DNA from: Gluconobacter kondonii
Lineage (GTDB): Bacteria; Pseudomonadota; Alphaproteobacteria; Acetobacterales; Acetobacteraceae
NCBI RefSeq assembly: GCF_002723995.1
Contig: NZ_BEWP01000007.1
Location: 124,001-188,000 of the forward strand
Length of the DNA: 64,000 nucleotides
Direction: 5' to 3'
Below, one piece after another: positions 1 to 64,000 of this stretch. Numbering within the stretch: the first letter of the stretch is position 1; each line of letters begins with the position of its first letter. The notes under the pieces are model-generated. The model was not told the origin of the DNA. It saw only the letters and a list, made by a program, of their open reading frames with translations, and did no database searches. The translations under genes and the position numbers were made by a program.

Positions 1-1
1 C

Positions 2-721
2 CGGGCTCCAGCAGAACTCACACTGGCAGACTCTCCCCTCCCCGAGACGATCCCCGCCGCACCCGTCGCCGTGCCCTCCATGCTGCTTCAGCGTCGTCCG
101 GACGTGGCGCAGGCCGAGCGCAACATGGAAGCCTATAATGCGGAAATCGGATACGAGATCGGCGCGTTCTTCCCACAGGTCACGCTCTCCGCGTCCTATG
201 GCTATAGCGGCAATCCTCTCGAACAGCTGATCCAGACCGCTACGCGCACTTGGAGCCTCGGTGCGGCTGCAAGCGAAACCATTTTCCAGGGCGGGGCGCG
301 CTCCGCTGCGGTGCGCAGCGCAGAAGCCGATTACGACAATGCCGTGGCCACCTACCGCCAGACGGTTCTGGCAGCTCTTCAGGACACCGAAGATCAGATG
401 TCCGGCCTGCGCTATCTCGATCAGCAGCTTGCCTTGCAAAATGCTGCCGTGAAAACCGCAGAAAGCGCCGTTCAGGTGTCCATGAACGAGTATCTTGCCG
501 GAACACAGATCTACACGACGGTCATCACTGCCGAACAGAACGCCCTTCAGTATCAGGAAACCCAGCTCAGCGTGCGCCAGCAGCAGTTTCTTGCTGAGGT
601 CAAGCTCATGACGGATCTGGGCGGCGGTTGGACGACGCAACAGCTTCCAAGCAAAAACTCGCTTCAGACGGACAATCCACTGCTTCCATCTTTCATTCAG
701 AAAGACAAGAACGGGAACTAA
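2..721 (+). CDS. RND efflux outer-membrane factor, NodT family, 3' part
   Basis: The reading frame is open from the window edge, so the N-terminus lies upstream and about 239 residues are visible. The run PVAVPSMLLQRRPDVAQAE is the typical NodT/TolC-family junction before the second half of the periplasmic alpha-barrel. It is followed by a long heptad-rich helical stretch and ends in LMTDLGGGW, the usual near-C-terminal signature (compare RALGGGW in the second NodT gene at 31167). Known role of the family: outer-membrane channel of tripartite export systems working with an RND pump and a periplasmic adaptor. Those partners must lie before the window. A strong hairpin terminator follows the stop. 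Substrate unknown. Confidence 0.9.
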   Translation, partial: RAPAELTLADSPLPETIPAAPVAVPSMLLQRRPDVAQAERNMEAYNAEIGYEIGAFFPQVTLSASYGYSGNPLEQLIQTATRTWSLGAAASETIFQGGARSAAVRSAEADYDNAVATYRQTVLAALQDTEDQMSGLRYLDQQLALQNAAVKTAESAVQVSMNEYLAGTQIYTTVITAEQNALQYQETQLSVRQQQFLAEVKLMTDLGGGWTTQQLPSKNSLQTDNPLLPSFIQKDKNGN

Positions 722-728
722 AGATCAT

Positions 729-765
729 AAAAAAGGGCGGGGCCATCGGCACCCGCCCTTTTTAT
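729..765. terminator. Bidirectional rho-independent terminator
   Basis: Inverted arms AAAAAGGGCGGG and CCCGCCCTTTTT flank a loop of about ten bases. The T-run on both strands means it can end the NodT gene (+) and the convergent DUF1328 gene (-). Confidence 0.9.
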
Positions 766-785
766 TTCAGGTCTTTTTCGTGTTC

Positions 786-956
786 TTACAATGCATGCAG
801 TCCAGCGACACCCGCCAGAATGGCCAGCACTGCCAAAACGATGAACACGATGAAAAACAGCTTGGCAATTCCTGCCGTAGCCGCAGAAATGCCGGAAAAG
901 CCGAAAACACCAGCAATGATGGAAATAATGAAGAAAACAATCGCATAGTGCAGCAT
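786..956 (-). CDS. Small membrane protein, DUF1328/YtjA family
   Basis: This frame encodes 56 residues starting [20 protein letters not shown] and ending AGVAGLHAL. It has two hydrophobic segments (about 5-20 and 31-50) with the [14 protein letters not shown] linker typical of the UPF0391/DUF1328 family. An AAGGA-type ribosome binding site lies about seven bases before the ATG. The family is often stress or stationary-phase induced in Proteobacteria; its molecular function is unknown. It lies 61 bp downstream of the other small membrane gene on the same strand and may be co-transcribed with it. It overlaps longer meaningless frames, so it is easy to miss. Confidence 0.85.
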
Positions 957-1017
957 GACGGTGGTTCCTTGCGCAACAATTCGCGGTTATGTCGTAACGT
1001 CATGCGGCTGCGGAAGT

Positions 1018-1236
1018 TTAATTTTTTCCTAAAAGACGTTTTCCCAACAAAAACCCAACAAGAGACGCCGTCAGAAGCCAAAAAAGTGGCTGGTCCACCA
1101 TCAAATCACTGAGAAGTGCTTCCGTTTCTCTTACCGCGCGCGAGCATTTTGTTCCCAGAAAGCTTTTCTTGGGACAAGCATCGGCATCCTCCTGCAAATG
1201 CTCCAGACCAGCATCCATCAATCTTCCCCCTGACAT
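1018..1236 (-). CDS. ElaB/YqjD/DUF883-like single-pass membrane protein
   Basis: The product has 72 residues: a polar, probably helical N-terminal two-thirds (RAVRETEALLSDLMVDQP) and one C-terminal membrane anchor (about 49-66, FWLLTASLVGFLLGKRL). The pattern of an acidic helix, then 'DQP', then a Gly-containing anchor ending in Lys/Arg resembles the ElaB/YqjD/DUF883 group, whose E. coli members anchor ribosomes to the inner membrane in stationary phase. The match is by pattern only. An alternative ATG six codons in (MDAGLEHL) also has a purine-rich site upstream, so the start is uncertain. The next gene downstream encodes DUF1328, also a stress-type small membrane protein. Confidence 0.55.
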   Translation of the reverse strand: MSGGRLMDAGLEHLQEDADACPKKSFLGTKCSRAVRETEALLSDLMVDQPLFWLLTASLVGFLLGKRLLGKN

Positions 1237-1254
1237 GACATTCCCCCAACGCAG

Positions 1255-1290
1255 AAAAAGGCAGCCCGGTCTCGGACTGCCTTTTCTTTT
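1255..1290. terminator. Rho-independent terminator after the MFS gene
   Basis: Arms AAAAGGCAG and CTGCCTTTT flank a 12-base loop, with T-runs on both sides. It lies just 3' of the minus-strand MFS gene. A second perfect hairpin (ATGCCCTG..CAGGGCAT, about 1314-1332) sits at the MFS stop codon. Confidence 0.85.
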
Positions 1291-1335
1291 ACATCGTCAG
1301 AACGCTCACGGAATGCCCTGAATCAGGGCATCCAC

Positions 1336-2646
1336 TCAGTGACCGACGGCAGGGGTGTCTTCGCCCCGACGTGCGGCTTCTTCGTTATAGCGCTGCGCCT
1401 CAGGAGAGATGGTCAGAGCCATCGTCATCCCGGCTGACAGCAGATAGATCACCGCAAACGTCCAGATCACATACTGCATGCCCGGTCCGAAGACCGCTTC
1501 ACACCCGGCAACAACAGCCGGTCCGACCCATGTGGACGCACCGGCGCCCAGACCAAGAATAGACAGTGCAGCCGCTTTCTCGCGCGGGCAGATCTGCGGC
1601 ATCAGGCCCGACAGCGGTACGAAAGCCGCGACCGTTGCGCCATAGAAAATCCCTGCAGCAGCCACGGCCCAGAAATTCCCCGGGAACCAGAGCGGCACAT
1701 AATAAAACAGCGGAATGGCTACGAAACCACCGATCCCGCCGAAAACGGCCACGACAAACCGGTGCCCGAGTGTATCCGCCACCATGCCCGAGACGAGATT
1801 GAACAGGATGTTACTCAGGAAAATCAACGACAGGAGGTTCAACCACTGAGCAAGGGAAAAGCCGAGATGATCCACAAAGAATGCAGGCATGATCGCAAGG
1901 AAGGCATATTCCGAAGACGTATCAATCACGCGGACGATACCGGCAATCAACGTCTTCGGTTCACGCCACATGATGCTCATAGAACCGAAGAAAATATCCT
2001 TGGTGGGAATATGTTCCGGTAGAAGGCGCTTCTTGCCCGTCGGTTCATGCGTGAACAGCAGAGCCACAAGGCCGCCCAGAATCACAAGCCCCAGGGAACA
2101 CCAGAAGGTGCGAAGCTCGCCAATTTCCGGAATGGCAAAGCGTGCGAACTGCGATCCCAGAGTGGGCAGACCTGCTGAAAAGGAAAACCAGAACCAGCCC
2201 GCGGCCGAGCCCAGCATGGCTGTCGGCGTTGCAGCAGCAATCCAGACGAGGAAGCCATACGCAAACAGCGGATATGCAAACCCTCGCAGCGTATAGAACA
2301 GCAGGATCATCGGCCCACTGTTTGGCCCAAGTCCCAGAGCCAGGAACCCGACTTCAAGCACGCTCCACAGAATGAGACCAAGCCACATGACTTTCTTCGG
2401 CCCCATGAGATCCGACAAAGGCCCGGAGAACCAGGCGGCGATCATCACGGTGATGCCATAAAACGTGAACATTTCATTCACGAAACCCTGCGTATGGCCA
2501 TGATGGAGCATGTAGGTATCGAGATACCCCGCCTCCACACCATCACCGACCATGAACAGGAGCTGTCCCACGAACGCCCAGAACAGGGCTCTGGGTATTC
2601 CAAGGGTTTCCGCCAACCCATGTTTTGGAGGGGAAGATTCAGACAT
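1336..2646 (-). CDS. MFS transporter, polyol (ribitol/arabitol) type
   Basis: The 436-residue product has about 12 hydrophobic segments. The first carries LFMVGDGVEAGYL, close to the GDGVEQGW signature of the Klebsiella RbtT/DalT ribitol and D-arabitol carriers. The loop between segments 2 and 3 holds GPLSDLMGPKK, the MFS motif-A position. The likely role is sugar-alcohol uptake across the inner membrane, which would suit a polyol-oxidising acetic acid bacterium, but the substrate is inferred. The ATG at 2646 was chosen because GGAGAG lies eight bases before it; a longer frame with an in-frame TTG five codons earlier places that site inside the coding region. The gene stands alone, with its own terminator and a long upstream region containing a strong hairpin. 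Confidence 0.8.
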   Translation of the reverse strand: MSESSPPKHGLAETLGIPRALFWAFVGQLLFMVGDGVEAGYLDTYMLHHGHTQGFVNEMFTFYGITVMIAAWFSGPLSDLMGPKKVMWLGLILWSVLEVGFLALGLGPNSGPMILLFYTLRGFAYPLFAYGFLVWIAAATPTAMLGSAAGWFWFSFSAGLPTLGSQFARFAIPEIGELRTFWCSLGLVILGGLVALLFTHEPTGKKRLLPEHIPTKDIFFGSMSIMWREPKTLIAGIVRVIDTSSEYAFLAIMPAFFVDHLGFSLAQWLNLLSLIFLSNILFNLVSGMVADTLGHRFVVAVFGGIGGFVAIPLFYYVPLWFPGNFWAVAAAGIFYGATVAAFVPLSGLMPQICPREKAAALSILGLGAGASTWVGPAVVAGCEAVFGPGMQYVIWTFAVIYLLSAGMTMALTISPEAQRYNEEAARRGEDTPAVGH

Positions 2647-2814
2647 TATAACGCTCTCCAAACGCTGGACGCATCACGAACCCATCCAGGCCTCATTGCC
2701 GGGATACATATTCGATGCGTCGTGGCAGGCCCTACGAGAGTGCTCGGGCCTGTTTCTCAGAATAATGCAGACCCTTATGGGAAGAACGACGGAACATTCT
2801 TCAAAAGGGAGAAA

Positions 2815-2835
2815 CCGCTCCTTGTGAAGGAGCGG
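2815..2835. promoter_or_regulatory. Perfect 9-bp hairpin upstream of the MFS gene
   Basis: CCGCTCCTT-GTG-AAGGAGCGG is a perfect 9-bp stem with a 3-base loop, about 170 bp upstream of the MFS start. It has no real T-run, so an operator or a leader structure is as likely as a terminator. Confidence 0.4.
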
Positions 2836-2927
2836 AAATTCAGACTGCCTCTGAAAGAGACAGCAAAGATTCTGCAAAGAGTGCTGACTGCATATCACAC
2901 ACTTGCGTGACCAAGAAACCACGAATC

Positions 2928-2962
2928 AAAAAAGGCCGGGACATTCCTGCCCCGGCCTTTTT
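2928..2962 (-). terminator. Terminator of the alpha operon (after rplQ)
   Basis: Arms AAAAGGCCGGG and CCCGGCCTTTT flank a short loop, with T-runs on both strands, 23 bp after the rplQ stop. This closes the long ribosomal transcript. Confidence 0.9.
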
Positions 2963-2984
2963 CAATGCTTCAAAAACAGGAGCC

Positions 2985-3407
2985 TCAGGCGGCTTCCTGC
3001 TCCGCGGCAACGTTCTGCTTCGGTCCGCTGTCCTGGCCCTTCGCAGCGACATCGCGATCGACCAGTTCAATCACGGCCATATCGGCATTGTCGCCATAAC
3101 GCACGCCAGCCTTCAGAACGCGGGAGTAGCCACCGGCACGTCCCTTGTAACGCTCGGCGACAGCCGAGAACAGCTTCGTCACGACGGCATCGTCACGCAG
3201 CTGCGCGAAGGCCTGACGACGGGCGTGCAGATCACCACGCTTGCCGAGCGTGATCAGCTTTTCGACGACCGGGCGAAGTTCTTTCGCCTTCGGGAGCGTC
3301 GTCGTGATCTGCTCGTGCTTGATGAGAGCCACGGCCATGTTGCGGAACATGGCAGCGCGGTGAGAAGAGGTGACATTGAGCTTACGCCCGCTCACACCAT
3401 GACGCAT
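2985..3407 (-). CDS. rplQ: 50S ribosomal protein L17
   Basis: The product has 140 residues and starts [20 protein letters not shown], the diagnostic L17 N-terminus. It continues with [19 protein letters not shown] and ends in an Ala/Glu-rich tail ([13 protein letters not shown]), a common bacterial extension. L17 sits near the peptide exit tunnel. It is the last gene of the alpha operon after rpoA, 27 bp downstream, and is followed by a strong terminator. Confidence 0.98.
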
Positions 3408-3434
3408 TGCTAGTTTTCCTTACCTTGAAAGTTC

Positions 3435-4454
3435 TCAGAACGTCTCGTCGAGACGCTTGGCCAGATCCTCGATGTTCTCGGGCGGCCAGGCTGGGACGCT
3501 CATGCCGAGCGACAGCCCCATACCGGTGAGAACTTCCTTGATCTCGTTGAGCGACTTGCGCCCGAAATTAGGCGTACGGAGCATTTCCTGTTCGGACTTC
3601 TGCACCAGATCGCCAATGTAAACAATGTTGTCGTTCTTGAGGCAGTTGGCGCTACGCACCGAAAGCTCAAGCTCGTCAACCTTGCGGAGAAGATTGCGGT
3701 TGAACGGCAGATCATCCTGCGGTTCTTCATGCTGGACCGGACGCGGCTCATCGAAGTTGATGAACAATTGCAGCTGGTCCTGAAGAATCCGAGCTGCAAG
3801 AGCCAGACTGTCTTCGGGCGTCACCGCACCGTTGGTCTCAACCGTCAACAGCAGCTTGTCATAGTCAGTGACCTGACCAACACGCGTCTGCTCGATCTTG
3901 TAAGAAACCCGACGCACCGGCGAGTAAATCGCATCGATAGGAATCAGGCCAATCGGAGCATCTTCCGGACGGTTTGCTGCTGCTGCAACATAGCCCTTGC
4001 CCATATTGACAGTGAATTCCATGCCGAGCTTCACGCCGTCATCGAGCGTGCAGATCACCAGATCGGGATTCATGATCTCGATGTCGTGACCTGCCTGGAT
4101 CTGGCCAGCCGTCACTTCACCCGGGCCAGTGGCCGTCAGGATCATGCGCTTAGGGCCTTCACCATGCATGCGAAGAGCAAGCTGCTTGACGTTCAGGACG
4201 ATGTCCGTGACGTCTTCGCGCACGCCCGGCACGGCGGAGAACTCATGCAGCACGCCATCGATCTGGATGGCGGTCACGGCAGCGCCCTGAAGCGACGACA
4301 GGAGAATACGACGCAGCGCATTACCGAGCGTCATGCCGAAGCCGCGTTCCAGAGGCTCGGCCACGACAGTGGCGATGCGCGAGGCAACCGGTCCGGGCTC
4401 GACTTCAAGCTTCTCCGGCTTGATGAGGGACTGCCAGTTTTTCTGGAGAACCAA
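3435..4454 (-). CDS. rpoA: DNA-directed RNA polymerase subunit alpha
   Basis: The 339-residue product is the alpha subunit that nucleates RNA polymerase assembly. The N-terminal dimerisation domain (about 1-235) contains [20 protein letters not shown]. The C-terminal domain (about 255-330) contains [18 protein letters not shown] and [17 protein letters not shown], the UP-element and activator-contact fold. The start codon appears to be TTG (TTG GTT CTC CAG AAA AAC), giving the usual MVLQKNW N-terminus, with AAAGG eight bases upstream; no in-frame ATG fits. The 132-bp gap from rpsK carries two perfect hairpins and a 19-nt motif also found upstream of rpsL. Confidence 0.97.
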
Positions 4455-4485
4455 GGTCGTGGCCTTTCAAACAACGAAGCACGCC

Positions 4486-4504
4486 AAGGGAAATTGGCGG
4501 CACC
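4486..4504 (-). promoter_or_regulatory. 19-nt motif shared with the rpsL leader
   Basis: The plus-strand reading AAGGGAAATTGGCGGCACC recurs at 19644-19662 with one change (G to A at position 11). Here it is 32-50 nt before the rpoA start, on the transcribed strand. Function is unknown. Confidence 0.4.
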
Positions 4505-4509
4505 TGGGC

Positions 4510-4526
4510 CCGCACCAACGGTGCGG
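4510..4526. repeat. Hairpin in the rpsK-rpoA gap (7-bp stem)
   Basis: CCGCACC-AAC-GGTGCGG is a perfect 7-bp stem with a 3-base loop, lying between the 19-nt motif and the larger hairpin next to rpsK. Confidence 0.5.
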
Positions 4527-4549
4527 TAAAAGATGCAATCACTTACAGA

Positions 4550-4577
4550 TGCTGCGTATCGCACGCGATACGCAGCA
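4550..4577. repeat. Perfect 13-bp hairpin after rpsK
   Basis: TGCTGCGTATCGC and GCGATACGCAGCA are separated by two bases, nine bases after the rpsK stop. There is no T-run. It may be an RNA processing, stability or attenuation element that sets rpoA level relative to rpsK. Confidence 0.6.
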
Positions 4578-4586
4578 CAGCATCAC

Positions 4587-4979
4587 TCAGACGCGACGAC
4601 GCTTCCGGGGACGGCAGCCATTGTGCGGCACGGGCGTCATGTCGCGGATGGACGTAATGTTGAACCCTACGGCCTGAAGGGCACGAAGCGCGCTTTCACG
4701 CCCCGAACCCGGGCCGGAGACCTCGATCTCAAGCGTTTCCATGCCATGCTCGCGTGCCTTGCGGCCTGCATCTTCTGCAGCGACCTGAGCAGCATACGGC
4801 GTGGACTTACGGGAGCCTTTAAAGCCCTGCGCACCCGACGACGACCAGGCAATCGCGTTGCCCTGTGCGTCAGAAATGGTGATCATGGTGTTGTTGAACG
4901 TGGAGAGCACGTGAGCAACACCGGAAATGATATTCTTGCGTTCCTTTTTACGGATACGCGGAGCAGCGGCCTTCGCCAT
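4587..4979 (-). CDS. rpsK: 30S ribosomal protein S11
   Basis: The product has 130 residues. After a basic N-terminus ([10 protein letters not shown]) come [38 protein letters not shown] and the C-terminal [18 protein letters not shown], all hallmarks of S11, a platform protein near the E-site mRNA. It lies between rpsM (58 bp upstream) and rpoA, as in other alphaproteobacteria. Confidence 0.98.
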
Positions 4980-5037
4980 GAGAGAGGTCGTCCTAAAAGT
5001 TTAAGCAAAACGTCGATGAAAAAAAATCAGGCGCGAA

Positions 5038-5415
5038 TTAGCGCGTAACCTTCTTCTTGCCTGCAATCGCCACAGCCTTGCCCTTACGGGTACGGGCGTT
5101 GGTGTGCGTACGCTGACCGCGGACCGGCAGGCCACGACGGTGACGAAGGCCACGGTAGCAACCAAGATCCATCAGACGCTTGATGTTCATTGCGGTTTCA
5201 CGACGAAGGTCGCCTTCGACGCGCAGTTCGGAATCGATCAGTTCGCGGATCTTGACGATCTCATCGTCAGACAGCTCGTTGACGCGCTTGGCATCGGGAA
5301 TCTCGAGCTTCGTGCAGATGGACTGCGCTGTCGCCGGGCCAATGCCATAGACATAACGCAGGGCAATGACGACCCGCTTGTTGGTCGGAATGTTTACGCC
5401 GGCAATACGTGCCAC
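5038..5415 (-). CDS. rpsM: 30S ribosomal protein S13
   Basis: The product has 125 residues and begins (M)[18 protein letters not shown]; the C-terminal [19 protein letters not shown] is typical of S13, a head protein contacting the P-site tRNA and bridge B1. The GTG at 5415 is preferred because GGAG lies eight bases before it and because families start at ARIAGVNIP; an in-frame ATG five codons earlier overlaps that ribosome binding site. rpsM heads the rpsM-rpsK-rpoA-rplQ group, with a 216-bp gap back to adk. Confidence 0.96.
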
Positions 5416-5473
5416 GCTTGTTACTCCCATTGAAACGGCCCGGAGCCGCCTCAGACTGTTATATCCCCGGCCA

Positions 5474-5545
5474 TAGCCAGGTCGATGATCTTGCAGCCAA
5501 ACCTGCCGCCCACCGATTCCGGCAGACGCACGAACGGTCTGGCTA
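5474..5545. other. Structured gap between adk and rpsM
   Basis: The adk-rpsM gap contains outer arms TAGCCAG (5474-5480) and CTGGCTA (5539-5545) enclosing a CTGCCG..CGGCAG stem. This could form a branched leader RNA ahead of rpsM. It is not a tRNA. Confidence 0.3.
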
Positions 5546-5631
5546 CACCTATGTCGAGGGCGCGCAATAGACTGCCCACCCCACCTGAGTCAAATAATAG
5601 AGATCACTTTTTCGTGATATCCAACTGAAAC

Positions 5632-6213
5632 TCAGTTTTTTGTCGCGCCTGTCACGATGGCATCAAGTGCTTTGCCAACGCTTTCAACGTCCTTCATGCC
5701 GTCGACGTGAAGCAGACGTCCGGCCTTTTCATAATAAGGCAGGATAGGAGCGGTCTGTTTGCGATAGACATCAAGACGCGCACGCACAACCTCGGGGTTG
5801 TCGTCCGGACGCCGCGTTCCGTCCTCGCCCTTGCGGCTGGCGATACGCTCCACAAGTTCGTCTTCGTTGACGTCCAGCAGAATGACCGCACCGATTGTCA
5901 GGTCACGCTGAAACAGCATCGCATCGAGCGCCTCGGCCTGACTTTCTGTCCGGGGAAAGCCATCAAGGATGAATCCACGCTGGCAATCTGGTTGTGCGAT
6001 ACGGTTCTGAATCATAGCAACGATAATCGGGTCTGGAACGAACTGTCCCTTCTCCATGATCGCTTTGGCTTCGTTACCAATCGCCGAACCCGCAGCGACC
6101 TCGGCGCGCAGCATATCGCCAGTGGAAATCTGCTTGAAGCCATAAAGGGTCTCAAGCCGTTTGGCCTGTGTTCCCTTGCCGGCTCCGGGCGGTCCAAGAA
6201 GAATGATGTTCAT
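5632..6213 (-). CDS. adk: Adenylate kinase (short-LID form)
   Basis: The 193-residue product catalyses ATP + AMP to 2 ADP in the cytoplasm. Visible motifs: P-loop GPPGAGKGT (about 7-15), the AMP-binding region STGDMLRAEV, and DGFPRTESQAEALD. The LID is the short version (RKGEDGTRRPDDNPEVV) without the zinc or long insert, as in many alphaproteobacteria. The start overlaps the 3' end of secY by four bases, so the two are translationally coupled, the usual secY-adk order. Confidence 0.97.
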   Translation of the reverse strand: MNIILLGPPGAGKGTQAKRLETLYGFKQISTGDMLRAEVAAGSAIGNEAKAIMEKGQFVPDPIIVAMIQNRIAQPDCQRGFILDGFPRTESQAEALDAMLFQRDLTIGAVILLDVNEDELVERIASRKGEDGTRRPDDNPEVVRARLDVYRKQTAPILPYYEKAGRLLHVDGMKDVESVGKALDAIVTGATKN

Positions 6214-7583
6214 CGACGTCTCGTGCCTCCCTGCACTCCGCCACGGTTTCCGCGACTGCGCTGCTTGCGGATCAGACCCGAATACTGATGCGCCACCAGA
6301 TGAGACTGAATCTGTGTGACCGTATCAATCGTGACCGAGACGATAATGATCAGACTCGTGCCACCAAAATAGAACGGGACATTATATTTGCTGATCAGGA
6401 TCTGCGGCAACAAACATACCACAACCAGGTACAGAGCGCCGATCGCGGTCAGACGGGACAGGATCTTGTCAAAATACGTTGCCGTGCTCACACCAGGTCG
6501 AATGCCCGGAATGAATCCGCCCTGCTTCCGCAGGTTCTCTGCCGTTTCCTCGGGATTGAATGTAATCGCCGCATAGAAATAGGAGAAGAACAAGATCATC
6601 GCAGCATAGAACAGCATGTAGAGCGGCTGCCCCTGGCCAAGCTGCTGCCCCAGAATGGAGAGCCATCCCGGCATCGAATGGCCATTCATGAAACCAGAAA
6701 TAGTCACAGGAATCAGCAATACGGATGATGCGAAAATTGGCGGAATAACACCTGCGGTGTTTACCTTCAGCGGCATGTGGGTGGAGTCACCGCCGAAAAT
6801 ACGGTTTCCGACCTGACGCTTCGGATACTGGATCACAACGCGACGTTGTGCCTGTTCCATGAAAACGATGAAACCAATGACAGCAATCGCCAGAACCAGG
6901 AAAATCACCACGAAAATTGGCGAGAGTGCTCCTGTGCGTCCCAGTTCGAAAAGACTGGCCAGAGCATTCGGCAGATTAGCGACAATGCCCGCAAAAATGA
7001 TGAGGGAAATACCATTTCCGACACCTCTGGACGTAATTTGCTCGCCCAGCCACATCAAAAACATCGTGCCGCCGACAAGCGTTACGACACAGGAAATGAT
7101 GAAGAAGACTCCGGGAGCCACCACAGCATTCGCACCATGCGCCGTCATGTTCTCAAGTCCGACAGCGATGCCGTAAGCCTGAAAAAGAGCGATAAACACA
7201 GTAAGATAGCGCGTATACTGATTGAGCTTTTTACGGCCCGCCTCACCTTCTTTCTTCATCGCTTCCATGGAGGGAAGCGCGGTGGAAAGAAGCTGGATGA
7301 TGATCGAGGCACTGATATACGGCATGATGTTCAGCGCGAACACGGTCATACGCCCAAGCGCACCCCCCGTGAACATGTCGAACATCCCCAGAATACCACC
7401 CTGATGCTGGGCAAGAAGCTGCCCCATCACGGTCGCATCGACGCCGGGAACCGGAATATAGGTGCCAAGTCGATAGACGATCAGCGCTCCGAGAGTAAAC
7501 CAGATACGCTTCTTGAGTTCGGTCGCCTTGGAAAACGAACTCATATTGAGATTGGCGGCGAGCTGCTCTGCTGCGGAAGCCAT
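6210..7583 (-). CDS. secY: Preprotein translocase subunit SecY
   Basis: The 457-residue product forms the inner-membrane SecYEG channel and has ten hydrophobic segments. Diagnostic stretches include KRIWFTLGALIVYRLGTYIPVPGVD near the start, LGIMPYIS-type text (ALNIMPYISASIIIQLL), GVGNGISLIIFAGIVANLP, and FNPEETAENLRKQGGFIPGIRPG in the fifth cytosolic loop. It follows rplO after a 97-bp gap with an inverted repeat (AACAGCGTC/GACGCTGTT) and is coupled to adk. Confidence 0.98.
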   Translation of the reverse strand: MASAAEQLAANLNMSSFSKATELKKRIWFTLGALIVYRLGTYIPVPGVDATVMGQLLAQHQGGILGMFDMFTGGALGRMTVFALNIMPYISASIIIQLLSTALPSMEAMKKEGEAGRKKLNQYTRYLTVFIALFQAYGIAVGLENMTAHGANAVVAPGVFFIISCVVTLVGGTMFLMWLGEQITSRGVGNGISLIIFAGIVANLPNALASLFELGRTGALSPIFVVIFLVLAIAVIGFIVFMEQAQRRVVIQYPKRQVGNRIFGGDSTHMPLKVNTAGVIPPIFASSVLLIPVTISGFMNGHSMPGWLSILGQQLGQGQPLYMLFYAAMILFFSYFYAAITFNPEETAENLRKQGGFIPGIRPGVSTATYFDKILSRLTAIGALYLVVVCLLPQILISKYNVPFYFGGTSLIIIVSVTIDTVTQIQSHLVAHQYSGLIRKQRSRGNRGGVQGGTRRR

Positions 7584-7602
7584 CCACCTGTCCTTTCATG
7601 AA

Positions 7603-7637
7603 AACAGCGTCGCCGCACATAAGCACGGGACGCTGTT
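7603..7637. repeat. Inverted repeat in the rplO-secY gap
   Basis: Perfect 9-bp arms AACAGCGTC and GACGCTGTT are separated by 17 bases, immediately upstream of secY. Confidence 0.5.
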
Positions 7638-7680
7638 CACTATCCAACCCTAACCCGGACAAAACCCGGGAGAAGAGAAC

Positions 7681-8169
7681 TCAGGCCTCAGCCTGAGCGT
7701 CCTTCTTGGTCTCGAGCACCTTGACGGTACCGCCAGCTTTTTCGACAGCTGCCAGAGCAGCAGCAGAAGCGCCAGCAACTTCGATGGTCACGCCATGCGA
7801 CAGTTCACCATGGGCCAGAAGACGGACACCGGCCAGCTTGCTTCCGTTGACGAGACCAGCCTTACGCAGGGTCTCTTCAGTGACGGTTGCAGCCTTGTCC
7901 AGCTTTCCGCTTTCGATGGCCTTGGAGATCGCGCCGAGGTTCACCGGAGCATATTCCTTGCGGAAAATGTTCACGAAGCCGCGCTTCGGCATACGTCGGT
8001 ACAGCGGAAGCTGACCACCCTCGAAGCCATTGAGCGAGACGCCTTCACGAGCCTTCTGACCCTTGACGCCACGGCCTGACGTCTTGCCCTTACCGGACCC
8101 GATGCCACGTCCAAGACGCTTCTTGCGATAACGAGAACCCTCGTTGTCACGCAGTTCGTTGAGGTTCAT
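7681..8169 (-). CDS. rplO: 50S ribosomal protein L15
   Basis: The product has 162 residues. It starts [18 protein letters not shown], followed by the Gly-rich [16 protein letters not shown] segment and KGQKAREG, then a globular C-terminal domain. L15 binds 23S rRNA late in assembly. The ATG at 8169 has GGAGGGTTGA just upstream, inside the rpmD 3' end; rpmD stops one base before it. Confidence 0.97.
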
Positions 8170-8170
8170 T

Positions 8171-8359
8171 TCAACCCTCCACCTTGATGAGGTGGGCAAC
8201 CTTGCGGATCATTCCACGCACGGCGGGAGTATCCTCCAGCGTGCGCGTGGAACCAATTCCACGCAGACCAAGACCGGTGATGGTCTCAGCCTGGCCCGGT
8301 TTACGACCGATGACCGAAGCGATCTGCGTAACCTGAACGGTCTTGCCATTCTCAGCCAT
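8171..8359 (-). CDS. rpmD: 50S ribosomal protein L30
   Basis: The product has 62 residues and carries [23 protein letters not shown] and [15 protein letters not shown], matching the short bacterial L30. It overlaps the 3' end of rpsE by eight bases and is one base from rplO, so translation is tightly coupled. Confidence 0.95.
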
Positions 8360-8927
8360 TTGTCACCTCCGCTTCCGTCTGGCCCTGCTCGCGCTTGCCA
8401 AACAGTTCAGCAGCTTTCTTGCCGCGACGGGACGCAACATGACGCGGGCTGCTGGCCTTTTCGAGCGCAGCAAACGTCGCCTTGATCATGTTATGCGGGT
8501 TCCGTGTTCCCAGGCTCTTGGCAACGACGTCATTAACGCCAAGACTTTCGAACACTGCACGCATTGGACCACCAGCAATGATACCCGTACCGGCTTCAGC
8601 CGCACGAACAACAACCTTGCCAGCACCGTAATGACCGAACGTGTCGTGATGAAGGGTACGACCTTCCTTCATCGGCACGCGGATCATCGTGCGCTTTGCA
8701 CGCTCGGTTGCCTTGCGGATCGCTTCGGGAACTTCACGAGCCTTGCCCGCACCGTAACCAACACGACCCTTCTGGTCACCGACAACAACGAGGGCAGCGA
8801 ACGCAAAACGGCGACCACCCTTTACGACTTTGGCAACACGGTTGATGGTGACGAGCTTGTCGATCAGATCATCGCCCTGCTCGCGTTCACGACCACCACG
8901 GCCGCCTTCTCTTGGCTCACGTGCCAT
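8352..8927 (-). CDS. rpsE: 30S ribosomal protein S5
   Basis: The 191-residue product has a charged N-terminal extension ([16 protein letters not shown]), then [21 protein letters not shown] of the double-stranded RNA-binding domain, [20 protein letters not shown], and the C-terminal fold with [20 protein letters not shown]5 contributes to decoding fidelity and mRNA unwinding at the entry tunnel. It has a basic Gly/Arg-rich start and a longer C-terminal tail than E. coli S5, as in other alphaproteobacteria. Confidence 0.97.
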
Positions 8928-8938
8928 GTGTGATCTCC

Positions 8939-9301
8939 TTAGAACGAGAGTCCGCCCTCACGGGCAGCCTCTGCCAGGGCCTTGACCCGGCCATGATACA
9001 GATAAGAGCCGCGATCGAACACGACAGTCTTCACACCAGCTGCAACACCGCGTTCGGCAATCAGCTTACCGATAGCCGTGGCCGCAGACACGTCGGCACC
9101 GGTCTTACCAGCATCGCGAAGCGTCTTTTCCAGCGTAGAGGCGCTGGCGAGCGTACGGCCCTGTGCATCGTCGATGATCTGGGCATGAATGTGCTTGCTG
9201 GAACGGAAGACCGACAGACGCGGCCGGCCGCCGCTCTTGCGACGAAGCTGGAAGCGCAGCCGCTGACGGCGGCGTTCCTGCAATCCTTGCTGCGTTGCCA
9301 T
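8939..9301 (-). CDS. rplR: 50S ribosomal protein L18
   Basis: The product has 120 residues. [21 protein letters not shown] and the C-terminal [24 protein letters not shown] are the L18 signatures; the protein binds 5S rRNA. Its ATG overlaps the rplF stop codon by one base (TAATG), indicating coupling. Confidence 0.97.
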
Positions 9302-9837
9302 TACTTCTTCTTACCTTCCTTGCGACGCAGAACCTCGGTCTCATACCGAACACCCTTGCCCTTGTAAGGCTCAGGCTTGCGGAAGCTGCGGATATCGAGC
9401 GCAACCTGACCAACACGCTGCTTGTCGTTACCTTCAACGACAATCGCGGTCGGACGCGGCGTGGTGATCTTGATGCCTTCCGGAATCGGATAGACAACAT
9501 CGTGCGAGAAGCCGAGGTTCATCACCAGGTTCGAGCCCTGAACAGCAGCACGGAAACCCGTACCCTGAATTTCAAGCCCCTTGGTGAAGCCGTCCGACAC
9601 ACCCTTGACCGTATTGGCGATCAGAGCGCGGGTGGTTCCCCACATGGTCCAGTTTTCACGCGAACGACGACCAAGAGGAGCAACGGAAACATTGCTGCCT
9701 TCAATCTTGACTTCCACATGACGGGAAACCGGAACGGTCAGTTCACCCAGCTTGCCCTTGGCTTTGAAGATGCCATCAGCAATGGAAACCTGCACGCCAG
9801 CCGGAACTTCGACGGGATATTTACCTACGCGAGACAT
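9301..9837 (-). CDS. rplF: 50S ribosomal protein L6
   Basis: The product has 178 residues and begins [19 protein letters not shown]. It contains [23 protein letters not shown]- and [17 protein letters not shown]-type segments of the two related L6 domains, near the sarcin-ricin loop. The ATG at 9837 was chosen from the family N-terminus and the AAGGAGGGTCGC sequence upstream; the longer open frame extends into rpsH and is not translated. Confidence 0.97.
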
Positions 9838-9847
9838 GCGACCCTCC

Positions 9848-10246
9848 TTAGAAGACGCGGCAGAGGACCTCGCCGCCAACGTTGGCAGCGCGAGCCTCGA
9901 CGTCCGACAGGACGCCACGCGGGGTGGACAGGATCGACACACCAAGGCCGGCATAAACGCGCGGAAGTTCCTTGATCTTCGAGTAGACGCGACGGCCTGG
10001 CTTGGAAACGCGATGGATTTCCTTGATGACCGGCTGGCCTTCTACATACTTCAGCTCAATACGGAGCTGTGCAACACCCTTGCGGAGCTCTTCAGCAGCG
10101 AAGCCACGGATGTAGCCTTCACGCTTCAGGGCTTCCAGAACGCTTGCGCGCAGCTTGGATGCAGGCGCAACGCAGACAGCATGACGGGCACGCTGCGCAT
10201 TGCGGATCCGGGTCAGCATATCGCCCAGTGGATCAGACAAAGACAT
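9848..10246 (-). CDS. rpsH: 30S ribosomal protein S8
   Basis: The product has 132 residues. It starts [20 protein letters not shown] and carries the C-terminal [18 protein letters not shown] signature. S8 is a primary 16S rRNA binder and in E. coli represses the spc operon by binding the rplE leader. Only 10 bp separate it from rplF. Confidence 0.97.
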
Positions 10247-10258
10247 TCGATCTACCCT

Positions 10259-10564
10259 TTACCAGCTCGACTTGACCATGCCAGGAATCTGGCCGGCGGA
10301 GGCAAGATCACGCAGAGCAATACGGCTCAGTTCGAACTTGCGATAGTTGGCACGGGGGCGACCAGAAAGCTTGCAACGCAGACGGACGCGGGTCGCGGAT
10401 CCATTGCGCGGCATCTGGGCCAGCTTAAGGGTCGCATCAAAGCGGTCTTCAACCGACAGTGTACGATCCTTGATGATGTTCTTGAGAGCGGTCCGCTTTT
10501 CCTTGTCGCGCTTCACCAGGGCAGCGCGATGGTTATTACGGTTTACCGCTGAGACCTTCGCCAT
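10259..10564 (-). CDS. rpsN: 30S ribosomal protein S14, zinc-free type
   Basis: The product has 101 residues starting [20 protein letters not shown] and ending [17 protein letters not shown]. It lacks the CxxC pairs of the short zinc form and so is the long C-minus S14. It follows rplE after a 132-bp gap with a perfect hairpin. Confidence 0.97.
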
Positions 10565-10636
10565 CTCGAATTTTCTCCCGGAACCTGTCAGGCCTATCCC
10601 GACGGTTTTCCAATCAGCGTGTCTATAAAGGAAAGC

Positions 10637-10657
10637 GGCCTTCCAATGGAAGGCCGA
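10637..10657. repeat. Perfect hairpin between rplE and rpsN
   Basis: CGGCCTTCC-AAT-GGAAGGCCG is a 9-bp stem with a 3-base loop and no T-run. It may be an RNA stability or control element within the spc operon. Confidence 0.55.
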
Positions 10658-10696
10658 ATCCTGATTTTAACCGTGATCGGTCTGAAAAATTATGGA

Positions 10697-11260
10697 TCAG
10701 CCGTTGAACGGCAGATCAAAGGCCTTCAGCAGGGCCTTTGCTTCAGCATCAGACTTGGCGCTGGTCACGAAAATGATGTCCATACCGCGAACGGCATCGA
10801 TCTTGTCATACTCGATCTCAGGAAACACGATCTGTTCCTTGATGCCCATGGCAAAGTTACCGTGTCCATCAAAGCCCTTGTTTGCCGGCAGGCCGCGGAA
10901 ATCGCGGATACGTGGCATGGCGATCGTCACCAGACGGTCAAGAAACTCATACATGCGGGCACGACGAAGCGTGACCTTACAGCCAATGGGGAGACCTTCG
11001 CGGATCTTGAATCCAGCAATAGCCTTGCGAGCAAGGGTCTTGACAGGCTTCTGACCCGAAATCACGGTCATTTCCGCAAAAGCGGCATCAAGCTTCTTCT
11101 GGTCACCGGCGGCTTCACCAACGCCCATGTTCAGCACGATCTTCTCGAGCTTAGGAACCTGGAGTTCATTGGCATAACCAAACTGCTCACGAAGCTGCTT
11201 CTTCAGCACATCTTCGTAACGCTGGTGCAGACGCGGCAAAGCGTTCTTCTGTTCGCTCAT
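10697..11260 (-). CDS. rplE: 50S ribosomal protein L5
   Basis: The 187-residue product shows [40 protein letters not shown] and a C-terminal [18 protein letters not shown] segment. L5 binds 5S rRNA and forms bridge B1b. It lies 11 bp after rplX. Confidence 0.98.
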
Positions 11261-11271
11261 TGTTGCGTTCC

Positions 11272-11592
11272 TCAGCCTTCGATCACTTCGCCGGTTGCCT
11301 TGGCAACACGAACCTTGCGACCGTCTTCCAGAATGCGGAAACCAACGCGTGTCGGCTTGCCGCTCTTCGGGTCAACCAGCTTCAGGTTGGAGAGATGGAT
11401 CGGCATTTCGCGCTCGATGATTCCACCTTCTCCGCCTGTGCGGTTGGGCTTCGTGTGACGCTTGGCAATTGCCACGCCGCGCACAACAGCCTTTTCGGCC
11501 TTCGGCATCACAGCGAGAACTTCGCCGCGAACACCACGGGACTTGCCGGAGAGGACCAGAACCTGATCACCCTTTTTGATACGAGCAGCCAT
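11272..11592 (-). CDS. rplX: 50S ribosomal protein L24
   Basis: The product has 106 residues with an N-terminal KOW motif ([21 protein letters not shown]) and the [18 protein letters not shown] loop. L24 starts 50S assembly. Its ATG overlaps the rplN stop by one base (TAATG). Confidence 0.97.
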
Positions 11593-11960
11593 TACAGCAC
11601 CTCCGGAGCCAGCGAGATGATCTTCATGAACTTGCGCGCACGCAGCTCACGAACCACCGGGCCAAAGATACGCGTACCGATCGGCTCCTGCTGCTTGTTC
11701 AGCAGAACAGCAGCGTTCTTGTCGAAACGGATGGCGGAGCCATCTGCACGACGAACCGGGTAGGAGGTGCGAACGATAACGGCCTGATGGACGTCACCCT
11801 TCTTCACCTTGCCGCGGGGAATTGCTTCCTTGACGGACACGACAATGACGTCGCCGACCGAGGCAGTCTTCCGCTTGGAGCCGCCCAGCACCTTGATGCA
11901 CTGCACCCGACGTGCGCCGGAGTTATCGGCGACGTCAAGGTTGGTCTCGGGATGAATCAT
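11592..11960 (-). CDS. rplN: 50S ribosomal protein L14
   Basis: The 122-residue product starts [20 protein letters not shown] and contains [20 protein letters not shown] and [11 protein letters not shown], the standard L14 signatures. It is coupled to rplX. Confidence 0.98.
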
Positions 11961-11972
11961 GTGCCTACCCCC

Positions 11973-12245
11973 TTATGCGCTGACGGAAGAGGATGCTGAA
12001 GCCAGCTCCTCGCCGTTGCGCGACACGACAGACCACGTCTTGCGCTTGGAGATCGGTGCGCATTCTTCAATGCGAACCAGATCACCCGTCTGGCAGACGT
12101 TCTCTTCGTCATGAGCCGCGTACTTCTTGGAGCGGCGAATAAACTTCTTGTAGAGCGGGTGCATGATGCGACGATCGACAAGAACGGTAACCGTCTTGTC
12201 CATCTTGTCGCTCGTGACCCGACCCGTCAGGACGCGCCTTGGCAT
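11973..12245 (-). CDS. rpsQ: 30S ribosomal protein S17
   Basis: The 90-residue product begins [20 protein letters not shown] and includes the [18 protein letters not shown] and [13 protein letters not shown] motifs. The ATG at 12245 has GAGAGGAGACGG upstream and lies 13 bp after rpmC; the longer frame reads through rpmC sequence. Confidence 0.96.
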
Positions 12246-12258
12246 CGTCCGTCTCCTC

Positions 12259-12492
12259 TCAGGACTTAGCGGCGGACGTTTTGGCGCCCGCACGGTTCTT
12301 CGATGTGTGAGCCAGTGTCTTGATACGTGCTACTGCACGGCGCACGACCTTGACGCGGCTTGTGTTCTCCGACTGCCCAGTGGCAGCCGAAAAACGATGG
12401 TTGATCTGTTCGCGCTTGAGGTCGAGCAGAAGAGCATTCAGCTCATCTTCGCTTTTCGCGCGCAGATCGGCAGGCTTGTACGTGTCGGCCAT
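12259..12492 (-). CDS. rpmC: 50S ribosomal protein L29
   Basis: The 77-residue product shows [21 protein letters not shown] and [12 protein letters not shown], the two helices of L29, located at the tunnel exit. Its ATG overlaps the rplP stop (TAATG). The C-terminal tail is Ala/Lys-rich. Confidence 0.96.
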
Positions 12493-12908
12493 TACGCGTC
12501 TCCGATACGCTGAACGAACTTGGTCTTGATCGGAAGCTTTGCAGCCCCCAGACTCAGGGCCAGCTTGGCAACCTCAGGCGGAACGCCTTCGATCTCGAAC
12601 AGGATACGACCCGGCTTGACACGTGCGGCCCAGTACTCGGGGTTACCCTTACCGGAGCCCATACGCACTTCTGCAGGCTTTGTCGAGACCGGAGTGTCCG
12701 GAAAGATACGAATCCACACGCGACCGGCACGCTTCATGGCACGCGTGATCGCACGACGGGAGGCTTCGATCTGGCGAGCGGTAATCCGCTCCGGCTCCAG
12801 CGCCTTCAGGCCAAAGGCACCGAAGTTCAGCTGGGTTCCGCTTTTCGCCAGACCGTGAATGCGGCCCTTGTGGGCCTTACGAAACTTTGTCCGCTTCGGG
12901 GAAAGCAT
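12492..12908 (-). CDS. rplP: 50S ribosomal protein L16
   Basis: The product has 138 residues: [19 protein letters not shown] at the start, then [20 protein letters not shown] and [16 protein letters not shown]16 helps position the A-site tRNA. It is separated from rpsC by a 57-bp gap with a GAAA-capped hairpin. Confidence 0.98.
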
Positions 12909-12942
12909 GTTGTTAAATCCTCAAATCAGCACCAGCAAAGGA

Positions 12943-12964
12943 ACTGTGAGCTTTCGCTCACAGT
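12943..12964 (-). repeat. GAAA-tetraloop hairpin between rpsC and rplP
   Basis: On the transcribed strand ACTGTGAGC-GAAA-GCTCACAGT forms a perfect 9-bp stem closed by a GNRA tetraloop, immediately after the rpsC stop. The tetraloop argues for function at the RNA level. Confidence 0.6.
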
Positions 12965-12965
12965 C

Positions 12966-13643
12966 TTAGCGCTGGGGAGCCTGCTCCGCAGCACGACGAT
13001 CCTGTGCCAGCGGGTCATGAGCCAGGATCTCACCCTTGAAGATCCATACCTTCACACCGCAGGTACCATACGTTGTCTTGGCAGTTGCCGTACCGTAATC
13101 GATATCGGCGCGAAGCGTATGCAGGGGAACGCGTCCCTCACGATACTTTTCGGCACGGGCGATTTCAGCACCACCCAGACGACCACCGCAGGTGATCCGG
13201 ATGCCCTGGGCCCCCAGACGCATTGCGGACTGGATTGCGCGCTTCATGGCACGACGGAATGCAACGCGACGCTCCAGCTGCTGAGCGATGTTCTCGGCAA
13301 CGAGAGTGGCGTCGATTTCCGGCTTGCGGATCTCGACGATGTTCAGCGCCACATCGGTCTTCGCCATACGGCTCAGTTCTTTGCGGAGCGCGTCGATGTC
13401 CTGACCCTTCTTGCCGATCACGACGCCCGGACGGGCAGCGTAGATCGTCACGCGGGGCTTCTTTGCCGGACGCTCGATAACAACGCGGGACACGCCTGCG
13501 CCGGACAGCTTGCGACGCAGGAACGCACGAAGCTTCAGATCTTCATGCAGCAGACGCGCATAGTCTTGACCAGCGTACCAGCGGCTGTCCCAGGTACGGT
13601 TGACGCCGAGCCGAAGCCCGATCGGATTGACCTTATGTCCCAT
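12966..13643 (-). CDS. rpsC: 30S ribosomal protein S3
   Basis: The 225-residue product starts [20 protein letters not shown]. It has a KH domain ([14 protein letters not shown]) and the C-terminal domain ([36 protein letters not shown]). S3 lines the mRNA entry tunnel. It starts three bases after rplV. Confidence 0.98.
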
Positions 13644-13646
13644 GGA

Positions 13647-14075
13647 TCAGGCTGCCTTCTGCTCTTTGTTGGTTCCGCGAGACGGCTTCGTCTCTTCCGG
13701 TGCTTCCGCACGCTCGGCAACAACAATCTTCAGGTGGCTGAAGAACTTCTGGATCTGAGAAGAACGGCCACGGCCACGAGCGTGGAAACGCTTCATGACA
13801 ATGGACTTGCCGACTTCTGCAGTCTTGACCACCAGTTGATCGACATCGAGCTGATGGTTGTTCTCAGCGTTGGCCACGGCGCTCTCAAGAGTCTTCTTGA
13901 CCTGCTGCGCGATACGACGACGCGAGAAGGCAAGAGCTGCGATAGCCTTGTCAGCCGGCTGATTGCGGATCATTGCCGCAACCAGGTTCAGCTTTTGCGG
14001 GCTGACGCGGATATTGCGGGCGATAGCCTGCGCTTCCGTGTCAGCAAGCGTGCGGATATGCTTTGGCTTGCTCAT
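13647..14075 (-). CDS. rplV: 50S ribosomal protein L22
   Basis: The product has 142 residues: [19 protein letters not shown] near the N-terminus and the tunnel-lining hairpin [20 protein letters not shown], ending in a Glu/Lys-rich tail. The family is a macrolide-contact protein of the exit tunnel. It starts two bases after the rpsS stop. Confidence 0.97.
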
Positions 14076-14077
14076 TT

Positions 14078-14356
14078 TCAGCCCCGCTTCGACTTCTTGT
14101 CAGAGCCATGACCGGTATAGGTCCGTGTCGGCGAGAACTCACCGAACTTGTGACCGACCATGTTCTCCGTGACCTGCACTGGCAGGAACTTGTGACCATT
14201 ATAGACGCCGAACGTAAGTCCAACGAACTGCGGAAGGATCGTCGAACGACGCGACCAAATCTTGATCACTTCATTACGACCCGAAGCGCGCGACGCTTCG
14301 GCCTTGCCGAACAGATACCCGTCAACGAACGGGCCCTTCCAGACGGAACGTGCCAT
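14078..14356 (-). CDS. rpsS: 30S ribosomal protein S19
   Basis: The 92-residue product starts [20 protein letters not shown] and contains [20 protein letters not shown] and [17 protein letters not shown], standard S19 text (head protein, bridge B1a). Confidence 0.98.
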
Positions 14357-14372
14357 CTCTGTTTGCCCCCTC

Positions 14373-15203
14373 TTACTTGCCGGACTTACGGCGACGGATG
14401 ATCAGGCTATCCGTCTTTTTGTTAACACGCGTCTTGTAACCCTTGGTCGGAACACCCCACGGCGTAACCGGGTGACGGCCACCAGAGGTCCGGCCTTCAC
14501 CACCACCATGCGGATGGTCGACCGGGTTCATGACAACGCCACGGTTGTGCGGACGACGTCCGAGCCAGCGGGAACGACCAGCCTTGCCCATGTGCTGATT
14601 CATGTTGTCCGGGTTGGACACGGCACCAACGGTTGCCATGCATTCACCACGAACAAGACGCAGCTCACCGGACTGCAGCTTGATCTGAGCGTAACCGGCG
14701 TCCTTGCCGACCAGCTGGGCATAGGTTCCAGCGGAACGGGCCAGCTTGCCGCCAGCGCCCTGCTTCAGCTCAATGTTATGCACGATCGTTCCGACCGGCA
14801 TTGCACCCAGCGGCATGGCGTTGCCAGGTTTGACGTCCGTGTGGGCGCCGGAGATGACGCGATCGCCAACCTTCACGCGCTGCGGAGCAAGGATGTAGGC
14901 GAGTTCGCCGTCTTCATACTTGATCAGAGCAATGAATGCCGTGCGGTTCGGATCGTATTCGAGACGCTCGACCGTTGCAGCCACATCGAACTTGCGACGC
15001 TTGAAGTCGACATAACGATAGGACTGCTTGTGCCCGCCGCCACGGAAACGAACTGTGGTACGACCGTGGTTGTTACGGCCGCCGGACTTGTTCTTGCCTT
15101 CCGTGAGCTGCTTGATCGGCTTGCCCTTGAAGAGCTCGCTGCGATCAATCAGCACGGTGCCGCGTGTGCTCGGCGTCGTGGGATTAAAGTGCTTGAGTGC
15201 CAT
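14373..15203 (-). CDS. rplB: 50S ribosomal protein L2
   Basis: The 276-residue product carries [21 protein letters not shown], the peptidyl-transferase-near [15 protein letters not shown] motif (including the conserved His) and a basic C-terminus RRRKSGK. It supports subunit association and peptidyl transferase integrity. Confidence 0.98.
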
Positions 15204-15219
15204 GGTATCCTACCCCGCG

Positions 15220-15561
15220 TCAGCCCAGCTTGGCTGTAAGGTCAATGGACTGACCTTCAGCAAGCTGTACATACGCCTTCTTGATGTCCGAGCGACGGCC
15301 GGGACGACCCTTGACGCGCTTGACCTTGCCCTTCTGGACCAGCGTGCTCACGCCGGTCACCTTTACGTTGAAGAGCTTCTCAACCGCGACCTTGATCTGA
15401 GGCTTCGTCGCACTAGGAGCGACCTTGAACACCACCTGGTTACGCTCGGAAAGAAGCGTGGCCTTTTCGGTGATCAGCGGTGCACGGATCACGTCATACA
15501 GGGTTTCCTGAGACATGTTCTGTGCAGTCTTGTGTGCGTTCATGACGGTATTGGTGGTCAT
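15220..15561 (-). CDS. rplW: 50S ribosomal protein L23
   Basis: The 113-residue product has [18 protein letters not shown] and [21 protein letters not shown]23 signatures; the protein docks trigger factor and SRP at the tunnel exit. The start at 15561 is supported by AAGGAG eight bases upstream and an ATGA overlap with rplD; it gives a 15-residue N-terminal extension relative to common L23 proteins. Confidence 0.96.
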
Positions 15562-16172
15562 GCCAGACGCTCCTTAAGACCCTCAAGACCGGCGCGGGTG
15601 ATGACCAGCACGTCGTGGTTGAGGATGTCATAGACGTTTGCACCAATGGTCGGCAGAACGTCGATCTTCGGCAGATTAGCGATTGCGCGAGCGAATTGCT
15701 CGTCAACAGCGCCATCAACGATCAGCGCGGACGTCCAGCCCAGAGCCTTGATCTTCGCTGCGGCTTCACGGGTCTTGGTGACACCGTTGGCTGCGTCGAG
15801 AACGATCAACTTGCCCTCGGCAGCCTTCTGCGACAGGGCGCAGATCAGGCCGAGACGACGGACCTTCTTGGGAAGGTCATAGCCGTGATCGCGAACGACC
15901 GGACCATGAACAACGCCACCCGTACGGAACTGCGGCGCACGCAGGGAGCCCTGACGGGCAGAACCCGTGCCCTTCTGACGGAAAGGCTTCTTGGTCGTGC
16001 CAGAAATCTCACCCATGCCCTTGGTACGGTGCGTACCGGCGCGGCGCTTTGCCAGCTGCCAGTGCACGACGCGTGCCATAATGTCAGAGCGCGGAGTGAC
16101 TGCGAAAATCTCTTCCGGAAGCGCGACAGAGCCTGCGCTACCATTATCGAGGGTCTTGATATCGTATTCCAT
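15558..16172 (-). CDS. rplD: 50S ribosomal protein L4
   Basis: The 204-residue product shows [39 protein letters not shown] and the exit-tunnel loop. In E. coli L4 autoregulates the S10 operon. The ATG at 16172 has GAGGACGAGG upstream; the slightly longer frame starts at a TTG inside that site. It overlaps rplW by four bases. Confidence 0.97.
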
Positions 16173-16183
16173 GCCCCTCGTCC

Positions 16184-16867
16184 TCAACCGGCGGCTGCCA
16201 CTGTTGCTGCCGGGTACGGCGCATCAGCATGGCGAGCCTTCTTGATTGCATCGCGAATCAGCACAAGGCCGTTCTTCGCACCAGGAATTGCCCCCCTGAC
16301 CATGATCAGGTTGCGCTCTTCATCCACGGCAGCGATCTCAAGGTTCAGCGTGGTAACACGCTCGTCACCCATGTGACCTGCCATCTTCTTTCCCTTGAAG
16401 ACCTTGCCAGGATCCTGGCGCTGGCCTGTAGAACCATGGGAACGGTGGCTGATGGAGACGCCGTGGGACGCTTCGAGACCTGCGAAGTTATGACGCTTCA
16501 TAACACCCGCAAAACCCTTGCCCTTGCTCTGGCCCGTGACGTCAACTTTCTGCCCCACAACGAAGTGAGCAGCGGACAGCTTGGTTCCAGCTTCCAGCAG
16601 GGCGTCTTCTGAGACGCGGAACTCTGCCAGATGCTTCTTTGGCTCGACCTTGGTCCGAGCGAAATGGCCACGGTTCGCCTTGGTGACATTCTTCACCTTG
16701 GCATTACCAAGTCCGAGCTGAATGGCGGTGTAGCCATCGCGCTCGTTCGTGCGGGCATCCACAACCTCGACATTGTCAAGGTGAAGGACCGTCACAGGCA
16801 CATGCGTGCCATCTTCCTTAAACAGCCGGGTCATTCCCAGCTTCTTTGCAATCAATCCGGTTCGCAT
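16184..16867 (-). CDS. rplC: 50S ribosomal protein L3
   Basis: The 227-residue product begins [20 protein letters not shown] and includes [13 protein letters not shown] and [20 protein letters not shown], the L3 core with its long loop to the peptidyl transferase centre. It ends with an Ala-rich tail. Confidence 0.98.
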
Positions 16868-16877
16868 CGTCTGGACC

Positions 16878-17186
16878 TTAGAGTTTGATCTCGACGTCCA
16901 CGCCAGCGGCGAGGTCGAGCTTCATGAGGGCGTCCACGGTCTGCGGGGTCGGCTCGACAATGTCGAGCAGCCGGCGGTGAGTCCGAATTTCGAACTGTTC
17001 GCGGCTTTTCTTATCCACGTGTGGCGAGCGGTTCACCGTGAACCGTTCGATATGCGTCGGCAGCGGGATCGGACCCCGAACCCGCGCACCCGTACGCTTC
17101 GCCGTGTTTACGATCTCTTTGGTGCTGTTGTCCAGCACGCGATGATCGTACGCCTTAAGGCGAATGCGGATGTTCTGGTTGTCCAT
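16878..17186 (-). CDS. rpsJ: 30S ribosomal protein S10
   Basis: The 102-residue product starts [20 protein letters not shown] and contains [20 protein letters not shown] with the transcription-coupling surface used by NusB. The ATG at 17186 matches family starts; no strong ribosome binding site is seen. It follows tuf after a 120-bp gap with an 11-bp perfect hairpin. Confidence 0.97.
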
Positions 17187-17249
17187 GTTCTTGTTCGTCC
17201 AACTCAAAAATTCGGGTGTCGTCCTACTGCCATTGCCCCTGAAAGGGAA

Positions 17250-17276
17250 CCCCGGTCAGAAAAAATCTGACCGGGG
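17250..17276. repeat. Perfect 11-bp hairpin between tuf and rpsJ
   Basis: CCCCGGTCAGA and TCTGACCGGGG flank a loop of five A (five T on the transcribed strand). No T-run follows it, so it may be a processing or partial-termination site separating tuf from the S10 operon. Confidence 0.65.
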
Positions 17277-17306
17277 CTGTCAAAGCCAACAGCTAAACGC
17301 AGGACT

Positions 17307-18497
17307 TTAGGCGGTGATGGAAGAAACCACACCGGCACCCACGGTACGGCCACCTTCGCGGATCGCGAAGCGCAGGCCTTCGTCCATGGCGATCGGAGCG
17401 ATCAGCTCCACGTCCATGGCAACGTTATCACCCGGCATGACCATTTCCGTGCCTTCCGGCAGCGTCACGACGCCCGTGACGTCAGTCGTACGGAAATAGA
17501 ACTGCGGGCGATAGTTCGTGAAGAACGGCGTGTGACGACCGCCCTCTTCCTTCGTGAGGATATAAGCCTCAGCCTTGAAGTTCTTGTGCGGCGTGATGGA
17601 GCCGGGCTTTGCCAGAACCTGGCCACGCTCGACGTCTTCACGCTTCGTGCCACGAACCAGTGCACCGATGTTGTCACCGGCTTCACCGCGATCGAGCAGC
17701 TTGCGGAACATCTCAACGCCCGTAACGGTCGTCTTGATGGTGTCCTTCAGGCCGACGATTTCGACTTCGTCACCCACGTTGACAACGCCGCGCTCAACAC
17801 GACCCGTGACAACCGTACCACGACCCGAGATCGAGAACACGTCTTCGATCGGCATCAGGAACGGACGGTCAACCGGACGCTCCGGCTGCGGGATGTAAGC
17901 GTCAACCTGCGTCATCAGTTCGAGAACGCGGTCTTCACCGATTGCTGCATCGCCATCTTCCAGCGTCACAAGAGCGGAGCCCTTGACGATGGGGATATCG
18001 TCGCCCGGGAACTGGTAGGAAGACAGAAGTTCACGAACTTCCATTTCCACGAGCTCAAGCAGCTCCGGGTCATCAACCTGGTCAACCTTGTTCAGGAACA
18101 CGACCAGAGCCGGAACACCGACCTGACGAGCGAGCAGGATGTGCTCACGCGTCTGGGGCATCGGACCGTCAGCAGCGGAAACGACGAGAATTGCGCCGTC
18201 CATCTGAGCTGCACCCGTGATCATGTTCTTCACGTAGTCAGCATGGCCCGGGCAGTCGACGTGAGCATAGTGACGGTTGGCCGTCTCGTACTCAACGTGA
18301 GCCGTGGAAATGGTGATGCCACGAGCGCGCTCTTCAGGAGCCTTGTCGATCTGGTCGTAGGCGCTGAACGTTGCGCCACCGGACTTTGCCAGCACCTTGG
18401 TGATTGCAGCAGTCAGCGAGGTCTTGCCGTGATCGACGTGACCGATGGTGCCGATGTTGCAGTGCGGCTTCGTCCGCTCAAATTTAGCCTTTGCCAT
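17307..18497 (-). CDS. tuf: Elongation factor Tu
   Basis: The 396-residue GTPase delivers aminoacyl-tRNA to the A site. Visible motifs: [14 protein letters not shown] (G1), [13 protein letters not shown] (G2), [12 protein letters not shown] (G3), [10 protein letters not shown] (G4), SALVTLE (G5), and domain 2/3 text such as [29 protein letters not shown] in parts. It lies between rpsG and rpsJ; fusA, which usually stands between rpsG and tuf, is not there. Only one tuf copy is present in the window. Confidence 0.98.
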
Positions 18498-18558
18498 CGT
18501 CTTTCTCCAAAACCCCGCTCCACCTGGAACGGGAGTAAGACTGAAAGTTCAAACCGGT

Positions 18559-18587
18559 CAGTGTACGATCCCGAGATCGTGACACTG
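18559..18587. repeat. Hairpin in the rpsG-tuf gap
   Basis: CAGTGTACGATC and GATCGT-G-ACACTG make a 12-bp stem with one bulged G and a 4-base loop, exactly where fusA would normally lie. Confidence 0.55.
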
Positions 18588-18612
18588 CCGGAAGCCCTTT
18601 AACCGGTTCTGA

Positions 18613-19089
18613 TTACCAGCGATAGTGGCTGAATGCCTTGTTGGCTTCAGCCATGCGGTGCGTGTCTTCGCGCTTCTTGACAGCGGAGCCACGATTGTTG
18701 ACCGCATCCATCAGTTCGTTGGACAGACGCTCCTGCATCGTGTTCTCGCCACGTTTGCGGGAGGCGTCGATCAGCCAGCGGATCGCGAGGGCCTGACGAC
18801 GCTCAGCGCGGACTTCAACCGGAACCTGATAGGTTGCGCCACCGACGCGACGCGAACGGACTTCAACCGCAGGCTTCACGTTGTCCAGAGCCGAGTGGAA
18901 CATGGCCACCGGATCTGCAGTCGTGCCGCCGCGACGGCGCATGACTTCGAGCGCACCGTAAACGATGCCCTCGGCAGTGGATTTCTTACCATCGTACATC
19001 AGCGCATTCATGAAGCGCGTAATGACGACGTCTCCGAACTTCGGATCGGGAAGGATCTCGCGCTTTACAGCGCGGTGACGGCGACTCAT
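18613..19089 (-). CDS. rpsG: 30S ribosomal protein S7
   Basis: The 158-residue product starts [20 protein letters not shown] and contains [20 protein letters not shown] and [21 protein letters not shown]7 signatures; the protein nucleates the 30S head. It follows rpsL by 12 bp. In E. coli it represses its own operon through the rpsL-rpsG gap, which is very short here. Confidence 0.98.
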
Positions 19090-19101
19090 TCCAAATACCT
19101 C

Positions 19102-19473
19102 TTACTTCGGACGCTTCGCGCCATACAGCGAACGACGCTGACGACGCTTGGCGAGACCCTGTGTATCAAGCACACCACGCAGGATGTGATAACGGACGCC
19201 AGGAAGATCCTTCACGCGGCCACCACGGATCAGAACAACACTGTGTTCCTGAAGGTTATGACCTTCACCCGGAATGTAGCTCACGACCTCATACCCGTTG
19301 GTCAGACGCACCTTGGCGACCTTACGCAGAGCGGAGTTCGGCTTCTTCGGCGTTACGGTATACACACGCGTGCAAACGCCGCGCTTCTGCGGGCAGCCCT
19401 GCAGTGCGGGGACCTTGTTCCGCTTTGCGGCCGGCTCACGGCCGTTCGCGATCAACTGGTTGATGGTCGGCAT
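19102..19473 (-). CDS. rpsL: 30S ribosomal protein S12
   Basis: The 123-residue product contains [20 protein letters not shown] and [18 protein letters not shown], the two loops in which streptomycin-resistance changes occur. Both conserved lysines are present, so the sequence looks streptomycin-sensitive at these sites. It is the first gene of the rpsL-rpsG-tuf group and has a good promoter about 250 bp upstream. Confidence 0.98.
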
Positions 19474-19643
19474 GCGCCCTTCCCAATCCTTGTCCTATTT
19501 CAGACAGCAACATTGCTGTTCCTGTCGTGACATTTGTTCCAACCGACATGCGGTAGGACCGCCTGCCATTTCCACATCGTGAAAAGGAAACAGCCTGAAC
19601 TGTTCCCTTCTCTCTCCAGCGTGCGGCCTTGGCATTTTTCCCA

Positions 19644-19662
19644 AAGGGAAATTAGCGGCACC
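19644..19662 (-). promoter_or_regulatory. 19-nt motif shared with the rpsK-rpoA gap
   Basis: AAGGGAAATTAGCGGCACC (plus-strand reading) matches 4486-4504 at 18 of 19 positions. It lies in the transcribed rpsL leader, about 60 nt after the predicted transcription start. Confidence 0.4.
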
Positions 19663-19728
19663 GCATGCGATTCTTTAAACTTCGTCGGCTCTTTCAGCCT
19701 TCCGAGAAGGCATGTGCCGAGGGCGCGG

Positions 19729-19757
19729 AACCTACGAAGGGTTCGACGCCAAGTCAA
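19729..19757 (-). promoter_or_regulatory. Sigma-70-type promoter of the rpsL operon
   Basis: On the minus strand TTGACT (19752-19757), a 17-bp spacer and TAGGTT (19729-19734) fit the housekeeping consensus well. The inferred start near 19722 would give a leader of roughly 250 nt. Confidence 0.6.
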
Positions 19758-19775
19758 GTGGTTCAGCTGAAATGG

Positions 19776-19808
19776 CCCGATTCTGCACTGAAAGTTTCCA
19801 GAATCGGG
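19776..19808. repeat. Hairpin downstream of rpoC (distal)
   Basis: Perfect 10-bp arms CCCGATTCTG and CAGAATCGGG flank a 13-base loop. It is the second of two tandem stem-loops after rpoC. Confidence 0.55.
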
Positions 19809-19815
19809 ACGCGAT

Positions 19816-19844
19816 GATCCCCGCTTTCTTTAAAAGCGGGGATC
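19816..19844 (-). terminator. Probable rpoC terminator without a clear U-run
   Basis: Perfect 12-bp arms GATCCCCGCTTT and AAAGCGGGGATC flank a 5-base loop, seven bases after the rpoC stop. The following bases are not T-rich, so termination may be incomplete or may need another factor. Confidence 0.55.
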
Positions 19845-19850
19845 GCGTTT

Positions 19851-22800
19851 TCATTCCGCCGCGTCTTCGACAGCTGTCTGCGACGTTCCACCAACACGCT
19901 GACGGTCCTGAGTGGCCGCGATGCCCCGCAGACGGTTCATCACACTGCCCGTTCCTGCCGGGATCAGACGTCCGACAATCACGTTCTCCTTAAGACCGTT
20001 GAGGGTGTCGACCTTACCCGACGTTGCCGCATCCGTGAGGACGCGTGTCGTCTCCTGGAAGGAGGCCGCAGAGATGAAGGACTGCGTCTGCAACGAGGCC
20101 TTTGTGATGCCTTGCAGAACCGGCATGGCCTTCGCAGGCGTATCCCCGTTCTCAAGCAAACGCTGGTTTTCACCCTCGTACTCGATACGATCCACCGTCT
20201 CGCCGATCAGATAGGTCGAATCACCCGGCTCGAGGATTTCCACCTTCTGCAGCATCTGACGAACAATGACTTCGATATGCTTGTCATTGATCTTCACGCC
20301 CTGCAGTCGATAGACGTCCTGGATTTCGTTGACGAGATAATCAGACAGAGCCTCGACACCCATAACCTTGAGAATGTCATGCGGCACGCGCGGACCGTCG
20401 ACCAGCGGATCGCCCTTCTGGACGAAGTCGCCTTCCTGAACGGAAACGTGCTTACCCTTCGGGATCAGGTACTGCGTCTCCTCACCTGTGTCGTCGTTCT
20501 TGACGATGACACAGCGCTTGGACTTGTAGTCCTTACCGAATTCAATACGCCCCTCGCCTTCGGCGATGATCGCATGATCCTTCGGACGACGCGCCTCGAA
20601 GAGTTCGGCCACACGCGGCAGACCACCCGTAATGTCACGCGTCTTGGACCCCTCGCGAGGAATACGGGCCAGCACGTCACCGGCATTGACCTCTGCTCCG
20701 TTCTCCACCGACAGAATACTGTCCGGCGAAAGGAAGTAGCGGGCATCGTTACCGTTGGCGAGTTTGACGACGTTTCCGGAAGCATCTTTGAGCTGCAGAC
20801 GCGGACGCAGGTCCACACCCTTTGCTGCCTGCTTGTAGTCAACGACGACCTTAGAACTCAGACCCGTGACTTCATCCATACGCTCGACGAGCGTGATACT
20901 GTCGATCAGGTCGAGATATTCGACCGTACCAGCCTGCTCGGTGATGATCGGCAGGGTGTACGGGTCCCACTCGGCCATCTTCTGGGTCCGCGTCACCGCT
21001 TCACCTTCAGAGACCATCAGACGCGCACCGTAAGGTACACGATAGCGGGCACGCTCCACACCGTTCTCGTCGGTCAGCAGGATTTCGCAGTTACGCGACA
21101 TCACAACCAGAACCTTCTGCGAGTTCTCGACGACGTTCCGGTTCTTGATCGTCACGATACCATCGCGCGAGGCTTCAACCATCGACTGCTCGGCGCCACG
21201 CGTTGCTGCACCACCAATATGGAAGGTACGCATCGTCAGCTGGGTGCCCGGCTCACCGATGGACTGTGCAGCGATAACGCCGACAGCTTCACCGATATTG
21301 ACCGGCGTACCGCGCGCCAGATCGCGACCGTAGCAGTGGCCACAGATTCCGACGCGGCTGTCGCAGGTCAGAACGGAGCGGATATCAACGCTTTCCACGC
21401 CCGCCTTCTCGATGAGTTCAGCTTCAGCTTCCTCAATCAGCGTGTTACGCGGCAGGATGACATCCTGCGTGACCGGGTGCAGCACATCCTTGGACAGGGT
21501 ACGGCCCAGAATACGCTCGGACAGTGAGGAAACAACCTCGCCGCTATCCATGACAGCGCGAACCGTCAGACCGCGTTCCGTACCGCAATCCGGCTCGACG
21601 ATGATGCAGTCCTGTGCCACGTCAACCAGACGACGGGTCAGGTAACCCGAGTTCGCCGTCTTCAGCGCCGTATCCGCAAGACCCTTACGGGCACCGTGGC
21701 TGGACGTAAAGTAATCGAGAACCGAGAGACCTTCTTTGAAGTTCGCGATAATCGGCTGCTCGATAATCTCGCCCGAAGGCTTCACCATCAGGCCGCGCAT
21801 ACCGGCGAGCTGCTTCATCTGGGCCGGCGACCCACGGGCACCGGAGTGGCTCATCATCCAGACCGAGTTCGTCGGCTTGCCAATGACCTGCTTGGAGATC
21901 TCCTTGAGCATCGCAGCCTGGACTTCGTCCGTGCAGCGTGACCAGGCATCGACCACCTTGTTGTAGCGCTCGCCAGCCGTGATCAGACCGTCCTGATACT
22001 GCTGTTCGAACTCCTTGACTTCTTCCGACGTCTTGCCGACCAGCGTTGCCTTGGCATCCGGAATGATCATGTCATCCTTGCCGAAGGAAATACCGGCGCG
22101 AGCAGCGTGACGGAAACCAAGCCCCATCAGGCGGTCGCAGAAAATCACCGCTTCCTTCTGACCACAGTGACGATAGACCGTGTCGATCACGTCGGACACG
22201 TTCTTCTTCGTCAGCTGCTTGTTGATCAGGCTGAACGGGATGGCCTGATGCTTCGGCAGGATCTGCGCGATCAGGGCGCGACCCGGCGTCGTGACGATCG
22301 TCTGACGAACGGACTTGCCGTCAGCGTCAATCGTCGCCAGACGCAGACGGATCTTGTCATGCAGCTTGAGCGAGCCGGAAAGCATGGCGCTTTCGATTTC
22401 GGCAACATCCGAATAAGCCGGCGGAGCAGCCGTGACGACCTTACCATCCTTGATGACGGCATCATCCGGCGTCTCGCGGTATTCCGGAACCTCGAGGCTC
22501 AGGTAATACAGGCCCAGAACGATATCCTGAGACGGCACGATGATCGGCTTGCCGTTCGCGGGGCTAAGGATGTTGTTCGTGGACATCATCAGAACGCGAG
22601 CTTCAAGCTGGGCTTCAAGCGACAGCGGCACGTGAACGGCCATCTGATCGCCGTCGAAGTCGGCATTGAACGCGGTGCAGACCAGCGGATGAAGCTGGAT
22701 GGCCTTGCCTTCGATCAGCGTCGGCTCGAACGCCTGAATACCCAGACGATGAAGCGTCGGCGCGCGGTTCAACATGACCGGATGCTCGCGGATCACCTCT

Positions 22801-24170
22801 TCAAGGATATCCCAAACTTCCGGACGCTCTTTTTCCACCATGCGCTTTGCAGCCTTGATGGTGGTGGCGTGACCATACTTCTCAAGCTTCGAGTAGATGA
22901 ACGGCTTGAACAGCTCAAGCGCCATCTTCTTCGGAAGACCGCACTGATGCAGCTTCAGTTCCGGACCAACCACAATGACCGAACGACCAGAGTAATCGAC
23001 ACGCTTTCCGAGCAGGTTCTGACGGAAACGTCCCTGCTTGCCCTTCAGCATGTCGGACAGCGACTTCAGCGGACGCTTGTTGGCGCCCGTGATGGCGCGG
23101 CCACGACGTCCGTTATCGAAGAGGGCGTCGACAGCTTCCTGCAGCATGCGCTTTTCGTTGCGGACAATGATATCCGGCGCACGCAGTTCAATCAGCCGCT
23201 TCAGACGGTTGTTACGGTTGATGACGCGACGGTACAGGTCGTTCAGATCGGACGTTGCGAAGCGACCACCATCGAGCGGTACCAGCGGACGCAGTTCCGG
23301 CGGAATAACCGGTACGATGTCCATGATCATCCAGTCCGGACGCGAACCGCTTTCCACGAAGGCTTCGACCAGCTTCAGGCGCTTGACCAGCTTCTTGCGA
23401 GCAGCTTCCGACGTGGCCTTGCGCAGCTTTTTGCGCATCATGGTCTTTTCGGAATCGCCTTCCATGACTTCAGCGTCATAGTCGAACGGATCCGGCAGGC
23501 CTTTTTCCTTTGCCGCAAGGCTCAGGTCGCGTTCCTGATCATTCGGGATGCCCCAGTCATAGCTGGAAAGCGCGCGCTTGATGGCTTCTGCACCAATTCC
23601 GACGTCGATACCGGCGTCCGGATATTCATCCAGCAGGTCTTCGCAGCGGATTTCGTCCAGCAGATACTGGTCGCGCTTCTTGCCGTTCTTATAAGAGTCG
23701 ATCTGATCGGATTCACAGACGCCCTTGTCGAGAATTAGGAATTTCTCGAAATACAGAACCGGCTCGACGTCCTTGAGCGGCAGATCCAGCATGGTCGCGA
23801 TACGACTCGGCAGCGACTTCAGGAACCAGATATGGGCGACAGGCGAAGCCAGTTCGATATGGCCCATGCGCTCGCGACGCACTTTGGCCAGCGTGACTTC
23901 AACGCCACATTTTTCGCAGACAATGCCACGGAACTTCATCCGCTTGTACTTGCCGCAGAGGCATTCGTAATCCTTGATCGGGCCAAAGATACGCGCACAG
24001 AACAGGCCGTCACGCTCGGGTTTGAACGTCCGGTAGTTAATGGTCTCCGGCTTCTTGATTTCGCCGTAAGACCAGGACCGCACCTGCTCGCTGGATGCAA
24101 GCTGGATCTTGATCTGGTCGAAGGTCACCGACTGGCCGGTCTGACCCAGGATCTTCATGAGTTCGTTCAT
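19851..24170 (-). CDS. rpoC: DNA-directed RNA polymerase subunit beta'
   Basis: The 1439-residue product carries the N-terminal zinc ribbon ([20 protein letters not shown]), the catalytic [12 protein letters not shown] with the three Mg-binding aspartates, the bridge-helix and trigger-loop region ([12 protein letters not shown]) and the second zinc site ([13 protein letters not shown]). Length fits alphaproteobacteria. The start [13 protein letters not shown] is at 24170; the longer frame begins with a TTG in the upstream GGGG site. It follows rpoB after 80 bp with a bulged hairpin. Confidence 0.98.
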
Positions 24171-24186
24171 GCGCCGAAACCCCAAT

Positions 24187-24211
24187 GTGTTCCGCGGCGT
24201 ACCGCGGACAC
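24187..24211. repeat. Hairpin in the rpoB-rpoC gap
   Basis: GTGTTCCGCGG-CGTA-CCGCGGACAC is a 10-bp stem with one bulged T. Confidence 0.5.
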
Positions 24212-24250
24212 TTTAAAAATGAACCGTAGCGAGAAGGAGGGAGCGGACAA

Positions 24251-27200
24251 TTAAAGCCCACTCTGCTCGAGTTCGACATTCAGGCCGAGAGACTTCAGTT
24301 CCTTGATCAGAACGTTGAAGCTCTCCGGAATACCGGCTTCGAAATCGTCCTGCTCGCGAACGATTGCCTCGTAGACCTTGGTACGGCCGGACACGTCATC
24401 CGACTTCACCGTCAGCATTTCCTGCAGCGTGTAAGCTGCACCATATGCTTCAAGGGCCCACACTTCCATTTCACCAAAGCGCTGACCACCGAACTGCGCT
24501 TTACCACCCAGCGGCTGCTGCGTGACGAGTGAGTAAGGACCGATCGAACGGGCATGGATCTTGTCGTCGACAAGGTGATGCAGCTTCAGCATGTAAATGT
24601 AGCCGACCGTCGTCTGACGTTCGAACAGCTCACCCGTACGGCCGTCAATCAGCTGCGACTGCCCGGACTTGTTGACACCTGCCTTCTCGAGCATCTCTTC
24701 GATGTCGGGAATGGAAGCACCATCAAATACCGGCGTTGCGATCGGAAGGCCCTTGCGAAGGTTGTTCGCAAGCTCGATCAGCTGCTCGTTCGGCAGGGTC
24801 GTGATGTCGTCATTATAGACCACATCGCCATAGACCTCACGCAGACGGTCGAGCAGCTCCTGCTTGCGCTCACCAGTACGCTGATACTCGTCCACCATGT
24901 CGCCGATGCTTGCACCGATATTGGCACAGGCCCAGCCCAGATGGGTTTCGAGGATCTGCCCGATGTTCATGCGCGACGGCACACCCAGCGGATTCAGAAC
25001 GATGTCAACGGCCTGCCCGTTCTCAAGGAACGGCATGTCCTCGACGGGAACGACGCGGGAGACCACACCCTTGTTACCGTGACGACCGGCCATCTTGTCA
25101 CCCGGCTGAAGCTTGCGCTTCACGGCAACGAAGACCTTGACCATCTTCATCACACCAGGCGGCAGCTCGTCACCGCGCTGCAGCTTCTCGACCTTACTGT
25201 CGAAACGTGCATCAATCCGGCGAGTCGCTTCCTTGAACTCACCACGCAGCTTCTCGAGCTCCGCCATGACATCATCGGACGTGACGGTGATGCTGGCCCA
25301 GGTCGCGCGATGATGCTCGTCCAGAACCTCTTCCGTAATCGGTGTACCCGAACGGAGCCCCTTGAAGCCGGCACCAGCCGTCTGACCAACCAGACGTTCG
25401 CGCAGACGATTGTAGAAGCTGCGTTCCTGAATACCACGCTCGTCGTCACGGTCCTTCGTGAGGCGCTCGATCTCGGCACGCTCGATCGCCATGGCGCGCT
25501 CGTCCTTGTCCACGCCACGGCGGGAGAAGACGCGGACGTCAACGATCGTGCCGGTCGTACCGGGCGGCAGCTTCAGGGACGTGTCACGAACGTCGGAAGC
25601 CTTTTCACCAAAGATGGCGCGCAGAAGCTTTTCTTCCGGCGTCATCGGGCTTTCGCCCTTCGGCGTCACCTTACCGACAAGAATATCACCCGGATTCACT
25701 TCGGCGCCGACATACACAATACCGGCTTCGTCGAGGTTGCGCAGAGCTTCCTCGCCGACATTCGGAATGTCGCGCGTGATTTCTTCCTGACCCAACTTCG
25801 TATCACGGGCCATGACTTCAAATTCTTCGATATGGATCGAAGTGAAGACGTCATCACGGGCGATACGCTCGGAGATCAGAATGGAATCTTCAAAGTTGTA
25901 ACCGTTCCAAGGCATGAACGCGACGAGCACGTTACGACCCAGAGCCAGTTCACCAAGCTCGGTGGACGGACCATCGGCAATGATATCGCCAGCATGAACC
26001 GTATCACCAACCTTCACCAGCGGGCGCTGGTTGATGCAGGTGGACTGGTTGGAACGCATGTACTTGCGCAGACGATAGATATCGACACCCTGCGTAGCGC
26101 CTGCTTCGTCCGTTGCCCGAACGACGATACGTGCACCATCGATCTGGTCGATTACACCGCGACGCTTGGCAACGATGGTGGCGCCGGAATCATGCGCAAC
26201 AGCGGCTTCCATGCCTGTACCGACAAGCGGGGCGTCAGCCTTCACCAGCGGCACAGCCTGACGCTGCATGTTCGCGCCCATCAGTGCACGGTTGGCGTCA
26301 TCGTTCTCAAGGAACGGAATGAGCGCAGCGGCAACAGAGACAAGCTGCTTTGGCGAAACGTCACAGGCCGTGACCTGCTCCGGCGGGACAACGCGGAAGT
26401 CACCCGAACGACGGACAGAAACCAGTTCGTCCGTCAGGCGGCCCTGATCGTCCTGCTTTGCATCGGCCTGAGCGACAACGAGCTTTTCTTCCTCCATGGC
26501 GGAAAGATATTTCCAACCATCCTGAAGAACGCCCTCTTCCACCAGACGATACGGCGTCTCGATGAAGCCGTACTTGTTCACCTTGGCATAGGTCGACAGC
26601 GAGTTGATCAGACCGATGTTCGGGCCTTCAGGCGTCTCGATCGGGCAGATACGGCCATAATGCGTCGGGTGAACGTCACGGACTTCGAAGCCTGCGCGCT
26701 CGCGGGTCAGACCGCCCGGGCCAAGTGCCGAAAGACGACGCTTGTGCGTCACTTCGGAAAGCGGGTTCGTCTGATCCATGAACTGGCTGAGCTGCGAGGA
26801 ACCGAAGAACTCACGCACCGCAGCTGCAGCAGGCTTCGCGTTGATGAGGTCATGCGGCATGACCGTATCGATGTCTACGGAGCCCATACGCTCGCGGATG
26901 GCACGCTCCATGCGGAGCAGACCAACGCGATACTGGTTTTCCATCAGTTCGCCGACAGAGCGGACACGACGGTTACCGAGATTGTCGATATCGTCGATCT
27001 GGCCGCGACCATCCTTCAGCTCGCACATGATCTTGATCGTGCGCAGAATGTCTTCCTTGCGCAGGACACGCAGGGTGTCAGGCGCATCCACATCAAGACG
27101 CATGTTCATCTTCACACGACCGACCGCGGAAAGATCGTAGCGGCCCTGATCGAAGAACAGTCCACGGAACATGGCTTCAGCCGTTTCCTTGGTCGGCGGC

Positions 27201-28423
27201 TCACCGGGGCGCATGATACGATAGATATCGATCAGGGCTTCATCACGGCAACTGTTCTTGTCAGCAGACAGCGTGTTGCGGATCCAAGGGCCGTGCGAAC
27301 CATCAACGGACAGGAGCGGAAGCTCCGTAATGCCCATCTCTTCAAGCGCTGCCAGACGGTCTTCGGTCAGTTCTTCACCCGCTTCGCCGTAAATCTCGCC
27401 TGTATTCTCGTTCACGAGATCATAGGCAAGGAAACGGCCAAGAATATCGAGACGACCAACCTGCACAACGCGGGTCTTCTCGGCGATCTTGCGAACCATG
27501 CGCGCGGTCAGCTTCGCATCGGCTTCGGCAACCACCTCACCCGTATCGGCATCGACCAGCGGGCTGAGCAGCTTCAGGCCGCGGAAAGCATCGGGATCAA
27601 ACGGACGAGCCCACTCGCCACCCAGACGGGTGAAAGGAACGGTCTGGTAGAAATAGGACAGGATTTCATCCTGATCCATTCCACGGATATCGAGCCCTTC
27701 GACATCACCGCCTTCGACGATCTTCTGCTCACGCTGCGCGAGGTAGTTTGCACCTTCAAGCGCATAAAGAAGCGTCGTGACCGGCAGCTTGCGCTTACGG
27801 TCGATACGGACATAGATCAGATCCTTGGCATCGAATTCAAAGTCGAGCCAGGAGCCACGATACGGAATAACGCGGGCGGCAAAGAGATACTTACCCGAAG
27901 AATGCGTCTTGCCTTTGTCGTGATCGAAGAACACGCCCGGGCTACGATGCATCTGGGAGACAATGACACGCTCGGTGCCATTGATGATGAAGGTGCCGTT
28001 ATCGGTCATGAGCGGCATGTCGCCCATGTAAACCGGCTGTTCCTTCATATCGTGGATCGAGCGCGAACCAGTGTCCTCGTCGATATCCCACGTCGTCAGA
28101 CGGAGAATGACCTTCAGCGGCGCTGCATAGGTCAGACCACGCTGGATGCACTCTTCAACATCATATTTCGGATCTTCGAATTCGTAGGACATGAAGTCCA
28201 GACGGCCGCGACCCGCGAAATCGTTGATCGGAAACACCGAACGGAAGACTTCCTGAAGGCCGGCATCCTGCCGGCTGTCAGGGCTTACGTTCATTTGCAG
28301 GAATGCCTCATAGGAGGCGCGCTGCACGTCGATCAAATTGGGCATCGGCGCAATTTCGGGAATACGCCCGAAACTTTTGCGGATCCTTTTGCGTCCCGTG
28401 AACGATTTGGTGATCGCGTTCAT
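24251..28423 (-). CDS. rpoB: DNA-directed RNA polymerase subunit beta
   Basis: The 1390-residue product begins [20 protein letters not shown]. The rifampicin cluster reads [20 protein letters not shown] followed by [14 protein letters not shown]; the positions equal to E. coli Asp516, His526 and Ser531 are wild type, so a sensitive form is expected. [12 protein letters not shown] and the C-terminal [15 protein letters not shown] are present. The start at 28423 has GGGCAGAAGAG upstream; an open frame continues 57 codons further but lacks family similarity. It is preceded by rplL with a hairpin-rich 240-bp gap, the usual site of the rplL-rpoB attenuator. Confidence 0.98.
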
Positions 28424-28579
28424 CTCTTCTGCCCTCTGCACCAGACCTTCGAGTCGCCCGTAAACTGCGCTGGAGAACTGGCTCCTGCATTGCGGACGAC
28501 CGGAACGACCGGCCATTATGAAATTTTCAGTACGTGGCGAGCCGCGCACTATACGCCTCTTCCGCTCCAACGGCAAATC

Positions 28580-28607
28580 GGGCGGGAACCGCATGCGATC
28601 CCCGCCC
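28580..28607. repeat. Hairpin in the rplL-rpoB gap, distal
   Basis: Arms GGGCGGG and CCCGCCC enclose a GCATGC palindrome. With the hairpin at 28627-28650 it could form the partial terminator expected between rplL and rpoB. Confidence 0.5.
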
Positions 28608-28626
28608 CATCTGTCTGCCAGGCAGT

Positions 28627-28650
28627 GGCTGCGACGCGAACGACGCAGCC
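28627..28650. repeat. Hairpin just after rplL
   Basis: Arms GGCTGCG and CGCAGCC flank an inner CG-CGAA-CG stem, 13 bases after the rplL stop. It is a likely attenuator element, by analogy with E. coli. Confidence 0.5.
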
Positions 28651-28663
28651 CGAAATCAGTAGA

Positions 28664-29038
<375 letters not shown>

Positions 29039-29105
29039 GGTCTTATCCTAAATAGATGTACTGTTGATCAGGTTCAGGCCTACGCCGCAGCGCAGACCAT
29101 CATTC

Positions 29106-29630
29106 TCAGGCGGCTTCTGCTTCGCCGGCCTTGGCATAGGCACCAAGAACACGAGCAAGCTGGCCAGCCGGCGCCTGGACAACGCCTGCGATACGCGTTG
29201 CGGGGGTATTGATCATACCCACCAGCTTCGCACGCAGCTCGTCCAGCGACGGCAGCTCGGCGAGGGCCTTGACTCCGTCGACGCCAAGCGTCTGGGAACC
29301 CAAGGCGCCACCAAGCACCACCAGTTTGTCATTCGTCTTGGCGAACTCGACGATCACCTTCGCCACCGATGCCGGGTCCTCGGACCACGCAAGCGCGGTC
29401 GGTCCCTTGAGCAGCGGCGCGATGCCGTCGAATTGGGTCCCATCCAGAGCGCGGCTGGCCAGCCGGTTCTTCGCAACCTTGTATGTCGCTCCTGCCGCAC
29501 GAATGCGTCGACGCAGTTCCGTCACATCGGCAACCGTCAGACCCTTGTTCTGGGTGACGACAACCATGGACGTGCTGCCAAACACATCGGCGAGGAACTC
29601 AACAAAGGCCCGTTTTTCCGTACGGTCCAA
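29106..29630 (-). CDS. rplJ: 50S ribosomal protein L10
   Basis: The 174-residue product starts [19 protein letters not shown] and has [19 protein letters not shown] and a C-terminal helix ([14 protein letters not shown]) that carries L7/L12 dimers. In E. coli the L10-L12 complex represses its own mRNA at the rplJ leader; a 305-bp upstream gap offers room for the same. Confidence 0.97.
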
Positions 29631-29935
29631 AACCTGTCTCCTCGTCAGTCCGACTTGCGCCGGACCAGGTTACCCATGGAGTTGGCTTTTCCAAACCTTC
29701 TCCGCTCGCCTGTCCACAGAAGTGAGCGAACCCAGCACATCGCAGCAGAGCCACTGAATACTGTCGCCCCGTCTGACGCCCGCGATTTCGAAAAATCCTT
29801 AAGGACCAGAAGGCCCACGTGCGGTCTTGGACAGGTTTGGAAACGACCCGCGAACAGGCCGTCCCTCAGCCATCACACCCTAAAGCGTGACGTCATTTCG
29901 TGGAGGTCTTTCCCAGAAGGAAGACCTCATGTCAA
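29631..29935 (-). other. rplA-rplJ intergenic leader region
   Basis: These 305 bp have no gene. A hairpin with arms GAGGTCTT(T)CC and GGAAGACCTC sits at 29903-29928, seven bases after the rplA stop, and may limit read-through. The rest would be the rplJ leader. I could not identify the L10-binding fold or a clear promoter by eye. Confidence 0.5.
29903..29928. repeat. Hairpin after rplA
   Basis: A 10-bp stem with one bulged T and a CAGAA loop. No T-run follows on the transcribed strand; an attenuator or processing site is likely. Confidence 0.5.
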
Positions 29936-30628
29936 TCAGGCTTCGAAGCTCGAAACGTCAACGCGAACGCCCGGACCCATCGTGGAAGACAGAGCTGCCT
30001 TCTTCAGATACGTTCCCTTGGCACCCGTCGGGCGAGCCTTCTGAACGGCATCGACCAGAGCGTTGATGTTCTCAACCAGCTTGGCTTCGTCGAAAGACGC
30101 CTTGCCAACACCTGCATGGATGATACCGGCCTTCTCGGCGCGGTATTCAACCTGACCGGACTTGGCTGCCGTGATGGCACCCTTAACGTCCATGGTCACC
30201 GTGCCGAGACGCGGGTTCGGCATCAGACCACGCGGGCCGAGGATCTTACCCAGACGACCCACGAGAGCCATCATGTCCGGTGTTGCGATGCAGCGGTCGA
30301 AGTTGATTTCGCCAGCCTGGATCTTTTCAGCCAGATCTTCCGCACCGACGACTTCCGCACCAGCGGCAAGAGCTTCTTCAGCCTTCGGGCCACGGGCGAA
30401 CACGCCAACGCGCAGAGTTTTACCCGTGCCGTTCGGCAGGGAGATCAGACCACGGACCATCTGGTCGGCGTGACGCGGATCGATGCCGAGGTTCAGCGAG
30501 ATTTCAATCGTCTCGTCGAACTTTGCCTTAGCGTTGCTCTTCACCAGAGCCACAGCCTCGGTCAGGCCGTACGGCTTGTTACGCTCGACAGTTGCCTGCG
30601 CGGCGTTCAGACGCTTGTTCTTGGCCAT
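29936..30628 (-). CDS. rplA: 50S ribosomal protein L1
   Basis: The 230-residue product shows [20 protein letters not shown], the signature [20 protein letters not shown], and a C-terminal [11 protein letters not shown]1 forms the mobile stalk at the E site and in E. coli represses rplK-rplA translation. It starts four bases after rplK. Confidence 0.98.
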
Positions 30629-30632
30629 GGGA

Positions 30633-31067
30633 TCAGCCCTCCACCACGTTCAGGCCCATCGACTTGGCGGAACCGGCGAGCATACGCACGGCGCCATCAA
30701 TGTCGTTGGCATTCATGTCCTTGAACTTCTCTGCTGCGATTTCGCGGAGCTGAGTTGTCGTCACGGAACCGACTGCGGCGGACTTACCGACCGTCTGGCT
30801 GCCCTTGGAAATCTTGGCAGCCTTCAGCAGGAAGTACGTGTTCGGCGGCGTCTTCGTCACGAAGGAGAAGGTGCGATCCGCATAGGCGGTGATGACCACC
30901 GGGATCGGCATGCCGGGCTCGAGCTGCTGGGTCTTGGCGTTGAACTCCTTGCAGAACTGCATGATGTTCAGGCCGCGCTGACCCAGAGCCGGACCAACCG
31001 GCGGAGAAGGATTGGCTTTACCAGCCGGGATCTGAAGCTTGATGTAGCCAACGATTTTTTTGGCCAT
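30633..31067 (-). CDS. rplK: 50S ribosomal protein L11
   Basis: The 144-residue product starts [20 protein letters not shown] and includes [20 protein letters not shown] and [14 protein letters not shown]-type text, with the thiostrepton and stringent-response proline-rich region. It is first in the rplKAJL-rpoBC run. Upstream lies an efflux gene rather than nusG. The longer frame starts 14 codons earlier without family support. Confidence 0.97.
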
Positions 31068-31095
31068 ATCCGGGACTCCCCTGTTTGTCGTTCCC

Positions 31096-31107
31096 GAACC
31101 GCGGTTC
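31096..31107. promoter_or_regulatory. 12-bp perfect palindrome upstream of rplK
   Basis: GAACCGCGGTTC is self-complementary over 12 bases, 29 bp before the rplK ATG. A CCGCCTC..GAGGCGG pair (31124-31153) lies just beyond it and may help terminate the efflux operon. Confidence 0.35.
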
Positions 31108-31166
31108 AACGGAGTCGGCCATGCCGCCTCCTCCCGCGTTCGAAGTGAGGCGGACCCCTAGACCAG

Positions 31167-32822
31167 TTAGGGCCGTCCCGTCAAGCCTTGTGAAGCACTG
31201 ACCGACGACTGATCGCCCCGCAGATCGTTGTCCAGAGGCGACGCATGGTTGTCGATGCCACTGACCGGCTTCGGAGTCCGCAGATCCTTGTACTGAAGCG
31301 GACCGAACGGATCGATCTGTTTGATGCCCGGCAGATCGCTGGCACTCCAGCCGCCGCCCAGAGCGCGCACCAGACGCACGGAAGACTGCACCTGCGCCGT
31401 CTGTGCTTCGACTTCCGCCAGACGCGCCTGAAGCGCATCCTGCTGCGCCACAAGTGCGTCGAGATAATTGGACAACCCGCCCGTATAGAGCGCCATCGTC
31501 ATGTTTTGCGTCCGCAGCGCAGCCTCCACGGCTTTCTGCTGTTGGTCCTGAGCCGTCTTGAACTGCCGGGTCTGCGTCAGACCATCCTCGACGTCCTGGA
31601 ACGCAGCCAGAACGACGGAACGGTAATTGTCTACCATTCCGCGGTACTGCGACCACGAGCGCTGCAACGCGGCGCGTCTCAGGCCACCCGTAAAAGCCGG
31701 TTCGACCGCCTGCACGGCAATTTTCCAGAAGGCGCGGGAAATGCTGGCCAGATCGAAGCCACCATCCTCGAAGCCACCTTCCGCACTGAAAGTGATATGC
31801 GGATAAAAGGCCGCACGCGAGACACCGATCGCCCGTGCGGACGCAGCCATCTGGCGTTCGGCAATCGCGATGTCTGGACGACGTTCCAGCAGGGATGCGG
31901 GCAACCCGGCGTTGATCTTTACAGCCCCGAAATGCATCTTCACGTCCTTGACGGGCGCGATGTGAAATCCTGCTGGAGCCGTGTTCAACAGAACGGCGAT
32001 TGCATGTTCCATGACATTGCGTCGGGCAATCAGATTGCTTTTTGCGGCCTGCGCCGAATAGAGCTGGGTCTCTGCACGCGAGACGTCCAGACCCGCGCCG
32101 ATCGACCCGGCCTGACGCAGTTCCGTGATCTCGACGGCCGCACGAAAGTAACGGATGGAGTCATCATAGACCGCGTTCTGGGCATCGAGGCCGCGCAGGG
32201 CGACGTAATCCGATGCCAGCTCTGCTTCGAGACTCAGTCGTGCCAGCGCATATTGTCCGGCTGAAGCCTGAGCGAGGTTTTTCTGCATCCGCGTCGTGTT
32301 GCGAATGGAATTCCAGAAATCCGGCTCCCACGTGGCAGCGCCGCTATAAGCCTGATTGGACTCATAGACGAGGCTGCTGCTGCGAGCCGGATTGTTGTAC
32401 AGCCTCCCGATCGAGCCTTTGTTGTCACTCATATGCGCGGAGCCAGTCACCTGCGGATACAGGCGACTTTCCGTCTCACGAGCAACATCGCGGGCCTGCG
32501 TGAACGCCTCTGCCTCCGCCTGCAGGTCTGGGTTGACGGCCAGCATACGCTGTTCAAGCCCATTGAGAATGGGATCGTTGAACATGGTCCACCAGTCACT
32601 TCGGACGACACCATCCGCAGGCTGCGCGTTGACCATCAGCCCCTTCCCTTCCCATCCTTCAGGATAAAGGAATTTCTGGGGATGATAGTCCGGGGCCAGA
32701 TCACAGGACGCAAGTCCGATCGACAAAACACCGGCCAGCGCTGTCGTGATCCGCCAGATCGAACGATTACGGCCTGTCACATTCGTCTGGGCGGGGGATG
32801 ACTGGGAACTTTCCGGTTTCAT
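31167..32822 (-). CDS. RND efflux outer-membrane lipoprotein, NodT family
   Basis: The 551-residue product has a signal sequence (about 25-40) with the lipobox LASC, so it is probably acylated at Cys40. SLLERRPDIAIAERQMAASARAIG and RALGGGWSAS are NodT/OprM-family signatures. It forms the outer-membrane channel of the RND pump encoded upstream. Its ATG overlaps the adaptor stop (TGATG). The C-terminal tail of about 60 residues after GGGW is longer than usual and polar. It is the last gene of the efflux operon, only about 100 bp before rplK on the same strand. Confidence 0.92.
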   Translation of the reverse strand: MKPESSQSSPAQTNVTGRNRSIWRITTALAGVLSIGLASCDLAPDYHPQKFLYPEGWEGKGLMVNAQPADGVVRSDWWTMFNDPILNGLEQRMLAVNPDLQAEAEAFTQARDVARETESRLYPQVTGSAHMSDNKGSIGRLYNNPARSSSLVYESNQAYSGAATWEPDFWNSIRNTTRMQKNLAQASAGQYALARLSLEAELASDYVALRGLDAQNAVYDDSIRYFRAAVEITELRQAGSIGAGLDVSRAETQLYSAQAAKSNLIARRNVMEHAIAVLLNTAPAGFHIAPVKDVKMHFGAVKINAGLPASLLERRPDIAIAERQMAASARAIGVSRAAFYPHITFSAEGGFEDGGFDLASISRAFWKIAVQAVEPAFTGGLRRAALQRSWSQYRGMVDNYRSVVLAAFQDVEDGLTQTRQFKTAQDQQQKAVEAALRTQNMTMALYTGGLSNYLDALVAQQDALQARLAEVEAQTAQVQSSVRLVRALGGGWSASDLPGIKQIDPFGPLQYKDLRTPKPVSGIDNHASPLDNDLRGDQSSVSASQGLTGRP

Positions 32823-34114
32823 CAGCGCGATCCGGCCTCTTCGGGGTTTGCGTCATGCTGGCGGACAGGCTGCTGATCCGCATCCTGCACCGCCTTGCTT
32901 GGCGTGTTGTATCCCGGTGTGGTCGGGACGATCCTGACTTCGTCCCCTTCCAGCAGATCAGCCGTAGGGTTGGCAACCACGCGGTCGTCTTTTGTAATAC
33001 CGCTGAGCACCTGAACAGTTGTCCCGAAATTAATCCCGACGGTGACATTCACCAGATGCGCATGATTGTTGATAACTTTCGCCACCTGATTCCCTTCAGC
33101 CCGGTAGATAATCGCACCTTCCGGCAGAATCAGGATATTCGGGTTTCCAGGAGCCGAGATATGCGCTGTCGCATAGGCATTGGGCCAGAGCAGATTATCG
33201 TCATTGTCCAGAGTCAATTCAGTTGTCACTGTACGAGTTGCGGCATTGAAGGCATTGGCCGTCGCAAGGAACTTAGCTTGGAAGCGGCGACCTGGATATT
33301 GCGGCAGCGTCAGTTCAGCTTCGATTTTAGGTGAAATAACATTCGAAAAATCCTGCGGCACTGATACAAACACACGCATTCGGTGCACGTCCGCTACTGA
33401 AAAGAGTTCGGAAGCCGATCCGCGAGAATTCACATTACCACCACCCGCATTCACATAATCACCTACGTTCACCAAACGGGACGTTACAATTCCGTCAAAT
33501 GGTGCGACGATTTTCTTGAAATCCTCCAGTGCCTGAAAGCGATCTACGTCATGACGTGCAGCCTCAAGCTCCGCTTTCTGAGCTGCGGCATTTGCTGCCT
33601 GCACGTCTACCTCCTGGCGTGAAACAGCCTGCGTTCCCTTGAGTGCAGTCCAGCGCTGGGTCGTGATCACGGCCAGATTATAACGCGCGAGAACAACATT
33701 ATAATGTGCTTTTGCAGCCTCAAACTGGGCATCTAGGCTCGGCGTGCTGATTTCTGCCAACACTTCGCCGCGCTTCACATGTGCGCCGTAGTCTTTGTAC
33801 CACATTTTCACATAGCCCGAGACCTGCGCGTAGATCGGTGCCTCGTACCATGCTGCAAGATTAGCTGGCAGATCGACCTGCCGCGTTTTCGGTCCCGGCT
33901 GCGGTGTAATCAGCGTGACTGGCGGAATGGCCGCCTCTTCGGTCACACCCTTTAAGGAGTGGTAATGCGTTCCACGCTGAACGATTCCCCAGGCCGCCAA
34001 AGCAATCGCCAGCAGGATCACCACCAGCAGAATGAGTTTGCCGCGCGCGCCTGAACCCGTGCGGACCGGATGGTTTGTCGGAGGCACGTGCCCCTGATCC
34101 GTAGAATGGCTCAC
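32822..34114 (-). CDS. RND efflux periplasmic adaptor (HlyD/MFP family)
   Basis: The 430-residue product has one N-terminal membrane anchor (about 27-45, ILLVVILLAIALAAWGIV). The biotinyl-lipoyl half-motifs are VSGYVKMWYKDYGAHVKRGEV and FDGIVTSRLVNVGDYVNAGG, separated by a helical hairpin; a beta-barrel domain follows (MRVFVSVPQDFSNVI). It bridges the RND pump and outer-membrane channel. The GTG start overlaps the RND stop (GTGA). The C-terminal tail is polar and Asp/Gln-rich. Confidence 0.92.
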   Translation of the reverse strand: MSHSTDQGHVPPTNHPVRTGSGARGKLILLVVILLAIALAAWGIVQRGTHYHSLKGVTEEAAIPPVTLITPQPGPKTRQVDLPANLAAWYEAPIYAQVSGYVKMWYKDYGAHVKRGEVLAEISTPSLDAQFEAAKAHYNVVLARYNLAVITTQRWTALKGTQAVSRQEVDVQAANAAAQKAELEAARHDVDRFQALEDFKKIVAPFDGIVTSRLVNVGDYVNAGGGNVNSRGSASELFSVADVHRMRVFVSVPQDFSNVISPKIEAELTLPQYPGRRFQAKFLATANAFNAATRTVTTELTLDNDDNLLWPNAYATAHISAPGNPNILILPEGAIIYRAEGNQVAKVINNHAHLVNVTVGINFGTTVQVLSGITKDDRVVANPTADLLEGDEVRIVPTTPGYNTPSKAVQDADQQPVRQHDANPEEAGSR

Positions 34115-37100
34115 GCGCGGTCTCCTTCAGGCCCAGCAGGCCGCTTGTAGTGTATAAGGGCAAAAACACAGGGAACAAAAAGCAGGGTGGCAACGGTCGC
34201 AACCAGCAGGCCACCAATCACTGCCTTGCCCAGCGGGGCATTGTCGGAATTGCTGATGGACATCGGGATCATACCGATGATCATGGCCATCGCCGTCATC
34301 AAGACAGGCCGGATACGCTCATATCCCGCCTCAAGAGCCGCAAGAACAGCATCGCCGTGCTCCTCCATCCGCTCACGGGCGAAGGCCACCACGAGAATGG
34401 CATTGGCCGTGGCCGTTCCCATGCACATGATCGCTCCCGTCAATGCCGGAACCGACATCGGGGTGTGCGTCAGGAACAGACTCCACGCAATGCCACCCAG
34501 AGCACCGGGGAGCGCCGAGATGATGACGAACGGATCAAGCCAGGACTGAAAATTCACGACGATGATCAAATAGACCAGCACGATCGACAGCGCGAGGCCA
34601 CCTGAAAGCTGGATATACGCATCATTCATTGTCACAGCCTGTCCGCGAACCACCATGCTCGAACCATGAGGCAGTAACTTGCGCTCTTCATCCACGACCC
34701 GTTCCACGGCTCTTGAAACTGTCCCTAGGTCCATATCTTCCGGCGCGGCATAAATATCGAACACAGGCATGATGTTGTAATGCGCGACTTCCGCCGGCGT
34801 CCCGGTTTGCACCAGGGCGCTAAGCCCTCCCAGAAGCTGCGGCGTCTGGTTGGTCGGGTTACCGTCCCCCTTATCGATCGGAAGGATCTCCAGAGCGTTC
34901 ATAGTTTGCAGATAGTTTGCCGGTGCCTGCACATCAATGAGCTGCGACGTTCCCTGTGCATTCAGGTAGTAGGTCTGACCGACCTGTCCGCTACCAGACA
35001 GAGTCACAAGCGTATTCAAAGCTACGTCACGCTCAGTAATACCTGTGCCCAGCGCAAAACTACGACGGTTGTTTACCAGGATCGTCGGCTGCGTCATCGG
35101 CTCCTGAATTGAGACATCCGCAATTCCAGGAATATGCCGCAGTTTTTGGGCAATCTGTGTCGCGAACTTGAAGTTTTCGTTCAGATTACGTCCTACAATC
35201 TGAACATCGAGCGGAGACGGCAGGCCAAAATTCAAGATCTTGGCCGTCAGATCGCCCGGCTGAAAGGTAAATATTGTTCCCGGGAAAGCATTTGTCAGCC
35301 CCGCGCGAAGCTTGCGGCGATATTCCGGAATCGGACTTTCAGAATTACGAAGCTGGATGGTGATGTCGCAGTCCTGCGACCCCACAGTTGGGGATGGGAT
35401 CATGGCCTGGTTGAGCTGGCTGAAGGGCAGGCCACAATTATTAACGATATTGACCACCTGCCCAGGCAAGAGGCTCTGGATCTTGCGTCCCGCAAGCCCC
35501 GCAATCTTGCCGGTCTCGTCAAGCCTGGTACCGATCGGCGCACGCATATGCATCTGCATCGTTCCGGACTTGATCTCGGGGAAGAAGTCCTGACCGATGA
35601 AGAGAATTAGCGCCATGGATGACACTGCCGCCAGCAGAAACAGCATGACGAAGCGGCCACGGATCGCAATCAGGTTTTCAAGGATGACCTTGTAATTCTC
35701 GCGGAAGCTCGTGAACCCCGCCTCAAATCCCCGCTGGAACCGCCCGAAAAAGCCTGGCTTGCGGTTATGCCACTCGGGGTCACGATGCATCCGCACCTGA
35801 GCTGCCAGCATCCAGTTCGCCATCGTTGGTACCAGCGTCCGCGACAGGATGAAGGAGGCAATCATGGCAAAGATGATGGCCTCAGCCATCGGCATGAACA
35901 GCCAGCCCGAAATCCCGGTCAGTTCGAACAGCGGCAGCCACACGATGCAGATACAGGTCGTGGACACGAAAGTCGGGATGACGATCTGGTTGGCGGCATC
36001 AATGATGGCGTCCTCGAGATCTTTCCCGGTTTCGAGATGCGCGTCGATGTTTTCGATCATGACTGTCGCGTCATCGACGAGAATACCAACCGCCAGGGCC
36101 AGACCGCCCAACGTCATAACGTTGATGGACTGCCCCGCTATGCTCAGCCCGATGATCGAACACAGCATTGCCAGCGGAATGGACGTCGCCACAATGATGG
36201 TTGAGCGCCACGAGCCGAGAAACAGCAGAACCGTCAGGCTGGTCAGGATTGCGGCCGTGATCATTTCACGCACCACGTCCACGACTGATTCCTTCACGAA
36301 GCTCGAAGCGTCAGTCAGGACATTCACAGTCGTTCCGGCCGGCAGCGTCGCCTCGACCTGTGGCAGGAGTTTCTTGATGCCGCTCACAACGGAAAGCGTG
36401 GAGGCGTCACCGCTCTTAAGAACGACGATCAGCACCGCCTGCTGGCCTTTCACAAGGACGGCGTTGATCTGCGGGGGCCCTCCACGATGTACCCACGCGA
36501 CGTCTCGTAGATAAATCACAGAATTGCCAACCTGTTTGATCGGCATGTTATTAAAATTCGCTAGATCAAGAGGCGCTGAGTTCGTCTTCACCATCCAGTC
36601 GAGCTGACCGATTCGTTGGTCGCCCGCCGGTAGAACGATATTTTGTAGGTTCAGCGCCGTCGCCACATCTTCTGGAGACAGCCTGTGCGCCAACAGCTTG
36701 ATCGGGTCGATATCCACCATGATGTCCGGCGCCAGACCACCATAGGGATTGGGAATCGCCGCCCCGGGCACGGAAATCAGTTCCGGTCGGATCAGGTTGG
36801 ACGCCATGTTGTAGATTTCCGACCCAGACATAGTCGGATTGTTGACCTGCAACGTCAGAACCGGAACCGACGACGCATCCATTGCCAGAATCAGCGGTGG
36901 GGTCGAGCCGTTCGGCAACTGTTTGATGACCGTCTGGGACACCGATGTGATCTGCGTCTGCGCAACCGCCGTATTGGTTCCCGGCTGGAAGAAGACCTTC
37001 ACGATGCCACGTCCATAATAGGACGAGCTTTCGATATGTTCGATATTGCTGACGGTCGCCGTTAAGGAGCGTTCGTAATAATAGACGATACGCCCCGACA

Positions 37101-37278
37101 TGTCCTCGGGCATCAGGCCGGTATAGGACCAGATGACAGCCACGATCGGAATCTTGATCGAAGGAAAGACGTCCGTCGGCGTCGAAACGATAGCCCGAAC
37201 CCCGAAGATCAGGATCAGGATCGACAAGACGACGAAAGTATAAGGCCGCTTCAGCGCGGTAACGACGATAGCATTCAT
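34111..37278 (-). CDS. RND multidrug efflux pump, HAE-1 family
   Basis: The 1055-residue product is an inner-membrane proton-driven exporter. It has one N-terminal segment, two large periplasmic loops and about 12 membrane segments. The transmembrane-4 motif ILVDDATVMIENIDAHLE holds the Asp pair used for proton relay. FFPEIKSGTMQMHMRAPIGT marks the start of the second loop, and GYERIRPVLMTAMAMIIGMIP is near the end. The ATG at 37278 has AAGGGG upstream; the longer frame starts at a TTG adjoining that site. Overlapping stops and starts link it to the adaptor and channel genes. Substrates are unknown. Confidence 0.93.
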   Translation of the reverse strand: MNAIVVTALKRPYTFVVLSILILIFGVRAIVSTPTDVFPSIKIPIVAVIWSYTGLMPEDMSGRIVYYYERSLTATVSNIEHIESSSYYGRGIVKVFFQPGTNTAVAQTQITSVSQTVIKQLPNGSTPPLILAMDASSVPVLTLQVNNPTMSGSEIYNMASNLIRPELISVPGAAIPNPYGGLAPDIMVDIDPIKLLAHRLSPEDVATALNLQNIVLPAGDQRIGQLDWMVKTNSAPLDLANFNNMPIKQVGNSVIYLRDVAWVHRGGPPQINAVLVKGQQAVLIVVLKSGDASTLSVVSGIKKLLPQVEATLPAGTTVNVLTDASSFVKESVVDVVREMITAAILTSLTVLLFLGSWRSTIIVATSIPLAMLCSIIGLSIAGQSINVMTLGGLALAVGILVDDATVMIENIDAHLETGKDLEDAIIDAANQIVIPTFVSTTCICIVWLPLFELTGISGWLFMPMAEAIIFAMIASFILSRTLVPTMANWMLAAQVRMHRDPEWHNRKPGFFGRFQRGFEAGFTSFRENYKVILENLIAIRGRFVMLFLLAAVSSMALILFIGQDFFPEIKSGTMQMHMRAPIGTRLDETGKIAGLAGRKIQSLLPGQVVNIVNNCGLPFSQLNQAMIPSPTVGSQDCDITIQLRNSESPIPEYRRKLRAGLTNAFPGTIFTFQPGDLTAKILNFGLPSPLDVQIVGRNLNENFKFATQIAQKLRHIPGIADVSIQEPMTQPTILVNNRRSFALGTGITERDVALNTLVTLSGSGQVGQTYYLNAQGTSQLIDVQAPANYLQTMNALEILPIDKGDGNPTNQTPQLLGGLSALVQTGTPAEVAHYNIMPVFDIYAAPEDMDLGTVSRAVERVVDEERKLLPHGSSMVVRGQAVTMNDAYIQLSGGLALSIVLVYLIIVVNFQSWLDPFVIISALPGALGGIAWSLFLTHTPMSVPALTGAIMCMGTATANAILVVAFARERMEEHGDAVLAALEAGYERIRPVLMTAMAMIIGMIPMSISNSDNAPLGKAVIGGLLVATVATLLFVPCVFALIHYKRPAGPEGDRA

Positions 37279-37448
37279 GCGATCAGACAACCCCTTGGGG
37301 CTCTTCCTGGTCCGGTCATTCTCAACGGGTGTCCCCTTGCAAATTGATCCGAGTCATATCCATCGAGTCTCAGACGACAAGGAAAATTCTGTTTAAATAT
37401 CAAGACACACGGCAAACATTGACACCCTTCGCAACATTCCGTGTCTTT

Positions 37449-38879
37449 TCAGGCAGATGTCGCGGGCGCAAAATGAATGGTGAAAACCGCTCCAGGCAGC
37501 GTATGACCGGGCCTTGCGGACACGATCTCCACCGTTGCTCCATGCAGCCGCAGGATTGCCGACACGAGGCTCAGCCCCAGCCCACTTCCCGGAACATGGC
37601 GACTTTTATCCGAGCGGTAAAAGCGCCCCATGACGGCCTTGCGCTCGTCTTCGGCGATACCGATTCCCGTATCACTGACACGCAGCCAGGTCGATCCGTC
37701 TGCCCCCTGCCCCGCGCTCAGTCGGACCGTTCCGGGAGCGGGCGTGAATTTGATCGCATTGTCCACAAGATTGGCCAGAACCTCGTTCAGCAGGTCCATA
37801 TCCCCGAACAACGGGACCGCTTTCTCCGAGTCCACAACCTCCAACAGAATACCTTCCGTCTCGGCGATCGGTTCATACAGATCCACTACCCCGGCCAGCA
37901 GTTCCCGCAGATCGAGCATCGCAAACCCGGCCCGGCGGCGCCCGTTCTCGATCTCGCCAATCCGCAGCAGGGCCGTAATCACGGAGAAGCATTGCTCCAG
38001 ATCCAGAGTAGCGCGCTCAATCGCCCCCTGAAGGGCTGCCGGGTCATTGGTAACGGACGACACCCGCTCCAGACGGGCCTTCACCCGCGCCAGAGGCGTT
38101 CGCAGATCATGGGCAATGTCGTTGCCCACGTCCCGGATTTCGTCGAGCAGATGCTCCAGCCGGTCCAGCATCCGGTTGACCGACACGGCCAATCGCTCGA
38201 TATCGTCGCGTTCGCGCCCGGTCGGCAGGCGTTCGTGCAGGTCTCCATCCATGATGCGGTCGATCGCCTCATGCATATCTTTGACGCGACCCAGCGCCCG
38301 ATGGCTCAGAAAAATCCCCGCCATCAGAGCAAACACCACGATTGGCACCACAGACATTAACGCCGCACGTTTGGTGATGTAGCGCAGTTCGTTGGCCATA
38401 TGCAGAGAGCGCGCCAGCACGAGAATGCGGTCCCGGTTCCCATGCACGCCTTCTACCTCGACGGCCAGATAGCGCATTTCATAGGGCGTATCGCCGGGAG
38501 GCGCGTCCCACAGACGCTGCGTTTTGGGAGAAACCTCCAGCCCCACGGGCCATTTCTTGATGTCACCCGCAATCCGGTTGCGGTTCATGTCAAACAACGC
38601 AGCCCCGTTGAGGATCACGCGCAGATCGGTCTTGCTGCGTTCCCGAACCTCATACTCAAGCTGGGCGGGACTTTCCTGAACGAGTTGGTCCGCTTCACGC
38701 TGCAGCAGATCTGTCGAGCGCTGTTGCTCGTATTCATTCATCTGCTCGTAGACGAGCCCGAACTGCAATGCCATTGCGGCGATGATGGCCACGACAAAGG
38801 CCAGCGTCAGACGGAACGTCGCAGTGCGGAAAAGATCGGCCCGGAAAAGATCGGAAAAGCGCAGTTCAGCCCGTGACAC
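37449..38879 (-). CDS. Sensor histidine kinase, HAMP type
   Basis: About 476 residues if started at the GTG at 38879, which overlaps the response regulator by 14 bases. Two membrane segments (RLTLAFVVAIIAAMALQFGL and SVVPIVVFALMAGIFLS) flank a periplasmic sensor of about 130 residues. Then come HAMP, the H-box DIAHDLRTPLARVK, the N-box NEVLANLVDNAIKF, and the G-boxes DTGIGIAEDE and GSGLGLSLVSAIL. It probably phosphorylates the adjacent OmpR-type regulator. The RND operon starts 170 bp downstream in the same direction, so control of the pump is a reasonable inference. The exact start is uncertain. Confidence 0.9.
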   Translation of the reverse strand: MSRAELRFSDLFRADLFRTATFRLTLAFVVAIIAAMALQFGLVYEQMNEYEQQRSTDLLQREADQLVQESPAQLEYEVRERSKTDLRVILNGAALFDMNRNRIAGDIKKWPVGLEVSPKTQRLWDAPPGDTPYEMRYLAVEVEGVHGNRDRILVLARSLHMANELRYITKRAALMSVVPIVVFALMAGIFLSHRALGRVKDMHEAIDRIMDGDLHERLPTGRERDDIERLAVSVNRMLDRLEHLLDEIRDVGNDIAHDLRTPLARVKARLERVSSVTNDPAALQGAIERATLDLEQCFSVITALLRIGEIENGRRRAGFAMLDLRELLAGVVDLYEPIAETEGILLEVVDSEKAVPLFGDMDLLNEVLANLVDNAIKFTPAPGTVRLSAGQGADGSTWLRVSDTGIGIAEDERKAVMGRFYRSDKSRHVPGSGLGLSLVSAILRLHGATVEIVSARPGHTLPGAVFTIHFAPATSA

Positions 38880-39606
38880 GCAGACTGAACCCGGCACCAC
38901 GAATACTGTGAATGAGCGGCGGCTCGCCGGGCAGATCAATCTTGCGACGCAGTTTTCCGATATGCACATCCACCAGATTTGTCTGCGGAACGAAGCGGTA
39001 ATTCCACACGTCTTCCAGCAGCATCGTCCGCGTCAGCACCGTATCCGGGCGACGCATCATGTATTCCAGAAGGCGAAATTCCCGCGGAAGCAGCTCGATT
39101 TCCTGCCCGTTGCGAAAAACCCGGCGATCGATCAGATCCATCTCAAGCGGACCGACCCGAAGCACCGTCACACGACTGTCCGTCGGACGCCTCAGCAGAG
39201 CCTCCAGACGCGCGGCCAATTCTTCCATAGCGAAAGGCTTGGTCAGATAGTCATCGCCCCCCGCCTTGAGGCCGCTAACACGGTCATCCACGGCTGAAAG
39301 CGCCGAAAGCACCAGGACGGGAATGGTGATGCGCTGCGCACGCACGCTCTCGATCACCGTCAGCCCGTCGAGTTCCGGCAACATCCGGTCCACGATCATC
39401 AGATCGAACTGCCCGGTACAAGCCTGATCCAGCCCCTCGACCCCCGTCGCGGCCCGCGTGACATCATAGCCGCGCGTCGTGAGTTCCTCCACGACCTCGG
39501 CCGCAATGCTGTCGTCGTCTTCGATCAGCAGAAGCCGGGGAGAAGGTTCGGAAAGGCGCTCAGGCGCCCCGGAATCATGTGCAGACGTCATGTTCATGAT
39601 CTTCAC
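38866..39606 (-). CDS. OmpR/PhoB-family response regulator
   Basis: The 246-residue product has a receiver domain (about 22-140): acidic pocket EDDDS, phospho-acceptor Asp in LMIVDRMLPELDGL, switch Ser in LVLSALSAVDDR and Lys in DYLTKPFAMEEL. A winged-helix DNA-binding domain follows (LLPREFRLLEYMMRRPDTVL, VDVHIGKLRRKIDLP). The frame can begin at the GTG at 39606 or at ATGs three or five codons later. It overlaps and is paired with the histidine kinase. The target is probably the downstream RND operon. Confidence 0.92.
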   Translation of the reverse strand: MKIMNMTSAHDSGAPERLSEPSPRLLLIEDDDSIAAEVVEELTTRGYDVTRAATGVEGLDQACTGQFDLMIVDRMLPELDGLTVIESVRAQRITIPVLVLSALSAVDDRVSGLKAGGDDYLTKPFAMEELAARLEALLRRPTDSRVTVLRVGPLEMDLIDRRVFRNGQEIELLPREFRLLEYMMRRPDTVLTRTMLLEDVWNYRFVPQTNLVDVHIGKLRRKIDLPGEPPLIHSIRGAGFSLRVTG

Positions 39607-39658
39607 ATGGGGCAGCCCCCGATGTCATCCAATTAAAATCGGTCTTAAAGGCGGGCCT

Positions 39659-40891
39659 TCAGGGGGAGGACGGATCTTCCAGCGCCTCTTCCATCTCGTC
39701 AGTTGTTCCGTCCAGTGCCCGCAAACGTCTCCCGAGCACACGTGTCCGCCGACGGGCTTCTTCGATCGTATTGCCCATCGTCCCGGCGTTGCGGTGCAGT
39801 TTTTCCAGCACCTGATCCATCCGCAGCATTTCCTGCCGCGTCGCCCCCAGAAGCCCGGCAATCGCTTCGGTGCGTTCTTCAAGCGTGAGCGTGACATATC
39901 CCAGATGCACCGTCCGGAGCATCGCCGGAAGCAGCGAGGGTCCCATCACCATCACGCGATGCAGCCGCCCGATTTCGTCAATCACGCCGGGCATCCGGGC
40001 AATTTCGGCATAAAGCCCGTCGGTCGGCAGATACAGAACGGCAAACTCAACCGTCACAGGCGGAAGAATATATTTCGACGCGATTTTCTTTGCCTCAAAC
40101 CGGATCACGTTTTCCAGTTCGCGCCGCGCCTGACGTTCCGCCAACGCATCCCCGGCATCCGAGGCGTTCAACAGCCTTTCATAGGCTTCGGTTGGGAATT
40201 TGCTGTCAATCGCCAGCCGTGGCGGCGTTTCCGTGCCGCGCACCGGCATCTTGACTGCGAATTCGACATTCTCACCCGCCATTCCCAGCCGGAAATTCGT
40301 ATCGTAGCTGCCCTCAGGAAGAATATCGTCCAGAATGGACCGGCACTGCGCCTCGCCCCAGCCACCACGCGTCTTCACATTGGAAAACAGCCGCTTCAGA
40401 TCGCCGATCTGCGCCGTCACACTCGTGACCTCGCCCAGCGCCTTCTGCATGGCGCTGAATTGCTCCACCACACGCTGGAAACTGGTCTGCATCTGCTTTT
40501 CCACAGCACCGTGAAGCTGTTCATTCACGGTCGCCCGGATCCGCTCGATCTGCTCGTTCTGGCTTTGCGCCATCTCACGCAACGCATCTGATAACAGAAG
40601 GCGACCTTCTGCCTGGTCCTGCCCCAGATTACGGGCCAACAGACTCAGCCGTTCACTGGTTTCCAGCCGGAATTGATCCAGCCGCCCCGACAGAACGCGT
40701 TCGACTTCCGACAGATGGGCCCGATGATATTCGACGTCCTGCGAGCGCTCTTGCGCCTCACGCTCAAGAAGGCGCTCGAACCGTCCGCTGCCATTACCGC
40801 TCCGCAGGATCGCCAGCAAAGCAACCACCAGCGCGACCGCCGCAACAATCCAGGGGAAAAACTGCGCCATTCCGGAAATATTCTCCTGCAT
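39659..40891 (-). CDS. rmuC: DNA recombination protein RmuC
   Basis: The 410-residue product has an N-terminal membrane segment (about 12-30), a long coiled coil (about 35-160) and the RmuC domain: NVKTRGGWGEAQCRSILDDI, AIDSKFPTEAYERLL and LPTDGLYAEIARMPGVIDEI. The family is linked to limiting inversions and recombination at repeats and has a predicted nuclease fold. An internal ATG at 40870 is an alternative start. It stands alone between the regulator pair and a small lipoprotein gene. Confidence 0.93.
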   Translation of the reverse strand: MQENISGMAQFFPWIVAAVALVVALLAILRSGNGSGRFERLLEREAQERSQDVEYHRAHLSEVERVLSGRLDQFRLETSERLSLLARNLGQDQAEGRLLLSDALREMAQSQNEQIERIRATVNEQLHGAVEKQMQTSFQRVVEQFSAMQKALGEVTSVTAQIGDLKRLFSNVKTRGGWGEAQCRSILDDILPEGSYDTNFRLGMAGENVEFAVKMPVRGTETPPRLAIDSKFPTEAYERLLNASDAGDALAERQARRELENVIRFEAKKIASKYILPPVTVEFAVLYLPTDGLYAEIARMPGVIDEIGRLHRVMVMGPSLLPAMLRTVHLGYVTLTLEERTEAIAGLLGATRQEMLRMDQVLEKLHRNAGTMGNTIEEARRRTRVLGRRLRALDGTTDEMEEALEDPSSP

Positions 40892-40937
40892 GGCGCAGTC
40901 CTAGCCGTTCAACGCAATACGGCCAATGCCGCGCGTC

Positions 40938-41183
40938 TTACGGCTGATGGATATTCCCGTAAGACGCTGCCCCCAGACCCGGGCAGGAACACGGAGCGCC
41001 AAGCGGAACCTGCGTCGGCATCTTGCAGGTATAGATCCCGGCCTTGCAGGTGTAGCCATAGCCGGCGATAGGCGTTCCCGGCGCAATCGGCCCGGGCGCC
41101 GCTGTCCCGACACATGCTCCCAGCCCCAGAAAAGACAGACCTGCCGCAGTACGCAGAACGTGACGGAAAACGGAACGAGACAT
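40938..41183 (-). CDS. Small Cys-containing lipoprotein, uncharacterised
   Basis: The 81-residue product has a signal peptide with lipobox LGAC (Cys about 24). The mature part is Gly/Pro-rich with four further cysteines: YTCKAGIYTCKMPTQVP then APCSCPG, ending in GAASYGNIHQP. The cysteine spacing suggests disulphide bonds in the periplasm. I do not recognise a family beyond a resemblance to hypothetical proteins I recall from acetic acid bacteria. AAGGAC precedes the ATG by nine bases. The longer open frame upstream is not supported. Confidence 0.7.
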   Translation of the reverse strand: MSRSVFRHVLRTAAGLSFLGLGACVGTAAPGPIAPGTPIAGYGYTCKAGIYTCKMPTQVPLGAPCSCPGLGAASYGNIHQP

Positions 41184-41306
41184 AATCGATGTGTCCTTAA
41201 ATTGGCCGGGTTGAAAACCGGCCCTCAGAGAGATGCAAACGGATCGCCGCGTCATCGGTTTCCGCGTGATTGAACGGCAGCATGGCAATCCTGTGGCAAT
41301 GCGCCC

Positions 41307-42488
41307 TCAGCGATGCCCGGCGGCTGCCGCCTGCCCTGCTGCAACACCGCTCGCCCAAGCCCATTGGAAGTTGTGTCCGCCAAGCCAGCCCGTGACATCC
41401 ACAGCTTCTCCGATCGCGTAAAGTCCGGGAATTTCCCGAACCTCCAGCGTCTGGGATGACAGATCCCGCGTGTCGATCCCGCCGCGCATGACTTCCGCCT
41501 TGGCATAACCCTCCGTCCCGGCGGGGCGGAGCTGCCAGTTCGAAATCCGCTCGGCCAGTGCCTTGATCGCACGGTCCGGCTGGTTCGCCAGCATCGTATC
41601 GCCCATTCCCACCGCCAGAGCACGCGCCAGCCGCTGTGGCAGGGCTTCCAGCAGGCTCGGCGGGAGCGCTTTCGGACGGTCTTTTTTAACCTTCAGCAGC
41701 ACGTTAAGCGCATTCTGCCCCGGCAGCAGATCAATCTGCGCCGCATCACCGTTTTCCAGATAGGACGAAATCTGCAAAATCGCCGGGCCTGACACGCCGC
41801 GATGCGTGAAGACCATCCCGTCCTCAAACCGCGGGCCTTTCTTGCCCACTCGCGCCACGATCGGCAGCGAAACGCCTGCAAGCTCGGGATCAGCATCCGC
41901 CAGAACCAGCGGCACGAGTGCCGGGGCCGTCGGCACCACGCGCAGTCCGAATTTCCGCGCCAGCCGCAACGACAGATCAGAAGCGCCGAGCTTGGGAATG
42001 GACAGCCCACCCGTCGCAAGGATCACAGAGCCCGTGCGGATCTCGCCGTCATCCGTGACGACAATAAATCCGTGCTCTGCCCGGCGCACGTCCAGAATCC
42101 GCGTCTGCATCCTAAATTCGCAGCCAGCGGCCCGACATTCCGAAACCAGCATATCCACGATCTGCCCAGCCGAGCCATCACAGAAAAGCTGCCCGCGCGC
42201 CTTCTCGTGCCAGGCAATGCCGTAGCGGTTCACGAGCTTGAGGAAATCCTGCGGCGTATACCGCGCCAGCGCCGAGCGGGCGAAATGTCGGTTCTGGGAA
42301 ATGAAACAGTTCGGGCCGGTTTCAAGATGCGTGAAATTGCACCGCCCGCCGCCCGAGATCAGGATTTTGCGCCCCGGTTCCGGCCCATGATCCAGAACCG
42401 AAACCCGCGCACCGTTCTGCCCGGCCACAGCCGCCGCCATCAGCCCCGCTGCACCGGCTCCGAGCACAATCACATCGGGGTTCATCAT
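41307..42488 (-). CDS. NAD(P)/FAD-dependent oxidoreductase, HI0933/BaiN family
   Basis: The 393-residue product has the dinucleotide-binding motif [20 protein letters not shown] at residues 6-25, the family signature GRKILISGGGRCNFTH (about 39-54), GSVILATGGLSIPKLGAS, and the C-terminal PGLYAIGEAVDVTGWLGGHN flavin-contact stretch. These are features of the HI0933 flavoprotein family, whose physiological substrates are mostly unclear. An ATG ATG pair makes the start uncertain by one codon. It lies nine bases after the GST gene, probably in one transcript. Confidence 0.9.
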   Translation of the reverse strand: MMNPDVIVLGAGAAGLMAAAVAGQNGARVSVLDHGPEPGRKILISGGGRCNFTHLETGPNCFISQNRHFARSALARYTPQDFLKLVNRYGIAWHEKARGQLFCDGSAGQIVDMLVSECRAAGCEFRMQTRILDVRRAEHGFIVVTDDGEIRTGSVILATGGLSIPKLGASDLSLRLARKFGLRVVPTAPALVPLVLADADPELAGVSLPIVARVGKKGPRFEDGMVFTHRGVSGPAILQISSYLENGDAAQIDLLPGQNALNVLLKVKKDRPKALPPSLLEALPQRLARALAVGMGDTMLANQPDRAIKALAERISNWQLRPAGTEGYAKAEVMRGGIDTRDLSSQTLEVREIPGLYAIGEAVDVTGWLGGHNFQWAWASGVAAGQAAAAGHR

Positions 42489-42496
42489 AGCGGTTC

Positions 42497-43165
42497 TCAG
42501 AAATCCAGATTGGCGTAATGCGCGGGCGGCGTGATGCCGCTGACCTTGTCAGACAGCAGGCCCCGGAAACAGGGCCGGGATTTCACCCGGGCATACCAGT
42601 CCTTAGCCGCGGGCGCTTTGGACCAGTTCACGTCGCCGATGAAATCGAGCGCCGACAGATGCGCCGCAGCCGCGAAATCCGCCAGCGACAGCGCAGGCCC
42701 CGCCAACCAGGAGCGCGTTTCCGCCAGCCAGCCGATATAATCGAGATGAAAACGCATGTTCGCATAACCGGCCCGCAGCGCATTACCGTCCGGATGGCCA
42801 CGCCCGAACTGGCGTTTGTCCACCTTCTCGCCCAGAAGGTTCCGGGTGACCTCCTGTGCAAAACGGGTATCGAACCAGTCCACAAGCCGCCGCGTTTCAA
42901 CACGGTCGGCAAAGGTCCGCCCCAGAAGCGGCGTATCGGGATAGGCGTCTTCCAGATATTCGCAGATGACACGTCCGCCAGGCACGGCCAGACCATTTTC
43001 CTCAACCAGCACAGGCACTTCGCCTGCGGGGTTGAGATGCAGAAATTCCTCGCGCTGCTCCCACACCCGTTCAATGACGGGTTCGAACGGGAGTCGCTTC
43101 TCGGTGAGGGCAAGCCTCACGAGACGGCATTGCGGAGAAAGTGGAAGGTGATGCAGGATACGCAT
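42497..43165 (-). CDS. Glutathione S-transferase family protein
   Basis: The product has about 222 residues. The thioredoxin-like N-terminal domain has HHLPLSPQCRLVRLALTEK and LNPAGEVPVLVEENGL (cis-Pro before VLV); the all-helical C-terminal domain has LSLADFAAAAHLSALDF. The catalytic residue is probably the Ser in LPLSP. The ATG at 43165 was chosen; a GTG two codons earlier is possible. It is divergent from minC with a 77-bp gap. Confidence 0.9.
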   Translation of the reverse strand: MRILHHLPLSPQCRLVRLALTEKRLPFEPVIERVWEQREEFLHLNPAGEVPVLVEENGLAVPGGRVICEYLEDAYPDTPLLGRTFADRVETRRLVDWFDTRFAQEVTRNLLGEKVDKRQFGRGHPDGNALRAGYANMRFHLDYIGWLAETRSWLAGPALSLADFAAAAHLSALDFIGDVNWSKAPAAKDWYARVKSRPCFRGLLSDKVSGITPPAHYANLDF

Positions 43166-43242
43166 TGCCACTTTCTAAGTCAGCCGATACCCGCTCACAA
43201 GAGCCTCACCGACTGCCCTACACAGGTCCGACGATTTTCACG

Positions 43243-43971
43243 ATGCCCGATCCCGTTTCCGTACCCTCCTCAACCGCCCCCATGCGCATCCGTGCCCGTG
43301 GCCGTTCCTTCCTCGCGCTTGTCCTGTCACCCGAGGCCCCCCTCCCCCTCTGGCTGGACGGTCTAGACTATCAGGTTGCCCGGTCCGGGGGGCTTTTCAC
43401 CGGAAAACCGATCATTCTGGATCTGGGTCTTCTTGATGAAAACACGCCGGGTCTGGCGACGCTTTTGGACGATATTGGGGGCCGGGGTGTCCGGATCATC
43501 GGTCTTGAAGGAGGAAGCCGTCACTGGCCGGCTGTCGCGCACTGGGACTGGCCGGAAATGCTGGATGGTGGCCGCCCTGCCGGGGAAGTCGAAATTCCGG
43601 AAGACCCGTCCACCAGTGCCGCAGGGCCGGTTTCGGGCGGTGGGACGCTCATTATCGATCAGACCGTGCGGTCGGGCCAGAGCATTCAGCATATGCAAGG
43701 TGACGTGATCATCCTCGGATCGGTGTCTTCTGGTGCTGAAATCGTGGCTGCGGGCTCCATCCACGTTTACGGAACCTTGCGTGGACGAGCGATTGCGGGC
43801 GTGGGCGGACAGTCCCAGAGCCGTATTTTCGCCAGCCGCATGCAGGCCGAACTCCTGGCGCTCGATGGCTATTATGCCGTGACGGAAGACATCGATCCCG
43901 CCCTTCTGGGACAGGCCGCGCAGGCCGCTCTGGATGAAGACCGTGTCCGTGTTCTGGCACTCCCCGTGTGA
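43243..43971 (+). CDS. minC: Septum site-determining protein MinC
   Basis: About 242 residues. The N-terminal FtsZ-inhibiting domain includes RGRSFLALVLSPEAPLPLW and ILDLGLLDENTPGLATLLDD. The C-terminal beta-helix that binds MinD has IIDQTVRSGQSIQHMQGDVI, GAEIVAAGSIHVYGTLRGRA and IFASRMQAELLALDGYY. Neither candidate start (43243 or 43282) has a good ribosome binding site. It blocks Z-ring formation away from midcell, together with MinD and MinE downstream. Confidence 0.93.
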   Translation: MPDPVSVPSSTAPMRIRARGRSFLALVLSPEAPLPLWLDGLDYQVARSGGLFTGKPIILDLGLLDENTPGLATLLDDIGGRGVRIIGLEGGSRHWPAVAHWDWPEMLDGGRPAGEVEIPEDPSTSAAGPVSGGGTLIIDQTVRSGQSIQHMQGDVIILGSVSSGAEIVAAGSIHVYGTLRGRAIAGVGGQSQSRIFASRMQAELLALDGYYAVTEDIDPALLGQAAQAALDEDRVRVLALPV

Positions 43972-44022
43972 TCCGGGCAATCACGTGATGCGGGTTGCCA
44001 TGAAAGCACCCCTATTCGCAGG

Positions 44023-44052
44023 TTGCCGCGACGCATAAAACATTCATAGAAT
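44023..44052 (+). promoter_or_regulatory. Possible minDE promoter
   Basis: TTGCCG, an 18-bp spacer and TAGAAT lie about 70 bp upstream of minD, in the 149-bp gap after minC. Moderate match to the consensus. Confidence 0.4.
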
Positions 44053-44120
44053 AAGATATCGGCCCGCGTTGGCCTGTTATGGGCAGGCGCAGACCGAAGA
44101 GACGTTTTTCTGGAGTATTC

Positions 44121-44933
44121 ATGTCCAAGGTTCTGGTTGTCACTTCCGGCAAGGGTGGCGTCGGCAAGACGACATCAACCGCCGCGCTCGGCGCCGCTCT
44201 CGCTCAGAGCGGACAGAATGTGGTTGTGGTTGATTTCGATGTCGGGCTTCGGAACCTCGACTTGGTCATGGGTGCCGAGCGCCGGGTGGTTTTCGATCTC
44301 ATCAATGTTGTGCAGGGCGATGCCCGCCTGTCGCAGGCGCTGATCCGCGACAAGCGCTGTGAAACCCTGTCGATCCTTCCCGCGTCCCAGACCCGGGACA
44401 AGGACGCTCTGACCTCCGAGGGCGTTGCCCGCGTGATGGATGAGCTTCGCGAGAAGTTCGACTGGGTGATCTGCGACAGTCCGGCCGGCATCGAACGTGG
44501 CGCGCAGCTTGCCATGTATCACGCCGATATGGCCGTGATCGTCACCAATCCCGAAGTCAGCTCGGTGCGTGACTCCGACCGGATCATCGGCCTGCTCGAC
44601 AGCAAAACCAAGAAGGCCGAACAGGGTGAGAAGGTTGACAAGCATCTGCTCCTGACCCGCTACGACCCGGCGCGCGCGGCACGAAAAGAAATGCTGAGTG
44701 TCGAGGACGTGCTCGAGATCCTCTCCATTCCCCTGCTCGGCATCGTTCCGGAGAGCGAGGACGTGCTGAAGTCCTCCAATGTCGGTGCGCCCGTCACTCT
44801 GGCTGCGCCCACAAGCCTTCCTGCCCGCGCTTATTTCGAAGCAGCCCGTCGCCTGAGCGGCGAGAAGCTCGAAGTCTCGGTACCCGTCGAAAAGCGCGGT
44901 TTCCTTGACTGGCTTTTCAAGAGGGACGCATGA
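44121..44933 (+). CDS. minD: Septum site-determining ATPase MinD
   Basis: The 270-residue product has the deviant Walker A motif GKGGVGKTT (about 10-18), [35 protein letters not shown] and a C-terminal amphipathic membrane-targeting helix ([13 protein letters not shown]). It recruits MinC to the membrane and oscillates with MinE. GGAG lies about eight bases before the ATG at 44121. minE begins four bases after the stop. Confidence 0.98.
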
Positions 44934-44937
44934 GTTC

Positions 44938-45219
44938 ATGAGTTTTCTCGCAAACATCTTCGCGCGTCGCCAGCAGTCCAGCAGCGTCGCCAAGGATCGG
45001 CTCCAGATCCTGCTCGCCCATGAACGCAGCGCAGGCGGTGAGAGCGGCGAGTCCGATCTGATCCGCCAGCTTCACAAGGAAATCATGGAAGTCATCGCAC
45101 GCCATGTCGCCGTCGATCAGGACAAGGTCCAGATCAAGGTTGATCGTGGCAGTGGCTGTTCCATGCTCGAAATCGACGTCGAAGTTCCACAGGAACTCAG
45201 CGGCAAGCGGACTTCGTAA
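44938..45219 (+). CDS. minE: Cell division topological specificity factor MinE
   Basis: The 93-residue product starts [20 protein letters not shown], followed by [10 protein letters not shown] (the MinD-binding strand) and the C-terminal dimer domain ([20 protein letters not shown]). It stimulates MinD ATPase. AGAGGGA sits before the ATG within the end of minD. Confidence 0.96.
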
Positions 45220-45267
45220 CACAACTGCGGCCCGAAACGCCGCGTCTGAAAGAACGGAACAACACGG

Positions 45268-45627
45268 ATGAGCGGCTTTCTCGGAAACCTCATGAACCAG
45301 GCTGTGGGCGCGATCGGCGGGCAGCTTGGCGACAAGTTCGGCGGCAGCATTGGCGAATTTCTCAAGGGCGATGGCCTCAACATGCTCATCAGCCAGGCCC
45401 AGAGCGCCGGTCTGACCGACAAGATCCATTCCTGGATCGGCAATGGCGAGAACCTGCCCATCAGCACTGACGAACTGCGCAGCCTGCTGACGGACCAGCA
45501 GATCCAGACGATCGTCGCCAAGACGGGCCTGCCTGCCGGAACGATCCTGCCTGCGCTGGCACAGCTTCTCCCGGCTGCTGTCGACCAGCACACACCCGAA
45601 GGTCAGGCACCGTCCACGACGGCCTGA
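45268..45627 (+). CDS. YidB/DUF937-like protein
   Basis: The 119-residue product begins with a Gly-rich helical stretch (MSGFLGNLMNQAVGAIGGQL). It contains GLTDKIHSWIGNGENLPIST and LPAGTILPALAQLLPAAVDQ, the pattern of the YidB group, whose function is unknown. It lies 48 bp after minE and before a strong terminator, so it may belong to the min transcript. Confidence 0.8.
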   Translation: MSGFLGNLMNQAVGAIGGQLGDKFGGSIGEFLKGDGLNMLISQAQSAGLTDKIHSWIGNGENLPISTDELRSLLTDQQIQTIVAKTGLPAGTILPALAQLLPAAVDQHTPEGQAPSTTA

Positions 45628-45655
45628 CATTCAGTTTCGGCTTACAGGCTTTCAG

Positions 45656-45690
45656 ACGCCCCGGTGGAACCTGTCCACCGGGGCGTTTTG
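45656..45690 (+). terminator. Rho-independent terminator of the min operon
   Basis: ACGCCCCGGTGGA and TCCACCGGGGCGT form a 13-bp perfect stem followed by TTTTGCGTTT. Confidence 0.95.
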
Positions 45691-45699
45691 CGTTTGGGT

Positions 45700-46896
45700 T
45701 CAAATTTTCTGACCGTCTGGTACCGCATCATAAGGCTGCTTCTGTTCGATCGGAAAACGGATCAGCAGATAGGGTGTGACACGCCGATCCTTGCCGTCAT
45801 TGAACGACGCCAGACGGTTCCACTGCCCGAACGTGCAATAAACATGGTCCGCAGTTGCAAAAATGCCGTCGGGTGACAGGGCGCGTGGATCACGGAGCAT
45901 CATTTTGAAAGAGCCATCCTGATCGCGCCTCAGGATGCAGTCATGCTCATAATTCGTCGTGTAAAGCCGGTCATGGTCATCCAGCGCCAGTCCGTCCGCC
46001 ACCCCCTTTTCGCCTTCGTCGCGGATGGCAGGTGCCAAGGCCGTGTCGTCCGATGTCGAATCTGCCAGAAGGTCCACAGGCAGGCTGTAGAGCCGACGGC
46101 TGGTTAACGGCGCGAAATAGAGAGTTTTTTCGTCTTTCGTCAGGGCAATCCCATCCACGCCACCAGAGACCAGCTGGGGATGTCCGGGAATGTAGCGACG
46201 GGGCTCACCCTCCACGATGGCCATGAAACCGGCTTCCGGCAGAATGGCGGGATGTTTGGTCAAAAGTCGCCGTGCCTGCTGGGTGGCGACATCGACAACC
46301 ACGAGAGCAGGGCTTGTTCCGAAAGACGAATCCGTCACGAAGACCGTCCCCTGAGCGCCGTGCGACAGTGACACACGCAAGTCGTTCATGTGACTGTCCG
46401 GCAACAGGGCTGGCGCTTTGAGAATGATTTTGTGAACGACACGATTTGTCGTCGGGTCGATACAGACAATCTTGGCGGCTCCGGGCTGAAGGGGATGCCC
46501 GGCGCGCTTGCCGTCATCAATCACCCAGAGGCGGCCCTGACGATCCGTGGTCATGCCGTGGACGGAGACAAGGCACTCTGCCGGAACATTGCCCGGAAGG
46601 CTCATCTCGGCGTTGGGGTATGGCACGACCTTTCCGTCCACCAGTTCGCCAAGCGTTGCGCCCTTATGATCCACCGCATGGCGCGGAAAACCGACAAAGG
46701 TCCGGCCATTCGGAAGCACGACGATCCCGGAGGGACCGGGGCCGTCAAATTCGGCGACGACATCAAGCGCGCCATAGGGGCCGGTTCCGTTATCCTCGTT
46801 TCCGGCGGCCCATGCCTGAGAGGTTGGCAGCGCTGCCGTGACTGCAAGAGATGCCGGGGCTGCCGACGCTGCCTGCAGGAAATGACGTCGTTTCAT
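45700..46896 (-). CDS. Tat-exported yellow/MRJP-family protein (lactonase-like propeller)
   Basis: The 398-residue product starts MKRRHFLQAASAAPASLAVT, a twin-arginine signal ending near AWAAG. The mature part has beta-propeller text of the major royal jelly/yellow family (GRLWVIDDGKRAG, SHMNDLRVSLSHG, YFAPLTSRRLYSLPVDLL, ADGLALDDHDRLYTTNYEHD). Bacterial members are often annotated as sugar lactonase-like or dopachrome-tautomerase-like without proof. GGAGAG precedes the ATG at 46896; the longer frame has no support. It is divergent from a TonB-dependent receptor across 176 bp and may share its regulation. Confidence 0.82.
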   Translation of the reverse strand: MKRRHFLQAASAAPASLAVTAALPTSQAWAAGNEDNGTGPYGALDVVAEFDGPGPSGIVVLPNGRTFVGFPRHAVDHKGATLGELVDGKVVPYPNAEMSLPGNVPAECLVSVHGMTTDRQGRLWVIDDGKRAGHPLQPGAAKIVCIDPTTNRVVHKIILKAPALLPDSHMNDLRVSLSHGAQGTVFVTDSSFGTSPALVVVDVATQQARRLLTKHPAILPEAGFMAIVEGEPRRYIPGHPQLVSGGVDGIALTKDEKTLYFAPLTSRRLYSLPVDLLADSTSDDTALAPAIRDEGEKGVADGLALDDHDRLYTTNYEHDCILRRDQDGSFKMMLRDPRALSPDGIFATADHVYCTFGQWNRLASFNDGKDRRVTPYLLIRFPIEQKQPYDAVPDGQKI

Positions 46897-47072
46897 GTGC
46901 ACTCTCCGAAATTCATTTTCAAAACAAACCGTTTCCATAACGCCCGATCCGTGTAAGGAACGCCACAGGCCCTGCAAAATGTGATCGGAATTTTTCTGGA
47001 ACCGGAAAATTATGTTGACCTTCCGCAAATACGAACCAATTTTGTGGCTCATATAAAATACTAACCTATTGC
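46897..47072. promoter_or_regulatory. Divergent control region, lactonase-like gene and TonB receptor
   Basis: An imperfect palindrome with AATTTT/AAAATT ends lies at 46989-47011, and TATAAA at 47053-47058 could be a -10 element for the receptor. No clear -35 is seen. Confidence 0.3.
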
Positions 47073-49592
47073 GTGGTAAAAGTGCTGACCCAGCTTTCCC
47101 TTCGTCATCTGACCCTTCTGGGCACGTCCCTCCTTGGCTCCACGTTCGTTCTCATGACGGCGGAAAGCCGGGCTGCAACGCCGCAGCCTGCGTCGGCACA
47201 CTCTGCTCCGGCCGCACACACACAAACTCACCCGACTCCTGCGTCCAAAAAGGCAAAGCACGCTCAGACGCCAAAACACGAGACCGAGGTTTCAGGCGGC
47301 TCAGAAGCGCTTGTCGTTACAGGAACGCGCGAGTTCGGCAAAAAGGCGCGGGATTCGATTGCCCCGGTCGATATCGTGACGAATCGTCAGCTGACAGGGA
47401 CAGGTCAGCCCACACTGCGTGACTCTCTGGCCCTGCTGCTGCCCTCCCTGACCGTTCCGACAGGCGGCTTCGATGCCGGCGCCCTGACCGACAGCATTTC
47501 GCTGCGTGGCCTCAACCCCAATGAGACGCTTGTGCTGGTGGATGGCAAGCGGCGGCACACCACGGCCAATATCTACGCCGATGGCGGACCGGCACAGGGG
47601 TCCACACCTGTCGATATCGACATGATCCCCATGGCCATGATCGACCATATCGAAGTCCTGCGCGACGGTGCGTCTGCCCAGTATGGGTCTGACGCCATTG
47701 CGGGTGTGGTCAACATCATCCTCAAGAAGCAGAACCATGGTCTGACCATGCGCTCGAACACCGGGATCACGAGCGAAGGCGATGGTTTCCAGCAGGGTGT
47801 GTTCATTGATGGCGGCCTGAATCTGAACAATCGCGGCTTTGTTCATATCGGCGGCGATTTCGTCCATCAGGACCACACCTTCCGCTCAGGGAACGACAAC
47901 CGCACCAACACCGACGTCAACCAGCTTCTGGGTCAGCCCGAACAGACGCGTGAGAGCGTCGCCATCAATGCGGGTTATGACATCACCGATGATATCCAGG
48001 CCTATGCCGGTGCGACCTATGCGCATCGTCATGCGGAATCCTACCAGAACTACCGCCTGCCCACTTCGCTCGCCAAATATCCGGGCTACGCGGCAATCTA
48101 TCCTTATGGCTATTCCCCCATCGAGGCTCTGGAAGAAGACGATTACGAGCTGACGGCTGGTCTGAAAGGCACTCTGGCAGGCTGGCACTGGGATGTATCG
48201 TCCGTTTTCGGACGCGATTACGATGCCCTGAACGCCAACAGCACCACGAATGTGGGGCTGTACACAGCGACGGGCGAGACCCCGACATCGTTCGCAGCGC
48301 AGTCCTATAACAACACGCAGTGGACAAACAGCGTGGATCTGAGCCGCAAGTTCCGTACGTCGTTCTGGCCATATGCCATCAACGTCGCAGGCGGTGCGTC
48401 CTATCGCTATGAGGCCTATGCAATCGGAACCGGCTCTCCGGCCAGCTATAACTATTCCAGCTCGGACGGCTTTCCCGGCACCAACCCGGCCAATGCCGGA
48501 AAATGGTCTCGTGACGTTGCGGCAGGCTATCTCGACATCTCCACCAACCTGATGAAGCACTGGCAGGTCGATCTGGCCGGACGCGTCGAGCACTATACGG
48601 ATGTCGGCAACACCAAGACCGGCAAGGTCTCGACCCGTTACGATTTCAGCCCGCGCTTTGCGATCCGTGGCACGTTCAGCAATGGCTTCCATGCCCCGAC
48701 GCTGGCGCAGGAGCATTATTCCGCGCTATCCGTCTCGCCGACCGCTGCGAGCGGCATTATTGCAGCAAACTCCCCCGGAGCACTCGCCAACGGTGCCTCG
48801 GCCCTGAAATCGGAATCCTCCACAAGCGCCGAAGGCGGTATCATCGTCGAGCCGGTCAAGAAGCTGCACGTCACTGTCGATGTGTATCAGATCGACCTGC
48901 GGAACCGGATTATGCCGGGTGGGTCCATCTACGGATCTCAGGCTCATAGCGCGCTTGAGATGGACGGGTTCAATCTTCCTCCAGGATCTGGAAGCTGGAC
49001 GGGCAGCCAGCTTGCCACGCACTGGTTTGCCAATGTCGCCAATACGAGGACGCAAGGACTTGATCTGAGTGCGACCTATCCGACCGATTTTGGACGTTAT
49101 GGTCATGCGGACTGGGATGTTGCGATCAACCTGAACCGCACGCGCCTGCGCCATCAGGCCACCAGCACGACCGGAGCGCCGCTTCTGACGGCGCAGTATA
49201 TCGCCTACATCACCACAGCATATCCGCGCAGCAAGATCATCTTCGGCGGGACCTGGCATTCCGCACGCAACAAATGGGCGGTCTCCGTCCATGAAATCCG
49301 TTACGGCGAGACGACATCTCAGCTCACCTATTACACGGGGCCCTACGCCTATTCCACGAGCCACTATCTGGAGTTCCAGAATGTGCCGAAATGGACGACG
49401 AATGCTTCGGTGACCTACAATATCAGTCCCAAATGGAGCGCCACGATTGGGGGGAACAATATCTTCGCCAAATTCCCGTCTGTGGTGCCTGAAGGAAACC
49501 GCTATCTTGGCGTACCCAAGTACTACATGAGCACATCGCAGCTCGGCATGAATGGCGGGTATTACTACCTGGACGTTTCGGCGCGTTTCTAA
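47073..49592 (+). CDS. TonB-dependent outer-membrane receptor
   Basis: Up to 839 residues. It has a signal peptide (about 5-35), a His/Ala/Pro/Lys-rich linker (about 36-70), a TonB-box-like EALVVTGTRE, and a plug domain with SISLRGLNPNETLVLVDGKR and IEVLRDGASAQYGSDAIAGV. A 22-strand-type barrel ends in an aromatic residue (DVSARF). It imports a ligand across the outer membrane using TonB energy; the ligand is unknown. Starts are GTG at 47073 or 47082 with no good ribosome binding site. A 12-bp stem hairpin follows the stop. Confidence 0.92.
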   Translation: MVKVLTQLSLRHLTLLGTSLLGSTFVLMTAESRAATPQPASAHSAPAAHTQTHPTPASKKAKHAQTPKHETEVSGGSEALVVTGTREFGKKARDSIAPVDIVTNRQLTGTGQPTLRDSLALLLPSLTVPTGGFDAGALTDSISLRGLNPNETLVLVDGKRRHTTANIYADGGPAQGSTPVDIDMIPMAMIDHIEVLRDGASAQYGSDAIAGVVNIILKKQNHGLTMRSNTGITSEGDGFQQGVFIDGGLNLNNRGFVHIGGDFVHQDHTFRSGNDNRTNTDVNQLLGQPEQTRESVAINAGYDITDDIQAYAGATYAHRHAESYQNYRLPTSLAKYPGYAAIYPYGYSPIEALEEDDYELTAGLKGTLAGWHWDVSSVFGRDYDALNANSTTNVGLYTATGETPTSFAAQSYNNTQWTNSVDLSRKFRTSFWPYAINVAGGASYRYEAYAIGTGSPASYNYSSSDGFPGTNPANAGKWSRDVAAGYLDISTNLMKHWQVDLAGRVEHYTDVGNTKTGKVSTRYDFSPRFAIRGTFSNGFHAPTLAQEHYSALSVSPTAASGIIAANSPGALANGASALKSESSTSAEGGIIVEPVKKLHVTVDVYQIDLRNRIMPGGSIYGSQAHSALEMDGFNLPPGSGSWTGSQLATHWFANVANTRTQGLDLSATYPTDFGRYGHADWDVAINLNRTRLRHQATSTTGAPLLTAQYIAYITTAYPRSKIIFGGTWHSARNKWAVSVHEIRYGETTSQLTYYTGPYAYSTSHYLEFQNVPKWTTNASVTYNISPKWSATIGGNNIFAKFPSVVPEGNRYLGVPKYYMSTSQLGMNGGYYYLDVSARF

Positions 49593-49598
49593 GCCGTA

Positions 49599-49630
49599 TT
49601 GGGACATGCGAAGCGTAGCGCATGTCCCAA
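49599..49630. terminator. Hairpin between the TonB receptor and holA
   Basis: TTGGGACATGCG and CGCATGTCCCAA form a perfect 12-bp stem with an 8-base loop between convergent genes. It lacks a T-run but its position suggests a transcript end. Confidence 0.6.
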
Positions 49631-49644
49631 ACCAGCTTGTTAAA

Positions 49645-50649
49645 TCAGGCTTTTCGAACCGTACAAAGCGACGCGATATGGCGTCTGCATAGCGCCATAT
49701 CGGGCGAAGCGCTCTGCTTGCAGGCCAGTTCGAAAGCCTGCGTTTCGCGTGCTACCAGTGCGAGCGCCGGGAGAGGCCAACGATCCAGTGCCTGACTGAA
49801 AGCCGCGGTACGTTTGAAGAATACAGGGGGTTTCAGGGACTTCATGGCTTCGGCCCGCCCCTGCCCGTCCTGCACAGCCTGAGCAACTTTCTGAAGCCGC
49901 ACCAGCACACCCAGAACCGTACGCGCCACCGCTACGGGATTTGCCCCATCTGCCAGGGCCCGTTCGAGCGCCTGATCGGCCATCATGCGATTTCCGCACA
50001 GAGCCGAAAACGCTGCATCTTCCAGAGAATTGCCACCGGCATCGCCAACGCAGTCCTGAACGGACGATAGATCAAGACGACCATTCGGACCGGCATACAA
50101 CAGAAGTTTTTCAACTTCCCCCCTCACCCCGCTGCGGTCAGACCCCAGCACGCCCAGAAGCCAGATAAGGGCATCGCGATCGATGGTGACGCCCGCCTGA
50201 GCAAGTGCTTCCGTCACGGTCTGGGAAAGAGCGCGCCCCTCTTCGGGGTAGCAGGCAATGGAGGCAACCTGTTTGTGGGCCTCAGCCAGAGCACGCAGCT
50301 TCGAGCGTGCTGTAATCCCCGGAGCTTCGAGGACGACCAGAGCGTCCGTGTCCGCGTCCAGCACCCGCTTGAACAGGGGAGCAAGGCTCTCCTGCCCGTC
50401 CCTTACCCAGACGACACGCCGCCCCCCAATCAGGGAGAGTGCAGTGGCCTCTTCTTCAAGACGATCCTGCGTTTCCCGGTCAAGCTGCGCCACCTGAAAC
50501 GGATCATCCGTCGTGCCGGCAACCCGCCGGACCGCCTGCGCGGCCCGTTCCCGAATGAGGCCGGTATCCTCTCCATGAAGCACGATAGCCCGCCAGGAGC
50601 CGGCATTGTCCAGTGTTCGCGCGATATTCCGTGCGTCGATTTTCACCAC
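49645..50649 (-). CDS. holA: DNA polymerase III subunit delta
   Basis: The 334-residue product opens clamps in the DnaX complex. Visible: IVLHGEDTGLIRERAAQAV near the N-terminus, WVRDGQESLAPLFKRVLDAD, ALIWLLGVLGSDRSGVRGEV and EDAAFSALCGN, the HolA pattern. The start is one of two adjacent GTG codons directly after the lptE stop. It is last in the DUF3576-leuS-lptE-holA run, a common alphaproteobacterial order. Confidence 0.93.
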   Translation of the reverse strand: MVKIDARNIARTLDNAGSWRAIVLHGEDTGLIRERAAQAVRRVAGTTDDPFQVAQLDRETQDRLEEEATALSLIGGRRVVWVRDGQESLAPLFKRVLDADTDALVVLEAPGITARSKLRALAEAHKQVASIACYPEEGRALSQTVTEALAQAGVTIDRDALIWLLGVLGSDRSGVRGEVEKLLLYAGPNGRLDLSSVQDCVGDAGGNSLEDAAFSALCGNRMMADQALERALADGANPVAVARTVLGVLVRLQKVAQAVQDGQGRAEAMKSLKPPVFFKRTAAFSQALDRWPLPALALVARETQAFELACKQSASPDMALCRRHIASLCTVRKA

Positions 50650-51324
50650 TTACTGGGCGGATGTGCTGGTCGTGCTACGGGACAGACGGCCGGTGGCAGA
50701 TGCCGGGAAGCCGTCAACGCCCGTTCGATCCGTCGCTGCGTTCCCGTTGTCGTCAGGCATCCGATCTGTGTTCAGATAGCGCGGCAGTTCATCAGGCGCC
50801 GCTTTCTCGGGCATGTTATGACTGCGGAACCAGATCGCGAGCTGCTGTGTCACGCTCTGTGCCAGCGTATCGGAAACACGCGCCTGAAGGGTTTCATCAT
50901 TCAGGGTTTGAGCAAAATACTGCTCGAAAGTCGTATTGAAACCATCCAGCGTCGTCGCATCACCCTGCGCCAGCATACGCGGATTCTGCTCCACTGTTAT
51001 AAGCACCCAATGCGCCGAACCCGTACTGCGCGTTCGGCCCGAGGTGTTATCCTCATGGATGTCGACAGCTTCCTCATTCATGCTGGAATAGACTTTCAGC
51101 ATGTATTTGTGAGGATCTTCCGGTCCGGCGCCCGCCAGATTCTTCTGCAAAGCCAGACGCAGCAACTGGCCATAACGCCCCGGAATGTTGTCCACATAAA
51201 CTTGGGCCAACTCTTCCGACATGTCGGATTTCGGGGTCAGCTTTCCGTAGAGGGGTGAGAAACCACATCCCCCCAACAGAAGACAAGCCGTGAGCAGAAA
51301 AGTGCCGCGACGGTCAGACATCAC
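50650..51324 (-). CDS. lptE: LPS-assembly lipoprotein LptE
   Basis: The 224-residue product has a signal peptide with lipobox LGGC (Cys about 20), then GFSPLYGKL, the usual LptE opening, and a central domain with [20 protein letters not shown]. It plugs the LptD barrel for lipopolysaccharide delivery. The C-terminal 40 residues are Ser/Thr/Asp-rich and probably disordered. Its GTG/ATG start overlaps the leuS stop. Confidence 0.88.
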
Positions 51325-53918
51325 CCGGCAACCACGAAGTTGACGATCCGGTTCGGAACATGAATTTCCTTCACCAGACGCTTTCCTTCAAGCAGACGGG
51401 CCACGTTTGGCTCGCTTTTGGCTGCGGCAAGCACCTGCTCCTTCGGTGCATCCGGCGGGACCTCAATGGTCCCGCGCAGCTTACCGAGGATCTGCACGCC
51501 AATCGTCACACTCTGGACGGCAAGCCACTGCTCTTCGGCTTCCGGCCATGGACGATCCACGACCAATGCACTGCCCGGCTCCAGAATCGCCATCATGTCT
51601 TCCGCAAGATGCGGCATCATAGGTGCCGTCAGCAGACACAGGACCTGTGCCGCCTCACGGCGGGCTGCCGCAATGCCGTCTCCTTCAAGACGCTCGGCCT
51701 CGGCCAGTGCCGAGGTCAGTTCATGCAGACGCGCCACGGCAACATTTGGCGTAAAGGCTTCAAGCGCCTCACCTACAGCGACGATGGCCCTATGGGTCAC
51801 ACGACGCAGGTCTTCCCCGACGGGACCGTGGATGCTCTCGGCAGCATCACGGCTTGCAACCGATGCAACCAACCGATGCAGCCTCTGGCCGAAGCGGGCA
51901 GAAGCTGCCACGCCGGAGGCCGTCCACTCCATATCCCTTTCAGGCGGACTATCGGACAGAACGAACCAGCGGGCCGTGTCAGCGCCGTAATGCTCAATGA
52001 TATCGACAGGCGAGACCGTATTACGCTTGGACTTGGACATTTTTTCGGAACGGCCGATCTGCACCGGCGCTCCTGTGTCCCGACGCACAACAGTGTCACC
52101 ACGACGCTCGACGTCTTCGGGATAAAGCCACCCGCTCTCGTCCCGATAGCTTTCATGCGTCACCATGCCCTGCGTGAAAAGACCGGCAAACGGTTCGTCC
52201 ACATCCAGATGACCGGTCTCGTGCATGGCGCGGGTGAAGAACCGTGCATAAAGCAGATGCAGAATCGCGTGCTCGATACCGCCGATATACTGATCAACGG
52301 GGAGCCAGCCATTCGCCGCAGCCGGGACCGTCGGGGTCTCGGCATGGGGACTTGTGAAGCGGGCAAAATACCAGGAACTGTCAACGAAGGTGTCGAAGGT
52401 GTCAGTTTCCCGGACAGCTGGCGTGCCGCAATGCGGGCAGTTTACATGCTTCCAGGTCGGATGATGGTCGAGCGGATTCCCGGGTCGGTCAAAGGTCACG
52501 TCTTCCGGCAGGATAACGGGAAGCTGCTCGTCGGGAACAGGAACCGGACCACAGGTCTCGCAGTGAATAATGGGGATCGGGCAGCCCCAGTAGCGCTGAC
52601 GAGAGATGCCCCAGTCGCGCAGGCGCCAATTCACGACGCCTTTTCCAGCGCCCAGACCTTCAAGGTGTTCGATTACCTTCGTGCGGGCAGTCGCGGGATC
52701 CAGTCCATCCAGAAAGCCTGAATTGAACAGGGTTGCATCGCCCGAAACGGCCTTTTTGCCCAGAACGAAAGTTTCAGCATCCTGTCCCGCAGGCAGCAAG
52801 ACCTGCGGAACCGGCAGATCGTATTTACGGGCAAAATCAAGGTCGCGCTGATCACCACAGGGACAACCGAAAACGGCGCCGGTCCCGTAATCCATCAGGA
52901 CGAAATTGGCGATCCAGACAGGAGCCGTCTTTTCGGGATCGAGCGGATTGGCAATACGCAGTCCGGTATCAAAGCCACGTTTTTCAGCAGCTTCGATCAC
53001 CTCTTCCGAGGTTCCAAGGCGACGGCATTCCTCAATGAACGCAGCGGCCTGCGGATTGCTCTCGGCAATCTTGCGCGCCAGAGGATGCTCCGCCGAAATC
53101 CCGACGAAGCTGAGACCGAACAGCGTATCAGGGCGCGTCGTGAAGACTTCGATACTGTCCAGATCCGCATCATAGCCCACAGGAGGCTGATGAAGGGCAA
53201 AACGCACCCGTGCGCCTTCGGAGCGGCCGATCCAGCGTTCCTGCATCGTGCGGACGCGCTCGGGCCACCGGTCCAGCGTCTTGAGGTCATCCAGCAGTGG
53301 CTGGGCAAATTTCGTAATCTTCAGGAACCACTGGGAGAGCTTCTTTTTCTCGATCAGAGCCCCCGAGCGCCAGCCACGTCCGTCGACGACCTGCTCGTTC
53401 GCAAGAACCGTCTCATCGACCGGATCCCAGTTGACCAGAGAGTCCCGGCGCTCAACCAACCCAGCTGCCAGCATGTCGACGAACAGTTTCTGCTGTTTGC
53501 CGTAATATTCGGGGAGGCAGGTTGCGATCTCACGATCCCAGTCCAGTGAGAAACCGAGGCGCTGGAGCGTGCCGCGCATGGCTGCGATGTTGTCCATCGT
53601 CCATTTGCCGGGATGAACATTCCGCTCACGGGCCGCATTTTCCGCCGGAAGGCCGAAGGCATCCCAGCCCATCGGATGCATGACCACAAATCCGCGGGCC
53701 CGCTTGTAGCGCGCCACCACGTCCCCAAGCGTGTAGTTCCGCACATGCCCGACGTGAAGCTGTCCGGACGGATACGGAAACATCTCTAGCACATAATATT
53801 TCGGGCGGTCGGCCGGAGGAACATCAGGAACGGAAAAAGTGTTCCGGCGCTTCCATTCTTTCTGCCAGAAGGGTTCGCGGCTCTGGAAATCGAATGCGGG
53901 GGCTGGGGTATCGTTCAT
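51321..53918 (-). CDS. leuS: Leucyl-tRNA synthetase
   Basis: The 865-residue product has the HIGH-like motif [18 protein letters not shown] (about 49-66), the editing-domain TRPDTLFG segment, a zinc-like CETC/CPHCG pair, and [10 protein letters not shown] (about 620). The start [20 protein letters not shown] is at 53918, seven bases after the DUF3576 stop; the longer frame overlaps that gene. It charges tRNA-Leu and removes mischarged residues. Confidence 0.98.
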
Positions 53919-53925
53919 ATTTGAC

Positions 53926-54444
53926 TCAGTTGTCCCGCTCGCCATTTTCGGCGCGCAGCTGACGCGCACGCGTCAAGATACGGGTGGTGATATCGGAGGT
54001 TGTGGTCGCGGAAACAGGAGTGTCTTCCCACTGACCATCCTGAAGAACCTGCCGGAAAACGGAAACCCGCAGAGCATCCGAACGCAAGCGACGGTCCAGG
54101 ACGTAGGCTGCAATTTTGAAACGCTCATTCTGAGTGGCGGAAGGCTTATACCAGTCCGTCAGAATGACGCCACCCACGGCATCGGCAGACGCCAGCGGCA
54201 TGAACGACAGCGTATCGATCGCGCCGCGCCACAGATAAGCATTGACCCCACCACGAAGCTCGTCGGCACCGCCCTCAGCTCCCCGGTCCACACCCAAAAG
54301 ATGATTGCGCGGAGCAGTCAGGGTGCTGGGATCGCGGCCACCACCACAGGCGGAAAGCGCGCTGAGAGCCAGACATCCAATGGCAATACGGGCCACTGGT
54401 CTGTGAAAAGGTCGAAGAACGGTCAACGGGATGCGAGACATCAT
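53926..54444 (-). CDS. DUF3576 lipoprotein
   Basis: The 172-residue product has a signal peptide with lipobox LSAC (Cys about 33), then GGGRDPSTL and a conserved globular region ([40 protein letters not shown]). This matches DUF3576, commonly encoded next to leuS in alphaproteobacteria. Function is unknown; location is probably the outer-membrane inner leaflet. Confidence 0.85.
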
Positions 54445-54576
54445 GGGTGGTCCTGCGGGCCGCGCCAGGGCCGGTCACAAGCAAGGATACAGACTGGCGA
54501 GGCCTGTAGCCGGCAACTTCTTGAGTGTTCATATCGCGCCGAAGGCGCAAGGCCAAGCACCTGACGGAAGATGTTC

Positions 54577-56685
54577 CTATCCTGCAGTCACACCCGCCTT
54601 ACTCAGCACCTCAGCCAATCTTGCCTGTTGCACAGGTTTTGCAAATACGAAGCGGCTGACAATTCTGGAAACCGTTAGGTCAGGCACCAGACGCAGAAGG
54701 TGACGACAAACCTGCTGAGCCTCATCTGGAAAAGCCCCCGCTTCAGTCAACGCGACCAGATAGTATACCAAGGCACTCGGACAGGACGGATATAGGCCAG
54801 ACATCAACCGTCCCATTGAAATAACTTCGTGATACTCTTCACCCAACAACAAAATCATCATGAAAGCCGGTCGCAAGAGTTCAAGGAACTGCGAACGACA
54901 TCCATTTTGCAGAAGAATTTTTACGTTACGAACAACTGATTTTGTCTCTCCCTGAAGAAGCTCCAAAATAATATGAGCCATTAGGCTGTCAGGAGAATCT
55001 TTTTGATTTCCCTCATTGCGGGAGATTTTCTCAATAGCATCCCGAACGACTGATACAGCCGTACTGCGACTTGCAGAATCATACATCAGATACGCAGCCA
55101 GCAGGACTTCAACTGCGTGCGTATCCGGCAGAAGCGAGGCCGCAGCCCGGACACTACGCAGACCCCGGGCAAAGAGAGCGTCTGCTTCCGCACTCCATTC
55201 ATTTTGAAAACGTATATAGCAGTACATCGCATCAATCAGAGCGATGGCTCCATCATCCTTTTCAAAACCTTCCGCATCATTCAGCAGAAAGTCGATTCTT
55301 TTAAAGAACGAAGAATCATACTTCAAAAGGAGCGTAAAAGCCCGCAGCGCCATACCCAATGGCGACAGCTCCGTGTCAGGACGTCCTGCAATTCGCCGGG
55401 CTTCGGCAACAAAAATACTCCACTGCATGGCCTGTGCCGGTGTCAGCATACTGTTTCGGGTCTGATCAGACCCTGAAGAGGGGAAATCGTAATGCGTTCC
55501 CCAAATGATAACGCCGTTCCTTCGTGCATCGAGAACGCGAAGAATAAGACGACTCTCAGTACCGCTCTCCCCGCTACGCAGACTTGTAGAGATGACGTAG
55601 TCTGCTCCAAGAGCCTGATACGCCATCATGGCGCTAACGGAGTCCAAAAGGGAAATATCAGGAGCCGCGACGATATCAAAGGTTCCCATGCTTACAAACA
55701 TGAGCTCCAACTTGTCTCGAAAAAGCTGTCCATATTGCAAAAGCTTTTCGTCGAAACATACCGGCGCCTGAAAAATCAGGGAGATCTTTCGAGACTGTAT
55801 GCCGGAAGGATTACGGGTCATATAGTGCAGCGGCAAGGCCAGCATGGGATCTGGCCGGGGCATAGAGACGGAAAAAGACGCATCTGAACTGGGGGGAGGC
55901 GAGGCAGTCTGAGAGACATCTCTCGACAGCCCTCCACTGACACCCTCTATTCCGATGCCATTAATCAGCACCTGTGTGGCCGGGGCAAAGGTATGTCCTT
56001 CGACATTCCCGAGTACACTCGTCATCTGTTCAACAAGCGCAGCTGCGCGGACGTGATCCCCACGGTGAAGAGCCGTTTGTATTCTAGTGCGCCATGCAAC
56101 TTCGCTGAAGTTGTCGAACTTCAAAAGGCGCTCAGCCATCTCTGCAACCTGATCCGGATCCGTAAACTCTCGGACGGCGCTTTCATAAAGTTGCTGAAGA
56201 TGACCGGTGAGTCGTTCTCTTTGCTGGGTAATCCATTCGTCTAACGCCGGATCAACGCCAATCAACTCACCGAGAAGTGTTTCATCTGACCAGACCACAC
56301 TGTCAATCGTTCGAAGACTAGCTGTCAGCAGTCTTTCAGCATCCACAGATGTTAGGGCTGGCTTGAGTGCAAGTGAATGGCGCTGAACGTCAATGACATC
56401 CACACCCAAAGGGCTCAGAGCATCCAGAAGACGATGAATTTCTTGCCGAAGAGAAGCGCGAGCCATATCTTCCGGCCTCTGGCTCCATAACAACTCAGCA
56501 AGACGGGATCGCAAAACAGGCTTACGGTCGGAAAGAGCCAGAATCGCCAGAAGAGCACGCGTCTTTCCACCGACAGGGAGCACGCTGTCTCCCATGAGTG
56601 TTTTCGCCTCCATCTGCCCAATCAGCTTCAGACGCAGAAGAGTGGGGTCAGTCTCTCTGACCTGACGGGATAAACTATCCATCAT
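54577..56685 (-). CDS. SARP/BTAD-type transcriptional regulator with TPR-like C-terminus
   Basis: The 702-residue product has an N-terminal winged helix (about 15-100: LRLKLIGQMEAKTLMGDSVL, GKTRALLAILALSDRKPVLR, SRLAELLWSQRPEDMARASL) and a BTAD region (about 105-240, with LGELIGVDPALDEWITQQRE). A middle domain resembles the CadC/adenylate-cyclase-associated fold, and the C-terminal third is helical and TPR-like. The ATG at 56685 has GGGAG eight bases upstream; the longer frame starts at a GTG before that site. Targets are unknown; it stands alone upstream of tRNA-Arg. A one-protein sensor-regulator role is inferred. Confidence 0.75.
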   Translation of the reverse strand: MMDSLSRQVRETDPTLLRLKLIGQMEAKTLMGDSVLPVGGKTRALLAILALSDRKPVLRSRLAELLWSQRPEDMARASLRQEIHRLLDALSPLGVDVIDVQRHSLALKPALTSVDAERLLTASLRTIDSVVWSDETLLGELIGVDPALDEWITQQRERLTGHLQQLYESAVREFTDPDQVAEMAERLLKFDNFSEVAWRTRIQTALHRGDHVRAAALVEQMTSVLGNVEGHTFAPATQVLINGIGIEGVSGGLSRDVSQTASPPPSSDASFSVSMPRPDPMLALPLHYMTRNPSGIQSRKISLIFQAPVCFDEKLLQYGQLFRDKLELMFVSMGTFDIVAAPDISLLDSVSAMMAYQALGADYVISTSLRSGESGTESRLILRVLDARRNGVIIWGTHYDFPSSGSDQTRNSMLTPAQAMQWSIFVAEARRIAGRPDTELSPLGMALRAFTLLLKYDSSFFKRIDFLLNDAEGFEKDDGAIALIDAMYCYIRFQNEWSAEADALFARGLRSVRAAASLLPDTHAVEVLLAAYLMYDSASRSTAVSVVRDAIEKISRNEGNQKDSPDSLMAHIILELLQGETKSVVRNVKILLQNGCRSQFLELLRPAFMMILLLGEEYHEVISMGRLMSGLYPSCPSALVYYLVALTEAGAFPDEAQQVCRHLLRLVPDLTVSRIVSRFVFAKPVQQARLAEVLSKAGVTAG

Positions 56686-57138
56686 CTTTATTGCTCCCAC
56701 GATCAGCACCCCCGCCCCGAAAGCATAGAGCTTTCAAACCGTTTCAACGCAACACCACAAGCAACGCAGATCATGGCGATTCTCAACCCAGTCAAACCTG
56801 CCCCTCCTGACCAGAGAGATATTGTGTTGGGATGACGGACGCGAACGTGATCTATCCCACTCAGGATTTGGCACTACCAGAAAAATACATCACCCTTTGA
56901 TAAAAAAGGGCGTAGCACAAACCCGTAGCAGAAGCCTTAGCAGCAAGAATACCCAGAAAAAGTTTAAATAGCTTAAACAAACTCTACCATTCTCTTTTCG
57001 TCCACGCACCTCAACCCCGTAAGGCTCAGTTTTTCGGATTTTCCATTAACGATTTAAAGCTTTAGAATATATACGATGTCTTTGTAGCGCAGAGATGGTT
57101 GCAAAAATAGAGAACCCGCAATAGGGTAAAAGAGGTTT
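56686..57138. other. Intergenic region before tRNA-Arg
   Basis: These 453 bp have no credible gene. They are more AT-rich than their surroundings. Contents: an inverted repeat GTTTAA..TTAAAC (56962-56978) and an AT-rich stretch near 57060-57075 (GAATATATAC) that may be the tRNA promoter -10 region. Confidence 0.5.
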
Positions 57139-57452
57139 GTCCGCGTAGCTCAGCAGGATAGAGCACAGGATTCCTAAGGCTTTAGAATTGGGCGCCATGA
57201 TGGGAAACCGTATGGTGGATTTGCTCAAATTCGGGGAACGCTCTGATCATCTTGATCGTGCCAATCCCGAGCCAAGCGTTCCGGCGCGCCGGAACGAAGG
57301 TGTAGAGACTGTACGGGCAACACCTTGACTGCGTTTCTCGTAGTTGTGGTGAAGAGACAGTCCAGACCACAAACATGCTTTGCGGCATGGCGGCGAAAGC
57401 CGAAGTGGTAAGAATCCTGGGGCCGGAGGTTCGAATCCTCTCGCGGACACCA
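57139..57452 (+). tRNA. tRNA-Arg(CCU) interrupted by a group I intron
   Basis: Exon 1 is 57139-57175 and exon 2 is 57413-57452; joined they make a 77-nt tRNA with encoded CCA. Acceptor stem: GTCCGCG with CGCGGAC. D-arm: GCTC..GAGC. Anticodon stem: CAGGA with TCCTG. Anticodon loop: TTCCTAA, anticodon CCT (57173-57175). Variable loop: GGGCC. T-arm: GGAGG-TTCGAAT-CCTCT. The discriminator is A, followed by CCA. The intron splits the loop directly after the third anticodon base, the position known for the Agrobacterium tRNA-Arg(CCU) intron. This tRNA reads the rare AGG codon; without splicing it cannot be functional. Confidence 0.93.
57176..57412 (+). ncRNA. Group I self-splicing intron, 237 nt
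   Basis: The 5' exon ends in U and the intron ends in G, as required. A candidate guide GGG (57190-57192) could pair with the CCU exon end. P2: CGCCAT (57193-57198) with ATGGTG (57212-57217), capped by GAAA. P element AAATTCGGGGAA (57227-57238) pairs through TCGGG with Q AATCCCGAGCC (57263-57273). P5 hairpin GATCA/TGATC. P6-type palindrome at 57278-57295. R GTGTAGAGACTG (57300-57311) pairs through GACTGT with ACAGTC of S (57352-57363) to make P7. A CGGC-GAAA-GCCG hairpin (57391-57402) near the 3' end is P9-like. No ORF is present. It strongly resembles the small Azoarcus tRNA-Ile and Agrobacterium tRNA-Arg introns. Confidence 0.9.
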
Positions 57453-57869
57453 TACAGACAAAACATCCTTACAAAACTACCGTTTTGCCCTGATGTTTTA
57501 TAATTCAGAGGGTACATTTTAGAACGACCTTCTAATGACCAGCATAAATGCGAATCAGTCACGCAGTATTTGCCGTTTACGACGTCAATCCAATAAAATT
57601 ACCATGAATATGAAGTGACTCTATTCTCACTTACTTGTTATATAAATATTGAATAACCGAACATGGTAGTATGCGTATCGATATCCAACGCTTCGCGCTA
57701 CCTTTCTGGCAGAACTTGTCTCGGACTTCATCCCTCAAAAAATAATAATCTTTTTGAAATATTAGATTGACACATCATTTTCCTCGGTGCGCGCGCGTTT
57801 GTCTTTTTATGAGGAAGCTTTCCGAACTGCGCTATCAGTCCATATTTTTATAACCGTACATTAGGGTGA
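57453..57869. other. AT-rich region between tRNA-Arg and the phage remnant
   Basis: About 417 bp without a credible gene. It starts with the tRNA terminator (57460-57499); the rest is markedly AT-rich. No repeat of the tRNA 3' end (attachment-site signature) was found here or up to acs. Confidence 0.5.
57460..57499 (+). terminator. Nested hairpin terminator after tRNA-Arg
   Basis: Outer arms AAAACATC/GATGTTTT and inner arms AAAAC/GTTTT are separated by a symmetric 5-nt internal loop and followed by ATAATT. It lies eight bases after the CCA. Confidence 0.7.
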
Positions 57870-58043
57870 GTTTTCTGGACAAGGTTAAAGGTCTGGCACC
57901 GTATCGGGCTGCTGCTGAAACAAACACGCACCCGTCTGAACGCGTATGGTCTGCTGTCGCGGAAGAAAAGGCAGGATACTCCTGCAACAATACCAAAAAA
58001 TTATGATTTTGACGCGTTTCTGACCGATGTGAGGACTGCATGA
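57870..58043 (+). pseudogene. Truncated ORF end upstream of the tail-fibre gene
   Basis: After an in-frame stop at 57867 there are 57 sense codons with no ATG, GTG or TTG. The sequence includes RIGLLLKQTRTRLNAYGLLS and NYDFDAFLTDVRTA and ends in TGA, which overlaps the fibre gene start as ATGA. The coupling overlap and basic-to-acidic protein-like composition suggest the 3' end of a lost phage structural gene. The family is not recognised. Confidence 0.4.
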
Positions 58044-59770
58044 CCACAATCCATAATCTCACACCTTCCCCGCTGCGTACGATCGTTTTACAGGGGCGCA
58101 ACGGAACCGTTTCACAGGTTATCTTGTCCCCCAAATCATCCGCTGACTGCCTGGACTATACGCTGGACTTTTCGGCGATTCTGGCTGGAACGGATGATAC
58201 ACCAGCCACAATCAAGTCAACCACACTTACCGCCACGGGTGACGCTTACGAGCTCAAGGCCATGTGGAGTGCCGTATCGGGGACAATGGTGGTGGTGTTT
58301 CTTGCAAGCGGGCAGCCCGACACGACACAAAAAATCCTTTTCGAGATCACGACCCAGCAGGGCCGCGTCTATTCCGTAATGGCTGTCCTTCAGATCACGG
58401 CACTGACCGGTGCAACTGCACCTCCATCGGACTTCACGGCTGATACCCTGACGAACGGTAAAGTTCTGATCGCCGACACGGAAACTCTACCGTCGGGCTA
58501 TTCGTCGAACGGTCGCGTCGTGATGGCCACTGAAGCCGCGGCCCCCATTGGCACGCCCTCTTTTGAAAGCGTGACAGCAGGGACTTATTCCGGCGATGGC
58601 TCGGGACTGAATGTCATTAGCAGCGCCAAGATCCAAACCATCGGGCAATGGATCGCGGCACTATCCTCGGGCGGGACTCAGGGCGTCGAGATCAAAGCAA
58701 TCAACGTGACACAAGGTGCTGTCGTGGCAGGTCAGTCGTCGACGGTAACGCTGATCGCAACCCTCACCGATGGCACCACAACCGCCCCTGTCACGTTCGA
58801 TGTCCCAGCTGGATCTCCCGGCACACAGGGCCTGCAAGGGAATACCGGCGCAACAGGAACGGACGGCAAAGACGGCCAGGTTGGACCTGCCGGCGTAGGG
58901 ATCGCATCTGTCGCCGTGAGCCAAAGCCCCGTCACAGCGGGTCAGCCTTCCACCGTTACCCTCACAGCGACAATGACCAATGGTGCAACTGCACCTGGGG
59001 TTTCCTTCCAAGCCCCTCCCGGCGCAGGCGGCGGCGCAACGGATTTTACGGCGGCGGCGATCAATACAGCCCTCGGTTATACGGCCGCGAATGGGACTGA
59101 TTACCTGCCATTACAGATGGCATCCATCTCCAATATCCCAACCCTAAGTCACCCGTCTGATGCAGGTTCTGATCCATCACTATTTAGCATGGTAGATGCA
59201 ACCAAAGAGCATGGTATTAATATTGGATTTACATCTAACAATAACTATAATCGATTTACCATCTTATCAAAAGATAATTTCCCACCTTGCCTAACACTGC
59301 AAGATAACTACGGATATGGTGGATATTTATTCTTAAAAACCGTTAGTGGAAATAACTCTTTAGCCTCTCCCTGGTTCGGAATAGACGGGACCTGGGGCGA
59401 AAGTGGAATAATGTGGGTCGAGAAGGACTCCGATAGTGGAGTGTACTGGAAGATCTCCTGTCCTTCCACATCCACCCAGAATGCGGCGGCAACATTCGAC
59501 ATCACCGCGTCCAATTCAGACAATACCAAATATCTATCAACTCCTGCCGTATCGATTTCAAAGGCTACAAATCAGGCAACCTTGGCTGCCGAGCCAGTTA
59601 TCTTGGCTTATAACGCCTACACATTCACAACGCTCCCTGCCTCCCCTGTCGCGTGGCAGCGTGCCGTTGTCACAGACAAAGCCATCGGCTCTGGTTCACA
59701 GGGCGTCATGGCGATGTGGAACCCGAATACGAAAGCATGGACAGGCTTGAGCGGAGAGACGCTCGTATGA
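58040..59770 (+). CDS. Phage tail-fibre-like protein with adaptor domain and collagen-like repeats
   Basis: The 576-residue product looks modular. Residues 1-120 (LDYTLDFSAILAGTDDTPAT, VVVFLASGQPDTTQKILFEI) resemble the phage fibre-tail adaptor fold. About 215-260 and 290-335 are two copies of a repeat (VTQGAVVAGQSSTVTLIATL versus VSQSPVTAGQPSTVTLTATM), the first followed by a collagen-like Gly-X-Y run (GSPGTQGLQGNTGATG). The C-terminal half, after ALGYTAANG, is a variable, AT-richer receptor-binding-like region ending in VMAMWNPNTKAWTGLSGETL, a typical fibre C-terminus. No other intact phage gene is in the window, so it is a remnant or captured module. Confidence 0.75.
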   Translation: MTTIHNLTPSPLRTIVLQGRNGTVSQVILSPKSSADCLDYTLDFSAILAGTDDTPATIKSTTLTATGDAYELKAMWSAVSGTMVVVFLASGQPDTTQKILFEITTQQGRVYSVMAVLQITALTGATAPPSDFTADTLTNGKVLIADTETLPSGYSSNGRVVMATEAAAPIGTPSFESVTAGTYSGDGSGLNVISSAKIQTIGQWIAALSSGGTQGVEIKAINVTQGAVVAGQSSTVTLIATLTDGTTTAPVTFDVPAGSPGTQGLQGNTGATGTDGKDGQVGPAGVGIASVAVSQSPVTAGQPSTVTLTATMTNGATAPGVSFQAPPGAGGGATDFTAAAINTALGYTAANGTDYLPLQMASISNIPTLSHPSDAGSDPSLFSMVDATKEHGINIGFTSNNNYNRFTILSKDNFPPCLTLQDNYGYGGYLFLKTVSGNNSLASPWFGIDGTWGESGIMWVEKDSDSGVYWKISCPSTSTQNAAATFDITASNSDNTKYLSTPAVSISKATNQATLAAEPVILAYNAYTFTTLPASPVAWQRAVVTDKAIGSGSQGVMAMWNPNTKAWTGLSGETLV

Positions 59771-59809
59771 AGTGACGGCTCTGGCACGACTATCCGGGCT
59801 TCTAGCTGT

Positions 59810-59852
59810 TCAGCAGTTCGAGACGCGCTGACAATATGTATCGAACTGCTGA
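59810..59852. repeat. 12-bp inverted repeat downstream of the tail-fibre gene
   Basis: TCAGCAGTTCGA and TCGAACTGCTGA are perfect arms with a 19-base spacer. It may be a transcript-end structure or a recombination site. A weaker hairpin with a T-run (about 59933-59957, CCCAAC..AACTGGGCTTTTT) follows. Confidence 0.45.
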
Positions 59853-60056
59853 TTTGAGAGCTCCATAGCGTATTCGCGTTTTCTCACCCGTACCCAAGGA
59901 GCAAAAAATTCTCCGACTACCTGTCGCGAGTACCCAACTCCCTAACTGGGCTTTTTATAAGGATGAAAAAATTCTCTCTGTTTCAGAACCTGCAAGCCAA
60001 ATATAACAACAGCCCACTCTGTGGCGTCTGCTTTTTGTGCGTAAGGTTTCAGGTTC

Positions 60057-61964
60057 ATGCCCTCCTCTTCTCACTCTCACTCATTCCGCCTGACACCGAC
60101 GGATTATAACGCTCTGGTGGAACGGGCGACTGCCGAGCCCGAGCTTTACTGGATGCGCGAGAGCGAAAGGCTCTCCTGGAACACGGTGCCGCCTCACGCC
60201 CAGAGCGAACAACAAGGCTGGTTTGCCGGTGGCATGCTCAATGCAAGTGTCAATTGCCTGGACCGCCACCTCGAAACCCGCGGCGATCAGAAAGCCCTGA
60301 TCTGGCAGGCTGAGGACGCCGGGCGCGTCCTAACTTTCACCTATAAAACCCTTCATGAACATGTCTGCCGCATGGCGAATGTTCTGCGAGAGCAAGGCAT
60401 TCAGGCGGGGGATCGGGTTGCCATTCATCTGCCTTCCGTTCCTGAAGGCCTGATTGCCATGCTTGCCTGCGCGCGGATCGGCGCGATCCATGTGGTTCTT
60501 TTCGGCGGATTTTCTCCAGAGGCGATCGCGGACAGACTGGCTGACAGCGGGGCGGTTCTGGTGATCACGGCCAATGTCGGGCGACGGGGTCCTAGAAGAA
60601 TTCCGTTCAAGGCCACACTGGATGCGGCGCTTGACCTCCGGCCGGACACCCTTGCCATCAACACTGTTCTTGTCGTGGGCGTGACGGACGACGAGGTGGG
60701 TATGAAGCCTGAGCGCGACAGATGGCTTGCACCCCTTCTGGACCAAGCCGCCTCAGATTGTACGCCTCAGAACATGCCCTCCTCGGCTCCGCTTTTCCTG
60801 CTTTATACGTCGGGCAGTACCGGCAAGCCCAAGGGCATCGTGCACGGAACGGGTGGATATCTGGTCTGGGCGTCCTACACCCATGAACTGGTGTTTGATC
60901 ATCAGGACGGAGACATCTTCTGGTGCACGGCCGATATTGGCTGGATCACGGGGCACACTTACGGAGTTTATGGCCCTCTTCTGAACGGCGGTACGGTTCT
61001 GCTATTCGAGGGAATGCCGTCCTATCCGGGGCCGGGGCGCTGGTGGAATGTGATCCAGGATCACAAGGTGACGACATTCTACACGTCTCCAACCGCCATT
61101 CGTGCGCTCATGCGGGAAGGCGATGAGGTCGTGCAGCGTTATGACCTGTCTTCTCTGCGCGTTCTGGGAACTGTGGGGGAGCCCATAAGTCAGGAAGCCT
61201 GGTCCTGGTTCAACGATCATGTCGGTGGCGGGCGCTGCGCTTTCGTTGACACGTGGTGGCAGACGGAAAGCGGCGGCATTATGATTTCTCCCGTTCCGGG
61301 GGCCGTTCGTGAAAAGCCTGCCTCAGCAACGCTTCCCCTCCCCGGCGTGCATCCGGTTCTTCTGAACGAACAGGGCTTGCCTCGCGAAGGAGCCACAGAA
61401 GGCGTGCTTTGCCTCAAGGGATCTTGGCCCGGTCGCGCGCTCTCCATCTGGAACGATGACGGTCTTTTCGAACGCACCTATCTTCAGCCCTATGCCGGAT
61501 ATTATTTCACGGGAGACGGCGCTCGCCGTGACGAAGATGGGTACTACTGGATTACCGGACGAGTGGATGACGTCATCAATGTCTCGGGACACCGGATCGG
61601 CTCTGCTGAAATCGAAGATGCACTGGCGACTGTGCTGACCATTGCGGAGAGTGCCGCAATCGGTATCCCGCACGATCTCAAGGGACAGGGAATTGTCGTT
61701 TACGTCGTCCCGCGCGACAATGCTCCCGACGATCTACATGTCCGGGCTGCAAAAGCGATTACGTCAAAAGTGGGTCGCTATGCGGCGCCCGAGCGCATCC
61801 ATGTCGTGCCGGATCTGCCCAAGACCCGTTCCGGGAAAAGCGTTCGCCGTCTGCTCCGCAAGATCGCCTGTGGGGAGACTGAAGGATTTGGCGATCTGTC
61901 CACCCTCGCCGATCCCGAAATCGTGGAGACGCTGATCCGCATCATCCAGACGCCAGCGGACTGA
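60057..61964 (+). CDS. acs: Acetyl-CoA synthetase
   Basis: The 635-residue AMP-forming enzyme converts acetate, ATP and CoA to acetyl-CoA. Visible: LYTSGSTGKPKGIVHGTGGY (P-loop A3), the acetate-pocket region DTWWQTESGG, YYFTGDGARRDEDGYYWITG, RVDDVINVSGHRIGSAEIED (A8 hinge), and the catalytic Lys in PKTRSGKSVRR near the C-terminus. That motif is usually SGKIMRR, so S and V replace I and M; the Lys that protein acetylation silences in other Acs enzymes is retained. The start at 60057 has no clear ribosome binding site. Relevant to acetate reuse in an acetate-producing organism. Confidence 0.93.
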   Translation: MPSSSHSHSFRLTPTDYNALVERATAEPELYWMRESERLSWNTVPPHAQSEQQGWFAGGMLNASVNCLDRHLETRGDQKALIWQAEDAGRVLTFTYKTLHEHVCRMANVLREQGIQAGDRVAIHLPSVPEGLIAMLACARIGAIHVVLFGGFSPEAIADRLADSGAVLVITANVGRRGPRRIPFKATLDAALDLRPDTLAINTVLVVGVTDDEVGMKPERDRWLAPLLDQAASDCTPQNMPSSAPLFLLYTSGSTGKPKGIVHGTGGYLVWASYTHELVFDHQDGDIFWCTADIGWITGHTYGVYGPLLNGGTVLLFEGMPSYPGPGRWWNVIQDHKVTTFYTSPTAIRALMREGDEVVQRYDLSSLRVLGTVGEPISQEAWSWFNDHVGGGRCAFVDTWWQTESGGIMISPVPGAVREKPASATLPLPGVHPVLLNEQGLPREGATEGVLCLKGSWPGRALSIWNDDGLFERTYLQPYAGYYFTGDGARRDEDGYYWITGRVDDVINVSGHRIGSAEIEDALATVLTIAESAAIGIPHDLKGQGIVVYVVPRDNAPDDLHVRAAKAITSKVGRYAAPERIHVVPDLPKTRSGKSVRRLLRKIACGETEGFGDLSTLADPEIVETLIRIIQTPAD

Positions 61965-61984
61965 CTGGTCCGCACTGGCGGCGT

Positions 61985-62347
61985 TCAGATATCGGTCGTA
62001 GCGCTCGATGTCTGAACCGGGATGAGCGCATCGCTCAGAACGCCGAAGACGACATGCACGAAATAGACGGAAAACGCGGCGACCAGCAGAACGGCAAACA
62101 GTTTTCCGAAAACTCTGAAGGCCCCGAGAATCAGCCCGCCCAACAGCAGAAACAACAGAGCCGTCTGAATCTGTCCCTGTATTCCAAGGCTGTTCAGCAC
62201 CGAACGGGCCATGACCTCGATGATCGCCACGCAGGCCACCACAACGCCCAGCAGGCCCAGGATCAGACCCCACAACGTATCGAGTATGGATTGCATCACG
62301 TAAGCTGGCACCAACAGAAAGAGGACAAGATCACTCCACAAAGCCAT
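61985..62347 (-). CDS. Small multi-pass membrane protein, unknown
   Basis: The 120-residue product has three or four hydrophobic segments (LVLFLLVPAYVMQSIL, LILGLLGVVVACVAIIEV, ALLFLLLGGLILGAF, FAVLLVAAFSVYFVHVVFG). No charged motif or family was recognised. It is convergent with acs (20 bp between stops) and divergent from the AEC carrier gene. The codon pattern and clean topology suggest it is real. Confidence 0.65.
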   Translation of the reverse strand: MALWSDLVLFLLVPAYVMQSILDTLWGLILGLLGVVVACVAIIEVMARSVLNSLGIQGQIQTALLFLLLGGLILGAFRVFGKLFAVLLVAAFSVYFVHVVFGVLSDALIPVQTSSATTDI

Positions 62348-62458
62348 TCTCCGTAGCTTTGGTCAACTGTCATCTGCTGTGGGGATAGACGAATGTGAGG
62401 GTGACCGTTACGAAAGGTGATCTTTTCCTGACCGGATTTCTGTTTTCATGGGTCATTT

Positions 62459-63439
62459 ATGACGAATTCGCCTGCCCTGCTGCTGACGATCGTTCAGTCC
62501 ATTCTCCCGATTCTCGTGACATTGGGCTTTGGCTATTTCGCGGCATACAGAAAAGATTTTGACGCCCAGCAGGCAGGTGTTCTGACACGTCTGGTCATGC
62601 TGTACGCGCTCCCACTGGAGTTGTTGGTTTCAATCCTCAGTACGCCGCGAGGTCAGGTTCTGGCTGCAGGGCCAGTCGCCGCGCTCATCCTGCTGGCCAT
62701 GATTGGTGGGTATGGGTTGATCTTTGCCATCCTGCGCGGCCTGCTCAAACGCCGCCTTGGAGAAGCCGCACTGATCGCGATGACCATCACCGGTCCGTCC
62801 GTTCCCTTCATTGGTATTCCTGTTCTGGGCCAGATTTTCGGGCCCGCCAGTTCCGTGCCGATTTCAATCGCATCTTTGGCGATGAATCTGGTGCAACTCC
62901 CGATCACACTGATCCTGATGGGGCATGACCGTGGCACAGATCACCGCGTCGGGAATAACAACCAGGCGCGGAGTGACGTCCGCGAACTGTTCGGACATCT
63001 AATCCATTCTTGCCGCGAACCTGTGGTCTGGGTGCCTATGATGGCGCTTGTCTTGGTCAGCGCAGGTGCGTTCCTCCCGCAGTTCCTCAAAGGCTCTTTT
63101 CAGCTTCTTGGAAGGGCGACAGGCGGCGCGGCGCTCTTCGCCTCAGGTGTGGTTCTTTTCACCCGTCAGGTAAAATTCGGCCCTTTGGTGGGGGTCATTG
63201 TCAGTGTCCGGAACGTTGTCATTCCCGGTATCATCTATGCCTTGGCCCGCGCGTGGCATCTGCCCTTACCTGCGCTTCAGGAGAGTGTCCTGACGATGGC
63301 CATTCCCAGCGCATCCATCAACGTTATCCTTGCCATGCGATATCATGTTCTGGAACGTGAAATTGCATCCGTTCTGTTCTTCGGAACGTTATCCTCCATC
63401 TTCACCATGGCATTTTTCATTTGGCTAACAGGCGCATGA
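62459..63439 (+). CDS. AEC-family transporter (malonate/auxin-carrier type)
   Basis: The 326-residue product has about ten membrane segments in the two-halves AEC arrangement: LVTLGFGYFAAYRKDFDAQQ near the start, ITGPSVPFIGIPVLGQIFGP in the first half and PSASINVILAMRYHVLEREI in the second. Family members (MdcF-like) export or import organic anions; the substrate here is unknown. Its stop overlaps the phosphatase start (ATGA), so the two are co-translated. Confidence 0.85.
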   Translation: MTNSPALLLTIVQSILPILVTLGFGYFAAYRKDFDAQQAGVLTRLVMLYALPLELLVSILSTPRGQVLAAGPVAALILLAMIGGYGLIFAILRGLLKRRLGEAALIAMTITGPSVPFIGIPVLGQIFGPASSVPISIASLAMNLVQLPITLILMGHDRGTDHRVGNNNQARSDVRELFGHLIHSCREPVVWVPMMALVLVSAGAFLPQFLKGSFQLLGRATGGAALFASGVVLFTRQVKFGPLVGVIVSVRNVVIPGIIYALARAWHLPLPALQESVLTMAIPSASINVILAMRYHVLEREIASVLFFGTLSSIFTMAFFIWLTGA

Positions 63440-63909
63440 GTAGTTTCCTTTTTGTCTGCACAGGCAATATCTGTCGATCCCCTCTGGCCGAACTGGCCAT
63501 GCGCCGGGAAGCGCGCGAACGAGGGCTGGAACTGGATATTGATTCTGCCGCCACTGGGCGGTGGAATCTGGGCGAAGCACCGGATCCACGCGCATGCGTC
63601 ATCGCGTCCCGACAAGGTCTGGACGCTTCAACACTCCGCTCACGTCTTGTCACGGTAGATGATTTCAGCCGCTTTGATCATATCGTCGCTCTGGATCGCT
63701 CCCATCTGACAGTCCTTAAGAAAATGCAGCCCCGCGCTTCAAAATCGCACCTTTCGCTCATGCTGGATCATATTCCGACCCGCATGGGACAGGACGTCAT
63801 TGATCCATATTATGGACCTGACGAAGGCTTCGTCAGAACCTGGGAAGACGTTGAAGCCGCCTGTGCTGCGCTCGCAAACGCAACCCTCGGACGACGCACC
63901 AAAGAGTGA
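63436..63909 (+). CDS. Low-molecular-weight protein tyrosine phosphatase
   Basis: The 157-residue product has the catalytic P-loop VCTGNICRSP (Cys8, Arg14) at the N-terminus and the general-acid Asp in DVIDPYYGPDEGF near the C-terminus. The ATG at 63436 gives the usual short lead before the P-loop; a TTG five codons earlier is not supported. In bacteria the family acts on tyrosine kinases of polysaccharide export or in stress responses; the partner here is not visible. Confidence 0.93.
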   Translation: MSSFLFVCTGNICRSPLAELAMRREARERGLELDIDSAATGRWNLGEAPDPRACVIASRQGLDASTLRSRLVTVDDFSRFDHIVALDRSHLTVLKKMQPRASKSHLSLMLDHIPTRMGQDVIDPYYGPDEGFVRTWEDVEAACAALANATLGRRTKE

Positions 63910-63939
63910 CGCCCCCATAAATCAGTAATGGAGAATTTC

Positions 63940-64000
63940 ATGTCATCCAGACCCGGCATTCTGACGATCGATCCCATTCTTCCATTTATGAGAGAGCGGC
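63940..64000 (+). CDS. Start of a gene, possibly a HisC-type aminotransferase
   Basis: Twenty codons are visible (MSSRPGILTIDPILPFMRER) with GGAG seven bases before the ATG, 30 bp after the phosphatase gene. 'RPGILTIDP' resembles the N-terminus of histidinol-phosphate aminotransferases, but this is too short to be sure. Confidence 0.35.
   Translation, partial: MSSRPGILTIDPILPFMRER

Follow-up and report, generated by a model that had tools for sequence, protein, structure and literature searches.

What interrupts the tRNA-Arg(CCU) gene of this Gluconobacter genome, and does the reading of AGG codons depend on the removal of the interruption? The gene lies at 57139-57452 (+) of the window, by which we mean the whole 64,000-nucleotide stretch of DNA that was analysed, and is broken by a 237-nt insert after tRNA position 36. 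The 5' exon (57139..57175, +, 37 nt), delimited by the intron-aware tRNA search and by the fold of the joined exons, has the anticodon CCT as its final triplet; the intron (57176..57412, +, 237 nt), recognised by its match to the covariance model RF00028 and by covariation, begins with AAGG and ends with a G at 57412; and the 3' exon (57413..57452, +, 40 nt) encodes the CCA end. With introns of 200-300 nt allowed, ARAGORN returns a single gene in the 64 kb, at exactly 57139-57452, with the anticodon cct and an intron of 237 nt, and the joined exons form a 77-nt cloverleaf, tRNA-Arg(cct), whose joint falls in the anticodon loop directly after position 36. The original prediction that both tRNA halves fold and meet in the anticodon loop, for which an intron-aware search had been suggested as a check, is hereby borne out to the nucleotide in coordinates, joint and insert length; the U directly 5' of the 5' splice site and the G that closes the intron, both named in it, are seen in the sequence. 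Run with default settings, ARAGORN finds no tRNA in the window. Scans for signals near the gene were uninformative, with two promoter-like sites (shuffled mean 1.4) and one terminator-like site, on the opposite strand (shuffled mean 0.9).

The covariance search, which had likewise been proposed, gave a divided answer. RF00028 matches at 57173-57384, a hit of 47.0 bits (E 1e-10) that spans the full model (positions 1-253 of 253) and is the sole one in the genome at E 0.001; the score falls 3 bits short of the curated gathering score of 50, so that Rfam at gathering thresholds reports no match in the window, and the Rfam alignment of the intron flags several non-standard pairs. The folding energy of the precursor has a z-score of -3.33, with none of 100 shuffles as low, for a minimum-energy fold that cannot represent the pseudoknot. 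A homing endonuclease frame was not found in the intron among ORFs of at least 80 aa, the only overlapping one being antisense (57182-57562), and 237 nt leave little room for such a reading frame; judged by this small size and the lone antisense ORF, the intron appears to lack the internal endonuclease frame that would mark it as mobile.

On the window's own sequence we drew by hand a P1-P9 structure of 74 named pairs, in which the elements P, Q, R and S, the pairings P4 and P7 and the GAAA-capped hairpins of the original prediction are all present. The internal guide sequence AATTGGG (57186..57192, +) supplies UUGGG, whose pairing with CCU|AA across the 5' splice site forms P1 and places a U-G pair there; by eye, its AUU could also pair with AAU of the 3' exon as a candidate P10. 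P2 (57193..57217, +) and P9b are capped by GAAA, and subgroup IC3, defined by its peripheral elements, is at most a candidate placement of the intron. The 5' strand of P3 (57221..57226, +) pairs with its 3' strand (57315..57320, +). P4 (57230-57235 with 57266-57271) encloses P5 and P5a and holds the elements P and Q (57230..57271, +), followed by P6/P6a (57272..57300, +). P7, which we take to be the guanosine-binding helix, joins element R (57307..57311, +) to element S (57358..57362, +) and is pseudoknotted with P3, while P8 (57321..57351, +) and P9 with P9a and P9b (57366..57409, +) complete the structure.

How well does this structure hold in other genomes? In a scan of named genomes, 109 stretches fit the pattern and 80 of them are given as loci, of which 74 pass our boundary rules; five of those that fail (L140, L153, L164, L177, L202) have their 3' exon cut off at the end of the fetched stretch and were judged by coordinates, and the sixth (L147) is seemingly a contig of L074 (genome G042), which fails the rules too and whose anticodon stem is, by eye, incompletely paired. 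The tRNA-Arg loci from the genome searches pass in 53 of 53 cases (30 from the search of the genus and its near relatives, 23 from the family search). Together these make 127 rows, 109 of them distinct, the window being L032. The other 126 rows were selected by insertion after position 36 of tRNA-Arg(CCU); they also had to show the U at the 5' site and the terminal G, two features that therefore count as evidence for the window only. From the 109 distinct rows we hand-picked 59 Acetobacteraceae sequences for one alignment (A1; L060, L061, L126, L144 and L170 were omitted as divergent or long) and, for breadth, 35 plus L074 for a wider alphaproteobacterial one (A2).

Across the 59 Acetobacteraceae sequences, 92.9% of 4290 cells hold standard pairs, against a shuffled mean of 80.8%, with none of 500 shuffles as high as the observed share, and against 31.6-41.4% when the structure was slid along the alignment. 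Changes on both sides of a pair occur in 43 of the 74 pairs (shuffled mean 34.9; slid structures 18-24), and on all five covariation measures the real structure beats 500 of 500 shuffles. The 36 wider sequences give 90.1% of cells paired and 46 pairs changed on both sides, compared with 31.4-44.8% and 17-32 pairs for the slid controls. Having the window's sequence as its template, the drawn structure is favoured over the slid controls in the share of cells paired, and the two-sided changes are the stronger evidence. They are carried in the family set by P2, P3, P5a, P6a, P8 and P9: in the outer part of P2 five of seven pairs are changed on both sides, in P3 three of six (100% of cells paired in both), in P5a four of five (87.3%), in P6a all eight (88.1%), in P8 11 of 12, and in the three helices of P9 together 10 of 13 (95.9-100%). 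The weakest helices there are P8, with 77.1% of cells paired (66.6% in the wider set), and inner P2, whose three loop-side pairs reach 78.4% and include one that is open in 28 of 58 sequences. P1 is paired in 100% of cells and has its U-G in 59/59, with no two-sided change. P7, P6 and nearly all of P4 are invariant in the family set and so lend no covariation support there; five of the six P4 pairs do not vary, and the outermost, a U-G, fails in 4/59 sequences and in 14/36 of the wider set. For the pseudoknotted core this means that P3 covaries among the 59, and that one pair of P7 covaries in the wider set, where it is G-C in 33 sequences, U-A in two and a gap or N in one. A chance fold is rejected on the RF00028 E-value, the folding z-score and this covariation. 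The covariance model, the intron-aware tRNA search and a pseudoknotted core with two-sided changes thus support, at the level of sequence, the reading of the insert in tRNA-Arg(CCU) as a compact group I intron, and the observation is confirmed as real and rightly interpreted.

Introns of this kind have known counterparts. For Agrobacterium and other alpha-purple bacteria, Paquin, Heinfling and Shub reportedly described introns in tRNA-Arg(CCU) in 1999, in a paper whose title speaks of a sporadic, partly horizontal history. The Agrobacterium loci that we compared (L141, L165, L183) share 84-85% identity with the window over 212-213 ungapped positions and have their intron at the same insertion site, as the original prediction had claimed; kinship with the Agrobacterium and Bartonella tRNA-Arg(CCU) introns is apparent in the A2 alignment, in the identities and in the tree. 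The Azoarcus tRNA-Ile ribozyme belongs to subgroup IC3 and has a compact layout with GAAA at L2 and L9. It sits in another tRNA (Ile), and its likeness to the window's intron consists in this layout and in the GAAA loops. Crystal structures of the Azoarcus ribozyme are mentioned in one paper (PMC3984707). Closest to home, the footnote of a table published in 2015 notes for acetic acid bacteria that a sequence homologous to a group I intron splits one tRNA (Arg), a mark carried by Asaia bogorensis, Acetobacter pasteurianus, Gluconobacter oxydans, Gluconacetobacter diazotrophicus and presumably Komagataeibacter, and not by Granulibacter (PMC4596401). The entry for Gluconobacter oxydans 621H agrees with our locus in the arginine tRNA, in genus and family and in the kind of interruption; it concerns another Gluconobacter genome, however, and neither anticodon nor structure is given in that footnote (PMC4596401). 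In Bartonella bacilliformis, the tRNA-Arg(CCU) intron BbgpI splices in vivo and self-splices in vitro, according to a report that names Agrobacterium tumefaciens as the first case (PMC7717549). BbgpI lies in the same gene and has the same P1-P9 layout as the Gluconobacter intron, and a B. bacilliformis intron (L200) is identical to the window at 178 of 212 ungapped positions (255 columns); it belongs, however, to another alphaproteobacterial order, and its splicing is demonstrated, whereas that of the Gluconobacter intron is predicted.

The best explanation of the locus, of which we are nearly certain, is that a group I ribozyme excises the 237 nt from a single precursor and leaves the exons joined as tRNA-Arg(CCU). 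The whole gene would be transcribed as one RNA, in which the intron would adopt the group I fold, P1 to P9 with the P3/P7 pseudoknot; a guanosine bound in P7 would attack the phosphate after U36, at the site marked by the U-G pair of P1, and the freed end of the 5' exon, aided by P10, would then attack after the terminal G, so that the intron would be released and the exons ligated. That the gene is transcribed and spliced, that RNA alone would suffice in vitro, and that the tRNA would be charged and used at AGG, we infer from relatives and from general knowledge. A variant of this explanation, compatible with it, is that the intron requires a host protein for splicing in the cell, as group I introns in general are presumed to rely on cofactors in vivo (PMC7717549); as the Bartonella counterpart self-splices in vitro (PMC7717549), we consider such a requirement conceivable but rather unlikely.

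Every Gluconobacter genome that we searched has the intron, and over the family its distribution is patchy. All 25 same-genus relatives match across query positions 1-313 at 78-96% identity, which with the genome itself makes 26/26 Gluconobacter genomes; for 15 of the 25, the intron with its 12 flanking nucleotides at either end is identical to that of a locus titled Gluconobacter, one of these an uncultured bin. The original prediction's guess of an acetic acid bacterium as host is thereby right. In the family search, at least 97 of 249 genomes (our own included) have a match running from the 5' exon into the intron, the anticodon being established only where the locus was extracted; 94 of these matches cover nearly the whole query without a break, whereas three (G141, G252, G256) are partial or in two pieces. 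Within the same family, the gene of G027 can be read directly as uninterrupted, and abutting exon matches show the same for G028, G029, G032 and G035. RF00028 is a poor census of the intron: it matches 84 of 299 genomes of the family at E 0.001, 17 of them above the cut-off, and misses G026, G031 and G034, where the DNA search gave near full-length matches; among the seven same-genus genomes listed with a match (our own included), two pass the Rfam cut-off. The 80 loci of the named scan are all alphaproteobacterial by title and include Gluconobacter, Acetobacter, Asaia, Bombella and Commensalibacter as well as Bartonella, Agrobacterium, Rhizobium, Azospirillum and relatives of Rhodobacter. In a tree of 84 introns (rooted at the midpoint for drawing only, with unsettled bootstrap and a weakly supported backbone), the window joins first with G025 and then with G. 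albidus and G. cadivus. The introns of Bartonella (27) form one group and those of Rhizobiaceae (12) another, whereas those of Acetobacteraceae are scattered; Asaia, for example, shares a group with introns of Rhizobiaceae and Paracoccaceae and is separate from Gluconobacter. Such a scattered placement would fit a sporadic, partly horizontal history.

The surroundings of the gene and its more distant kin offered further observations. The 1500 bases upstream of the tRNA match in 20 of the 25 same-genus loci, the 1500 downstream in one (71 bp); in the region 57453-60056, an ORF (58040-59770) matches the phage fibre-tail adaptor family PF23148, and there may be a hot spot of integration on the 3' side of the tRNA. 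We also considered, and rejected, that the same intron is carried by a plasmid or a phage: none of the six matching phage records and none of the 1273 matching plasmid records (1264 of them at 60-80% identity) cover 80% of the query, and the four plasmid places that were read hold a related intron in another tRNA. Three plasmid records were inspected more closely, from Escherichia (L082, LR890662.1), Acinetobacter (L083, NZ_OR492670.1) and Klebsiella (L084, NZ_CP139688.1); they carry a gene that by eye resembles tRNA-Leu(UAA) and holds a related group I intron; it is missing from the gene tables of the records and lies, in two of the three, in the same segment as aac(3)-IId. The gene may mark a chromosomal origin of the segment; we found no literature on such a plasmid gene with its intron. 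Related introns were also recognised by eye in other alphaproteobacterial tRNAs (L076, L077, L078, L079, L085), namely in Leu(UAA) of G026, G034 and G044, probably in Lys(UUU) of G046, and probably in Thr(UGU) on a Tritonibacter replicon. In one Gluconobacter relative (G010), a related group I intron splits the only full tRNA-Lys(UUU) found (L248, G010:C19:12549-12836), with exons 97% and 100% identical to the intact tRNA-Lys(UUU) gene of our own genome (G000); against this reading, the intron-aware ARAGORN typed the split gene as tRNA-Tyr. A lone tRNA-Lys(UUU) 5' half in the same genome (L247, G010:C12:48013-48051) lies beside a sequence that is multi-copy in the five genomes searched and IS-like by eye. 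In G000 the far flanks map to separate sites, which makes it likely that a rearrangement took place at this tRNA.

But does AGG decoding depend on splicing? RF00005 finds 42 tRNAs in the genome, whose arginine anticodons ARAGORN types as ACG (two), CCG (one) and TCT (one). The search for a second CCU gene that the original prediction had called for thus found none among these 42 tRNAs of a draft assembly in 63 contigs, and an intact second copy is rejected on this list. The list also lacks genes for Ile, Ala(TGC) and Val(GAC), the last being absent or in an assembly gap, so that in a draft of this kind a CCU gene may likewise sit in a gap. The tRNA-Arg(UCU) gene is intact, and tRNA-Arg(UCU) could read AGG by wobble, for which reason AGG decoding need not hinge on splicing. 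The predicted dependence is no more than a possibility. The same tRNA, together with the rarity of AGG (it accounts for 9 of the 3117 codons of six ORFs in the window, two of these ORFs with Pfam support), would suit a decayed intron that no longer splices, in a silent gene that leaves AGG to tRNA-Arg(UCU) alone; neither the core nor the exons are damaged, however, both show constraint on pairing, and the gene is retained in 25/25 same-genus relatives, and we give this reading very little credence. An archaeal-type tRNA intron cut by an endonuclease, or a chance insertion, is practically out of the question, as there is a group I core with covariation and nothing was found in favour of either.

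With excision by a group I ribozyme as the preferred explanation, what does the locus mean for the genus and its family? The feature is already known in outline for Gluconobacter, where the footnote cited above marks it (PMC4596401), and in the same gene of related bacteria; added here are the comparative test of the structure, the presence in 26/26 Gluconobacter genomes and the misses at standard cut-offs. The matter is chiefly one of annotation: the gene escapes default tRNA finding as well as the curated Rfam cut-off, and Gluconobacter genomes may therefore appear to be without tRNA-Arg(CCU). The only CCU gene found is split, and its intron is in all 26 Gluconobacter genomes searched, which invites the speculation that AGG decoding might be controlled by how efficiently the intron splices, through guanosine, Mg2+ or temperature, and that the persistence of the intron would then reflect use rather than inertia; we regard this as a long shot. 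Beyond annotation, the locus offers a clean case for asking why an intron occurs throughout one genus and only in places elsewhere in the family.
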